The notes below the pieces were generated by a model. The model did no database searches and was not told where the DNA came from. It saw nothing but the letters and a program-made list of their open reading frames with translations. A program made the translations under genes and the position numbers. Shown piece after piece: positions 1 to 47,841 of a DNA stretch of 47,841 nt. This stretch comes from Labilibaculum filiforme (lineage in GTDB: Bacteria; Bacteroidota; Bacteroidia; Bacteroidales; Marinifilaceae): assembly GCF_002843315.1 (NCBI RefSeq), contig NZ_MVDD01000025.1, positions 1-47,841 of the forward strand. The letters run 5' to 3'. The stretch's first letter is position 1, and each line of letters starts with the position of its first letter.

Positions 1-209
1 TTGATAGATATCATAACAGAGATCATCAAGGCATCGATAGGAAGAAGCCGTTTATAATCTATAATATGGCAGCTTAAATTCAACTTAGAAAACAGAAATC
101 TTGGTCCAACAAAACGAGGGTACTATATAAGGAAATTAGCATCAAAACAATTATTAATATCAGTAATATATATATCAATCAAAACGACTATCCAAATGCT
201 CAAAAATAT

Positions 210-1733
210 GTGCAGGAAGCTATTCATATGTCCGAAAAACATGGAGACGCAAGCATGTTGGCTAGTCAAATAAATACGATGGGACAAATTTATTCCGCTC
301 AGAATAAATTAACCGAAGCAGCAACTTATTTTAAAAAATCTCTTGAAATAAATAGAAAAAACAATAATTATTTTGGAACTGCCATTGCCTTATATAACAT
401 CGGTGGCATAGAACATAAACTTAAAAACTATACGAAAGCACTAGAATACAATCAAGAATCGCTACGCTTAAGTACTAAGATTAATGATCGAATTGGAGTA
501 TTAATGGTTAATAAAAGTATAGGACTAATTTACAAAGAACAGAATAGAATTGATTCGGCATTATATTATTATAAAAAATCGTTTGATTTAGCGAAAGAAT
601 TGAATTTAAAAAACGAAAAATTAGATATTTACAACAAATACTATGAACTCTATAAAACTACTGGTCAGCTCAATAAATCGCTAAATTACCTCGAAAAATT
701 CGTTTTACTGAAGGATAGTATTTACAATGAAAACCGCTCGCAACAAATTGCCGAAATGCAAACAAAATACAATAGCGAGAAAAAAGAAAAAGAAAACGAA
801 TTACTTCGAAAAAACAGTGAGATTCAAAATTTAGCAATTGCAAAACAAACCAACTTAAGGAACTCATTTATAGCCTTATCCATACTCATAATATTAATCG
901 CAATTATATTACATAGTCGTTATAAAATTAGAAAAGACGCAAATGATAAACTCTATCAAAAAAATAAATTGATCGAAGAGCAAAAAGAAGAACTATTACT
1001 AAAAAACGATAAGCTTACAGAACAATACAATCAAGTTAAAGTATTAAATGCCACGAAAGATAAATTTTTCAAAATTATCTCCCATGACCTTAAATCCCCT
1101 TTCAATTCTATTTTAGGCTTTGCAGACCTACTAAAATCGCACTATTTTTCTTTTGATGATCTTAAAAGAATTGAAATGATTGATGATATCAATAAGTCTT
1201 CGCAATTAGCATACGAATTACTAATCAATCTTCTTACTTGGTCTCAAACCCAGACCGGAGAAATCAAGATTAATAAAGAACCTCTTGTTTTAAAAGAATT
1301 GGTTGAAACCTGCACGAAGCTTTACGGACAAAATGCAGTGGCTAAAAACATATATATTGATGTTCATATTCCCAACGACATTATTCTTACGATTGATAAA
1401 AACGCAGCCCTAATTTTTATAGGTAATTTAATTAACAATGCCATAAAATTCACTTTAGAGGGTGGCTTAATTTCAATTAAAACTACGGACAATGAAAACT
1501 TTATTCGTTTGCATATTATTGATAATGGGGTTGGAATGACTCCTGAAATTTTGGACAGTCTTTTTCAAATTGATAAAACCATTACTACACAAGGTACAAA
1601 AAATGAAAAAGGAACCGGTTTAGGATTAATTCTTTGCAAAGAATTTGCAGAAAAAAATGGAGGAAAAATAGAAGTAAGCAGCAAAGTTGGAGCCGGTAGC
1701 GAATTTATAATTTCTTTACCGAAACATATTTAG
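210..1733 (+). CDS. TPR-containing sensor histidine kinase, 5' end disrupted
   Basis: Membrane-anchored histidine kinase of the Bacteroidota type: TPR repeats (about residues 1-165), a charged coiled coil (175-215), one membrane helix (about 218-235), a second coiled coil, then HisKA and HATPase domains. The H-box has the phospho-acceptor His292 in SHDLKSP. The N-box is NLINN (406-410), the G1 box is DNGVG (438-442) and the G2 box is GTGLGL (468-473). No receiver domain or partner regulator lies beside it. The given start is GTG. TPR-like codons continue upstream in the same frame to about 138 and the frame stays open to 78, but a TAA at 75-77 blocks it and no ATG, GTG or TTG lies between 78 and 210. 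A full family member would have a signal peptide and more TPRs, as the gene at 28224 has, so this one is probably truncated or frameshifted at its 5' end. The kinase half looks intact. Confidence 0.8.
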   Translation: MQEAIHMSEKHGDASMLASQINTMGQIYSAQNKLTEAATYFKKSLEINRKNNNYFGTAIALYNIGGIEHKLKNYTKALEYNQESLRLSTKINDRIGVLMVNKSIGLIYKEQNRIDSALYYYKKSFDLAKELNLKNEKLDIYNKYYELYKTTGQLNKSLNYLEKFVLLKDSIYNENRSQQIAEMQTKYNSEKKEKENELLRKNSEIQNLAIAKQTNLRNSFIALSILIILIAIILHSRYKIRKDANDKLYQKNKLIEEQKEELLLKNDKLTEQYNQVKVLNATKDKFFKIISHDLKSPFNSILGFADLLKSHYFSFDDLKRIEMIDDINKSSQLAYELLINLLTWSQTQTGEIKINKEPLVLKELVETCTKLYGQNAVAKNIYIDVHIPNDIILTIDKNAALIFIGNLINNAIKFTLEGGLISIKTTDNENFIRLHIIDNGVGMTPEILDSLFQIDKTITTQGTKNEKGTGLGLILCKEFAEKNGGKIEVSSKVGAGSEFIISLPKHI

Positions 1734-1763
1734 CGAATAAATAAATGTTTCTAAAAATAAAAT

Positions 1764-1796
1764 AAGGGACAATTAATTTCTTTTCAATTGTCCCTT
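1764..1796. terminator. bidirectional hairpin terminator
   Basis: A perfect 11-bp stem, AAGGGACAATT (1764-1774) with AATTGTCCCTT (1786-1796), sits between the converging kinase and ovoA genes. A-rich sequence before it and T-rich sequence after it suit termination in both directions. Confidence 0.75.
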
Positions 1797-1807
1797 TACA
1801 GATTTCT

Positions 1808-3943
1808 TTATTTCTTTCTCCAAATAGTCATTTGTGCAATAGTATGCTGATATTTTCTTGCCGTTTCGCGAATTACAAAAGGCACATCCGTCGGCTCATC
1901 CAGCAAAACAAAATGCTCTTTCAAAATCTCTTTTAAACCATCTAAACTAGAGTAAGGTTCCCCATCTTTGCGATAACCACCAACCCACTTATCAGCTTCG
2001 GTAAATTCTTCCATCCAAGTATAGGGCGAGGTAAGAACCAACAGTCCACCATCATTTACCCGTGCGGGCAAATCCTGCAAAAATTGAATTGGATCGTACA
2101 ATCTATCAATTAAATTACCAGCAAAAACCAAATCGTAACCAGCATAAATAGCTTTTAAATTGCAAGCATCGGCCTGAAAAAATTCTACCTTATCACGAGT
2201 ATCATTTAAATGAAGATCTTCAAGTTTCACCTCCTGATAGGTAGTCAATTTCCCTTCTTCCTTTCGAATATACTTTAGTTTTCCAGCTTCTTTTAACTGA
2301 GTTCCTATTCGTATAAAACGAGCCGAAAAATCCAAACCAGTCACCTTATCGAAATGTTTTGCCAGCTCGAAAGTGGTTCTACCGGTTGCACATCCAATAT
2401 CCAAAGCATTGCCTTTATTCAAATTTTTAAGCTGATTTTCAATTAGTGAAAGACAAGCTTTTGCATAATTTGGCACCCCAAAATATTCTTCGCCATATTG
2501 AGATTCGCAATACTGAGAAACTAAATCGTCGGTTTCATAGTAATCTGTTTCAATTTGCACTTCCTGTTCCGATTCAATATATCTAAAACCCGCGTGCTGA
2601 AAGAAATGGCGACGAAAAGCATAACGAGAATCACGAATAGCCAAATTCCCCGTCGAAATCCACGATCCCCCTTTAATTAAATTGTGTTTCGCATCAAAAG
2701 TTGGCGTTGAAAAATCATCGTAAAAAGGATGAATCTCGAAACCATCTAACCCAAAAATAGGCATCTCAGTCCATTGCCAAACATTACCAATAACATCGTA
2801 AAATCCCCCATTTTCGAAACAATCCACAGGACAAGGCGAAGCATAATGCTCCAAATTTATATTTCCGGGTGCGATTTCCCATTCCGGCTGATCGGCCATT
2901 TGCAACGAATCGTGTAAACGATAATACTCCGCTTCGGTAGGCATTCTCAAGCTTTTTCCTGTCTTCGCAGATTTCCAATTACAAAAAGCTTTTGCCTCCA
3001 AATAATTTACCTCTGCAGGCCAATTCCAGGGCATTTCAATAATTTCAAGCATGCTTCGAAACTTCCATACCTTACCTTCTTTTAGCCACCACAATGGATG
3101 CTCACATTTTTTATAAGACACCCAAGCCCAGCCTTCTTCCGTCCACCACTTTTCGGTTTTGTATCCTTTATCGTCCACAAACGCCTTAAATTCCTCATTG
3201 GAAACCAAGTACTTCGATGCATAAAAAGATTTTACCTTGCAATGAAATTCGCCAAACTCATTGTCCCAACCATATAAAGCGTTGTCCTTTCCTTTTCCAA
3301 TACTTACCTTGCCCGATTTCACCTTTACCAATTCATTGGCCGGAGCTTTTCCCCATTCCTCGCAAATTTTAAACAGTGAATTGGCTTTTACCAAATGAAT
3401 GGGAAGTTGACGAATTAAAACCGATGAAGTTTCGATATGTATTCGCTGATGCTCAATGCCCATCATAACTACCCAAAAATCAGTATTCCAATGAATTGGA
3501 ATACTTAACGGAAGTTCTAAAATTAACTTTTCGATCCTTTTTTTAGCTTCATCGCGATAAGCCTTAGTCTCCTGAACTGTTGGCCAATCGTAATGCTTAT
3601 CATTCAAATCATCCCACGACATTTCGTCTACTCCGACCGCAAACATCGATTCAAATTTTGGATGAATTCTTTCGGTAATGATTCCTGCTAATATCAGCTT
3701 ATTCACGAAAAAAGTGGCCGTATGTCCAAAATAAAAAGCTAGCGGATGACGCAATGGATCCGCTCGATGCAAAAATGCTTCCTGTCCGTTTAGGCAATCA
3801 TATAATCGTTCATCCAACTCCCAAGTATTTCTAAAGTAGTTGAGAATTTCTTGTCTTTTTTCTTCTGCCGCCCCTTGGTTCAATAGTGGTGTTTTAGTCA
3901 CCAATAAATCCCGATGACTCACTGTTTCTATCCTATTTTTCAT
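1808..3943 (-). CDS. ovoA: ovothiol synthase OvoA: 5-histidylcysteine sulfoxide synthase fused to 4-mercaptohistidine N1-methyltransferase
   Basis: Makes the thiol-histidine antioxidant ovothiol A. The iron(II) sulfoxide synthase part joins cysteine to carbon 5 of histidine, and the C-terminal domain N-methylates the product. Residues 30-180 form a DinB-like helical domain with the iron ligands His165-x3-His169-x-Glu171 in EHQRIHIE; His74 is another candidate ligand. Residues 205-455 form the FGE-sulfatase-like domain, ending in the family segment RRHFFQHAGFRY. Residues 465-711 are a SAM methyltransferase with the binding loop DIGCATGR (515-522). At 711 aa it has the full three-domain length of OvoA, which separates it from EgtB (no fused methyltransferase). 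It is transcribed alone, between a terminator and a divergent glsB-like gene. The C-S lyase that cleaves the sulfoxide intermediate is not recognisable in this window. Confidence 0.93.
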   Translation of the reverse strand: MKNRIETVSHRDLLVTKTPLLNQGAAEEKRQEILNYFRNTWELDERLYDCLNGQEAFLHRADPLRHPLAFYFGHTATFFVNKLILAGIITERIHPKFESMFAVGVDEMSWDDLNDKHYDWPTVQETKAYRDEAKKRIEKLILELPLSIPIHWNTDFWVVMMGIEHQRIHIETSSVLIRQLPIHLVKANSLFKICEEWGKAPANELVKVKSGKVSIGKGKDNALYGWDNEFGEFHCKVKSFYASKYLVSNEEFKAFVDDKGYKTEKWWTEEGWAWVSYKKCEHPLWWLKEGKVWKFRSMLEIIEMPWNWPAEVNYLEAKAFCNWKSAKTGKSLRMPTEAEYYRLHDSLQMADQPEWEIAPGNINLEHYASPCPVDCFENGGFYDVIGNVWQWTEMPIFGLDGFEIHPFYDDFSTPTFDAKHNLIKGGSWISTGNLAIRDSRYAFRRHFFQHAGFRYIESEQEVQIETDYYETDDLVSQYCESQYGEEYFGVPNYAKACLSLIENQLKNLNKGNALDIGCATGRTTFELAKHFDKVTGLDFSARFIRIGTQLKEAGKLKYIRKEEGKLTTYQEVKLEDLHLNDTRDKVEFFQADACNLKAIYAGYDLVFAGNLIDRLYDPIQFLQDLPARVNDGGLLVLTSPYTWMEEFTEADKWVGGYRKDGEPYSSLDGLKEILKEHFVLLDEPTDVPFVIRETARKYQHTIAQMTIWRKK

Positions 3944-4111
3944 AAATTATTAGCTTTGAATTTTCCCTTTTCATTGCAAAAATGAAGTTACTAATTATTC
4001 TTACTCATTCAAAAAAACGCATTGCAGTGTAAATACACCAAAACAACAGTTAAAAGCTACATTTTGTTTAAATTATTTTTAGTATTTTAAGAAGCAACGA
4101 ATACTTATTTT

Positions 4112-4360
4112 ATGCACTACCTAATTTTCTTATTAATTGGTCTAATTGCTGGATGGATTGCCGGCATTCTGCTAAAAGGCCGAGGATATGGCATCCTAAT
4201 CAACATGCTTTTAGGCGTAATTGGCTCTTTTATTGGCGGTACAATATTTAGTATTTTTGGAATTCATTTAAGCGGATTTTTTGGTTTGCTTTTATCGTCT
4301 ACTATTGGCGCCATTGGTGTTATTTGGCTGGTAGGATTAATTTCAAAGCACAAAACGTAA
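4112..4360 (+). CDS. GlsB/YeaQ/YmgE family small membrane protein
   Basis: An 82-aa, almost wholly hydrophobic protein with three glycine-rich membrane segments (about residues 2-22, 28-50 and 54-76) and a short basic C-terminus. The pattern of LIGLIAGWIAG near the start, a central GVIGSFIGG and a late GAIGVIWLVG is typical of transglycosylase-associated (GlsB/YeaQ) proteins, which are often stress-induced. The molecular role is unknown. It is divergent from ovoA across 168 bp. Its stop codon coincides with the point where homology in the eroded monooxygenase on the other strand ends. Confidence 0.8.
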   Translation: MHYLIFLLIGLIAGWIAGILLKGRGYGILINMLLGVIGSFIGGTIFSIFGIHLSGFFGLLLSSTIGAIGVIWLVGLISKHKT

Positions 4361-4566
4361 TTTTCGAAATGCGCCTGCCAATTTTTTATTGCTTCCCTAC
4401 TTTCCCAGTAAAAAATTGTAATTCCAAATTCACTTTGAGCAGCTCCTACTCTCAAACAACCAGCTTGTATTTTTGCCAATTCCATCATCGAATCGGCCAT
4501 TTCTTCATAAGCACTATCGGCCTTAATTTTTACCAACAAAAACAGTACCGCATAGTTAAGGAGCTC
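4360..4566 (-). pseudogene. remnant of an antibiotic-biosynthesis-monooxygenase (ABM) domain gene
   Basis: Minus-strand reading gives a recognisable ABM-fold segment: YAVLF, then SAYEEMADSMMELA, then a Gly-Ile-Thr strand and FYWESREAIKNWQAH. Two ends are missing. On the 5' side, YAVLF is preceded by ELLN and a TAA (4567-4569) with no ATG; the only in-frame start, TTG at 4537-4539, falls inside the domain. On the 3' side, the last strand and WY...Y-type tail are absent: after FEN (about 4360) the frame runs antisense into the glsB-like gene. Full ABM proteins are about 95-110 aa and only about 65 residues of homology remain. It could still be read as a short protein from TTG, but a decayed gene is more likely. 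Confidence 0.6.
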
Positions 4567-4580
4567 TTATTGTTTTGAAA

Positions 4581-5528
4581 TCATTTCTCTACAAAATTAG
4601 TTTTTACAATTTCTTTGTCTTCCCTGCCAAGCATCTGCGAAGGCACACATTCTTTAATCACTTCACATACAGCATTTATCAAATTCCTTCTCACTTCTGT
4701 TTTTAGGGAAAGCATGCTTATTTCTCTTACCTTTTTTTTACCTTTTATATCCTTAATCATCTCTTCCTGCTCCGAAGGAATCATTAAAGTAGAAAGTTCG
4801 GGCAAAAAAGTAATTCCTCCTTTATATTCTACAATCCTCCGCAGCGCGTCAATATTATTACTTTCGTATACAAAATTTTCATTCTGATTGGGCTGTATAC
4901 TACAAATATTGGTTACCTGATCCATAAAACAATTTCCTTCTTTTAGCAACCAAACATCCGAGTAATCCATACTACTAATATCAATTTCCTCCTGCGAATA
5001 TAGTTGATGCTTATCGGACACGTACAAATAGAAACGCTCGTAAAACAAGGGTTTCACTTCTAAATTACCCTTCGATATAATTGGTGTAGAGAGAATACCA
5101 CCATGATAAGTTCCGGTTTTTATTCCTTCTAAAATATCCTCGGTAATTGCCTCCTGAATTTTTAACTTCATTTTAGGATACTTCTTATTCAATTCATCAA
5201 TAAAAAGGGGCACAAGAAATGGCGAAAGACTAGGAATAATTCCCAAACAAAGCTCTCCTCGTACCTCCTCGGATAATTGAATGGCAAAATCTTCTAATTG
5301 TTTCGATTCTGTAAGCAAAGCTTGAGCTTTCTCAAGAAAGGCAATTCCATTTAAGGTCGGTTCCACACTTTTTGTCGACCGATCGAAAAGAATAATACCT
5401 AATTCTTCCTCTAATGCTTGTATTTGAAGAGTTACAGCAGGTTGCGATACTCCCATAGATTTAGCCACATTAATATAGCTACCCAATCGGCCTAAAGCCA
5501 ATGCATAATTCAATTGTTTTAAGGTCAT
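4581..5528 (-). CDS. oxyR: OxyR-type LysR family hydrogen-peroxide sensor/regulator
   Basis: LysR-type transcription factor with an N-terminal winged helix-turn-helix (residues 1-60; SQPAVTLQIQALEEELG is the recognition region) and a substrate-binding-fold sensor domain (about 91-300). It carries Cys200 and Cys209 in GNCFMDQVTNIC. The nine-residue spacing and surroundings match the Cys199/Cys208 redox pair of E. coli OxyR (GHCLRDQ...C), so this is most likely a true peroxide sensor and not a generic LysR protein. No katA, ahpC or dps gene is adjacent. The only antioxidant genes in reach are ovoA, on the far side of the glsB region, and sodN. It is divergent from mtnN across 216 bp. Confidence 0.87.
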   Translation of the reverse strand: MTLKQLNYALALGRLGSYINVAKSMGVSQPAVTLQIQALEEELGIILFDRSTKSVEPTLNGIAFLEKAQALLTESKQLEDFAIQLSEEVRGELCLGIIPSLSPFLVPLFIDELNKKYPKMKLKIQEAITEDILEGIKTGTYHGGILSTPIISKGNLEVKPLFYERFYLYVSDKHQLYSQEEIDISSMDYSDVWLLKEGNCFMDQVTNICSIQPNQNENFVYESNNIDALRRIVEYKGGITFLPELSTLMIPSEQEEMIKDIKGKKKVREISMLSLKTEVRRNLINAVCEVIKECVPSQMLGREDKEIVKTNFVEK

Positions 5529-5671
5529 TTAATAACTTTTTCTTATTTAAAACTTGAAGTTAATTAAAAATATCAACCTGCACACTCATAAATAAGGAGT
5601 TCTTTTATCGAAAAATAAAAATAGCAAATCAATAAATTAGGGATTAATACGTTTAAAACTGCATTGTTTTT

Positions 5672-5679
5672 TACCTTTG
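5672..5679 (+). promoter_or_regulatory. Bacteroidota -7 promoter element for mtnN-luxS
   Basis: TACCTTTG matches the TAnnTTTG -7 box, 65 bp before the mtnN start. The -33 region is poor (TTTA at 5652). Confidence 0.5.
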
Positions 5680-5744
5680 TGCCCTTAAATCGGTACTATT
5701 ATTTTCTACAATGCACTTAATACGTACCTCTTGATACACATAAA

Positions 5745-6449
5745 ATGAAAATTGGAATTATAGGTGCAATGGAAGTCGAAGTGGTTAAGCTTCGCGATCA
5801 ATTGTCCAACAGAAAAGAACAAAAAAAAGGAGCTTTTGTTTTCTATACCGGAACTTTAAATCAGGTAGAAATTGTACTACTTCAATCGGGTATTGGAAAA
5901 GTTAATGCAGCCATTGGAGCGGCTTTACTCATCGATAACTTTAAACCTGATTACGTTATTAACACAGGTGCTGCAGGCGGTTTTCCCGGAGAATTAAAAG
6001 TAGGTGACATTGTCATATCCGAAGAAGTAATTCATCATGATATGGATTGCACTGTTTTTGGTTATAAAATGGGACAAGTACCTGGCATGCCAGCCAGTTT
6101 TACTGCAAACGAAAAATTAATTTCTTTGGCCGATAAAGTGGTTCATCAGTTCACCGAATTGCAAACAAAAAAAGCAACTATTCTTACTGGCGATCAGTTC
6201 ATGAATAATGCAAGTGCTACCAGCAAAATAAAAGCTTTATTTCCAGCTGCCGAAGCTGTAGAAATGGAAGGAGCCGCAATTGCACAAACTTGTTTCCAAT
6301 TCAACATTCCATTTGTAGTTATCCGATCTATTTCGGATATTGCAGGACAAGAGAATGCTATGGAATATCAGGAGTTTGTAGAAATAGCGGCAGTAAATTC
6401 AGCAAAAATGGTGACCGAAATGGTTCATGAGTTAGGAAATTTGAAATAA
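5745..6449 (+). CDS. mtnN: 5'-methylthioadenosine/S-adenosylhomocysteine nucleosidase
   Basis: Hydrolyses S-adenosylhomocysteine and methylthioadenosine to adenine and the matching thioribose. It yields the S-ribosylhomocysteine used by the next gene. The 234-aa length is normal for the PNP/UDP phosphorylase superfamily. The start MKIGIIGAMEVEV places the catalytic acid at Glu12. INTGAAGG (72-79) belongs to the nucleoside site, VEMEG (172-176) carries Glu175, and RSISD (194-198) carries the catalytic Asp198. luxS follows after 12 bp, so the two form an activated-methyl-cycle operon. Confidence 0.95.
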   Translation: MKIGIIGAMEVEVVKLRDQLSNRKEQKKGAFVFYTGTLNQVEIVLLQSGIGKVNAAIGAALLIDNFKPDYVINTGAAGGFPGELKVGDIVISEEVIHHDMDCTVFGYKMGQVPGMPASFTANEKLISLADKVVHQFTELQTKKATILTGDQFMNNASATSKIKALFPAAEAVEMEGAAIAQTCFQFNIPFVVIRSISDIAGQENAMEYQEFVEIAAVNSAKMVTEMVHELGNLK

Positions 6450-6461
6450 AAAAAAGAGAAG

Positions 6462-6941
6462 ATGGAAAAGATACAAAGCTTTACAGTAGATCATAATAAA
6501 TTAAAAAGAGGGATTTATGTGTCCCGAAAAGATAAAGTTGGAGCAGAAACATTAACAAGTTTCGATATCCGAACCAAATTGCCAAATCAGGAGCCAGCAA
6601 TGGATATTCCCGCAATGCACACCATGGAACATTTAGGTGCTACCTTTTTAAGAAACCACAAAGAGTGGGCCGATCGCACTATCTATTTTGGGCCAATGGG
6701 TTGCAGAACTGGATTTTATCTAATATTTAATGGCGATTTAGAATCAAAAGACATTGTAAAAGTAACTCAAGAAATGTTCGATTTTATGGGCGATTTCACC
6801 GACGAAATTCCAGGAACCAACAAAATTGAATGTGGAAACTATATGAGCCACGATTTACCAATGGCCAGATGGGAATCTAACAAATTTAAAACAGAGGTTT
6901 TAAATCATCTTACAGCAGAAAATTTGAATTATCCCGAATAA
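6462..6941 (+). CDS. luxS: S-ribosylhomocysteine lyase LuxS
   Basis: Cleaves S-ribosylhomocysteine to homocysteine and 4,5-dihydroxypentane-2,3-dione, the precursor of autoinducer-2. The 159-aa protein has all metal and catalytic residues: His53 and His57 in HTMEH, Cys81 in GPMGCRTGFY, and Cys124 in ECGNY. It directly follows mtnN and is closed by a strong terminator. No Lsr- or LuxP-type AI-2 receptor is seen nearby, so a metabolic role is certain and signalling is only possible. Confidence 0.97.
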   Translation: MEKIQSFTVDHNKLKRGIYVSRKDKVGAETLTSFDIRTKLPNQEPAMDIPAMHTMEHLGATFLRNHKEWADRTIYFGPMGCRTGFYLIFNGDLESKDIVKVTQEMFDFMGDFTDEIPGTNKIECGNYMSHDLPMARWESNKFKTEVLNHLTAENLNYPE

Positions 6942-6963
6942 GGAAACTGACATACAATATTTT

Positions 6964-7005
6964 AAGAGACTATTCTTTGAATAAAAGAACAGTCTCTTTT
7001 TTTGT
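6964..7005 (+). terminator. rho-independent terminator of mtnN-luxS
   Basis: Stem AAGAGACT (6964-6971) with AGTCTCTT (6991-6998), extended inside by TTCTTT/AAAGAA across a mismatch, then a run of seven T. Confidence 0.85.
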
Positions 7006-7047
7006 TTAATTTTTCCTATATTTAACTATAGTAAAAAGCTTTATGCA

Positions 7048-7497
7048 ATGAACATTTCAGGATTCCGATTTCTTATTATCACCATTTTAATACTACTTAT
7101 TCCTATTTATGGTAATTGGAAACTAATAGCCTATGGCGAAAAAACAGAAGGCATTGTTGTAAAAATTATAGAAGAAAATACCGGCATGCTACTCTCCTTT
7201 TATTCTATTATTGCTTACGAAACAAATCAAAAAGAATATACATTAAAAGGTCCCGAAAATGTTGAATATCCTGTTGGTAAAAAATTTCAAATTCTCCATC
7301 TATCGGATGATCCTCAAAACGCCATCATTTTTTCGATGAAAGGAATGTATATAAACCGTTACACCTCTACTTCGGTTGTTCTATTTATATTGTGGATTGC
7401 ATTTTACCTTAGTTTTTCGCCAAAAAGTGACAAACGAAATTCTGGAAAACAAAAAGTAAACTCGAACAACAAAATTTGCAGAAAAAAACTGGTGTAA
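7048..7497 (+). CDS. DUF3592-like two-helix membrane protein
   Basis: A 149-aa protein with a membrane helix at about 7-23, an extracytoplasmic beta-rich segment (about 30-105) and a second helix at about 108-126, then a basic tail. In the middle segment, GEKTEGIVVKI is followed by a Tyr-rich strand, VGKKFQILHLSDDPQNAII and a final turn. This resembles the DUF3592 pattern (G.V, ...VG..V.V.Y...DP..A), a family of unknown function. It stands alone between two terminator or promoter regions. The start is the first ATG after an AT-rich leader. Confidence 0.6.
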   Translation: MNISGFRFLIITILILLIPIYGNWKLIAYGEKTEGIVVKIIEENTGMLLSFYSIIAYETNQKEYTLKGPENVEYPVGKKFQILHLSDDPQNAIIFSMKGMYINRYTSTSVVLFILWIAFYLSFSPKSDKRNSGKQKVNSNNKICRKKLV

Positions 7498-7686
7498 ATC
7501 CTGATAACTCAACAACGAATCTTCCATTAAAAATAGTCCTTCCACTTTTCAGCATATTTCGCAGTATTGATTCTAAACTGCAACAATCATGTTACGAAAA
7601 CTAGGTAAATCATAAGGAAAACTAGTCATATTTTACTAATTTGGCACACAAAGATTCTATTAAGTACTAATACTAAACCTAACAAC

Positions 7687-9807
7687 GTGAAAAAGACTTT
7701 TCTTTATGTACTTGTTGCAGGAATCGGTTTAACCGCTTGCAATAGTAACAAAAGTGAGCAAAAGACTGATAATCCGTTTTTTGCAGACTACAACACTCCT
7801 CATCAAACCGCTCCTTTCGAATTAATAAAATTTGAGCATTTCGAACCTGCTTTTACAGAAGGAATGAAGCAAGGACGTACCGAAATTGATGCTATTGCTA
7901 ACAATACAGAAGCTCCTACTTTCGAAAACACCATTGAAGCAATGGATAAAGCAGGACAATTGCTGACTAAAGTTAGCAGTGTATTTTTTAATCTTACAGG
8001 TTCGGACACCAACGATTCTATTCAAGCTCTTTCGAAAAGATTAGCTCCTGAGTTGACCAAATATGGTGCAGATATCGACTTAAACGAGAATTTATTTAAA
8101 AGAGTTAAAGCTGTTTACGAACAAAAAGATGCACTAAATCTTGATGTGGAAGCAAATACGCTTCTTGAAAAAACTTACAAAGGCTTTGTGCGTGGTGGTG
8201 CTGATTTAGATGCCGACAAAAAGGCAAAACTTCGTGTAATCGATGAAAAATTATCTTTACTAACCTTACAATTTGGCGAGAACCAATTGGCAGAAAATAA
8301 TGCATTCGTTTTATTGGTTGATAAAGAAGAAGACTTAGCTGGTCTTCCTGAATCTGTAAAAGCTGCAGCTGCAGAAACTGCAACTGAAAAAGGAGAAAAA
8401 GGAAAATGGGCATTTACTCTTGACAAGCCAAGCATGCTTCCATTTCTTCAGTACGCAGACAATCGCGAACTTAGAAAAGAAATTTACATGGGTTATGTGA
8501 ACCGTTGTAATAACAACAATGAGTTTGATAACAAAAAAGTATTAGCAGAAATTGCAAACCTAAGAGTTGAAAGAGCTCAGCTATTCGATTTCAAAAGTCA
8601 TGCAGATTACATTCTTGCCGAAAATATGGCAAAAACTCCTGAGAAAGTATTCGAATTATTGAATAAGCTTTGGGATGCAGCTCTTCCAAATGCAAAACTG
8701 GAAGCTGCTGAAATGCAAAAAATGATTGATCAAGAAGGAGGCAAATTTCAATTAGCTTCTTACGACTGGTGGTACTATTCTGAGAAAGTGAAAAAGGCAA
8801 AATATAATTTGGATGAATCCGAATTACGTCCTTACTTCGAAATTAACAACGTTCGCAATGGTGCTTTCGAATTGGCTCACCGCCTTTATGGAATCAATTT
8901 TATTGAAAGAAACGATATCTCAAAATACAATAAAGATGTTCAAACCTGGGAACTTCAGGAAGCAGACGGAACTCATATCGGAATTTTTTATTTAGATTAT
9001 TTCCCTAGAGCTTCGAAGCGTGGTGGTGCATGGATGAACAGTTTCCGCAAACAATCGGGTTGGAATACAGAGAATGCAGTTACTCCAATTATTTGTAATG
9101 TATGCAACTTTACCAAACCAATTGGCGATCAGCCAGCTTTACTAAGTGTTGACGAAGTTGAGACTTTATTCCACGAATTTGGTCACGCTTTGCACGGATT
9201 TCTTTCAAGATGTAAATACAACACTCTTTCGGGTACTTCTGTATCACGCGATTTTGTTGAATTACCATCACAAGTAATGGAAAACTGGTGTTTAGAACCA
9301 GAAATGTTGGCATTATATGCTAAACATTACCAAACTGGTGAGGTAATTCCTGTTGAATTGGTGAAAAAAGTTCAGGATGCTGGTAAATTCAATCAAGGAT
9401 TTGCAACTGTTGAATACCTTGCCGCTTCCTTGTTAGATATGAAATATCATACTTTAACCGAAGTTCAAGATATCGATGTTACAAAATTCGAAGATGATTA
9501 CTTGAAATCAATTGGCTTGATTCCTGAAATTTATTCAAGATATCGTTCTACTTACTTCTCTCACATCTTTTCTGATCCTGTTGGATATTCTTCTGGATAC
9601 TACGCTTATATTTGGGCTGGAGTACTTGACTCAGATGCATTTATGGCATTTAAAGAAACTTCTCTATTCGATCAGGCAACTGCAAAAGCTTTCCGCGATA
9701 ATGTATTGGCTAAAGGTGGTACCGAAGATCCAATGGAATTGTACAAGAAATTTAGAGGTGCAGAACCAAATATCGATGCTTTATTAATTAAGCGTGGTTT
9801 AAAATAA
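7687..9807 (+). CDS. dcp: M3 family peptidyl-dipeptidase (Dcp-type) lipoprotein
   Basis: Zinc metallopeptidase that removes C-terminal dipeptides from short peptides. The HEFGH zinc motif is at residues 496-500 in ETLFHEFGHALHG, and the downstream third-ligand helix carries FVELPSQVMENW (about 523-534). Length (706 aa) fits Dcp rather than oligoendopeptidase F. The start is GTG and gives a lipoprotein signal ending in GLTAC with the lipid-modified Cys18, so the enzyme is exported and membrane-attached, unlike cytoplasmic E. coli Dcp. A polar linker (19-35) follows. It is a single gene closed by two tandem hairpins. Confidence 0.92.
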   Translation: MKKTFLYVLVAGIGLTACNSNKSEQKTDNPFFADYNTPHQTAPFELIKFEHFEPAFTEGMKQGRTEIDAIANNTEAPTFENTIEAMDKAGQLLTKVSSVFFNLTGSDTNDSIQALSKRLAPELTKYGADIDLNENLFKRVKAVYEQKDALNLDVEANTLLEKTYKGFVRGGADLDADKKAKLRVIDEKLSLLTLQFGENQLAENNAFVLLVDKEEDLAGLPESVKAAAAETATEKGEKGKWAFTLDKPSMLPFLQYADNRELRKEIYMGYVNRCNNNNEFDNKKVLAEIANLRVERAQLFDFKSHADYILAENMAKTPEKVFELLNKLWDAALPNAKLEAAEMQKMIDQEGGKFQLASYDWWYYSEKVKKAKYNLDESELRPYFEINNVRNGAFELAHRLYGINFIERNDISKYNKDVQTWELQEADGTHIGIFYLDYFPRASKRGGAWMNSFRKQSGWNTENAVTPIICNVCNFTKPIGDQPALLSVDEVETLFHEFGHALHGFLSRCKYNTLSGTSVSRDFVELPSQVMENWCLEPEMLALYAKHYQTGEVIPVELVKKVQDAGKFNQGFATVEYLAASLLDMKYHTLTEVQDIDVTKFEDDYLKSIGLIPEIYSRYRSTYFSHIFSDPVGYSSGYYAYIWAGVLDSDAFMAFKETSLFDQATAKAFRDNVLAKGGTEDPMELYKKFRGAEPNIDALLIKRGLK

Positions 9808-9810
9808 TTT

Positions 9811-9897
9811 GTAAGCTTTACGACTAAAGACCTTTAGTCGACTTACAGAAAAAATATATAAAAATCCGGTTCATTTTATGAACCGGATTTTTTTAAT
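9811..9897. terminator. tandem hairpins, second one a bidirectional terminator
   Basis: The first hairpin has CGACTAAAG (9821-9829) pairing with CTTTAGTCG (9832-9840), with an outer GTAAG/CTTAC. The second has AAAATCCGGTTCAT (9861-9874) pairing with ATGAACCGGATTTT (9878-9891), followed by T-rich sequence and preceded by A-rich sequence. They sit between converging dcp and the tetR-type gene. Confidence 0.85.
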
Positions 9898-9944
9898 AGT
9901 ATTTATCAGCTTCCACAAATAAAATGCAAATCCATTCGTATCAA

Positions 9945-10532
9945 CTAATCATCAATTTCAGCTTTTTTACTGTACATGTTTAATACTTTCTGTTGCATTT
10001 CATCAATTGGATAGCCATCAGGTTCCAAAACATAATTCATTGCAATACCATCGAGCATCGAGGCCAAAAAACGCATTTCCATTTTTGGATTCTCCGCTCC
10101 TTCTTTTCTGAAATAATCACTAATTACCTCAAAATTAGAATTCACAATTTCGCGCAACTCCTGTTTATACTGATGAACAACCCCAGGCTGCAATCTTAAC
10201 GAATAAAATAGACTGAAAAAGTCCAGGTTTCGAGCAACAGAATCAAAATAATCATTAATAAAAAATAGCAATTCAACTTCCAACAGCTCGCCATCCTGAT
10301 TCGGATCTATTCCGTCGAATATTAAATGTACCGCCTCGGCAACAATGGTGTGAAGCAAATTTTCTTTCGTTTCAAAAAGAGAAAATAACTTTTCTTCACT
10401 AACACCTGCTTCGCTTGCAATTATAGCTCCAGTAGTTGAGAAATAACCATCGCGCACAAAAATTTCCAACGCAATGTGAAGAATTTCTTTCTTTAGTATT
10501 TTATCTGCAGTTTTATTTTTTGTTGCTCCCAT
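9945..10532 (-). CDS. TetR/AcrR family transcriptional regulator
   Basis: A 195-aa TetR-type regulator. The N-terminal three-helix DNA-binding domain (about residues 10-58) has the signature KKEILHIALEIFVRDGYFSTT, then IASEAGVSEEKLFSLFETKENLL. The all-helical ligand and dimer domain (about 75-190) shows no diagnostic ligand residues. Typical members repress a neighbouring efflux or lipid gene, but no such gene is adjacent: dcp is convergent and the upstream 443 bp hold only relic sequence. The target is unknown. Confidence 0.85.
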   Translation of the reverse strand: MGATKNKTADKILKKEILHIALEIFVRDGYFSTTGAIIASEAGVSEEKLFSLFETKENLLHTIVAEAVHLIFDGIDPNQDGELLEVELLFFINDYFDSVARNLDFFSLFYSLRLQPGVVHQYKQELREIVNSNFEVISDYFRKEGAENPKMEMRFLASMLDGIAMNYVLEPDGYPIDEMQQKVLNMYSKKAEIDD

Positions 10533-10975
10533 AACCTTAAGTTTTAAGAATTAAGCCTCTACTTTCCTTCAAGTTACAACAGAATTTCACTTATTTCCAA
10601 AATATAATAAGAAGAATGTATTTTTAGTGCAAGCAGAAGACACCATTTTAAAGTAATATTCACTCTATCTTCTACTAATTAATTTCAATCATAAAAAATA
10701 ACTTAACATGAAAACTAAGTTATTCAAAGAGTTTAACAATGATGGGCTTATCTAATTAAACAGCCGGCATTTGGAAATTACCGACCGCGAACGCCTTGAA
10801 CGTATTTGTGAGAATGGTTAATTCTGCCTCTATTTTTTCAAAGCCTTTACCAATCTATTAATTGAGATCATGACAAAATTGCTAATCATATTTTCATTAG
10901 CTTAAAATCGATTTTAGATGTAAGATTTTGGCAATATCTGTTTTGATTATTTAAGATTACTTTGTTAAATTTAAA
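10533..10975. other. gene-poor interval with eroded coding fragments
   Basis: 443 bp without an intact gene. An ATG at 10709 opens only a 15-codon frame (MKTKLFKEFNNDGLI). After its stop, the same strand reads NSRHLEITDRERLERICENG (about 10759-10818) in a patch noticeably richer in G+C than its surroundings. It looks like worn coding sequence of unidentified origin. The 3'-end relic of the YkgJ-type gene lies at 10830-10892. The remainder is AT-rich leader for the 255-aa gene. Confidence 0.45.
10830..10892 (-). pseudogene. 3'-end relic of a YkgJ-type gene (second copy of the 12072-12605 gene tail)
   Basis: Read on the minus strand this gives NFVMISINRLVKALKK and a TAG stop, against DFDMISMNRLVSDLKG and a stop at the end of the intact gene 1242 bp away. 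The DNA aligns without gaps over 10838-10880 against 12080-12122, about 32 of 43 bases by hand. Only the last codons are present, and an in-frame stop lies a few residues upstream of the homologous segment. The match of both peptide and stop position makes chance unlikely, but the segment is short. Confidence 0.55.
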
Positions 10976-11743
10976 GTGCATAACAAACCTATACATAAAG
11001 TGAATAAAAATCTCGTAAGCATCCGACCTCAATTACTTACCAATATTCAAAACATCGCATTAAAAGATATCATTACCCCCACCATTCCAATTGCCATCTA
11101 CCTTCAAGAGATTGAAAACATTGCCGTGTGGGCTACCGACGATTTAACTGCGTTAAACAAAGTAGGTATCACTGCTAATCATATTAAGGATTTAAAGGAT
11201 CGCATCAATGCCTGTCGCAGCTTTCAAACAGAGTGGTTAAAATTGAAAAATATAAAGCCGACAAAACAGAAAGAATGTGAAGAATTAAGACATGTGGCTA
11301 GCAAACAAAGAGATGAACTTGTATTCATCTACAGATATGCATTTAGAAATAATATCGCAGCCCTTAAAGAAATAAAGGCTATTAATAAGAAAAATACAAC
11401 GGCAGAACTTGTTGCAACTTTGGCTAATTTGATCAGAATTGGCAGAACCTACCCAGAACTACTCGAAAAAATCTCTTTTGATTTCACCCAACTTGACAAG
11501 GGAAAAGAACTAGGATACAAATTACAAGGTCAACATTCTGATTTTGTAACTACCACACCAGAAAAGGATAAGATAAAATATTTACGCGATAAATCGTACA
11601 CCCACCTTAAGCACTTGGCGGATGATATAAAAAATGCGGGCAAATTTGTATTTGCAAAAAATAAGGAACGACTGAAAGGGTACGAAATAGCATACTACAA
11701 AAAGAAAAAGGCATATCTTAAAGAAAATGTGAATTCACAATAA
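10976..11743 (+). CDS. uncharacterised helical protein, 255 aa
   Basis: No named family recognised. The protein is soluble, mostly alpha-helical and basic. It has an N-terminal region with IYLQEIENIAVWATDDLTAL (about 42-61), a Lys/Glu-rich middle, and a conserved-looking C-terminal helix, LRDKSYTHLKHLADDIKNAGKFVF (about 205-228), before a Lys/Tyr-rich tail. There is no signal peptide, membrane span or catalytic motif. The start is GTG and no ATG is available upstream in frame. The gene sits between the two copies of the YkgJ-type gene tail and just before the 20-bp phased array, so it looks like cargo of whatever event made that duplication. It has no operon partner. Confidence 0.75.
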   Translation: MHNKPIHKVNKNLVSIRPQLLTNIQNIALKDIITPTIPIAIYLQEIENIAVWATDDLTALNKVGITANHIKDLKDRINACRSFQTEWLKLKNIKPTKQKECEELRHVASKQRDELVFIYRYAFRNNIAALKEIKAINKKNTTAELVATLANLIRIGRTYPELLEKISFDFTQLDKGKELGYKLQGQHSDFVTTTPEKDKIKYLRDKSYTHLKHLADDIKNAGKFVFAKNKERLKGYEIAYYKKKKAYLKENVNSQ

Positions 11744-12071
11744 TCGAAAGAAAGGATAATTTTTGCCAATAGGAATAGATTTATCACTAAAACTACCGCC
11801 TTTCCCTGTTTCATCCTATATTTCCGATATTTTAGTCAGCTTGCTCTTTAATTTTGCATCTTTCCGTGTTTATTACAAGATTTCCCATTTTTCAACTCTC
11901 TTTCTCGGAAAGATTACGATATTTTGGGAAAGACTCTATATTTTACGGAAAGACTATACATTTATTGAAAAGAAATTATTTTTTAAGGAAAGACTAAAAA
12001 ATTTATAGAAATAATGATTTTTTGATCTTAAGAGTATCACAATTGGGAGTTTTTATATTCCCTTTGGTAAA
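11744..12071. other. intergenic interval carrying the mirror-symmetric phased array
   Basis: 328 bp between the 255-aa gene and the convergent YkgJ-type gene. About two thirds of it (11801-12011) is the 20-bp phased repeat array described separately. No hairpin followed by a T-run and no Bacteroidota -7 box was seen here. An 81-codon frame crosses the array but is probably fortuitous. Confidence 0.6.
11801..12011. repeat. mirror-symmetric array of 20-bp phased repeats (TTTCC arm, then GGAAA arm)
   Basis: Left arm: TTTCC begins at 11801, 11821, 11861 and 11881, with degenerate forms at 11841 (TTGCT) and 11901 (TTTCT). Right arm: GGAAA begins at 11907, 11927, 11947 and 11987, with degenerate forms at 11967 (GAAAA) and 12007 (AGAAA). 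Every step is exactly 20 bp, and each left element mirrors a right one about base 11906. Right-arm units read on the minus strand share TTTCC, then an AAAATAT-like core, then AGTC or similar (for example TTTCCGTAAAATATAGAGTC). Left units keep TTTCC but have more varied interiors, so this is not one long perfect hairpin. Twenty is not a multiple of three, so protein repeats do not explain it. Phased protein-binding half-sites or a decayed minisatellite inverted at its centre are possible. Confidence 0.8.
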
Positions 12072-12605
12072 TTAACCTTTCAAATCACTCACCAATCTAT
12101 TCATCGAGATCATATCGAAGTCGCCAAATTTTTCAGCTTCATAATTCTTCACGAATTCTTGATTAATTAGGAACAATTTACTGTTGTAGGTATCCTGAGG
12201 ATAAGTGTTTTCGCTGTGAAAATCATCAAATGCCGTAAAGTTGAGCGGACAAGTAGATAATTCCCATTCATCTCCATCTTGACTCATAAACAGTAATGGC
12301 AAACCATGTGTGCGACAAATAAAAGGTCGCGATTGATAAATTTGGCACAAATCATTAATCAGAAAATTACAATCGTCGGCTTCTTCATCCAGCTCCCGAT
12401 ACTCTTTTGGGGGATTTGCTTTCAATTCCTGTAGAATACTGAAATACTCCACCGGCAAAACCGAAAAATGCATGCAACACTCCGAACAACCTTTTTTACA
12501 AGCCATTTCCTCTTTATGTAATTTGGCTAACTTCTCACTCAATTCGCTCACTTCGTTTCTTAGTGCGCGGTATCTTTCTAATTCGTTTTGTGCCTTGTCG
12601 TTCAT
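12072..12605 (-). CDS. YkgJ-type cysteine-cluster (putative zinc/iron-chelating) protein
   Basis: A 177-aa protein with the family's cysteine cluster CKKGCSECC (about residues 36-44), followed by spaced cysteines in DDCNF, NDLCQIYQSRPFICRTHG (about 86-101) and STCPLNF. These are the expected ligands for a bound metal ion or cluster. The N-terminus (1-35) is a charged coiled coil. Biochemical function is unknown; the family is broadly annotated as Zn/Fe-chelating. It lies 41 bp downstream of sfsA on the same strand, so co-transcription is likely. A diverged copy of its last codons lies at 10830-10892. Confidence 0.85.
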   Translation of the reverse strand: MNDKAQNELERYRALRNEVSELSEKLAKLHKEEMACKKGCSECCMHFSVLPVEYFSILQELKANPPKEYRELDEEADDCNFLINDLCQIYQSRPFICRTHGLPLLFMSQDGDEWELSTCPLNFTAFDDFHSENTYPQDTYNSKLFLINQEFVKNYEAEKFGDFDMISMNRLVSDLKG

Positions 12606-12646
12606 GTTCTATTTATTTAGAATCGCAAAAATACATATTTGCAAGT

Positions 12647-13342
12647 TTATTCCAATTCAAAAGGCAATAGTTCTCCCAATTTTATCTCGTAGGGCGTCAC
12701 AATTGCCCGAATGGGATAAAGCTCTACTCCATTTTCGTAAGCTTCTTTTAAGGTTTTTGCATATTCAGGATCGATATCCGATGCAGGAGCGAATTTAGTA
12801 ACATCTGTTCGTTGAATCACATAAACCATCACCGCTCTTTTGCCTTCTTTTTTCACTTGCATTAAGGTAGTTAAGTGCTTTTTTCCACGAGTGGTTACAG
12901 CATCCGGGAAACGAGCATACTCCTCCACTTTCATACTCACATTTTTCACTTCTATAAAGCACTCTTCCTGTTCATTCGAGGCAAAAACATCGAATCTACT
13001 ATCGTCGAATTTCACCTCTCTTTTTACGAACGAATATCCTCTTAAATCATCAATTTGTTGATTTTTCACCGCTTCGTAAACCAACAAATTCGGAACGGCA
13101 GTATTAATTCCTACCCAAGAATCGTTAATTTTTATCATTTCCCAGGTGTATTTTGTTTTCCGTTTGGGATCATCCACGTAAGTGAGATAGACTTCGGCCC
13201 CTTCCTCCAAACAAGATTTCATACTGCCCGAATTTGAAGTATGCGCCACAACAATTTCCCCATTATCCAATTCAACATCCGCTAAAAATCTTTTGTATCG
13301 CTTTATTAATCGTCCGTGAACTAGTTTATTGGGAAAAATCAT
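12647..13342 (-). CDS. sfsA: SfsA family protein (sugar fermentation stimulation protein homologue)
   Basis: 231 aa, the normal SfsA length. The N-terminal OB-like part contains GRLIKRYKRFLADVEL and VAHTSNSGSM (about 10-41). The C-terminal part has a restriction-endonuclease-like core, with Asp in SRFDVF and Glu and Lys in CFIEVKNVSM (about 115-136), then the conserved FPDAVTTRGKKHL (about 144-156). E. coli SfsA was described as a DNA-binding regulator of maltose genes, while the fold suggests a nuclease; the true role is unsettled. It is first in a pair with the YkgJ-type gene and divergent from the ATP-grasp-like gene. Confidence 0.93.
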   Translation of the reverse strand: MIFPNKLVHGRLIKRYKRFLADVELDNGEIVVAHTSNSGSMKSCLEEGAEVYLTYVDDPKRKTKYTWEMIKINDSWVGINTAVPNLLVYEAVKNQQIDDLRGYSFVKREVKFDDSRFDVFASNEQEECFIEVKNVSMKVEEYARFPDAVTTRGKKHLTTLMQVKKEGKRAVMVYVIQRTDVTKFAPASDIDPEYAKTLKEAYENGVELYPIRAIVTPYEIKLGELLPFELE

Positions 13343-13386
13343 GCGTATAATTTAAGTTGAAAACCCAAAGATAAGCAGATTTCACC

Positions 13387-13394
13387 TATTTTTG
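13387..13394 (+). promoter_or_regulatory. Bacteroidota -7 promoter element
   Basis: TATTTTTG is an exact TAnnTTTG match 26 bp before the ATP-grasp-like gene's ATG. The nearest TTG (13357) is about 8 bp too far for an ideal -33 box. Confidence 0.5.
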
Positions 13395-13419
13395 TGAGAC
13401 AATGAAGACATGAATTGGA

Positions 13420-14658
13420 ATGATGCCAACGGAAACTGCCCCCAAACTATTTATTTATAATCCTACTTGCGAAATGGCTATTGCTAACGGAACTGTTAGT
13501 TTTATGCCGAACAAAACGTTAACAAAGTTTGAACAAGATTTGGATGTATTTCCCCTATTTTTTGCAGAAAAGAACGACACGGTTTTGGTTCATCAACAGC
13601 CCGATGAGCAATTTCTTGATTTACTTGCAAAAGCAGGAGTCAGCGTTCCAAGTTTCAGAGTGCTCAGCGAGGCATTGGTTGATTCCGAATTTATTAAAAT
13701 GCCAAAAGATAGTCTGCATCCTTGGGGCTGGAGTCCAAGAATACATCACATTTTTAAGCCATTTAAAGAATCCTGTAGTTTGGCTTTTTTGGAGCAAGCA
13801 AATGCTTACTGGAAACCAGAACATCGCGAACTATATAGTCGCAAAAAGGCACTGGAAATTGGACAAAATGCAATTAATCGTTTTAAAAGCTCCCTTTTTA
13901 TTGATATTGACAGCACAGCACAAATCTGCACTAGCGTTTCGGAAGTGGAACTGCAAATAAAAAAATGGAAGCAAATTGTAATTAAAGCACCCTTTAGTTC
14001 AGCAGGCCGAGGCATACAAATTCTTCGATATTCCACCTTAAATAAATCCATTATTCAATCGATTAATGGAATAATTGCCACGCAAGGCTACGTAATGGTC
14101 GAAGCATTTTTAAATAAACTATTCGATTTCTCGCTTCAATACTATTGCAACGGAAAAGGAGAAATTAGCTATTTAGGATTAGGATTTTTTGAAACCGATT
14201 CGAAAGGACAATATTTGAGCAATTATTTGGGTGGTATTCCCGATAAAATGAAAGAGGTAATAACGGAACAGTTGGTGAGCGAATTAGAAAACTGCATGAC
14301 AAAAACCTTACTAGCTTCGGATATTGCAAGCACGTATACTGGCTATTTTGGAGTTGATTGTTTATTGGTTCTCGATCGGGAAGAAAAGATAAAAGTTCAT
14401 CCCTGTTTAGAAATTAATCTTCGATACAACATGAGCACGCTGGCACTTTTCCTGAACAAAAACATTCATTCTGACTGCAAAGGCGATTTTAAAATCTTCC
14501 ATCAATTTCAATCTACTTTCGATCAATTTCACCTCGAAATGATCGAAAAACATCCCTTTAAAATGCAGAATGGAAAATGGCTAAGTGGTTACCTTCCCTT
14601 GGTAAGTCCTTTTCAAAACAAAACATTTGGCGCCTACTTACTACTGAAAGAGTGCTGA
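13420..14658 (+). CDS. ATP-grasp-like protein of unknown substrate
   Basis: A 412-aa cytoplasmic protein. The second half shows features of the ATP-grasp fold: an ATP-lysine/glycine-loop strand IVIKAPFSSAGRGIQIL (about 186-202), then VMVEAFLNKLFDFSLQYY (about 225-242), and late acidic metal-binding strands GYFGVDCLLV and HPCLEINLRYNMSTLAL, where ExN is the usual magnesium motif. The first half (NPTCEMAIANG at 14-24; HPWGWSPRIHHIFK at about 100-113) is not like a classic ligase and probably defines substrate. ATP-grasp enzymes join a carboxylate to an amine or thiol, but nothing here names the substrate. It begins with two consecutive ATGs (MM). No operon partner. Confidence 0.65.
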   Translation: MMPTETAPKLFIYNPTCEMAIANGTVSFMPNKTLTKFEQDLDVFPLFFAEKNDTVLVHQQPDEQFLDLLAKAGVSVPSFRVLSEALVDSEFIKMPKDSLHPWGWSPRIHHIFKPFKESCSLAFLEQANAYWKPEHRELYSRKKALEIGQNAINRFKSSLFIDIDSTAQICTSVSEVELQIKKWKQIVIKAPFSSAGRGIQILRYSTLNKSIIQSINGIIATQGYVMVEAFLNKLFDFSLQYYCNGKGEISYLGLGFFETDSKGQYLSNYLGGIPDKMKEVITEQLVSELENCMTKTLLASDIASTYTGYFGVDCLLVLDREEKIKVHPCLEINLRYNMSTLALFLNKNIHSDCKGDFKIFHQFQSTFDQFHLEMIEKHPFKMQNGKWLSGYLPLVSPFQNKTFGAYLLLKEC

Positions 14659-14687
14659 AATTCATAAGTTTGCACAATTAATAGGTT

Positions 14688-14723
14688 GAAAAAAAAATCC
14701 CTTCCTGAATTAGAAAGGGATTT
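14688..14723 (-). terminator. terminator of sodN
   Basis: Nine-bp stem AAATCCCTT (14695-14703) with AAGGGATTT (14715-14723). The A-run at 14688-14697 reads as a T-tract on the minus strand. Confidence 0.75.
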
Positions 14724-14741
14724 AAATACCAACAGCACACT

Positions 14742-15239
14742 TTAGTGATGGTGATGAGTTTCTTTGCCAAAATATAGATGAGAAAAATTGTGAACTGCTT
14801 CGTTCAATTTATCGATGTAAGTTAAATCGGTTGTCTGTTTCGCTTTCATTGCATACACACAAATTTCATGCAATACCGCCAATTGCTCAACACTTTTCTT
14901 TTGTACTTCCGGATCGTCCGACACTTTTACACGCTGAAACATAAAGTACTGCGTAGCAATATCCTGAATCTTTTTAGCGTGATCTTCCTTATTCGTAATC
15001 CATCGAACCAACTGATTGTAATCCACTTTCTCTGCCGATGACAATTCAGTAATCATTTTCATACTTTTCTCGATAGTTGTAATGTGTTCCGATAACAGAA
15101 CCACACGAAGCGAATCGGCGTAAATGCCACAAGGAATTTCGCAATGAGCATACGTTTTTGCTGAAGTCCCAACCAAGAGCATAAACAGTATTACGATACC
15201 TGCTCCAATTTTTGATTGTAAAGTTTTCATGGAAATCAA
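14742..15239 (-). CDS. sodN: nickel-containing superoxide dismutase with Sec signal peptide
   Basis: Converts superoxide to oxygen and hydrogen peroxide at a nickel hook. The diagnostic HCxxPCGxY motif appears as HCEIPCGIY. His32, Cys33, Cys37 and Tyr40 correspond to His1, Cys2, Cys6 and Tyr9 of mature Ni-SOD. A hydrophobic signal peptide (about 11-27) ends in KTYA directly before His32, so signal peptidase cleavage would create the free N-terminal histidine the nickel site needs. The rest is a four-helix-bundle-like domain (about 43-160), ending in a His-rich tail, ETHHHH, that may hold metal. No sodX-type maturation protease gene is adjacent, consistent with maturation by signal peptidase in the periplasm. 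The start may be M1 or M4. Transcribed alone between two terminators. Confidence 0.85.
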   Translation of the reverse strand: MISMKTLQSKIGAGIVILFMLLVGTSAKTYAHCEIPCGIYADSLRVVLLSEHITTIEKSMKMITELSSAEKVDYNQLVRWITNKEDHAKKIQDIATQYFMFQRVKVSDDPEVQKKSVEQLAVLHEICVYAMKAKQTTDLTYIDKLNEAVHNFSHLYFGKETHHHH

Positions 15240-15373
15240 TCTATTTTAGTGAATATTTAATTTTCTTATTTAAAATTAGTCTAAATATTCATAATGCAAA
15301 AATTTCCTGCTGGTTATTTTTAACTCTACAATTGCAACATCACCCTTACTCTTTATTCCTAAAACGTTACAAG

Positions 15374-15402
15374 CAAAAAAAACCACCCCGAAGGATGGCT
15401 TT
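15374..15402 (-). terminator. terminator of fabG
   Basis: On the minus strand, AAGCCATCC and GGGTGGTTT pair (two G-U) around a TTCG tetraloop, then a run of eight T. On the plus strand the stem is at about 15380-15401. Confidence 0.85.
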
Positions 15403-15423
15403 CAAATATGATATCGTAATTTC

Positions 15424-16170
15424 TTACATATTCATACCACCACAAACGTGAAGTGTTTGTCCGGTTACATATGAAGAAAGATCAGAACCTAAATAAACGC
15501 ATGTTTTTGCGATTTCTTCAGGAGTACCTCCTCTTTTCAATGGAATTTTACTTGCCCATTCTTTCACCACATCTTCAGGAAGTTTTCCTGTCATTTCTGT
15601 GATGATGAATCCTGGAGCAATTGCGTTAGAACGAATTCCACGAGAACCCAATTCTTTAGCGATTGATTTTGTAAAGCCAATAATACCAGCTTTAGAAGCT
15701 GAATAGTTCGATTGACCAGCATTACCGCTAACACCAACTACCGAGCTCATGTTAATGATAGAACCGCTGCGTTGCTTCAACATTGTTTTTTGAGCCGCTT
15801 TGGTAAAGTTGAATACCGACTTCAAGTTCACGTTAATAACCATATCCCACTGCTCTTCAGTCATACGCATCAATAAAGTATCTTTAGTGATACCCGCGTT
15901 GTTTACCAAGATATCAATAGCACCAAATTCTGCTACAATTTCAGCAACAACTCTATCTGTATCAGCAAAGTTACTTGCATCAGATGCATATCCTTTGGCT
16001 TTAACACCGTAAGAAGCAATCTCTTTTTCAGTTTCGATAGCTTGCTCATTGTAGAACAAGTCAGTAAAAGCAACATTAGCACCTTGTTTTGCAAATTCAA
16101 TTGCAACTGCCTTACCAATACCACGAGATGCACCAGTAATAATCGCTGTTTTTCCTTCTAATAACTTCAT
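15424..16170 (-). CDS. fabG: 3-oxoacyl-[acyl-carrier-protein] reductase
   Basis: NADPH-dependent reduction of 3-oxoacyl-ACP in fatty-acid elongation. A 248-aa classical short-chain dehydrogenase with a Rossmann glycine motif GASRGIG (13-19), NNAG (90-93), catalytic Ser143, Tyr156 and Lys160 (YSASK), and the FabG-typical C-terminus YVTGQTLHVCGGMNM. It stands alone here, not in a fab cluster; SDR paralogues for other substrates are possible, but the overall sequence is strongly FabG-like. The 5' side faces a long region with accessory remnants. Confidence 0.92.
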   Translation of the reverse strand: MKLLEGKTAIITGASRGIGKAVAIEFAKQGANVAFTDLFYNEQAIETEKEIASYGVKAKGYASDASNFADTDRVVAEIVAEFGAIDILVNNAGITKDTLLMRMTEEQWDMVINVNLKSVFNFTKAAQKTMLKQRSGSIINMSSVVGVSGNAGQSNYSASKAGIIGFTKSIAKELGSRGIRSNAIAPGFIITEMTGKLPEDVVKEWASKIPLKRGGTPEEIAKTCVYLGSDLSSYVTGQTLHVCGGMNM

Positions 16171-16415
16171 GAAATTCTATTTTGATTTTTTAATTTTCTA
16201 TCCATTCACCGGACGAACCGGTTTTCAATCCTAAGATTACCAACGATTTAATTTGTGCATACACAAGCAACTCATTCGTAAATCGAAAACAAATATAAAA
16301 TATTTTCCTCTATTATACTTCATAAATTAGGCTTTTGAAACGCCCTTTCGGGATTTACAATCAATCTGAAAGCTCAATTTCTTACTTGCAAAACCCGACT
16401 AATCAAATGGGTAAC

Positions 16416-16497
16416 TTATCTATTCCGCCGGATCAAGGCCACCAATTCCAACAATATTTCACTGGCTTTTCATGGAAGAAATATTTCTGTATTGGTC
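16416..16497 (-). pseudogene. 3'-end relic of sir2 (second copy of the 18187-18933 gene tail)
   Basis: Gapless alignment with 18187-18268 at an offset of 1771 bp, about 65 of 82 bases identical by hand. On the minus strand it reads TEIFLP, a TGA, KASEILLELVALIRRNR and TAA. The intact gene ends TEIFLQG-KASEILLELEGLIHLKR. The stop codon position is preserved. The internal stop and lack of upstream codons show it is not functional. Confidence 0.75.
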
Positions 16498-16829
16498 AAA
16501 ACCAGACATCAACGATTTCCAATTTGCAGTCCCGGATATATATGTTCGCATAATATATCGAAGCATTCTGCTTAGTTAAGGGAAACTTTGGGTTAAAAAG
16601 CGAAATTGTGCGGTTCCATATCCAAACAGAAGGCTAAGCGAAGCTAAAATTTTAGGTTGCGAAGCGTATTGTTTCGGTTACGAACCTATATTTTATGTTT
16701 CCTAACCGAAACGGATCAATATGGAACCAAAAATTAAAGATAAATAACCGAAACAGAATAGTAAAGAACCCTATTCGTGTTAATATAAATGGAACGCTGG
16801 CTTTTCATGGAAGAAATATTTCTTTATTG
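16462..16829. repeat. 33-bp direct repeats flanking a 302-bp segment
   Basis: 16462-16494 and 16797-16829 are identical except one base (TTTCTG versus TTTCTT near the end). Both come from the sir2 relic, and they resemble each other more than the intact sir2 tail. The layout resembles a small element with duplicated flanks or a local duplication. Confidence 0.7.
16612..16728. repeat. nested inverted repeats (possible non-autonomous element or structured RNA)
   Basis: The outer arms GGTTCCATAT (16612-16621) and ATATGGAACC (16719-16728), and the inner arms GTTTCGGTTA (16671-16680) and TAACCGAAAC (16703-16712), are both perfect 10-bp complements in nested order. The left side between the arms is 49 nt and the right 6 nt. 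The longer side holds a palindrome, CTAAAATTTTAG, and two GCGAAGC copies. A third ACCGAAAC lies just downstream (about 16747). No protein is encoded. Confidence 0.6.
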
Positions 16830-16996
16830 CATTTACCAGCAACCACCAGCAGATAGTTTTTTTATGGTTTATTAAGTCGCTAATTTGTACAAGTTTTTCT
16901 GTAATCTTTGCTAATTTTGAATTCAACTAACCAATAAGACAACACATATACTATTATATATTTATATCCATTATATTACCAATAAGCAAAAGAAAA

Positions 16997-17266
16997 ATGA
17001 ATAAACAGAACCCAATTCTAATTGTTGATGTTGATCTAAATCATTATGCATTATATCAGAAAAAAGAAACAGAAGTATATTATCTTGTTGAGATTAATGA
17101 AATAATTCAAAAATCTAATACCGAGGATATTATTTACCAGTGTTATTCTACAACCTACACTAAAGAAAATGACAGATATGTAGTTCGACTTAATGATAAT
17201 GGTTTAACTCTTGAGATATCAAATGATGATTTGCAATCTGTTCCTGTAAAATGCAATCCTTTCTAA
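16997..17266 (+). CDS. uncharacterised small acidic protein, 89 aa
   Basis: No family recognised. The protein is soluble, with an acidic, aromatic-rich alternating pattern (residues 7-30 and 50-80) that suggests a mainly beta domain, and no signal peptide or membrane span. It starts at an ATG after an A-rich leader and ends 43 bp before the 283-aa membrane protein, so the two are likely a two-gene unit. Both lie between the sir2 3'-end relic and the intact sir2 gene and appear to be horizontally acquired cargo. Confidence 0.65.
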   Translation: MNKQNPILIVDVDLNHYALYQKKETEVYYLVEINEIIQKSNTEDIIYQCYSTTYTKENDRYVVRLNDNGLTLEISNDDLQSVPVKCNPF

Positions 17267-17309
17267 AACACATATTTCTTATAAAGAGAGCAATCAACCA
17301 TAATTCAGT

Positions 17310-18161
17310 ATGAAAACCCTTATAAAAAAATATTGGTATATATTAATACTTCTAATAACCTTGCCAATAGTTTTAAATCTAGTTTTACGCTTAAATGCAC
17401 CTTTTGATATTGTAGGTAATGCAGAAACTTGGTTAGCATTCTGGAGTACCTATTCTGCTAGTATTATTGGTAGTCTTATTACCCTTTTTGTACTATTTAG
17501 GACATTAGATCAAAATAAACTCAGTCTATCAGAAACGTTAAAACAGAATGAAATTAATAACAAAGAATCTAAAAATCTTCAAATAGCTATTTACCAGAAA
17601 AGATTAGAAGAGCGTAGAATAAAGGAATTAACGCAAACATTTAAAGAGAGTTTACATTTTATAAATCACTCACAGATTCATTATAATCAGAGATTGATTA
17701 TAACTGGAAACTACACCGAGGCAAGTAAATTCTTTATTAGTGAAACGGCAAGATGTAAACAGACTATAAGCACTTTATTATTAGATCTTATTCCTATCAG
17801 GAAGAGTGAAGAATTAGATGATTACCGAGAGACCTATACCGATTTACTTGAACTATACTTAATACTAAGTATCCAAATTATGAATATTACTTCCATATTA
17901 ATTGGACAGTCATTTGCTGAGAAAAAAAACCTATTCCATATAACAATAACCTTCAATACATCCATAACTGTATTCTCTAAAAGTGATATTGATGATATAA
18001 ATAGAGCAAAGTCTGAGGATCAATTTGTAAGTCAATTAACAGCTTTAATACAAAAGCAGATTAATGAATTTTCAACTAAGGCTAATAATATCGAAAAAGG
18101 ACTTATGCGTAAATCGAAAGCTATAATAGATGATCTTTTAAAGCAATTAAGTGCTATATAA
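17310..18161 (+). CDS. membrane-anchored coiled-coil protein of unknown function
   Basis: 283 aa. Two N-terminal membrane helices (about residues 9-28 and 45-64) flank a short outside loop with NAETWLAFWSTYSASIIGS. A long charged helical region follows (about 68-130), then further helices to the end, largely cytoplasmic. This two-helix plus coiled-coil design is common among accessory-genome proteins next to phage or defence genes, but no effector motif is visible, so no function is assigned. It pairs with the 89-aa gene and converges on sir2, whose stop is 26 bp away. Confidence 0.65.
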   Translation: MKTLIKKYWYILILLITLPIVLNLVLRLNAPFDIVGNAETWLAFWSTYSASIIGSLITLFVLFRTLDQNKLSLSETLKQNEINNKESKNLQIAIYQKRLEERRIKELTQTFKESLHFINHSQIHYNQRLIITGNYTEASKFFISETARCKQTISTLLLDLIPIRKSEELDDYRETYTDLLELYLILSIQIMNITSILIGQSFAEKKNLFHITITFNTSITVFSKSDIDDINRAKSEDQFVSQLTALIQKQINEFSTKANNIEKGLMRKSKAIIDDLLKQLSAI

Positions 18162-18186
18162 AACGAATTATAAGGTAAAAAAAAGG

Positions 18187-18933
18187 CTATCTTTTCAGAT
18201 GAATCAACCCCTCCAATTCCAGCAATATTTCACTGGCCTTTCCTTGAAGAAATATTTCCGTAATGTTATTCGTATAATTAGACGGCTCGGTATTAATTTC
18301 GATGATTACTGCACCTGCCCGCTTTGCCTCGGTAGGAATCATTGCAGCAGGCATCACCTCTCCTGTTGTTCCTATAATTAATACTACATCGGCTTTTTGT
18401 GCTGCTAAAATTGATCGGCGGTACGCTTCTTCGGGAATTCCTTCCCCGAAAAACACAAAATCTGGTTTTAATACTTCCCCATCATTTTTACAAAAAGGAG
18501 GCAAATCATCTAAATTCACTTCATTGGGCAAATAAATAGTCTTGCAATGCGGACAAATCAATTTCTGGGAATTCCCGTGAAACTCAAGCACATTTTTAGA
18601 TCCTGCCATCTGATGCAGATTGTCTATATTTTGAGTTACCAATGCTTTTAATAATCCTTTTGCTTCAAAATCGGCTAACACCCGGTGCGCCTCGTTGAAC
18701 TTTGCCTTTCCAAAAAAATCATAAAAAATCGATTTAATCGCCGTCCACGATTCCAATGGATGGGTATGAAAAAAATCCAAATCTAAACATTGCGGATCAT
18801 ACTTGCTCCATAGTCCTTCCGGTCCGCGAAAAGGAGGAATTCCACTTTCTACCGAAACACCAGCTCCAGTAAAAGCAATCATCGAATGCGAGTTCTTCAT
18901 TAATGTAGCAACTCTTAAAAGGTCGTTCTTCAT
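18187..18933 (-). CDS. cobB: NAD-dependent protein deacylase, Sir2/CobB family
   Basis: Removes acyl groups from lysine using NAD. A 248-aa single-domain sirtuin with NAD-binding GAGVSVESGIPPFRG (23-37), TQNIDNLH (100-107) and catalytic His119 in EFHG, then GTTGEVMPA. The zinc ribbon has Cys127 and Cys130 (CPHC) and Cys148. The usual fourth cysteine is replaced: CKND gives Asp151 where a cysteine is expected. Zinc may be held by Asp, or the site may be weak. It converges on the 283-aa gene, and a diverged copy of its last about 27 codons lies 1771 bp away. Confidence 0.9.
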   Translation of the reverse strand: MKNDLLRVATLMKNSHSMIAFTGAGVSVESGIPPFRGPEGLWSKYDPQCLDLDFFHTHPLESWTAIKSIFYDFFGKAKFNEAHRVLADFEAKGLLKALVTQNIDNLHQMAGSKNVLEFHGNSQKLICPHCKTIYLPNEVNLDDLPPFCKNDGEVLKPDFVFFGEGIPEEAYRRSILAAQKADVVLIIGTTGEVMPAAMIPTEAKRAGAVIIEINTEPSNYTNNITEIFLQGKASEILLELEGLIHLKR

Positions 18934-19308
18934 ATATAATTTGTTTTTCCTCGTAAATGTGAACTAAAAATTGGTACAGTTTTGCGTGGCATAACATTCG
19001 GTACTCTACTTCATTACCACCCACACAAAAGAACTTCTCGTGTAATTATTTAAGCCCTATTATGAGATTGAAGTAATCAAATAATGCTCTTTTCCGAAAT
19101 CAATAAACATTCCACAAACACCTGTAAACATGCAACTTAAAATACGTAACATTTATTTAACATTCCTGTAACGTTCCTGTAATATTAGCTTCATACTATT
19201 GTAGTAGCATAAAACGAGGAGCCTATTTCTCCTCTACTATCTAAACGTGAAATTTAAATATTTTAATAAATACAAGAACTATTGTTCTACACTAAAATCT
19301 TAAAAAAG
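18934..19308. other. intergenic region between sir2 and pstS
   Basis: 375 bp holding the divergent sir2 leader, the Pho-box array and promoter (19121-19201) and a leader of about 100 nt before pstS. No other gene or hairpin was seen. Confidence 0.5.
19121..19201 (+). promoter_or_regulatory. Pho-box array and promoter of the pst operon
   Basis: TAAC/TAAT cores occur at 19147, 19158, 19169 and 19180, exactly 11 bp apart, with a further CCTGTAAA core at 19125 in the same phase (one unit between is degenerate). The best pair, CTGTAAC-GTTC-CTGTAAT, has the 7-bp repeat plus 4-bp spacer layout of classical PhoB boxes. The sequence TACTATTG at 19194-19201, one base off the TAnnTTTG -7 box, follows at the distance expected if PhoB activates from the -33 region. 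Confidence 0.75.
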
Positions 19309-20376
19309 ATGAAAAAATTTCAACTGCTTCTAACTGCTCTTATTGCAATTGCTTTAATGACTAGCTGTGGAGGCTCCGGAAAAGAAAAAGCATCCACCGA
19401 AAAAGCAGAAGCTATTACAGGTGCTGGTGCAACTTTTCCACAACCGTTTTACAACAAAATTTTCAAAAATTACTCTTCTGAAAAAGATCTTATAGTTACC
19501 TACGGTGGAATTGGATCTGGCGGTGGAATTCGCAGTTTAAAGGATGAAATTGTTGATTTTGGTGCTAGTGATGCCTTCCTAACAGATGCTAAATTAGCCG
19601 AAATGCCTAGTGAAGTGCTACACATTCCTACCTGTTTGGGTGCTGTAGTCGCAGCCTACAATCTGCCCGAAAAACCAGAATTAAAATTCACTGCAGAATT
19701 GATGGAAGGAATTTTTATGGGAAAAATCACCAACTGGAGCGATGTTAGAATTGCAGCTGTAAATCCGGGCATTAACCTACCCGATTTAGCAATTACAGTT
19801 GTTTATCGTTCCGATGGAAGTGGAACCACCTTTATTTTTAGCGATTACATGAGCAAGGTTAGCACTGATTGGAAGGAAAACATTGGAACAGGAAAAGCAT
19901 TGCAATGGCCAGTAGGAATTGGTGCTAAAGGGAATCCAGGCGTTGCCGGAACAATAGGTCAAACCCTTGGTGCAATTGGATATATCGGATCGGAGTACGC
20001 ATTTGCTCAAGGCATTCCAGTTGCAAGTATTCAAAATTTAGCTGGCAACTTTATTCATCCATCTGTTGAATCGGTAAGTGCTGCTGCAAAAGGCGAAATG
20101 CCTGATGATACCCGTGTTAGTTTAACCAATACGGATGCCTCTGACGGATATCCTATTTCAAGCTTTACTTGGTTAATTATTTACAAGGAGCAAAATTACA
20201 AGAATCGTAGTTTTGATCAAGCAGTACAGACTATTAAATTAATTGATTGGGCAATTAGTGCAGATGCCCAAAAAGAAACTACTAAAGTTCATTATGCTCC
20301 TCTACCAGAGTCTGCTGTAACCAAAGCAAAAGCTGTTTTAAGCAAGGTTACCTACAATGGAAAAGCCTTAAACTAA
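19309..20376 (+). CDS. pstS: phosphate ABC transporter substrate-binding lipoprotein
   Basis: Periplasm-facing phosphate receptor that delivers to PstCAB. The start chosen is the ATG at 19309, because it begins a lipoprotein signal (MKKFQLLLTALIAIALMTSC, lipid Cys20). An upstream TTG at 19282 would add nine residues before it. The mature protein shows the PstS hallmarks GAGATFPQPFYNK, a Gly-rich GGIGSGGGIR phosphate loop, and YRSDGSGTTFIFSDY. It is first in the operon, behind the Pho-box array and separated from pstC by a stable hairpin that may favour its expression. Confidence 0.95.
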   Translation: MKKFQLLLTALIAIALMTSCGGSGKEKASTEKAEAITGAGATFPQPFYNKIFKNYSSEKDLIVTYGGIGSGGGIRSLKDEIVDFGASDAFLTDAKLAEMPSEVLHIPTCLGAVVAAYNLPEKPELKFTAELMEGIFMGKITNWSDVRIAAVNPGINLPDLAITVVYRSDGSGTTFIFSDYMSKVSTDWKENIGTGKALQWPVGIGAKGNPGVAGTIGQTLGAIGYIGSEYAFAQGIPVASIQNLAGNFIHPSVESVSAAAKGEMPDDTRVSLTNTDASDGYPISSFTWLIIYKEQNYKNRSFDQAVQTIKLIDWAISADAQKETTKVHYAPLPESAVTKAKAVLSKVTYNGKALN

Positions 20377-20397
20377 CAAAGTAATTTATAACAATAC

Positions 20398-20463
20398 AGA
20401 GCCTGCTTTCCGTTTTATTCTTGCAATAAAAAAGTTCTCCATACTTTTTGGAAAGCAGGCTCT
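20398..20463 (+). terminator. intercistronic hairpin between pstS and pstC
   Basis: A perfect 14-bp stem, AGAGCCTGCTTTCC (20398-20411) with GGAAAGCAGGCTCT (20450-20463), closes a 38-nt loop. The T-content after it is low (TCTTCTCCC), so partial termination or 3'-end protection of pstS mRNA fits better than a full stop. Confidence 0.65.
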
Positions 20464-20521
20464 TCTCCCAGTTTAGAACCAGCACAAATCGGTATTCTCG
20501 AACAGGAACCGTTGAAAGCTT

Positions 20522-21376
20522 ATGAACAGCGAAAAAATATTTCGATATCTATTAATTGGTAGTGGTGTTCTTATCGTATTTATTGCCTTAGGAATTATTG
20601 CCACCTTGTTTGTGGGGGCTATTCCCTCGTTTAAAGAATTTGGTTTTGGATTTATTTATTCGTCCGACTGGAATCCAACCCAAGGAAGAGAATCGTATGG
20701 TGCTCTCCCATTTATTATTGGTACGCTGGTTACTTCAATTCTGGCACTACTTATTACATTTCCTTTTGCTTTTTCCATCTCCTTATTTTTAGGCGAATAT
20801 TTTAAGAATGGAAAATTACCCTCTTTTTTAAGATCGGTTATTGATCTATTGGCAGGAATCCCATCGGTTGTTTATGGGTTATGGGGCTTTTATGCTTTAC
20901 GTCCGATTATTACCGACTTAGGTTTAAACGCTCAGGGCTTTGGCATTTTCACCTCCTCTATTGTATTGGCAATCATGATAATTCCTTACGCTTCCTCGCT
21001 CGGTTCAGAAGTAATCTCGATGGTTCCTGGAAGTTTAAAAGAAGCGGCCTATTCATTGGGAGCAACCCGATTCGAAGTCGTAAAAACAGTAATTATCCCA
21101 AATGCCGGCTCCGGAATATTTGCAGGATACATTCTTGCCCTAGGAAGAGCTATTGGAGAAACAATGGCAGTTACCATGTTAATTGGTAATTCGAATAGAA
21201 TACCTACCGGAATTTTCGATTTAGGAAATACTATGGCAAGTTTAATCGCCAATCAGTTTGGCGAAGCCGAAGGCTTAAAATACACCTCTTTAGTAGAAAT
21301 AGGATTACTTCTTTTTATAATAACCGGTGTAGTAAATTATATCGGCAAACTAATTATGAAGAAACTATCGGCCTAA
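20522..21376 (+). CDS. pstC: phosphate ABC transporter permease PstC
   Basis: Inner-membrane permease. 284 aa with about six membrane segments, the first at residues 10-32. The cytoplasmic EAA loop that contacts PstB reads SLKEAAYSLGATRFEVVKTVIIPNAGSGI (about 170-200). FGFIYSSDWNP in the first outer loop is typical of PstC. It lies 145 bp after pstS with the hairpin between, and 19 bp before pstA. Confidence 0.94.
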   Translation: MNSEKIFRYLLIGSGVLIVFIALGIIATLFVGAIPSFKEFGFGFIYSSDWNPTQGRESYGALPFIIGTLVTSILALLITFPFAFSISLFLGEYFKNGKLPSFLRSVIDLLAGIPSVVYGLWGFYALRPIITDLGLNAQGFGIFTSSIVLAIMIIPYASSLGSEVISMVPGSLKEAAYSLGATRFEVVKTVIIPNAGSGIFAGYILALGRAIGETMAVTMLIGNSNRIPTGIFDLGNTMASLIANQFGEAEGLKYTSLVEIGLLLFIITGVVNYIGKLIMKKLSA

Positions 21377-21395
21377 CCGAAATCAGATATACAGA

Positions 21396-22289
21396 ATGAA
21401 TACATCAACTCAAATATCTAAAGCTAAAATAAATAGGCGATTACTTAAAGATAAGCTCTTTACCTACGCAATTATATTTTTAGCATTTCTTTCCAGCGTT
21501 CCTCTTTTCTTAATTCTTTTCGAATTAATAAAAAAAGGATATCGTCAAATTAACATCAGCTTTTTTTACAAAGTTGCACCAGACACCATGGAAGCAATGG
21601 TAGCGGTTAAAAATAACGAAATTATTCCTGGTGGTATTGCCAACGGAATAGTTGGAACATTAATTATTGTTGGAATGGCTTCCTTAATTGCTATTCCTTT
21701 AGGAATTATTTGCGGCATGTATTTGGCCGAAAATTCGAAAGGCAAATTTGCAGGAGTAGTTCGATTCATTGTAGATATGCTACAAGGAGTTCCCTCCATC
21801 GTACTTGGAGTTATTGGATACATTTGGGTAGTAAAACCCATTACTGGAGGTTTTTCGGGTTTGGCAGGAAGTGTTGCGCTATCTATTATGATGCTCCCCT
21901 CTATTGTTCGCTCAACAGAAGAAACACTGAAAATGATACCCGACACGTTAAAAGAAGCCGCTCTTTCTTTGGGCGTTCCGTATCACAAAACCATGTTGCG
22001 AGTAATACTCCCTTCCGGGATTAGCGGAATTTTAACAGGAGTAATCCTTGGTATATCAAGAATTGCCGGCGAAACTGCTCCCTTAATGTTAACCGCATTG
22101 GGAAGTGCAGCAATTAGCACAGACATAACAAAACCATCGAGTGCAATCCCCCTTTTAGTATGGGAATTTTACAACGACCCAAATTTGGTAAATATGATTT
22201 GGAGTGCGTCTTTATTCCTGTTGATTTTGATTTTAATTTTAAACCTTAGCGCTAAAGCAATCGCAAAAAAATGGAAAGTACAGTATTAG
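21396..22289 (+). CDS. pstA: phosphate ABC transporter permease PstA
   Basis: Partner permease of PstC; 297 aa with about six membrane segments. The family segment GGIANGIVGTLIIVG (about 76-90) and the EAA loop TLKEAALSLGVPYHKTMLRVILPSGISGI (about 184-212) identify PstA. An extended N-terminus of about 25 charged residues precedes the first helix. Its 3' end overlaps the proposed pstB start by 19 bp, suggesting coupled translation. Confidence 0.94.
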   Translation: MNTSTQISKAKINRRLLKDKLFTYAIIFLAFLSSVPLFLILFELIKKGYRQINISFFYKVAPDTMEAMVAVKNNEIIPGGIANGIVGTLIIVGMASLIAIPLGIICGMYLAENSKGKFAGVVRFIVDMLQGVPSIVLGVIGYIWVVKPITGGFSGLAGSVALSIMMLPSIVRSTEETLKMIPDTLKEAALSLGVPYHKTMLRVILPSGISGILTGVILGISRIAGETAPLMLTALGSAAISTDITKPSSAIPLLVWEFYNDPNLVNMIWSASLFLLILILILNLSAKAIAKKWKVQY

Positions 22290-23119
22290 AAAAAGAACTT
22301 GAAGTAAAAGCACAACCATATAAAGTCAACAAGATGATGCAGAACCCAATTGAAAAAATAGAATCTCCTATTTTAAATATCGATAAGCTTTCTGTTTCCT
22401 ATGGTGGAGACAAATATTCGATTAACGATGTTTCTGCGGGAATTGCCAAAAATAAAATTACAGCAATCATGGGACCTTCGGGTTGTGGAAAAAGTACATT
22501 GTTAAGAGCCATAAACCGAATGCACGAACTGTATCCCGATACACACAATAAAGGTTCTGTTTATTTAGGCGAAGAAGATATTTACAAAATGAATCCTATT
22601 CTGCTAAGAAGAAAGATTGGTATGGTTTTTCAACGTCCAAATCCGTTTCCAACCATGAGCATTTACGACAATGTAATTGCTGGTTACCTTTTAAATGGAA
22701 TTAAATTGAAAAGAAAGGAAAAAGATGCAATTGTAGAAAAATCCTTACGTGAAGTTGGTTTGTGGAGCGAGGTAAAAGATGCTCTTCACAACAAAGGCAC
22801 ATTTTTATCGGGCGGACAACAACAGCGTTTATGTATTGCCAGAGCACTTGCTTACACACCAGAAATTATTCTTTTAGATGAACCAACCTCGGCTCTAGAT
22901 CCTATTGCAACCGCAAAAATTGAAGATCTACTGGTAAAACTAAAGAAGGATTTTACAATTGTTTTGGTGACTCACAACATGTCGCAAGCGGCACGGATAT
23001 CCGACTATTCGATGTTTATGTATTTAGGAGAATTAGTAGAATATGGCAAAACCAAACAAATGTTTACCATGCCAAAAGACAAGCGTACCGAAGAGTACCT
23101 AACCGGAAAATTTGGTTGA
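22271..23119 (+). CDS. pstB: phosphate ABC transporter ATP-binding protein PstB
   Basis: ATPase of the Pst importer. Walker A GPSGCGKS (68-75), a Q-loop near RRKIGMVFQRPNPFP, signature LSGGQ (179-183), Walker B with Asp203-Glu204, and the H-loop His in LVTHNMSQAARISD. With the start at 22271 it has an extra N-terminal stretch of about 22 residues; Met22 or Met23 would give the usual length of about 260 aa. A start that overlaps pstA and one that does not are both plausible. Confidence 0.95.
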   Translation: MESTVLEKELEVKAQPYKVNKMMQNPIEKIESPILNIDKLSVSYGGDKYSINDVSAGIAKNKITAIMGPSGCGKSTLLRAINRMHELYPDTHNKGSVYLGEEDIYKMNPILLRRKIGMVFQRPNPFPTMSIYDNVIAGYLLNGIKLKRKEKDAIVEKSLREVGLWSEVKDALHNKGTFLSGGQQQRLCIARALAYTPEIILLDEPTSALDPIATAKIEDLLVKLKKDFTIVLVTHNMSQAARISDYSMFMYLGELVEYGKTKQMFTMPKDKRTEEYLTGKFG

Positions 23120-23168
23120 TTTCCAACGAGTAACTAATTCTTATACTAATAACACAAATTCGCATACT

Positions 23169-23864
23169 ATGTCGATCAAAAAAGATAAAAAATTTGAAAA
23201 ACTTGATAATGATTTCGCTAAAATGCAAAGCCTGTTGTTTCAACAGTTCGAAATTTTAGAAGAGGTTGTAAATCATGGTCTGGATGAAATCGAAAAAGAA
23301 CATCTGGATACATTTAAAAAGAACGAAAATAAAATTGATCAGTTCGAAATTAAAATGAGCGACAATATCATTCAAACCATTGGTCTTCAACACCCTATGG
23401 CTAGCGATTTACGCCTATTAATTTCGTACTTCCGAATGATTGGACACGTAGAAAGAATTGGAGATCAGCTAAATAACATCATGCGCTTTTTTCATAAAAT
23501 GGATCCGCCCACTATTCATGACAACCATAAAGACTCGGTGCTTAACATGCTATCGATAAGTTCCGAAATGGTAAAAAAAGCACTAATCTCTTTCGAGGAT
23601 AGAGATCGTGAATATGCAATCTGGACCATTAAAAACGATGAGATTGTGGATGAAATGCAATCGAAAATTTTAAAACGAATGGTTCGGAAAAATTCCCCAA
23701 CAAGTGGCGATCCAACCGAAATATTCAACCTGTTAAATTTCAACAGTATATTGGGAAATATCGAACGAATAGCCGACAATGCCACGAATATTGCCGAAGC
23801 GTCGATTTATTACCTACAAGGCATTGATTTGCGCCACACAGATCTGCCTGAGGAAGATCATTAA
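23169..23864 (+). CDS. phoU: phosphate signalling protein PhoU
   Basis: Links the Pst transporter to PhoR and represses the Pho regulon when phosphate is plentiful. Two repeated three-helix PhoU domains; the conserved metal-contacting segments are about DLRLLISYFRMIGHVERIGDQ and FNSILGNIERIADNATNIAEA. The start is set at the ATG at 23169 (MSIKKDKKFEKLDN), which gives 231 aa. An upstream TTG at 23112 would overlap pstB and add a low-complexity Asn/Thr stretch. Position after pstB is classical. Confidence 0.93.
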   Translation: MSIKKDKKFEKLDNDFAKMQSLLFQQFEILEEVVNHGLDEIEKEHLDTFKKNENKIDQFEIKMSDNIIQTIGLQHPMASDLRLLISYFRMIGHVERIGDQLNNIMRFFHKMDPPTIHDNHKDSVLNMLSISSEMVKKALISFEDRDREYAIWTIKNDEIVDEMQSKILKRMVRKNSPTSGDPTEIFNLLNFNSILGNIERIADNATNIAEASIYYLQGIDLRHTDLPEEDH

Positions 23865-23875
23865 GCAAATACAAA

Positions 23876-24628
23876 ATGGATAATTTACAAAAACTTACAA
23901 CTCAACTTTTTAACCAAAACCCAGGAAAGAATTCCAAAATGAAGGATTTAAAGATATTGGTAGTGGACGACGAAGAGGATTTATGTGAAATTCTCCAATT
24001 CAACCTGAAACAGGAAGGTTTTGAGGTAGATATTGCTTATTCAGCCGAACAAGCCTTAAAATTAGACTTAAAAACATATGATTTTTTTCTTTTAGATATT
24101 ATGATGGGAGAAATTTCAGGGCTCGATTTAGCAAAGATAATTCGAAGAAATCCAGATTTGGAAACAAAGCCAATTCTTTTTATCACAGCCAAAACTAGCG
24201 AAGAAGATAAACTAATAGGTTTTAGTGCCGGAGCAGACGATTACATTACCAAACCTTTCTCGGTAAAAGAGATTATTGCAAGAATTAATGTAATTTGTAA
24301 ACGAATTTTTTCGGATCTAAAAACTAATTTGGATTTTGAGTTTGATGAATTCAAAATGATTTCTGATTCAAAAAAAGTGTGCATTCATGGCAAAGACATC
24401 GGCTTAACAAAAACCGAATACGAAATACTTCGATTGCTAATTAGTCATTCAGGCAGAATATATTCTAGAGAAGAAATAATGAGCATTATCTGGGCCGATG
24501 AAAGCTTTATTGGCGACCGCACTGTAGATGTAAACGTTAGACGAATACGAAAGAAAATTGGTAAATATCAGAAGTTTATTAAAACAAAATCTGGCTACGG
24601 CTACTATTTTGAACCTAGCACAAACTAA
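23876..24628 (+). CDS. phoB: phosphate regulon response regulator (PhoB-type, OmpR family)
   Basis: A receiver domain (about residues 25-145) with the acidic pair in VVDDEED (31-32), phospho-acceptor Asp74, conserved Thr in FITAKT and Lys126, followed by an OmpR/PhoB winged helix (about 155-245) with the recognition segment DRTVDVNVRRIRKKIG and the terminal wing SGYGYYF. Met22 (MKDLKILVVDDEE) is a likely alternative start, since receiver domains usually begin within a few residues. It is probably the protein that binds the Pho boxes before pstS. Its stop overlaps the phoR ATG by one base. Confidence 0.92.
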   Translation: MDNLQKLTTQLFNQNPGKNSKMKDLKILVVDDEEDLCEILQFNLKQEGFEVDIAYSAEQALKLDLKTYDFFLLDIMMGEISGLDLAKIIRRNPDLETKPILFITAKTSEEDKLIGFSAGADDYITKPFSVKEIIARINVICKRIFSDLKTNLDFEFDEFKMISDSKKVCIHGKDIGLTKTEYEILRLLISHSGRIYSREEIMSIIWADESFIGDRTVDVNVRRIRKKIGKYQKFIKTKSGYGYYFEPSTN

Positions 24629-26442
24629 TGCCCCAAATCTATAATTTCATGCAAAAACCCATTCAAAAATCCGGATCAAAATACAAAAAGAGATTGTTCT
24701 TTTTCTTTTTTATTATTGTATTGATATTCTCAATGCTTATTGGCGGATTTCAGTACAATCAGGAACGTTTATACCGTCGCGAAAAATTAGAATATGCACT
24801 TAATATTTACACCCAACAGGTGCATCAGCTAATTCAAAAAAAGGGCTTGAACGAAAAACTTAATTTTTCGGAAGTGGATACTTTGCGAGCCTTAATGCCC
24901 GACAACGACATTAGAATATCGGTTATTACCAACAAAGGTAAGGTTGTATACGATTCCTTCGTTAACGATATCGAAAAACTAGACAATCATTTGAACCGAC
25001 CCGAAGTTCAAAAATCAATTCATTCCAAAAAAGGAAGTAACATTCGTTTATCAGGTTCTACAGGACAATCGTACTACTATTATTCCAAAAATTATTACGA
25101 TTATTTTGTTCGTACTGCCCTTCCTATCAACGAAAGTGTAATGGACTTTTTAAAAGCAAACACTTTATTCTTCTACTTTTTGTTTGGATTATTTGGAGTA
25201 ACCGTAGTTTTTCTGATTTATGCCACCGAACATTTTGGAAATTCGATTGCAAAGCTTCGAAAATTTGCAATTAATGCAGCACAAAATAGAGATATCGATC
25301 CAAACGAAGATTTTGGAAAAACAGAATTGGGTGAAATCAGCAACCAAATTGTAAAAATATACCAAAACCTTAGCAAAACAACCAATGCTCTTAGTCAAGA
25401 AAAAGAGAAGTTAATCATGCACCTTCAAATTGCTCAGGAAGGAGTTGCCATCTTCGATAAAAACAAAAATCTTATTCTTTGGAACAGTCATTTTATCGAT
25501 TACATCAACTATTTAGCTCATATTTCGAGTCACAATTACCAGGAACTGTTCGAGCTACCTGAATTAGTAGAAATCACCGAATTTATCGATAAAAACAGTA
25601 AAGAACTAGATACCAATTACATTCCAAACGTTGATATTATTAGTACCAAAAAGACCATCACAATTGGCCACAAAGTATTTCTATTTCAGGTAGTTGTGTT
25701 TTTAGATAGTAAGTTCGAAATTTCGGTAAACGATATCACTAAAGTGGAAAATGAAAAAACCATTAAACAGGAAATGACCCTGAATATCGCCCACGAGCTA
25801 AAAACACCAGTAACAGCTATTTCCGGATTTTTAGAAACAATTAAGGATAATCCAGGCATGGACGAAAACAAAAAAGCGCAATTTATAGAACGCTCTTGTC
25901 TGCAAATTAACCGTTTGTCTAATTTAATTCAAGATATTTCCTTTATCACTAAAATTGAAGAAGCCAACGAGTTATTCTCTATCGAAGATGTGAACGTAAA
26001 TGAATTGGTAAAAGAAATGCTTACCGATTTTGAATTAAAATTGCTTGAAGCAAAAATGGAAATAGCATTCAATTTCCCTAGCGATCTTACTATTAAAGGA
26101 AATTCGGAGCTTCTCGATTCCATTTTTAGAAACCTAATTGATAACTCGATAAAATACGCAGGAGAAGGCTGTAAAATTGAAATTAAAAATTATTTCGAAG
26201 ATACAAATTACCATTATTTCTCGTTTACGGATAATGGCGTAGGAATTCAAGAAGAACACTTGCCACGCATATTCGAGCGTTTTTACCGAGCAGATAACGG
26301 GCGTTCCAGAAAAATGGGCGGAACTGGTTTGGGCTTATCCATTGTAAAAAATGCAGTTGCCTACCACAAAGGGAGAATATTCGTTAAAAAACGAAAAGAA
26401 CAAGGAATTGAATTTTTCTTTTCTCTTAAAAAAGAGATTTAA
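24628..26442 (+). CDS. phoR: phosphate regulon sensor histidine kinase (PhoR-type)
   Basis: 604 aa. First membrane helix at about 22-42, a periplasmic domain of about 135 residues, second helix at about 178-200, a HAMP-like linker (200-255), a PAS-like domain (about 262-372), HisKA with His389 in NIAHELKTP, N-box FRNLIDNSIKYA, and HATPase G-boxes DNGVGI and GGTGLGLSIV. E. coli PhoR has almost no periplasmic part, so the larger sensor region here may read more than Pst state, though such domains are common in Bacteroidota PhoR-like kinases. Last gene of the pst-pho operon, followed by a terminator. Confidence 0.9.
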   Translation: MPQIYNFMQKPIQKSGSKYKKRLFFFFFIIVLIFSMLIGGFQYNQERLYRREKLEYALNIYTQQVHQLIQKKGLNEKLNFSEVDTLRALMPDNDIRISVITNKGKVVYDSFVNDIEKLDNHLNRPEVQKSIHSKKGSNIRLSGSTGQSYYYYSKNYYDYFVRTALPINESVMDFLKANTLFFYFLFGLFGVTVVFLIYATEHFGNSIAKLRKFAINAAQNRDIDPNEDFGKTELGEISNQIVKIYQNLSKTTNALSQEKEKLIMHLQIAQEGVAIFDKNKNLILWNSHFIDYINYLAHISSHNYQELFELPELVEITEFIDKNSKELDTNYIPNVDIISTKKTITIGHKVFLFQVVVFLDSKFEISVNDITKVENEKTIKQEMTLNIAHELKTPVTAISGFLETIKDNPGMDENKKAQFIERSCLQINRLSNLIQDISFITKIEEANELFSIEDVNVNELVKEMLTDFELKLLEAKMEIAFNFPSDLTIKGNSELLDSIFRNLIDNSIKYAGEGCKIEIKNYFEDTNYHYFSFTDNGVGIQEEHLPRIFERFYRADNGRSRKMGGTGLGLSIVKNAVAYHKGRIFVKKRKEQGIEFFFSLKKEI

Positions 26443-26465
26443 ATTCACTTCGCACAATTATAATC

Positions 26466-26492
26466 GCCACAGGAATTTCCTGTGGCTTTTTT
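26466..26492 (+). terminator. terminator of the pst-pho operon
   Basis: Ten-bp stem GCCACAGGAA (26466-26475) with TTCCTGTGGC (26477-26486), then six T. Confidence 0.85.
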
Positions 26493-26603
26493 AAGCTTCT
26501 AATTTCAAACGTTTGTTGAGCTTTTTCCGCATTCAAAAAAAAAAGAAAGTCAGAAATTGTGTATTAATTCTTACCTTTCCTTTTCATTAAAATAAAAGTT
26601 AAA

Positions 26604-27590
26604 ATGTACAAAGCATCAGAAGATAGATATGATAATATGCCCTACCGCAGATGCGGGCGAAGTGGTTTACTACTACCAGCAATTTCTTTAGGTTTGTGGC
26701 ACAATTTCGGACATGTAGATGTCTACAATGAGTTCAAGAAAATTATTTTTCATGCCTTCGATAGAGGAATTACCCATTTCGATTTGGCCAATAACTACGG
26801 ACCACCTGCAGGTTCGGCCGAAGAAAATTTCGGAAAAATTTTGAACGAAGACTTAAAGCAGTATCGCGACGAGATGATTATTTCGACCAAAGCAGGATAT
26901 GGGATGTGGCCGGGACCTTATGGCGATTGGGGATCACGCAAATATCTAATTTCGAGTCTCGATCAAAGTTTGAAAAGAATGGGCCTCGATTATGTCGATA
27001 TCTTTTATTCTCATCGTCCGGATCCAAACACACCAATTGAGGAAACAATGAGAGCTTTAGATCATGTTGTTCGTCAGGGAAAAGCATTATACGTTGGCAT
27101 TTCAAACTATAGTGCCGACCAAACGCGCGAAGCATCACGAATTTTAAAAGAATTAGGAACACCATGCTTAATCCATCAACCAAAATATTCGATGTTCGAG
27201 CGTTGGGTTGAAAATGGCTTGTTGGATGTTTTGGAAGAAGATGGAATTGGTGGCATTGCCTTCTCTCCTTTGGCACAAGGAATGTTAACCAATAAATATT
27301 TAAAAGGTATTCCTGAAGGTTCGAGAGCGGCTAAAGCTCATGGCTTTTTACAGAAAGATCAAATTACCGAAAAAGTAATTGCTAAAATAAAATCTTTGGA
27401 TGAAATTGCAGAAAAACGAGGACAAAGTTTAGCTCAGATGGCAATTGCCTGGTTACTAAAAGATGAACGAATTACTTCGGTTTTGGTTGGAGCAAGTTCA
27501 GTAAATCAACTCGAACAAAATATCAAGTCTGTTGCAAATCTAGAGTTTACAACTGCCGAATTAAAAGAGATTAGAACTATTATAGATTAA
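26604..27590 (+). CDS. aldo/keto reductase, YghZ/Gpr (L-glyceraldehyde 3-phosphate reductase) type
   Basis: NADPH-dependent carbonyl reductase of 328 aa with the AKR catalytic tetrad Asp60, Tyr65, Lys96 and His137. The family-specific stretch FDLANNYGPPAGSAEENFG, plus STKAGYGMWPGPYGDWGS, matches the YghZ/Gpr subgroup (AKR14), known to reduce L-glyceraldehyde 3-phosphate and methylglyoxal. A C-terminal NADPH-binding segment carries VLVGASSVNQLEQN. Monocistronic, between two terminators. The physiological substrate here is inferred from the family. Confidence 0.88.
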   Translation: MYKASEDRYDNMPYRRCGRSGLLLPAISLGLWHNFGHVDVYNEFKKIIFHAFDRGITHFDLANNYGPPAGSAEENFGKILNEDLKQYRDEMIISTKAGYGMWPGPYGDWGSRKYLISSLDQSLKRMGLDYVDIFYSHRPDPNTPIEETMRALDHVVRQGKALYVGISNYSADQTREASRILKELGTPCLIHQPKYSMFERWVENGLLDVLEEDGIGGIAFSPLAQGMLTNKYLKGIPEGSRAAKAHGFLQKDQITEKVIAKIKSLDEIAEKRGQSLAQMAIAWLLKDERITSVLVGASSVNQLEQNIKSVANLEFTTAELKEIRTIID

Positions 27591-27612
27591 TCACCTATAA
27601 CTACTTACTATA

Positions 27613-27645
27613 AAAAGGATTCTTATTTTGAATAAGAATCCTTTT
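27613..27645. terminator. terminator of the aldo/keto reductase gene
   Basis: Fifteen-bp perfect stem AAAAGGATTCTTATT (27613-27627) with AATAAGAATCCTTTT (27631-27645) and a 3-nt loop; T-rich downstream. Confidence 0.85.
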
Positions 27646-27754
27646 CTATATAACCACCCTCCTAATTCTTATGTAAGAAATATTTTTGATGTTATCATAG
27701 ATTTTCTTAATTTCACTTATTAATATTATGAAAATTTAAACAAAACAAAAAAAA

Positions 27755-28117
27755 ATGCTCATGAAACTATCCAAGCCCTTTGTTAACCTAACAAAATCTA
27801 AATTAACAGGAAATTACACACTTAACTCTGTTGTTTCTTTACCAAAAGATTATGCACTTACTGCCATAGAACAAGGACCTATTAAAACAGATGAGGGAAA
27901 AGTTTGGGCTGTTACAGCATCTTACATAACAAATGGTTCTACAGAAACCGATATTGTTGAATTCGCAGTTCCTCTAAAACATGGACCAATCAAAGAAATT
28001 AATAAAGTAAGAATGTATGTGAAGGATGTATCTCCAAAAAGTGCATCGTCACTTAGACATACAGAAGATAACGGTACAGATGTTGATTATGATGATGCCG
28101 AAACTACCAATCCATAA
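27755..28117 (+). CDS. uncharacterised 120-aa protein
   Basis: No family recognised. A small soluble protein without a clear signal peptide. It has alternating strand-like segments (YTLNSVVSLPKDY, KVWAVTASYITN, DIVEFAVPL, INKVRMYVKDV) that suggest a compact beta fold, and an acidic tail (DNGTDVDYDDAETTNP). ATG at 27755 or 27761. It has its own strong terminator and an AT-rich leader. The following kinase has its own upstream region. Confidence 0.65.
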   Translation: MLMKLSKPFVNLTKSKLTGNYTLNSVVSLPKDYALTAIEQGPIKTDEGKVWAVTASYITNGSTETDIVEFAVPLKHGPIKEINKVRMYVKDVSPKSASSLRHTEDNGTDVDYDDAETTNP

Positions 28118-28138
28118 TTGTGCTTAGTATTTACGTAT

Positions 28139-28187
28139 AATGAATGACAAACTAAACTCATTAGTTATTTGTCATTCATTTTTTTTG
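28139..28187 (+). terminator. terminator of the 120-aa gene
   Basis: Thirteen-bp stem AATGAATGACAAA (28139-28151) with TTTGTCATTCATT (28168-28180), inner CTAA/TTAG, then a T-run. Confidence 0.85.
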
Positions 28188-28223
28188 TATTAAATTGCCT
28201 ATTAGTTGTGACCGCCAATTGAT

Positions 28224-30299
28224 ATGAGAAAACTATTTTTATTTGTACTATTTTTTTTGTTTACTGCAAAGCCTTTGCTTTTTGCTCAGGAAGTAGATTC
28301 TGTGAACAAAAAATTAGATTCTATTTCGGATGTTAATTTAAAGATTGAATTCTTAAATGATTGGACCGGCAAGAATTATCGTAAATTACCAGTTGAAGCA
28401 CTTTATTACGCTGAAAAAACAATTGAATATGCTAATAAATCGCAAAACTACTCTGGAACCGGAAATGCTCTCATCCGAATTGCTTTAATTCATTTTCGAA
28501 AGGAGGACTACAATCTGTCCATATCCTTTTTTAACAAAGCACTTGATAAATTCAGAATATCAGAGGATTCCCTTGGTATTAGTAACACTTTCTTAAACAG
28601 AGGAATTGTTTATCGCAATATGGATCAACACAATTTGGCAATTATTGATTTATTTGCGTGCATGGAATATTTCGAAAACGCAAATTGTACTTTTGAACTC
28701 CCCCTATCCTACAACAGTATTGGCCTCGTATACAAAGATTTAAAAAACTACAACAAAGCACTTGAGTTTTACCACAAAGCAGAAAACATTTATAAAGCAG
28801 AAAATAATATTTCATCTTTATATGCTTCAAATACCAACATTGCCAATATACTATCTATACAGGATAATTTCAAAGAAGCTCTCTCCCACTACCAAAAAAA
28901 TCTTGAAATTTTAATTGTAGAACCCAATAAGTACAGACAAGCTCAAACCTATCACAACATAGGATCGTGCTATATGGAAATGAAACAATATCCACTTGCC
29001 TTGGAATATTTACGTCAGAGTTTGGAATTAAAAGAAGAAATTGGAAACAAAAACCTTTCAATTTCTACTATTAATAGTCTTGCACAAGTCTTTTATGAAC
29101 AAAGCAATTACCAAAAAGCATTAGAATATCGCAAAAAAGCTCATGCACTAGCTATAGATTGCAAAAATATTGAATACCAAAAAAATTGTAATGAAGCACT
29201 TTTTAGAATTTTTACACATTTAAATATGGCCGATAGTGCGTTACATTATTTTATTAATTATGAGCAATTACGGGATAGTATTTTCAACCATGAAAATCTG
29301 AAACAAATTACAGAGATTCAGGAAAAATACGAATCGGAAAAAAAAGCAACACAAATTACTTTATTAGAAAAAGAGAATAGAAGTAGAATGTTGCAACGCA
29401 ATGGACTAATTGCAATACTAATTTTACTACTTGGCTACGCCATTTTTATTGTTCGCTCCTATGCCAGAAATAAAAAAGTAAACCGTTTATTACAACTACA
29501 GAAAAATAGAATTGAATGGCATAAAACAATTCTCGACCGAAAAAATATAGACTTATTAGATTCCAATAAGACGAAAAACAGATTATTCCAAATCATTTCG
29601 CACGATTTACGATCTCCATTAGCTTCTGTTTACAACATTTCTCAATTAATTAAGATTTTTATTCAGCAAAAAAAATATCATTTACTCGAGGAAAGTAGCA
29701 ATGATATGGAAGAATGCATCAAAAATGTATTAAGTCTTACCGATAATCTACTTTCTTGGTCGTTAAATCAATCTGGAAAACTACCTTACAAACCTAGCGT
29801 TTTGCCTCTTAAGCCATTAGTAGAAAGTAATTTACAAACATATTCGAGTGTTGCAAAACAAAAAGATATTCATCTTCAACTACTTATTAACGAACCCGTT
29901 TTCGTTTTTGCCGATCGTCAAATGCTAGATACAATAATACGGAATTTATTAAATAACTCACTAAAATTTACACCCACAGGAGGAGTAATTGCCGTAGGAA
30001 TCAAGCAGTATGATAATTTCGTAGAACTGTGGATAAAAGACAATGGAATAGGAATTTCGGAAAATCAAATCGCACATTTATTTGACGTGGATAATTTAGA
30101 ATCTCATTCAGGAACCAGTGGCGAAAAAGGAAATGGATTAGGTTTACTTCTTTGCAAACAATTTATTGAACAAAATAAAGGTGAAATTTGGGTAGAAAGC
30201 ACTATAAATTTAGGAACGACTTTCCGTTTTACTATTCCTGCAAGAGAAAACACAAATGAAATAAGCTCTATTCTTACTTCCAATTTGCAGTCGAATTAA
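28224..30299 (+). CDS. TPR-containing sensor histidine kinase
   Basis: Full-length 691-aa counterpart of the disrupted kinase at the window start. A signal peptide (1-21, ending LLFAQ) exports six or seven TPR repeats (about 35-340) to the periplasm. A coiled coil (about 360-395), one membrane helix (about 396-413), then HisKA with His460 in ISHDLRSP and HATPase with N-box RNLLNNSLKFT, DNGIGI and GNGLGLLLCKQF. The ligand is unknown; TPR sensors probably bind peptides or partner proteins. No response regulator is adjacent, so the partner is elsewhere. Confidence 0.9.
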   Translation: MRKLFLFVLFFLFTAKPLLFAQEVDSVNKKLDSISDVNLKIEFLNDWTGKNYRKLPVEALYYAEKTIEYANKSQNYSGTGNALIRIALIHFRKEDYNLSISFFNKALDKFRISEDSLGISNTFLNRGIVYRNMDQHNLAIIDLFACMEYFENANCTFELPLSYNSIGLVYKDLKNYNKALEFYHKAENIYKAENNISSLYASNTNIANILSIQDNFKEALSHYQKNLEILIVEPNKYRQAQTYHNIGSCYMEMKQYPLALEYLRQSLELKEEIGNKNLSISTINSLAQVFYEQSNYQKALEYRKKAHALAIDCKNIEYQKNCNEALFRIFTHLNMADSALHYFINYEQLRDSIFNHENLKQITEIQEKYESEKKATQITLLEKENRSRMLQRNGLIAILILLLGYAIFIVRSYARNKKVNRLLQLQKNRIEWHKTILDRKNIDLLDSNKTKNRLFQIISHDLRSPLASVYNISQLIKIFIQQKKYHLLEESSNDMEECIKNVLSLTDNLLSWSLNQSGKLPYKPSVLPLKPLVESNLQTYSSVAKQKDIHLQLLINEPVFVFADRQMLDTIIRNLLNNSLKFTPTGGVIAVGIKQYDNFVELWIKDNGIGISENQIAHLFDVDNLESHSGTSGEKGNGLGLLLCKQFIEQNKGEIWVESTINLGTTFRFTIPARENTNEISSILTSNLQSN

Positions 30300-30373
30300 T
30301 CCCATTTTTTTTAAGCATATATCCTACCAACAAATTTCCTTAAAACTTAATCATTCAATTGAACCGGTTCTAA

Positions 30374-32035
<1,662 letters not shown>

Positions 32036-32059
32036 GTCTAAATTAAACCTTTATATCTC

Positions 32060-32100
32060 ATCCCCCGGACATTTTTTTGTTTGGGGGATTTATTTTTTTA
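32060..32100 (+). terminator. terminator of the ABC-F gene
   Basis: ATCCCCC (32060-32066) with GGGGGAT (32083-32089), then a T-rich tail. Confidence 0.8.
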
Positions 32101-32160
32101 TCCTTTACCACAGTTAATCTCTTCTTAAAATGCAAGCTATAATATTTTAGTCACTCCTAT

Positions 32161-32191
32161 TTTCCTTTTTCCGGCATTTTATTTATCTTTG
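32161..32191 (+). promoter_or_regulatory. promoter of deoB
   Basis: TTTC (32161-32164), a 19-bp spacer, and TATCTTTG (32184-32191), close to the TTTG-N19-TAnnTTTG consensus. It lies 57 bp before the chosen deoB start and overlaps the rejected upstream TTG start. Confidence 0.65.
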
Positions 32192-32248
32192 CATCACTAC
32201 CTAAACAACCCTTCATCAGTATATTTTATACACTTTAAACACAAATTT

Positions 32249-33430
32249 ATGATTCCTAAAATAAAACGCGCTACAATTGTAGTGTTGGATAGCGCTGGCG
32301 TTGGTTATTTACCAGATGCTGCAGAATTTGGTGATGTTGGTTCCAATACATTTGGAAATATTGCCAAGCATTGTAATGGTATTAGCTTACCAAACATGGA
32401 AAAGTTAGGATTAGGTAACCTAACTGATATAAAAGGAGTTGCACCTTGCAACATGGTAAGTGGAGCTTACGGAAAAGCTGCAGAAGCATCAAAAGGCAAG
32501 GATACAACCACTGGTCATTGGGAAATAGCAGGAGTTAAGCTAGAACGAGCTTTCCCCACCTATGCAAATGGATTTTCAGAAAAAACCATTCAATTATTTG
32601 AAGAAAGAACTGGTAGAAAAGTGATGGCAAACAAGCCCGCTTCAGGAACTGCTATTCTTGACGAATATGGCGAAGAGCAAATGAAATCGGGCAACTGGAT
32701 TGTTTATACTTCTGCCGATCCTGTCTTTCAAATTGCTGCTCACGAAGAAATTATTCCCTTAGAAGAATTATACCGAGCATGCGAAATAGCATTAGAAATT
32801 TGCACCGAGTTGGAACCTGTAGCTCGTGTAATTGCACGACCTTACTTAGGAAGTGGGGAAGGAAATTTTGCTAGGACCTCGAATCGTCACGATTATTCGG
32901 TGACACCACCCGCTCCTACTGTTCTCGATCGCTTAAGCGAAAGCGGATTGGATGTTATCGGTATTGGTAAAACAAAAGATATTTTTGCCGGACAAGGAAT
33001 TACAGACTCCCGTGGAACTAATAAAGATAATTTGGATGGTATTAATAAAACCATAACTGCCTTAAAGGAAGATAGTAAAGGGTTGATATTCACAAATCTG
33101 GTCGATTTCGATATGCTATTTGGACATCGTAGAAATCCGGAAGGATACAAAGCTGCCTTGGAGGAATTTGATCGTTATTTGCCACAAATTCAGGCAAATT
33201 TAAAAGAAGATGAAATTTTGATTTTAACTGCCGATCATGGATGTGATCCTACTTATCCTGGAACCGATCATACAAGAGAATACATTCCAATAATGGTGTA
33301 TGGTAAAAATATCAAACAGAATGTTAATTTGGGAACCAGAACATCTTTTACTGATATTGCTGCAACTATCGAGGAGCTTTTATTAGGAAATAAAGTAGAG
33401 GGAAGTTTTGCTAAGGAACTCTACCAGTAA
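32249..33430 (+). CDS. deoB: phosphopentomutase
   Basis: Interconverts ribose 1-phosphate and ribose 5-phosphate (and the deoxy forms), linking nucleoside salvage to the pentose pathway. The 393-aa alkaline-phosphatase-superfamily protein has metal ligand Asp14 in VVLDSAGVG, the phospho-threonine loop GKDTTTGHWE (83-92), and late metal ligands in VDFDMLFGHRRN and TADHGCDPTYPGTDHTRE. The ATG at 32249 is chosen over an upstream TTG at 32189, because that codon is part of the -7 promoter box and the extra residues (about 20) do not resemble the family. Confidence 0.95.
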   Translation: MIPKIKRATIVVLDSAGVGYLPDAAEFGDVGSNTFGNIAKHCNGISLPNMEKLGLGNLTDIKGVAPCNMVSGAYGKAAEASKGKDTTTGHWEIAGVKLERAFPTYANGFSEKTIQLFEERTGRKVMANKPASGTAILDEYGEEQMKSGNWIVYTSADPVFQIAAHEEIIPLEELYRACEIALEICTELEPVARVIARPYLGSGEGNFARTSNRHDYSVTPPAPTVLDRLSESGLDVIGIGKTKDIFAGQGITDSRGTNKDNLDGINKTITALKEDSKGLIFTNLVDFDMLFGHRRNPEGYKAALEEFDRYLPQIQANLKEDEILILTADHGCDPTYPGTDHTREYIPIMVYGKNIKQNVNLGTRTSFTDIAATIEELLLGNKVEGSFAKELYQ

Positions 33431-33452
33431 ACTTTAAGATATATTTCAAACT

Positions 33453-33488
33453 AAAAATGCCACTCCAAAAAGTTGAAGTGGCATTTTT
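33453..33488. terminator. bidirectional terminator between deoB and the transglutaminase gene
   Basis: Stem AAAAATGCCACT (33453-33464) with AGTGGCATTTTT (33477-33488); A-rich before and T-rich after. Confidence 0.85.
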
Positions 33489-33516
33489 TATTCCATTAAA
33501 AAATATCTTGTTTTGC

Positions 33517-36150
33517 TTATTCTTCCAGAAGTTTAAGCAAATGCTCATGTATTCCAATTTTATATCCGCGCGAAGCGAATTTAATATCGCCATTGGAATT
33601 CAAAACCAATAACAATGGCTTTTCAATTTTACCTGAAATGCCTAACTCCTTTTTTGCCTGTGTAATTAACTCATTATTCTTATCCTTATACAGCTCGTAA
33701 TTCGATGGCATGTTGGCAAAAAAAGCTTCCGATAAATTCTCATCAGCTATTTCTTCAGCCTGAATTACTGCGATAGTACCATTCCATTCTTGGTATCGCT
33801 TTTTAGTATCTTTAAACTCTTCCATTAAATGGCGAGTTGGTTCTTTGCCTGGCTCCAACCACATCAGTACAATCGAGCCTTTATTTTCTAATGCTTTAAG
33901 TGATACACTTTCTCCTTTGTCGTTGAAAACCACCATTTTATCATCTATATGCCCAAGCAATTTACTTTCTACCTTTGGATCTCTGAATACCAAATCAACT
34001 TGTGTAGTTTGATCTTTCAAAACTTCAAAATGATTCAAATGCGTGTAAACAGTTCCATCGGCGCCACGCTTTCCAGTAACCAATCTATAGTTTCCTACTT
34101 CCAATTCTAATTTAGCTGGCAAATCGGATAATTTAGAATCCCAGCCATAATCAAGACTTTCGTAAGCTCCATCAATCATTTTTCCAATGGTAAAATGCAT
34201 GTAATAACCTGGATCAAAATCTTTTAAAACGTTATTCAATGTTAAAAAACCCGTAATTGGTTGTGCATTTTCTTGTTTTTCAAAGTAAACGTTCATCCAC
34301 TCATTTCCATCGAAATACTGTGGTGTTTTTTCTGCTGGTTCCAAACGCGAAGGAATTCCTAAACTTCTGCAAAGAGCTACAAAAAATACATCTCTCGATT
34401 CCGAATTCGAAATTCTTAGCTCGTAAACACCTTTAGGCGTAATTGGTAAGTTGTAATAATTTTCTACTTCAGTAATTTGTATCTCATGTAAAATCCATTG
34501 CTTAATTTGTTCAACTCTCTCCGCTCGCTCTCCAGTACATTTGCCTTCAAAAGCCTTCTGCAAATATCCTCTATAAGCAATTAACCACTCGTTGCTAATT
34601 CTTGGATTCAGAACATATTTCAAATAAACTTCCTTAGAGTCGTAATCTTCCAACTTGTATTTCCCTACAGTATTATTTAAATGATCTTCCAATATTGTAG
34701 ATCTCGTGTCGCGTAAATCTTTATCAGCAACTAAATTGAGAAGATCTACTGCAAAAGCGCCATTCTCTTCAGTTGTAGCTTCAATAAATTGTTGAATTTC
34801 GTTCCAGTTCCCTTGACTTTTTTTGCAAGCATTCCAAATAAGTTGAGAATCCAAAGATTTTTTCTCAGCCAAACTACTGGCAGTAATTGAATCGATAAAA
34901 GTGGTTCTATAATCCATTCGAATGCTGTCTTCATAAGACAGTCGAATATCATTTTGTTTCTTTTTACTCTCATCCACCGAATAAGGATCTTTCTCTACCG
35001 GAGGAACCATATTTAAATCGGCAATTTTATCACCATAAAAACCACGTCCTAATTCCAAACGAAGCGTATCGGTTTGCTTCACGCTGATTTTTTTACCCGC
35101 ATACTCTCCATCTTTACTAGTCCAAATAATCAAATCACCCAAACCTGTGGTGAGAAATGATACTCCATTAGAATCAGTTTTTTTACTGGCAATGGAATAA
35201 AACTCCGCATAGTTATACAAACCAAAATCTACCTTTGCATTTTCTACAGCTTTACCTGATTCATCAATAACTTGCACGTAAATTTTCTTCACATCAGCAT
35301 AGTTTTCCACCACATTAATCTCTGTGAAATTATCGGAACGCTTTACAACTTCAGAATCACCATCAAAATCGCCAAAAACCTTGGTATGCACCAACATTGC
35401 CCTACGAGCAGGTTCGGTAAACCAACCCATATTCAAATCGGGTTCGGGTTCGCAAGCTCCTAAATACGACCATTTGCCATCTGTCCAAACTTCTACCCAA
35501 GCATGATTATCGTCGCTATGAGCCCAACGAGGTGTATAAACCTGACGGGCAGGAATGCCTACAGATCGCAATGCAGTAACTGTAAATGTTGATTCCTCGC
35601 CACACCTGCCCCAGGAAGTTCTTACAATACTTAACGGACCGCTTGTTCGAATATCGGTAGGAGCATAATTTACTTTTTCGTGGCACCAATGATTCACTTC
35701 CAGCACTGCTTCCTTCATCGACATAGCTTGCACACGAGGTTTTAATTCTTTCAGGAAAACCCATCGAGCAGCATCCAAATTTTCATTGTTTACACGATAT
35801 GGCAATACAAAATGTCGAAACAATTCATCAGGCACCTTTTTTCCCCATTCGAAACTTTCTCGGGCCTCAAAGGCAGATCGCACTTGTTTAAGGAAAAAGT
35901 CGCCATTATAATCCGCTAAATCGCACAAAGGCATGTAGGCATACAAGAATTGTAATGCTTCTTTTTCTTCAGTAGTTATATTTTCCTGAAATACAGAGAA
36001 AAGTTCACCGGATCGATTGGATGCAAATTCTTTACGCTTTTCGAATCGCTTAGCAACTTTTGCACGAATAGTAGAATCTTGAATAAAATGCACATCGGAA
36101 CAGCCCCAAAAGAAAATGAGACTAAGCAGAAGGATAGAAATCTTCCTCAT
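33517..36150 (-). CDS. exported transglutaminase-domain lipoprotein
   Basis: 877 aa. Lipoprotein signal ending FFWGC (lipid Cys17). The transglutaminase-like core (about 140-245) has catalytic Cys183 in SWGRCGEES, His216 in DDNHAWVEVW, and an acidic partner in GACEPEPD (about 232-238). A second region (about 290-365) is a beta-sandwich-like domain with VDESGKAVENAKVDF. The C-terminal part (about 760-877) reads like a thioredoxin-like domain without a CxxC: VLMWLEPGKEPTRHLMEEF, then KPLLLVLNSNGDIKFASRGYK. Substrate is unknown; such proteins act on surface peptides or sugars' protein partners. It follows cutC after 18 bp in the same operon. Confidence 0.82.
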   Translation of the reverse strand: MRKISILLLSLIFFWGCSDVHFIQDSTIRAKVAKRFEKRKEFASNRSGELFSVFQENITTEEKEALQFLYAYMPLCDLADYNGDFFLKQVRSAFEARESFEWGKKVPDELFRHFVLPYRVNNENLDAARWVFLKELKPRVQAMSMKEAVLEVNHWCHEKVNYAPTDIRTSGPLSIVRTSWGRCGEESTFTVTALRSVGIPARQVYTPRWAHSDDNHAWVEVWTDGKWSYLGACEPEPDLNMGWFTEPARRAMLVHTKVFGDFDGDSEVVKRSDNFTEINVVENYADVKKIYVQVIDESGKAVENAKVDFGLYNYAEFYSIASKKTDSNGVSFLTTGLGDLIIWTSKDGEYAGKKISVKQTDTLRLELGRGFYGDKIADLNMVPPVEKDPYSVDESKKKQNDIRLSYEDSIRMDYRTTFIDSITASSLAEKKSLDSQLIWNACKKSQGNWNEIQQFIEATTEENGAFAVDLLNLVADKDLRDTRSTILEDHLNNTVGKYKLEDYDSKEVYLKYVLNPRISNEWLIAYRGYLQKAFEGKCTGERAERVEQIKQWILHEIQITEVENYYNLPITPKGVYELRISNSESRDVFFVALCRSLGIPSRLEPAEKTPQYFDGNEWMNVYFEKQENAQPITGFLTLNNVLKDFDPGYYMHFTIGKMIDGAYESLDYGWDSKLSDLPAKLELEVGNYRLVTGKRGADGTVYTHLNHFEVLKDQTTQVDLVFRDPKVESKLLGHIDDKMVVFNDKGESVSLKALENKGSIVLMWLEPGKEPTRHLMEEFKDTKKRYQEWNGTIAVIQAEEIADENLSEAFFANMPSNYELYKDKNNELITQAKKELGISGKIEKPLLLVLNSNGDIKFASRGYKIGIHEHLLKLLEE

Positions 36151-36168
36151 TAGTAGAATAATTAGTTA

Positions 36169-36921
36169 TTAGTCCTCGGCTTTTAGGATAGTTACAATTT
36201 TACAAATTTTCTTGGAGTCTGCCTCATAAAATTCAAATTCAGGCACATTTTCTTCACCTCCCATTGCAATTTTAGGATTCTGATATTCCATTTTACCTCT
36301 TACTAACGACTTTGCGGAACAATGAAACTCCTGAGCACCAGTGTGTTTTTTTAAGCTCAATATATTTTCATGATTGATTCCACTTCCCGGCACAATTACT
36401 ATTCGTCCACTTGCCTTTTCAAGTAAGCCTTTCAATAAATCTTTACCCAATTCGGCAGTTTGCTCTCCTCCTGATGTTAGTATGCGATCGGCGCCCATCT
36501 CTATTAATTGCTCCAAAGCTTTAAAATGATCCTTCACCATATCAAAAGCTCTGTGAAAAGTGAAACTCATTGGTTTTGCTAAATCGATCAATTCCTTGGT
36601 TCTTTCCAGATCAATACTTCCATCAGAAAGTAAAACACCCGAAACAATTCCATCTACGCCACTATTTTTACATTGAATTATGTCCAATTTCATGCATTCA
36701 AACTCAATATCGGAATAGCAGAAATCAGCCCCACGAGGCCTAATAATTACATGTACAGGAATAGTAACCGATTCTTTGGTCAATTTTACAGAAGCAAAAC
36801 TTGGTGTTGTTCCCCCTTCATAAACGCCAGCGCAAAGTTCAATTCGATCAGCACCAGATTGTTCTGCAATAATTGCTGATTGAATAGAATAACAACATAT
36901 TTCGAGTAGAGATGTTTTCAT
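36169..36921 (-). CDS. cutC: CutC family protein
   Basis: A 250-aa TIM-barrel protein. The N-terminal LLEICCYSIQSAIIAEQSGADRIELC segment, VHVIIRPRGADFCYSDIEFE (about 56-75), FHRAFD (122-127) and the DRILTSGG motif (about 145-152) are CutC hallmarks. The family was named for copper tolerance in E. coli, but that role is disputed and no enzymatic reaction is settled. First gene of a two-gene unit with the transglutaminase lipoprotein; a terminator separates it from the gene upstream. Confidence 0.93.
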   Translation of the reverse strand: MKTSLLEICCYSIQSAIIAEQSGADRIELCAGVYEGGTTPSFASVKLTKESVTIPVHVIIRPRGADFCYSDIEFECMKLDIIQCKNSGVDGIVSGVLLSDGSIDLERTKELIDLAKPMSFTFHRAFDMVKDHFKALEQLIEMGADRILTSGGEQTAELGKDLLKGLLEKASGRIVIVPGSGINHENILSLKKHTGAQEFHCSAKSLVRGKMEYQNPKIAMGGEENVPEFEFYEADSKKICKIVTILKAED

Positions 36922-36933
36922 GGTATAATAGTA

Positions 36934-36965
36934 ATAAAAAAAAGTTACCTCGAATAAGGTAACTT
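36934..36965 (-). terminator. terminator of the secreted orphan gene
   Basis: AAGTTACCT (36942-36950) with AGGTAACTT (36957-36965). The A-run at 36934-36943 is a T-tract on the minus strand. Confidence 0.8.
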
Positions 36966-36996
36966 GTTGTTAAAAAAAGTCAACACTCAACATTCT

Positions 36997-37755
36997 TTAA
37001 TTTACATTTAAATGATTTTCATTTAAAAAATCAATAAAAGAGATTAAGCTTTGTTCATTTTTAGGATTGATTTTATTTTTCAGAATAAAATCATATAATT
37101 CAGCTTGTTCATTAAATTGTTTCTTTAATTTACTTTTCGTTTTCCCTAATTCAATTAAGCTAGTTCCTTTATATACAAAGTAGCTTTTTTCTTTTATTAC
37201 CCTACTTGACTTTTGTCCTACATCCAATTGCACATTATAATTTGATGCTTGTAATTTAGCATCATATCTGCATAACAAAGAATTATCATCATCAATTATA
37301 ACCTTATAAAAGCCTTGCTCTGTGAGTTTTAAAAAAATATCCGTTACAAACTGCTCCTCACCATCCGTAAAAATAATGCTTTTAACACGATATCTTGGCA
37401 ATACTTTCACCTCTCCTTTATATTTAATTTCCAGCTCGTTTTTTTGCAAATCGATACGTGTTTCCATGCCTTTAATCACACTACTATCTGCGATCAGATA
37501 AATATCCGCTTTTTTCCAATCTTCGCATAAATAGAAGGTGCCAATCTGAGATTTTTTCACTTTCAATTTTAGTATATTTGGATCATTCAAAATATTTCCT
37601 TCAAACTCCATCATAGAATTTGTTTGAAATGTCTTACTATGTTGACCAAGACATAATTGGCTGAATAACAACAAAAGCCCTATCCCCATAATGACTTTTA
37701 CTTTACTTAAACTAGTTCTTTCAGTATCTAATTTTGGTAGGTTAATTAATTTCAT
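36997..37755 (-). CDS. secreted protein of unknown function, 252 aa
   Basis: No family recognised. Basic N-terminus, hydrophobic segment (about 20-36: KVIMGIGLLLLFSQLCLG) and a likely signal cleavage before QHSKTF. The mature part is beta-rich in the first two thirds (for example EGNILNDPNILKL, RIDLQKNELEIKYKGEVKVL), with helices at the end (about 205-250). RVKSIIFTDGEEQFVTDIF followed by a Cys-containing strand may form the core. It stands alone with its own terminator; the first ATG may be upstream of the real start, since Met23 would also give a signal peptide. Confidence 0.75.
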   Translation of the reverse strand: MKLINLPKLDTERTSLSKVKVIMGIGLLLLFSQLCLGQHSKTFQTNSMMEFEGNILNDPNILKLKVKKSQIGTFYLCEDWKKADIYLIADSSVIKGMETRIDLQKNELEIKYKGEVKVLPRYRVKSIIFTDGEEQFVTDIFLKLTEQGFYKVIIDDDNSLLCRYDAKLQASNYNVQLDVGQKSSRVIKEKSYFVYKGTSLIELGKTKSKLKKQFNEQAELYDFILKNKINPKNEQSLISFIDFLNENHLNVN

Positions 37756-38061
37756 GTGCGTTTTGTGTGATTTAATTAATAAGGCATAAATGTATTTAAT
37801 TTGAAGATCAAAACAATATTTAAATTAAGTAGATTATTAAACTAGAACTTAATAAACAAGCCATGAGTGATTTACATAACAACTAACATGATTTTGTTTT
37901 ATAAGCTCCTCTGGTAAAGAAAGCACATTCCCTTCCAATTTTGCTATATAAATTAGTTAGATAAAAGTCCGAAACATATTGCTTTGGTTTGATTTTCGGG
38001 ATAATTTAAAGATATTTGCATCGGAATTAACCCAACAAGAGAGTCAGTAAATATATACTTA
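37756..38061. other. AT-rich intergenic region with the nadA promoter
   Basis: 306 bp between divergent genes. Apart from the nadA promoter at 37988-38018 and the AT-rich leader of the secreted orphan, I see no gene, hairpin or repeat. Confidence 0.5.
37988..38018 (+). promoter_or_regulatory. promoter of nadA
   Basis: TTTG (37988-37991), 19-bp spacer, and GATATTTG (38011-38018), one base off TAnnTTTG. Leader about 35-40 nt. Confidence 0.6.
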
Positions 38062-38988
38062 ATGAGAGATAAGGTTCTTCAATTAGCAAAAGAAAAGAAT
38101 GCGGTTATTTTAGCGCATTATTACCAAACTCCTGACATTCAAGAGATAGCCGACTTTAAAGGCGATAGCTTGGCCTTAGCACAAAGGGCTTCGGAAGTAG
38201 ATGCAGACATTATTTTGTTTGCAGGCGTTCATTTTATGGCTGAAACAGCTAAAATTTTAAACCCTACGCGTAAGGTACTTCTACCCGATTTAGAAGCAGG
38301 CTGTTCGCTAGCAGAATCGTGCCCAGCAGATGATTTTCGTAAATTTAAAGCACTTCATCCAGATCATATTGTTATTTCGTACATTAATTGTACTGCTGAA
38401 ATAAAAACACTATCAGATGTGATTTGTACCTCGGGAAATGCAGTTCAAATTGTAGAATCTTTTCCTAAAGAGCAGAAAATAATTTTTGCTCCCGATAAGA
38501 ATCTTGGTCGATACATTAATGAAGTAACAGGCCGACAGATGATTCTTTGGGATGGAGCCTGTGAAGTTCATGATATTCTTTCTTCGGAGAGAATTATAAA
38601 AATGAAAATTGAAAACCCTGATGCATTGCTAATTGCGCATCCAGAATGTGCACACCCAGTATTATTATTGGCCGATTTTGTGGGATCGACAACAGCAATG
38701 CTAGATTTTACAAAAAATAATAAATCGAAAAAGTTTATTGTTGCTACTGAAACAGGAATTCTTCATCAAATGAAAAAAGATTCTCCTGATAAAGAATTTT
38801 TAATTGTTCCGGCCGATGAAACCTGCTCGTGCAACGACTGTGCTTACATGAAATTGAATACCATGGAAAAATTATATTTAGCACTAAAAAACGAACAACC
38901 AGAAATCATATTACCAGCTGATGTAATGGAAAAAGCAAAAGCTCCAATTGTTAGAATGCTTGATTTATCGAGACATTTGATCAAATAA
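38062..38988 (+). CDS. nadA: quinolinate synthase A
   Basis: Condenses iminoaspartate with dihydroxyacetone phosphate to quinolinate for NAD synthesis, using an oxygen-sensitive 4Fe-4S cluster. 308 aa. The triplicated fold is seen by LAHYYQTPDIQEIAD and the cluster cysteines Cys81 (AGCSLAESCP), Cys167 (DGACEVH) and one of Cys257/Cys260 in CSCNDCAYMKLNT; the MKLNTMEKLYLAL end is conserved. nadB and nadC are not in the window. Monocistronic. Confidence 0.96.
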   Translation: MRDKVLQLAKEKNAVILAHYYQTPDIQEIADFKGDSLALAQRASEVDADIILFAGVHFMAETAKILNPTRKVLLPDLEAGCSLAESCPADDFRKFKALHPDHIVISYINCTAEIKTLSDVICTSGNAVQIVESFPKEQKIIFAPDKNLGRYINEVTGRQMILWDGACEVHDILSSERIIKMKIENPDALLIAHPECAHPVLLLADFVGSTTAMLDFTKNNKSKKFIVATETGILHQMKKDSPDKEFLIVPADETCSCNDCAYMKLNTMEKLYLALKNEQPEIILPADVMEKAKAPIVRMLDLSRHLIK

Positions 38989-38998
38989 ACAGCTACTC

Positions 38999-39043
38999 GC
39001 AATAGAAAAAGGGAGATCTTTTAAATCTCCCTTTTTCTATTGC
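38999..39043. terminator. long bidirectional terminator
   Basis: A 19-bp perfect stem, GCAATAGAAAAAGGGAGAT (38999-39017) with its complement (39025-39043) and a 7-nt loop, between converging nadA and the membrane-protein gene. Confidence 0.85.
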
Positions 39044-39044
39044 T

Positions 39045-39770
39045 TTACTTTTCGTTCATTACACTTACCGAAGAAATTCCAGCTAATTTACAAGCCTCTT
39101 CGAAATGTAAGTCATCCAAGGCTTTATATAGAACTGCAAATGCAGAATGAATCCAAACAATAGAGACAAAGACGCCTACAAACAGACAAATAAATCCTAA
39201 AAGAAATACAAAAAAGGATAAAATTGCCATTCCAAAAATAGTCCAGAAATAACCTTTACTTAAATAATAACTAAGCTTAACAGCTTGTATTGGATCTACC
39301 TTTTTATCCATAATTAAAAAAGGAACAAAAATCATTTTACAAGCCAAGTAAATACCTGGAAGAATAAGAAATACAAAACCCATTCCCACAATTCCAATCA
39401 CCAACAAATGACTTAATATCACAAATAGAAATTTTTTAAAACCATTTAAAATTTCTTCGAACTGAGGTTCTGTTTTTCTAGCTGCTTTTAGAAACATCCA
39501 ATCTACACCGTAATTAAATGGCGTAATTATTAAAAAATAGTACAAAAAGCCAAAAAATTGAATCGACGACAGACCAATACTCAACGAATCTTTATCCTTC
39601 CATCCCATTTGATTGAAACCCATAGGTATTTCAATTAAACCAGAAACAATAATTGCAAGTAATAAGATTAAAAAATGATTCTTAAGAACACTCCAAGCCT
39701 CTTCAAAACAACCACCTACCGTTGGAAACACTTTTAAAATCAGATCCTCTTTACAATAATCTACTCTCAT
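39045..39770 (-). CDS. multi-pass membrane protein (YciC/GPDPase membrane-domain-like)
   Basis: A 241-aa protein with five to six membrane segments. A long cytoplasmic N-terminus precedes FEEAWSVLKNHFLILLLAIIVSG. The middle motif FLILPGIYLACKMIFVPFLIMDKK, then DPIQAVKLSYYLSKGYFWTIFG, is the recurring signature of bacterial YciC/DUF975/glycerophosphodiester-phosphodiesterase membrane domains, in which helices insert a re-entrant LPG loop. Function unknown. Single gene, start ATG at 39770. Confidence 0.7.
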   Translation of the reverse strand: MRVDYCKEDLILKVFPTVGGCFEEAWSVLKNHFLILLLAIIVSGLIEIPMGFNQMGWKDKDSLSIGLSSIQFFGFLYYFLIITPFNYGVDWMFLKAARKTEPQFEEILNGFKKFLFVILSHLLVIGIVGMGFVFLILPGIYLACKMIFVPFLIMDKKVDPIQAVKLSYYLSKGYFWTIFGMAILSFFVFLLGFICLFVGVFVSIVWIHSAFAVLYKALDDLHFEEACKLAGISSVSVMNEK

Positions 39771-40027
39771 AAAACTATTTTTTTAATTAAATCCTTCCCA
39801 TCCACTTTTCGGTTTTACTTCTTACGCAAAGGAGGGAATTTGTATTATTTTAAATAAATATAGAACATCTAAGCTTGCTAAAAAAGATCCCTGTAGGATA
39901 AAAAAGCAATAAGCTAAAAAAATAAATAGGGTAATTCCATACTAAAGCATCATAGTAGTAGAAGCAAGAAAATACTCGATCGATTTTCTCCGAAACTAAA
40001 AAAGTATCATCAATTAAATAAATCGCC

Positions 40028-41335
40028 ATGAAAACAAAAATTAGATTTTATTTCGCAATTACTCTTTCTGCCTTTTTGTTTTTCTCTTTTAGCAATGTAA
40101 TGGCAGCGGAGGGAAATAGTAGTAATGAAAAGAAAGAAAAAAACAAAGTTCAACAGGTTATTGACACCTTAAAATACGATGTTTACAAAGGGGAAATTAA
40201 AGATTCAAAAACCAATGAACCGCTAATGTTTGCAACTATTACCGTTCAAGGAGTTAATGTTGCAACTGTATCGAACAGTGATGGTGAATTTCTATTAAAA
40301 ATAGCTAAAGACCTACCTGTTAATACGATAGAAATCACCTATATTGGATACAAAAATCTCGAAATTCCTATTTCTTCATTAAAAGAAAAGAAAAACATAT
40401 TAAAGTTGGAATCTGTTACTATTCCTTTAGGACAAATTAATATTTACCCTTTAGATCCGCTATTTTTAGTAAAAAGTATTTTGGCTAAAGTAGCTCAAAA
40501 CTATTCCACAGAACCCAATATGATGAAGGGTTTTTACCGTGAAACCGTGAAAAAAAACAGAACTTATGTAGCTATATCTGAGGCTGTTGTAAATGTTCAT
40601 AAAGCTGGATACAAACAAATAAGAGATGATCAGGTACAGATATACAAAGGACGTAAAAGTCAAGATGTTAAGAAAATGGATACCTTACTATTCAAGTTGC
40701 AGGGCGGACCAAATACTTCCTTACTTTTGGATGTGATAAAAAATCCATACAACCTACTTTCCGAAGATTTTATAGAAAGCTATAATTTTTCGATAAAGTC
40801 GGTGACTAAAATAAACGACAAAATTCATTACGTCATTGAATTCAAACAAAAAGAGAATATCGATATCCCATTGTATTACGGATTACTATATATCGAATCG
40901 ACAAATTTAGCCTTAGCTAGCGCCAAATTCAGTTTGAATTTAAGTAATGAAGACGAAGCAAGTAGAATGTTTATTAAACGCAAACCGGCAGGTGTTAAAG
41001 TAACTCCTACTTCGGCAGACTACCTGGTTAACTATACCGAAAAAGATGGTAAATGGTATTTCAATTATGCAAGAGGTGAAATTAACTTTAAGTGCAACTG
41101 GAAACGTAAATTATTCAACACCAACTATAGCGCAATGACTGAAATTGCGATTACCGACCGCGACGAACAAAATATTGTTCGCTTTAGAGGAGATGCTAAA
41201 TTTAAAGTAAATCAGGTAATGGTTGAAGAGGTAAACAACTTTGCTGATGCTAATTTCTGGGGAGCATACAATACCATTGAACCAGACCAGTCGATTGAAT
41301 CGGCAATCCGAAAATTGAAAAGAAAAGCCGACTAG
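40028..41335 (+). CDS. CarboxypepD_reg-like surface protein, STN-less paralogue
   Basis: 435 aa with a signal peptide (1-26, ending VMAAE), a Lys/Glu-rich spacer, a CarboxypepD_reg-like beta-sandwich (about 50-130: GEIKDSKTNEPLMFATITVQG, then VSNSDGEFLLKI), then a long C-terminal domain (about 145-425) of alternating beta strands shared with the gene at 43189. Both have FYRE(T/S)V, a KxRK(S/I) stretch, DTLLF/DTISF-type strands, a central LLLDVIKNP/LMLDIVKNR, and a terminal FWG plus IK or IR-type helix. No TonB-dependent barrel. Probably an outer-membrane or periplasmic protein of the same system as the ECF/FecR/STN genes downstream. It has its own terminator. Confidence 0.75.
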   Translation: MKTKIRFYFAITLSAFLFFSFSNVMAAEGNSSNEKKEKNKVQQVIDTLKYDVYKGEIKDSKTNEPLMFATITVQGVNVATVSNSDGEFLLKIAKDLPVNTIEITYIGYKNLEIPISSLKEKKNILKLESVTIPLGQINIYPLDPLFLVKSILAKVAQNYSTEPNMMKGFYRETVKKNRTYVAISEAVVNVHKAGYKQIRDDQVQIYKGRKSQDVKKMDTLLFKLQGGPNTSLLLDVIKNPYNLLSEDFIESYNFSIKSVTKINDKIHYVIEFKQKENIDIPLYYGLLYIESTNLALASAKFSLNLSNEDEASRMFIKRKPAGVKVTPTSADYLVNYTEKDGKWYFNYARGEINFKCNWKRKLFNTNYSAMTEIAITDRDEQNIVRFRGDAKFKVNQVMVEEVNNFADANFWGAYNTIEPDQSIESAIRKLKRKAD

Positions 41336-41406
41336 TAAAGTTTTGAATTCAAAAAATACTAAAGTTAGTTAACCTACAAACTTTAAAAAATGAATTCAAA
41401 AATCAG

Positions 41407-41464
41407 AAAAGAGCCGTTCACTCCTATTTGGGGAAAACAGGAGCAACTTTAGAACGGTTCTTTT
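41407..41464 (+). terminator. branched terminator after the 40028 gene
   Basis: Outer stem AAAAGAGCCGTTC (41407-41419) with GAACGGTTCTTTT (41452-41464, one G-T pair), containing an inner CTCCT/AGGAG hairpin. Confidence 0.75.
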
Positions 41465-41595
41465 CACCATAATAATAAATTAAGTATGGACGAAAAAATG
41501 TAGAGATTAATAGTACAGATCTTTCCTCCAATGATTGAAAAATCCTAACTTAGAACGTAGAAAAAGCTTTTTACAACACGGGAAGAGATACAAAA

Positions 41596-42150
41596 ATGCT
41601 GGAAGATAAAGACAACATACTTAAAAACATACAAAGAGGTAATTTACAAGAATTTGAAAAATTATTCAAAGCATTTTACCCCTCGCTATGTAATTACGCT
41701 CTACGATTTGTAAAAGATACCAATCAGGCTGAAGAAATTGTTCAGGAATTATTTTGTCAATTATGGGAAACAAGAAAGAATTTAAAAATACACACTTCCT
41801 TAAAAGCCTACCTTTACAAAGCAACTTATTTTAATAGTTTGCAGGTTTTACGAAAAAGAGGTGTAAAAACGCAGTACGAAGAATATATTAAAACCCACAA
41901 ACCAGAAAGCTCATTGCCAATAAATTCGGTAGAAGAAAAAGAAATTTATAGCATCGTACAAAATACACTTGCTAATTTACCCGAACGATGTAGCCAAATA
42001 TTTAAAATGAGTAGGTTCGAAGGTTTAAAATATCAGGAAATAGCAATTAAATTATCCGTTTCGGTAAAAACTGTTGAAGCAAATATGGGAAAGGCATTAA
42101 AAGCTTTCCGTAAAAATTTAAAAGATTACGTTGGAATTATTGTGCTATAA
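41596..42150 (+). CDS. ECF RNA polymerase sigma factor (Bacteroidota-type)
   Basis: A 184-aa ECF sigma-70 factor. Region 2 spans about 10-85 (LFKAFYPSLCNYALRFVKDTNQAEEIVQELFCQLWETRK). Region 4 spans about 115-175, with an HTH in LPERCSQIFKMSRFEGLKYQEIAIKLSVSVKTVEANMGKALKAFR. It is followed after 5 bp by its FecR-type anti-sigma partner and then by an STN protein, the standard cell-surface-signalling order. It probably activates the 43189 gene and perhaps the 40028 paralogue. Confidence 0.93.
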   Translation: MLEDKDNILKNIQRGNLQEFEKLFKAFYPSLCNYALRFVKDTNQAEEIVQELFCQLWETRKNLKIHTSLKAYLYKATYFNSLQVLRKRGVKTQYEEYIKTHKPESSLPINSVEEKEIYSIVQNTLANLPERCSQIFKMSRFEGLKYQEIAIKLSVSVKTVEANMGKALKAFRKNLKDYVGIIVL

Positions 42151-42155
42151 AGAAC

Positions 42156-43178
42156 ATGGAAGAAAAAAAATCACATAAAATTGAGTGGGAAATCATTTCG
42201 AAATACCTAAGTGGAGAAATGAGTGCGGAGGAAAAATTGGCATTTGAAAAGTTGATTGATTCCAATCCTAAGTATGCAAAAATTGTTACTGCATCCGATA
42301 AAGATTTAAACCTAATTCAAGAGATAAATGAAATTCAACAACAGTTTAATGCTGATGTTGCTTGGACTGCGGTAAAATCTAATTTAAGTAATTCTATTAA
42401 AGAGAATCCCTCGAAAACAATTCCTTTATTTTCGAGACAAAATGCGAAAAGAATCATGCAGATTGCGGCCATGTTACTAATTACCATTGGCCTTGGTTTT
42501 GCAAGCTATCGTATTTACACAGAACAACTTACTTCTTACCAAAGTATTTCATCGGAATTACATGAAAGTGGGAAAACAATTACATTGGCAGATGGCTCTA
42601 CGGTAACACTTAATGGAAAATCAGAATTAGTTTACGAAAAATCGTTTGCCGGAAAAGAAAGACGAGTAAAACTAACAGGAGAAGCTTTTTTTAGTATTGC
42701 TAAAAACCCTGCAAAACCATTCATTATTTCGGTTGAGAATGCAGAAGTTAAAGTTTTAGGAACTTCATTCAACGTAAATGCCAACAATAAGCATGTAGAA
42801 GTACTAGTAGAAACAGGAAAAGTTCAATTTTCGCTTGCAAAAAAACCAACTACGAATATTATTCTTGAAAAAGGCGATTTTGGAGTTTTACAAGAAGAGT
42901 TTTTGGAGAAAAGAACGCAAAAAGATGAAAACTATCTTTCGTGGAAAACCCAGCTAATGGTTTTTAAAGCAATGAGTTTAAAAGATGTTGCCAAAGTAAT
43001 TAACCGCACCTATCAAGTTTCTATTGAATTTAACGACCCAGCGATTCAAAATTTACCAATAACCACATCGTTTAATAAAACACCACTTAACGATGTTTTG
43101 GAAAACTTATGCCGACCATATCATCTTACTTACGAGAAAAATGGAGCTCAAATTATACTAAAAAAAGATCTTAAATAA
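42156..43178 (+). CDS. FecR family anti-sigma/regulator with DUF4974
   Basis: 340 aa. A cytoplasmic N-terminus that binds the sigma factor (about 1-80: ISKYLSGEMSAEEKLAFEKLI), one membrane helix (about 101-120), a periplasmic FecR beta domain (about 135-230) with LADGSTVTLNGKSELVY and GEAFFSIAKNPAKPFIISV, then a DUF4974 domain (about 265-338) with LKDVAKVINRTYQVSIEF, typical of Bacteroidota FecR. It is expected to receive the signal from the STN domain of the next gene. Confidence 0.94.
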   Translation: MEEKKSHKIEWEIISKYLSGEMSAEEKLAFEKLIDSNPKYAKIVTASDKDLNLIQEINEIQQQFNADVAWTAVKSNLSNSIKENPSKTIPLFSRQNAKRIMQIAAMLLITIGLGFASYRIYTEQLTSYQSISSELHESGKTITLADGSTVTLNGKSELVYEKSFAGKERRVKLTGEAFFSIAKNPAKPFIISVENAEVKVLGTSFNVNANNKHVEVLVETGKVQFSLAKKPTTNIILEKGDFGVLQEEFLEKRTQKDENYLSWKTQLMVFKAMSLKDVAKVINRTYQVSIEFNDPAIQNLPITTSFNKTPLNDVLENLCRPYHLTYEKNGAQIILKKDLK

Positions 43179-43188
43179 TTAATGTAAC

Positions 43189-44772
43189 ATGAAAAAATGG
43201 AAGACATATATCAATTGGCTTCAGAGCATCTTAACTTATACTCTGCTTGCGCTATTGTTATGCTTCTCTTCCACTGCCAAAGCGCAGAGTTCCCTTTTAA
43301 AAAATAAAATATCCATCGACATTACCGAACTTAGTATTAATGATGCTTTAGATTCTTTAGCGGCAAAAAACAATTGCTACTTTACCTATAATTCTGATTT
43401 ATTTGCCAATAAAAAGAAACTTAGTTTGAAAGCAGACACGCTTGAATTCGAAATTTTATTGAAAAAAATAGTACAAGATACCAGTCTTACATTTCAAGTG
43501 GTAAACCAGCATATTATTATTGTCTCGGCAAAATACAAAACTAATAAACCAATTAATTCGAATTTGATCCCTTACCTTTCGTACCGAAACATTGGAGGAA
43601 AAATAACAAGTCAATCGGCCAATAAATCATTAGCCTACGCAAGTATCGGACTTAGAGGGAGACATGTTGGTACCATTAGTAATCAAGATGGCGAATTTTC
43701 TCTCACGGTTTCATCTCAAAACACAAACGATACACTGGTTGTTTCCTATGTTGGGTTTAAAAATTTTGAAATTCCGGTCGCCAAAATCCCGAACAAAAAC
43801 CTACAAATCCAATTAAAAGAAGATTTTATTTCTCTTCAAGAGGTGATTATTCGAAACAATGATCCCAAATCATTATTAAAAGCTGCAATTAATAAAATTG
43901 GAACTAATTATCCACAACATGCTACTAATTTAACCTCCTTCTATCGGGAATCTGTACATAAAAACAATAAGTACATGATTTATTTGGAATCCGTTTTGGA
44001 AATTTACAAAAATGCATACTCCGAAAATGAACTAACAGATCGAGTAAAGGTATTTAAAAGTCGCAAAATTTATGACGTTTCCCGTTTGGATACCATTTCA
44101 TTCCGGTTAAAAGGAGGAATTCAAGGATGCTTAATGTTAGATATTGTAAAAAATCGCCCCGAATTTTTGGATCCTGAGTGGATGGATTTTTATAACTATC
44201 ACCTATCCGACATTAGCACATTCAACAACAGACCAGTTTATATTATTGAATTTCGGCCAAAACCAAATATAAACACTCCTCTTTTAGAAGGGAAACTAAT
44301 TATTGAAACCCGTAGTTTAGCTATTATTAGTGCTGAGTTTGGATACAACAAAAACCTATTGCCCGAATTGGCAGACCGATTTATTAGCAAAGGAAATGCA
44401 AGAACTAAGGTACGTCCAACACAAGTATTGTATTCTGTAAACTATCGTAATATCGATGGAAAGTATTTTTTAAATCATACACTTGGAGACTTAAAATTTA
44501 AAGTGAAGAACAAAAAGAAACTGTTCTCCCAAACCTTCGCTACCACTTTCGAGATGGCTACAACAAAATTAGACACCAATAATGTGGTGAAATTTAGGCA
44601 TCGGGAAACCATTGCCCCCACAACCATTCTTTCCACCGAAAACCTAACTTACGATCCTAAATTTTGGGGAAATCAAACCTTTATTAAACCCGAAGATAAT
44701 ATTAAGGAAGCCATTAAAAGAATCAGCAACAGCATGCAACAGGTTGCTATGGATACGAGCAAAACCGAATAA
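43189..44772 (+). CDS. STN-domain signal transducer with CarboxypepD_reg domain and no TonB-dependent barrel
   Basis: 527 aa. A signal peptide ends STAKAQ (about residue 33). An STN (secretin/TonB short N-terminal) domain (about 40-105: ISIDITELSINDALDSLAAKNNCYFTYN, then TLTFQV-like strand and QHIIIV) should contact FecR. A CarboxypepD_reg-like domain (about 135-210: ASIGLRGRHVGTISNQDGEF) precedes a C-terminal domain (about 220-515) homologous to the 40028 protein. Normally the STN domain belongs to a SusC- or FecA-type barrel; here no plug or barrel follows. It is third in the sigma-FecR-STN operon, with 10 bp after fecR. Confidence 0.85.
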   Translation: MKKWKTYINWLQSILTYTLLALLLCFSSTAKAQSSLLKNKISIDITELSINDALDSLAAKNNCYFTYNSDLFANKKKLSLKADTLEFEILLKKIVQDTSLTFQVVNQHIIIVSAKYKTNKPINSNLIPYLSYRNIGGKITSQSANKSLAYASIGLRGRHVGTISNQDGEFSLTVSSQNTNDTLVVSYVGFKNFEIPVAKIPNKNLQIQLKEDFISLQEVIIRNNDPKSLLKAAINKIGTNYPQHATNLTSFYRESVHKNNKYMIYLESVLEIYKNAYSENELTDRVKVFKSRKIYDVSRLDTISFRLKGGIQGCLMLDIVKNRPEFLDPEWMDFYNYHLSDISTFNNRPVYIIEFRPKPNINTPLLEGKLIIETRSLAIISAEFGYNKNLLPELADRFISKGNARTKVRPTQVLYSVNYRNIDGKYFLNHTLGDLKFKVKNKKKLFSQTFATTFEMATTKLDTNNVVKFRHRETIAPTTILSTENLTYDPKFWGNQTFIKPEDNIKEAIKRISNSMQQVAMDTSKTE

Positions 44773-44798
44773 ATTTGCTTTTTAAAACACCTTTACCC

Positions 44799-45206
44799 AT
44801 GTACATTTGTCCCACTTGCAAAAGAAGTTTATCTGGTCCAAACCAAAACCACTCTTGTTTTATCACCAATAAAGAAACGCATTTGCAAAAAATGAAGGTG
44901 TAAATTTCGGAACTATTTGAAGCGCTTCTTACTTATCTAACCAACTTCGAGAAGATTGAAATTATCTATTTAAAAACTTGCATTTAATGTAAAATTGGAG
45001 CAACATTTTTATCTATTTACGCAAAAAGAAAACATCTGGTATTGGAGTTTCAATTGCAACGAGAAGAAGATCAATTTCCAATCTACCTGTGCAAACGCCT
45101 ATCTAAAAATCGAGTACTACACCGTATTGCTATTACCGAATTATCCGATTTCGATCAGCAATTAAAAAATTGGTTGCAGGAAGCCTATCAAACTATCCGT
45201 AAATAA
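44799..45206 (+). pseudogene. DUF5655-like protein gene with two in-frame TAA stops
   Basis: One reading frame runs 135 codons from ATG 44799 to TAA 45204-45206 and is interrupted by TAA at 44901-44903 and 44985-44987. The N-terminal piece has a zinc-ribbon-like CPTCKRSLSGPNQNHSC. The middle reads ISELFEALLTYLTNFEKIEI. The last part reads GATFLSIYAKRKHLVLEF, LQREEDQFPIYLCKRLSKNR and a final NWLQEAYQTIR. The order (Cys-ribbon, ELFEALL helix, KTxI, KHLVLEF, final WLxEAY) resembles DUF5655-containing proteins. There is no frameshift and codon pattern is kept across both stops, so loss looks recent; stop-codon readthrough is a less likely alternative. Confidence 0.7.
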
Positions 45207-45258
45207 ACATTTTGTATGATTATATTTTTCTTTGAAACAAATATTCTAAAAGTCTTTC

Positions 45259-45266
45259 TATTTTTG
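45259..45266 (+). promoter_or_regulatory. Bacteroidota -7 promoter element of the YbhN-like gene
   Basis: TATTTTTG, an exact TAnnTTTG, 38 bp before the ATG. TTTG at 45231 lies 24 bp upstream, slightly wider than usual. Confidence 0.55.
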
Positions 45267-45304
45267 TATTTCTTTGCAAGAACTAAATTAGCAAGCTCAA
45301 ATAA

Positions 45305-46312
45305 ATGGGAAGTCGGATTAAAAAACTACTACAAAATTCACTTGGAATAATAATTGGTTCCGTATTTTTGTTTCTTACCCTCCGTAAGAAATCGATGACT
45401 CCCATATGGGAAAGTTTGGCTAATGCCGACTATTTTTTCATCATTTTAAGCTTTGTATGTTTATTTGTGATATTTTATCTACGTGCCTTGCGGTGGAAGT
45501 TAATCATTGAAGAATCGGGAGAAAAGCCAAAATCCGACAAGGTATTAACATCCATCCTACTCGGCTATTTTGTAAATAGTTTTACGCCCAAATTTGGAGA
45601 AATAATACGTTGCACCTCTCTACAAAAAACAGCAAATGTTCCAGTTTCTGTATCAATGGGTAGTGTTATGGCCGAACGAGCCTACGATTTGCTGATTTTG
45701 GGAATTGGTGTGTTCGCTATATTTTGGGTAGAGCTAGATCGGTTACAGAGCATTATCGACTCCACACTTGGCGGAATTTCGCACATTTATGGCTATCGCT
45801 ATTTGTATGTAATTCCTTTTGCACTAGTGGTTCTGTTTATTCTATTTCTAATTAGCTTACGCAGATTAAAAAAATCGGAGCGTCGCCCGATTAAAAAAAT
45901 CGTTGAATTTCTACAAAGTATGTTTTTATCCCTAAAGCAAGGATTATTACTTAAGAAAAGATTCCACTTTATCGTGCTAACCATTCTAATTTGGGCAATG
46001 CTAATTACTTTAAACTATATTTATCTGCTTTGCTTGCCCGAAACTTCATCCTATTCAATTAGTTTTGCCATTGTAGTTCTTTTTATTGGTGGTATTGGTT
46101 GGGCCTTGCCTAGTCCGGGTGGAATTGGAACCACTCACTTTTTACTACTGCAGTTATTCGTTGCCTTTCAATTAGATCCAAATGCTGGAATTAGTTTTGG
46201 AATTCTTTCTAATGGATTAACTTTTATTGGTACTATTGTAATTGGAGGTTACGGCTATTTTCGATATTGGGTAGAGACAAGAACCCTTGCGAAATCGGAA
46301 AAAAACAAATAA
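45305..46312 (+). CDS. YbhN/AglD-type flippase-family membrane protein (UPF0104)
   Basis: 335 aa with seven to eight membrane segments. The family signatures are LRALRWKLIIEESG after the second helix, FTPKFGEIIRCTSLQK (about 98-113), MAERAYDLL (about 122-130), and the conserved LPSPGGIGTTHFLLLQLF (about 259-276). This family includes the lysylphosphatidylglycerol synthase flippase domain and AglD/YbhN; no synthase domain is attached, so a lipid or glycolipid flippase role is inferred only. Monocistronic. Confidence 0.88.
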   Translation: MGSRIKKLLQNSLGIIIGSVFLFLTLRKKSMTPIWESLANADYFFIILSFVCLFVIFYLRALRWKLIIEESGEKPKSDKVLTSILLGYFVNSFTPKFGEIIRCTSLQKTANVPVSVSMGSVMAERAYDLLILGIGVFAIFWVELDRLQSIIDSTLGGISHIYGYRYLYVIPFALVVLFILFLISLRRLKKSERRPIKKIVEFLQSMFLSLKQGLLLKKRFHFIVLTILIWAMLITLNYIYLLCLPETSSYSISFAIVVLFIGGIGWALPSPGGIGTTHFLLLQLFVAFQLDPNAGISFGILSNGLTFIGTIVIGGYGYFRYWVETRTLAKSEKNK

Positions 46313-46368
46313 AATGCCCAATTGCCAATTGGGCTCGCAAAGAATTCTACAAAATCATATATTACACC

Positions 46369-46376
46369 TATCTTTG
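46369..46376 (+). promoter_or_regulatory. Bacteroidota -7 promoter element of the DEAD-box gene
   Basis: TATCTTTG, an exact match to TAnnTTTG, 27 bp before the ATG. Confidence 0.6.
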
Positions 46377-46403
46377 TCCAATAACAACACCTGAATACAA
46401 AAA

Positions 46404-47681
46404 ATGAAATTTAGTCAATATAGTTTTTCCCCTGATATTAAAAGAAATTTAGAAGGTTTAGGTTTTAACCGACCTACCGACATTCAATTTAAAGCAATTC
46501 CTCCTATTGTAAGAGGAGAAGATGTGCTTGCTATTGCGCAAACGGGAACCGGAAAAACTGCAGCCTTTGCAATTCCTATTATCGATAAATTGCATAAAGC
46601 GAAAAAAAACAGAAGCAGCGAGGGTATTAAATGTGTTGTAATGGTTCCTACCCGCGAATTAGCCATACAAATTACCGAAGTTTTTCAGAAAATTGGGAAA
46701 CATACAAAAGTAACTAGTTTTTGTGTATTTGGAGGAGTAGAACAAGCACCTCAAATTTCTAGTTTGCAAGGAGGGATTGATGTTTTAATTACCACTCCAG
46801 GCAGAATGTTTGATTTAACCAGTCAGGGATTTATTCAATTAGATCAAGTAGAAACCTTGGTTTTAGATGAAGCCGATCATATGTTGGATTTGGGCTTTAT
46901 AAAAGACATACAGGATTTAATTCGTTTTCTACCTAAGAATCGTCAAACCTTATTCTTTTCGGCAACCATTACCCCTAAAATTAAAAAACTAGCCTATTCG
47001 TTGGTTCGAAGTGCAATTCGTATTCAAATTTCGCCTAAAGATCCTGTATCTAAAAACGTAGAGCACGGTGTTGCATTTGTAAAAATGGACGATAAACGTT
47101 TCTTTTTGGAACGTATGATTAAAGAACATACAGAAAGCAAAATACTTGTTTTTGTAAGAACAAAAGTAAGAGCCGAACGCGTTCATAAAGCTATGGAGCG
47201 AGTTGGAATTGTTACTCAAACCATTCACGGAGATAGAGAACAGAGTGATCGTTTAATTGCTTTAGAAGCTTTTAAAACAGGAAAAGTAAAAATATTAATC
47301 GCTACGGATGTTAGTGCCCGCGGTATTGATATTCCAAATGTTGATTACGTAGTTAATTACGACATGCCAGATGTTGCAGAAAACTACGTTCACCGAGTAG
47401 GTAGAACCGGACGTGGCATTAAAAAAGGTTTAGCGATATCTTTTTGTTGTCCAACCGACGAAAAAAAATTGCTGGCTGAAGTAGAAGCATTTACCGGTAC
47501 CGAAATTCAGGTAATGGACATTTCGAAAGGAGATTACACCGCAACTATCGATTTTTCGGAAGACTATTCGAAAAGTTTGAAGGAGCTTATGGATGAAGCA
47601 GATAGTTTCCTTCAAAATCCCAAAAAGAAAAAATCAAAAAATAAAGTAGCAACAAAGAAAGCTCCTAAAAAGAAAAAATAG
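46404..47681 (+). CDS. DEAD-box ATP-dependent RNA helicase (RhlE-like)
   Basis: 425 aa. All SF2 motifs are present: Q-motif in RPTDIQFKAIPPI (23-35), motif I AQTGTGKT (45-52), Ia PTRELA, Ib TPGR, II DEAD (155-158), III SAT (186-188), motif V TDVSARGIDIP and motif VI HRVGRTGRG. The C-terminal tail (about 400-425) is a Lys-rich stretch that may bind RNA. Likely function is RNA remodelling during ribosome assembly, mRNA decay or cold adaptation; the exact orthologue group (RhlE, CshA or DeaD) is not decided by sequence alone. Confidence 0.93.
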   Translation: MKFSQYSFSPDIKRNLEGLGFNRPTDIQFKAIPPIVRGEDVLAIAQTGTGKTAAFAIPIIDKLHKAKKNRSSEGIKCVVMVPTRELAIQITEVFQKIGKHTKVTSFCVFGGVEQAPQISSLQGGIDVLITTPGRMFDLTSQGFIQLDQVETLVLDEADHMLDLGFIKDIQDLIRFLPKNRQTLFFSATITPKIKKLAYSLVRSAIRIQISPKDPVSKNVEHGVAFVKMDDKRFFLERMIKEHTESKILVFVRTKVRAERVHKAMERVGIVTQTIHGDREQSDRLIALEAFKTGKVKILIATDVSARGIDIPNVDYVVNYDMPDVAENYVHRVGRTGRGIKKGLAISFCCPTDEKKLLAEVEAFTGTEIQVMDISKGDYTATIDFSEDYSKSLKELMDEADSFLQNPKKKKSKNKVATKKAPKKKK

Positions 47682-47721
47682 CGGTGAAAAAATTAAAACC
47701 TCAAAACCAAAAAATGAACTG

Positions 47722-47759
47722 CACCCCAAAAGTTGGACACAACATTTGGGGTGTTTTTT
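47722..47759 (+). terminator. hairpin in the IS left end
   Basis: CACCCCAAA (47722-47730) with TTTGGGGTG (47745-47753), followed by TTTTTTA. It would stop transcription entering from the helicase gene and so damp transposase expression. Confidence 0.7.
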
Positions 47760-47841
47760 ATGGAAAAGAAAAAGAGAAACAAATTTAGTATTGATGATCG
47801 CGAACGTGCAGTACTGAAAGTATTAAATGAAGGACGATCTT
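47760..47841 (+). CDS. IS3-family transposase OrfA, 5' fragment
   Basis: Twenty-seven codons before the window ends: basic start MEKKKRNKFSIDDRERAV and LKVLNEGRS, the first helices of the OrfA helix-turn-helix that binds the inverted repeats. It lies at the normal distance inside the left repeat. It should overlap OrfB, with the fusion transposase made by a frameshift; that part is outside the window. Confidence 0.75.
   Translation, partial: MEKKKRNKFSIDDRERAVLKVLNEGRS

Follow-up and report, generated by a model that had tools for sequence, protein, structure and literature searches.

Members of a large, unstudied protein family are encoded beside arrays of short DNA motifs repeated about every two helical turns. 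The arrays are phased and linked to the family, their motifs change more slowly than the spacers between them, and in two subclades the spelling of the motif tracks the C-terminal tail of the adjoining protein. Judging from sequence comparisons, we consider it probable that each array provides the DNA-binding sites of its adjoining protein, which would contact them via its C-terminal helix.

Results

To characterize the array, we analyzed contig C25 of the 5.2-Mb genome of Labilibaculum filiforme (G000), which in its whole length of 47,841 nucleotides is called the window here. The original prediction described two opposed arms of six 5-bp sites each, with a 20-bp step and an axis at base 11906. 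This description was borne out: 55 of 60 bases match, and the same place (11801 to 12011) scores best on a mirror-symmetric 20-bp grid in the 47.8-kb window (Table 1). One thousand dinucleotide shuffles of positions 11701 to 12110 reached a maximum of 34/60 (mean, 26). TTTCC is exact at 11801, 11821, 11861, and 11881 and inexact at 11841 (TTGCT) and 11901 (TTTCT); GGAAA is exact at 11907, 11927, 11947, and 11987 and inexact at 11967 (GAAAA) and 12007 (AGAAA). Even the weak positions 11841 and 11967 had been said to pair. They do so in the window, where both are fourth from the axis, but the mirror placement is not kept in the relative G017, whose weak sites are the left fourth and the right third. 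At the left weak position, the seven aligned TTTCC arrays read CTTGCT in four cases (the window, G017, and both arrays of G003), CTTGTT in one, and CTTTCC in two. Given these spellings, the weak left site is inherited and not a product of random decay. Within the genome of the window, exact CTTTCC pairs build up an array only in the window; the three other matches comprise two in one coding sequence and one single intergenic pair.

Table 1. Positions of the array, the adjoining gene, and neighboring features in the window
Feature	Position	Strand	Description
Diverged second copy (76 to 81%) of the CxxCxxCC gene 3' end	10826..10879	-	blastn against nine relatives
Gene of the 255-aa helical protein (P0001)	10976..11743	+	From the ORF list; family member in the window
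P0001 C-terminal tail, residues 237 to 255	11684..11740	+	Predicted helix; candidate recognition element
Left arm	11801..11905	-	Six TTTCC on the + strand (GGAAA on the - strand), 20-bp step, four exact
Array center	11901..11911	.	TTTCTCGGAAA; in relatives a perfect or near-perfect dyad TTTCC-N-GGAAA
Right arm	11907..12011	+	Six GGAAA, 20-bp step, four exact
Gene of the CxxCxxCC (PF03692) protein	12072..12605	-	Convergent neighbor; 3' end is the proposed insertion point

The array is placed between the gene of the 255-aa protein and a convergent gene of a CxxCxxCC-domain protein, whose named relatives come from Labilibaculum, Marinifilum, and other Marinifilaceae. Two copies of the final 54 bp of the CxxCxxCC gene are present in the window (10826 to 10879 and 12078 to 12131), forming a direct repeat around the gene and array. 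A similar duplicated pair of gene ends is found at locus L034, and at L027 the CxxCxxCC gene is followed directly by sequence equivalent to window positions 10718 to 10885. Because the gene end is duplicated on both sides, the gene and array seem to be one insertion at the 3' end of the CxxCxxCC gene. This site may be an insertion hot spot, as it is filled by approximately 3.5 kb of other sequence at L020, L021, L022, and L024 (ORFs were read at L024). A promoter and terminator scan of positions 10500 to 12700 gave counts at the shuffle level, and a simple terminator scan found none between the 255-aa gene and the array in the window. Farther upstream, an inverted repeat of approximately 56 bp (9849 to 9904; 81%) lies between convergent peptidase M3 and TetR genes and is possibly a two-way terminator.

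When 56 genomes of the taxonomic family were searched by DNA similarity and by pattern, six TTTCC arrays besides that of the window came to light. Absence of an array from the orthologous place in every relative would have counted against the original prediction; we found one there in G017, adjoining a 65% identical gene, and one in G001 (contig C214), where the contig ends approximately 10 bp past the last site. The orthologous place has no array in seven of the nine relatives fetched via the neighbor gene. It had also been asked whether every copy lies next to a homologue of the 255-aa gene. The TTTCC spelling need not: two of the seven arrays have such a neighbor, one is at a contig end, and for four (two each in G003 and G001) the sequence read contains no family gene. 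Among the four, the arrays at G001 C746 and G003 4622121 have common flanks, and the others are at G003 5498098 and, more weakly kept (43/60), at G001 C800. Of all TTTCC arrays, the best kept (56/60) belongs to the gene-less pair in G003, the other of which scores 50/60, and none of the six family members examined in that single-contig genome has the TTTCC motif (a fragment at 3660205 was left out). The two G003 places (C1:4622121 and 5498098; L029 and L030) have approximately 415 bp around the array in common (81%), so copying of the array does not require that of the gene. Pattern or DNA matches in G018, G012, G033, and G071 had chance-level scores. As a side observation, about a third of the G003 chromosome (C1:3.47 to 5.55 Mb) holds the listed family matches, both orphan TTTCC arrays, and the best gene of the PQLLE family (see below), whereas the family matches of G007 are spread.

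The label of orphan cargo gene given earlier to the 255-aa gene did not survive a wider search. The gene belongs to a multicopy family, with arrays at 85 of the 90 loci that we examined (L035 to L124). Family matches, from 1 to 9 per genome with fragments included, occur in 22 of the 56 genomes of the taxonomic family; with the window's genome counted each time, they occur in 17 of 295 genomes sampled in the order and in 2 of 296 sampled across the phylum. The window's genome also contains a broken copy (C5:65667 to 66314), which matches in three short pieces, one with an internal stop.

Known families gave little guidance. Pfam returned no match above the cutoff for the window protein and, for 46 members, scattered matches in one or two members each, none of them convincing; PHROGs gave a single weak match (phrog_6664) in 1 of the 46 members, and neither PADLOC (five proteins) nor a sequence search of PDB gave anything convincing. 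No viral contig matched P0001, and no plasmid or phage matched the one member used as the query (L051). An AF2 model built from two sequences is all-helical at a mean pLDDT of 57.9, with a predicted helix at residues 230 to 252 at the C terminus of P0001 (pLDDT under 50), and Foldseek with this low-confidence model found no match at an E value of ≤0.001. DUF6261, which we had taken to be the name of the family, was dropped, as there was no such Pfam match and the literature match was unrelated. A full-text search of PMC, which covers few subscription papers and bioRxiv preprints, gave no account of an array-linked family among the papers listed.

We then looked for arrays beside all members with a phased 8-mer log-odds search, setting the threshold at the best score of 381 dinucleotide shuffles (28.5). 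A downstream array exceeded this threshold in 85 of 90 members and an upstream array in none. Of another 37 loci, sampled in the order as a second set, 26 had an array (21 downstream and 6 upstream, one locus having both), and 11 had neither. When the search was run with a wrong period (26 to 28 bp), 6 of 127 downstream regions still passed 28.5 (highest score, 37.1); a few weak array calls are thus due to chance, and second-set scores of 28 to 38 are uncertain (L160, L172, L175, L178, L182, and the upstream array of L154). The detector allows only 20- to 22-bp gaps and their multiples, so the gaps that it lists cannot serve as independent evidence of the period. Such evidence comes from autocorrelation, for which we used lags of 8 to 60 in the 520 bp 3' of each gene, with no period assumed. 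The top lag was 20 to 22, 40 to 43, or 60 in 88 of 90 members; on the 5' side this was the case in 8 of 88, the chance level.

The 86 arrays that passed a first threshold (25) comprise 40 two-arm arrays, with the arms cleanly separated in 33, 24 one-arm arrays, and 22 arrays of near-palindromic units. One-arm arrays start 14 to 49 bp past the stop codon in 18 of 24 cases. The strongest lag is 41 to 42 in some arrays, and a few alternate with this period. The spacers contain an AT-rich patch roughly a helical turn away from the motif center (71 to 84% in one-arm arrays). Motifs are different between paralogues and common or similar in close relatives. One array (L082) was first assigned TTAAAAAT and by eye consists of GCAG units as in L079; AT-rich motif assignments such as those of L039 and L057 are equally unsure. 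The window's genome has a gene-less CAACAGG array with a 41-bp internal amplification at C1:572068 to 572218 (L196 to L202), beside a gene that is presumably rmuC. CAACAGG is the motif of the resident paralogue L084 and was found in the L084 array and at this place, where the outer units have CATCAGG, which is how the motif is spelled with another tail type.

Arrays of a similar kind adjoin the genes of PQLLE proteins (NCBIfam NF052641), a family that is, as far as profile matches tell, distantly related to that of the window protein. The window protein scores 21.7 bits against NF052641, below the curated cutoff of 80, and the profile weakly matches 26 of 46 members of the array-linked family. 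PQLLE proteins are likewise helical looking and multicopy, and they occur in the same genomes. We examined 17 of the 22 matches over the cutoff: a 20- to 22-bp phased array above 28.5 was 5' of the gene in 14, 3' in one, and on neither side in two. In the window's family, by contrast, the array is 3', with 5' arrays at L177, L181, L183, and L186 (members in G431 and G621). Given these 5' arrays and those of PQLLE, the side of the array is flexible and adjacency is the rule.

Within an array, spacers are mostly unrelated while motifs match. Between related loci, we compared 18 hand-picked, nonindependent pairs: motifs differed at 134 of 1,312 bases (10%) and spacers at 533 of 2,174 (25%), a 2.4-fold slower change of the motifs. 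Motif change was not below spacer change in four pairs (L046/L047, L068/L071, L091/L123, and L115/L117). The spacers of aligned pairs differ by point changes, with no turnover. In a generic Mantel test, protein and motif correlated overall (rho = 0.249; permutation maximum, 0.108), but not significantly so at identities below 60% (0.115; permutation maximum, 0.130).

In two subclades, the protein stretch that tracks the motif is the tail. In the one-arm clade, whose 18 loci were dereplicated to 15, the residue that follows a conserved S-[ED]-Y (p1) fixes motif bases 2 and 3: Q goes with AA, G or A with TA, L with GA, and I with AT, a rule equaled by none of 20,000 permutations. Equal p1 residues had equal bases in 21 of 21 pairs and unequal residues had unequal bases in 80 of 84 pairs, the four exceptions all combining G with A. 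Lysine at p4 is accompanied by C at base 4, and other residues by T (13 of 20,000 permutations were as good). Two tail columns, 274 and 278 (p1 and p5), came out on top in a scan of 182 variable columns (z = 7.2 and 5.0); the third-best column is outside the tail (z = 4.9). Six one-arm members have bodies up to 96% identical and sites that mostly read CAACTGG, CTACGGG, or CGATAGG (or one-letter variants), and it is the last dozen residues that track the motif among them. In four pairs with bodies 93 to 96% identical, p1 differs and the motifs differ with it. L096 and L105 both have L at p1 and the motif CGATAGG, with bodies at 55% and no spacer homology (z = -0.1). In the pair L112/L073, the spacers align and the motif letters differ, the unit-shuffle test of homology being weak (z = 1.5).

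A second clade consisted of 15 hand-picked loci with hand-registered motifs (L049, L055, L107, L109, L113, and L114 were among those left out). Here, column 278 (p5) ranked first of 178 (z = 6.2), with L going with ATA, V with TTA, and M with GTG in four of five cases. L050 and L080, whose bodies are 92% identical, have tails with L (ATA) and V (TTA), respectively. The code is specific to subclades: in L116 and L176, an L at p1 is instead combined with CTAATGAC. It cannot hold at the PQLLE loci that we read, as their C terminus is nearly constant although the motifs vary. When columns were scanned across the whole family with a generic motif similarity, the tail did not stand out: column 221 came first (r = 0.27), and tail columns 244, 249, and 239 were among the next six. 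As the tail adjoins the array, old coinheritance of the gene's 3' end and the array can mimic covariation, and this physical linkage may inflate the tail effect. In P0001, the columns p1, p4, and p5 are occupied by Y241, K244, and K245.

Discussion

The reading that best fits the phased lags (88 of 90 members) and the conservation of the motifs is the one first proposed for the window, in which a single kind of protein is predicted to occupy one DNA face along both of the opposed arms. The C-terminal helix of each protein would insert at a 6- to 8-bp motif, and about 6 to 12 copies per array would sit two helical turns apart on one DNA face, with opposite polarity in the arms of two-arm arrays. 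With one protein per two turns, the array would be coated cooperatively. We infer direct binding of the helix to double-stranded DNA. Because the tails and arrays of paralogues have diverged within one genome, each protein would be addressed to its own locus.

Other readings explain parts of the pattern. If the array served only its own gene, as an operator or 3'-end control element, it should adjoin that gene, as it does in 85 of 90 members; by eye, some one-arm arrays are preceded by the stop codon and followed by a terminator-like hairpin, and PQLLE arrays are mostly 5' of the gene. However, the array of the window's family is 3', several two-arm arrays lie past a terminator-like hairpin (by eye), 6 to 12 phased sites exceed what an operator needs, and gene-less arrays persist. 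The argument from terminators is not applicable in the window, where none was found between the gene and the array. Control of the adjoining gene alone is therefore unlikely, and in the window's subfamily the 3' position speaks against the operator suggested earlier. A gene and array that move together, the array being an end or a recombination site, would account for the direct repeat of the neighbor's 3' end that brackets the unit both here and in G017, for the patchy presence among relatives, and for the 415-bp segments without a gene in G003. Yet Pfam recognized no recombinase in the protein, the single query had no plasmid or phage match, the array is inside the unit rather than at its ends, and the flanking repeats are old (76 to 81%), so we regard a mobile cassette as improbable. 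A decayed minisatellite, or symmetry by chance, had also been considered, and the region is AT-rich with 4 of 12 units inexact. With the observed match so far above the shuffle maximum and the array kept across species, this has next to no chance of being right; the minisatellite in particular is rejected because motifs agree from unit to unit whereas most spacers do not.

The arrays could also act as RNA, with transcribed repeats bound by the protein and spacers serving as guides or in a structural role, on the pattern of TIGR-Tas systems. TIGR arrays lie on either side of the gene of a small protein, have locus-specific repeats and a terminator, and most often contain 5 to 15 units (PMC12045711). 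The arrays studied here resemble these in being locus specific and beside a small protein gene. Some have their strongest lag at 41 to 42, most one-arm arrays (18 of 24) begin shortly past the stop codon, and 18 one-arm clade loci have one orientation in common. TIGR units of 36 nt have two alternating repeats, edge and loop, of 8 to 12 nt with 9-nt spacers (PMC12045711), which we did not find; our arrays have one motif per 20 to 22 bp. An RNA product and a Nop domain are further TIGR-Tas features in that account, and 25 of the 26 Pfam families matched by the 46 members included no Nop domain. The spacers, with their AT-rich patch and point changes in aligned pairs, are unlike free guide spacers. 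In two-arm arrays, the motif is on both strands, so that recognition of both would be needed, and the opposed arms, cleanly separated in 33 of 40 such arrays, argue against binding of single-stranded RNA. We consider an RNA array very unlikely.

Binding of the protein to DNA has closer parallels in plasmids. In type II plasmid partition, ParR binds the centromere parC, which in pSK41 consists of 20-bp repeats; the array-linked family is similar in having a small, here predicted, DNA-binding protein and sites about two turns apart near its gene. It differs in being chromosomal, in having several paralogues per genome with different sites, and in its opposed arms. Pfam found no actin-like or ParA-like ATPase of a ParMRC motor in nine window proteins (the 255-aa protein and eight around it), and ParR has a ribbon-helix-helix fold; our model of the protein is all-helical and of low confidence (mean pLDDT, 57.9). 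The centromere-like reading of the window array stands as an analogy. Plasmids with iterons and Rep proteins have direct repeats about two helical turns apart beside the gene of the binder, and divergence avoids cross talk between them. Here too, the repeats adjoin the gene of a putative binder, but the sites are in opposed arms, the one query had no plasmid match, and no replication initiator domain is among the Pfam families listed for 46 members. A more distant likeness is offered by the TAACTGA heptamers, intergenic direct repeats of a 7-mer in Beggiatoaceae and five Bacteroidetes (PMC4679880). In the main genome, they lie mostly just before start codons, and the available part of their description has no 20-bp phasing or linkage to one family (PMC4679880).

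What coated arrays might do for the cell is a matter of conjecture, and our favored guess is orthogonal DNA tethering. A coated array could be an orthogonal bridging or tethering point, like a centromere or handcuff, with paralogues diverged because cross-bridging is harmful; this is possible but somewhat doubtful. We see it as a good possibility, if short of probable, that the arrays are self-addressed chromosomal tags, in which dozens of paralogues would read private arrays via a C-terminal helix with a simple residue-to-base code, coat the DNA at every second helical turn, and hold their loci, or sister loci, together without cross talk.

A family with no Pfam model and up to nine matches per genome is thus tied to a DNA structure that can be tested by gel shift. 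It raises the question of why one bacterium needs several private, phased, and often two-armed arrays across its chromosome. If the proteins bind as proposed, they would provide about a hundred pairs of protein and array, counting orthologues, that differ in specificity and in which a few residues correspond to a few bases. And if the arrays are self-addressed tags, the residue-to-base code would make the family a natural set of orthogonal DNA-binding scaffolds.
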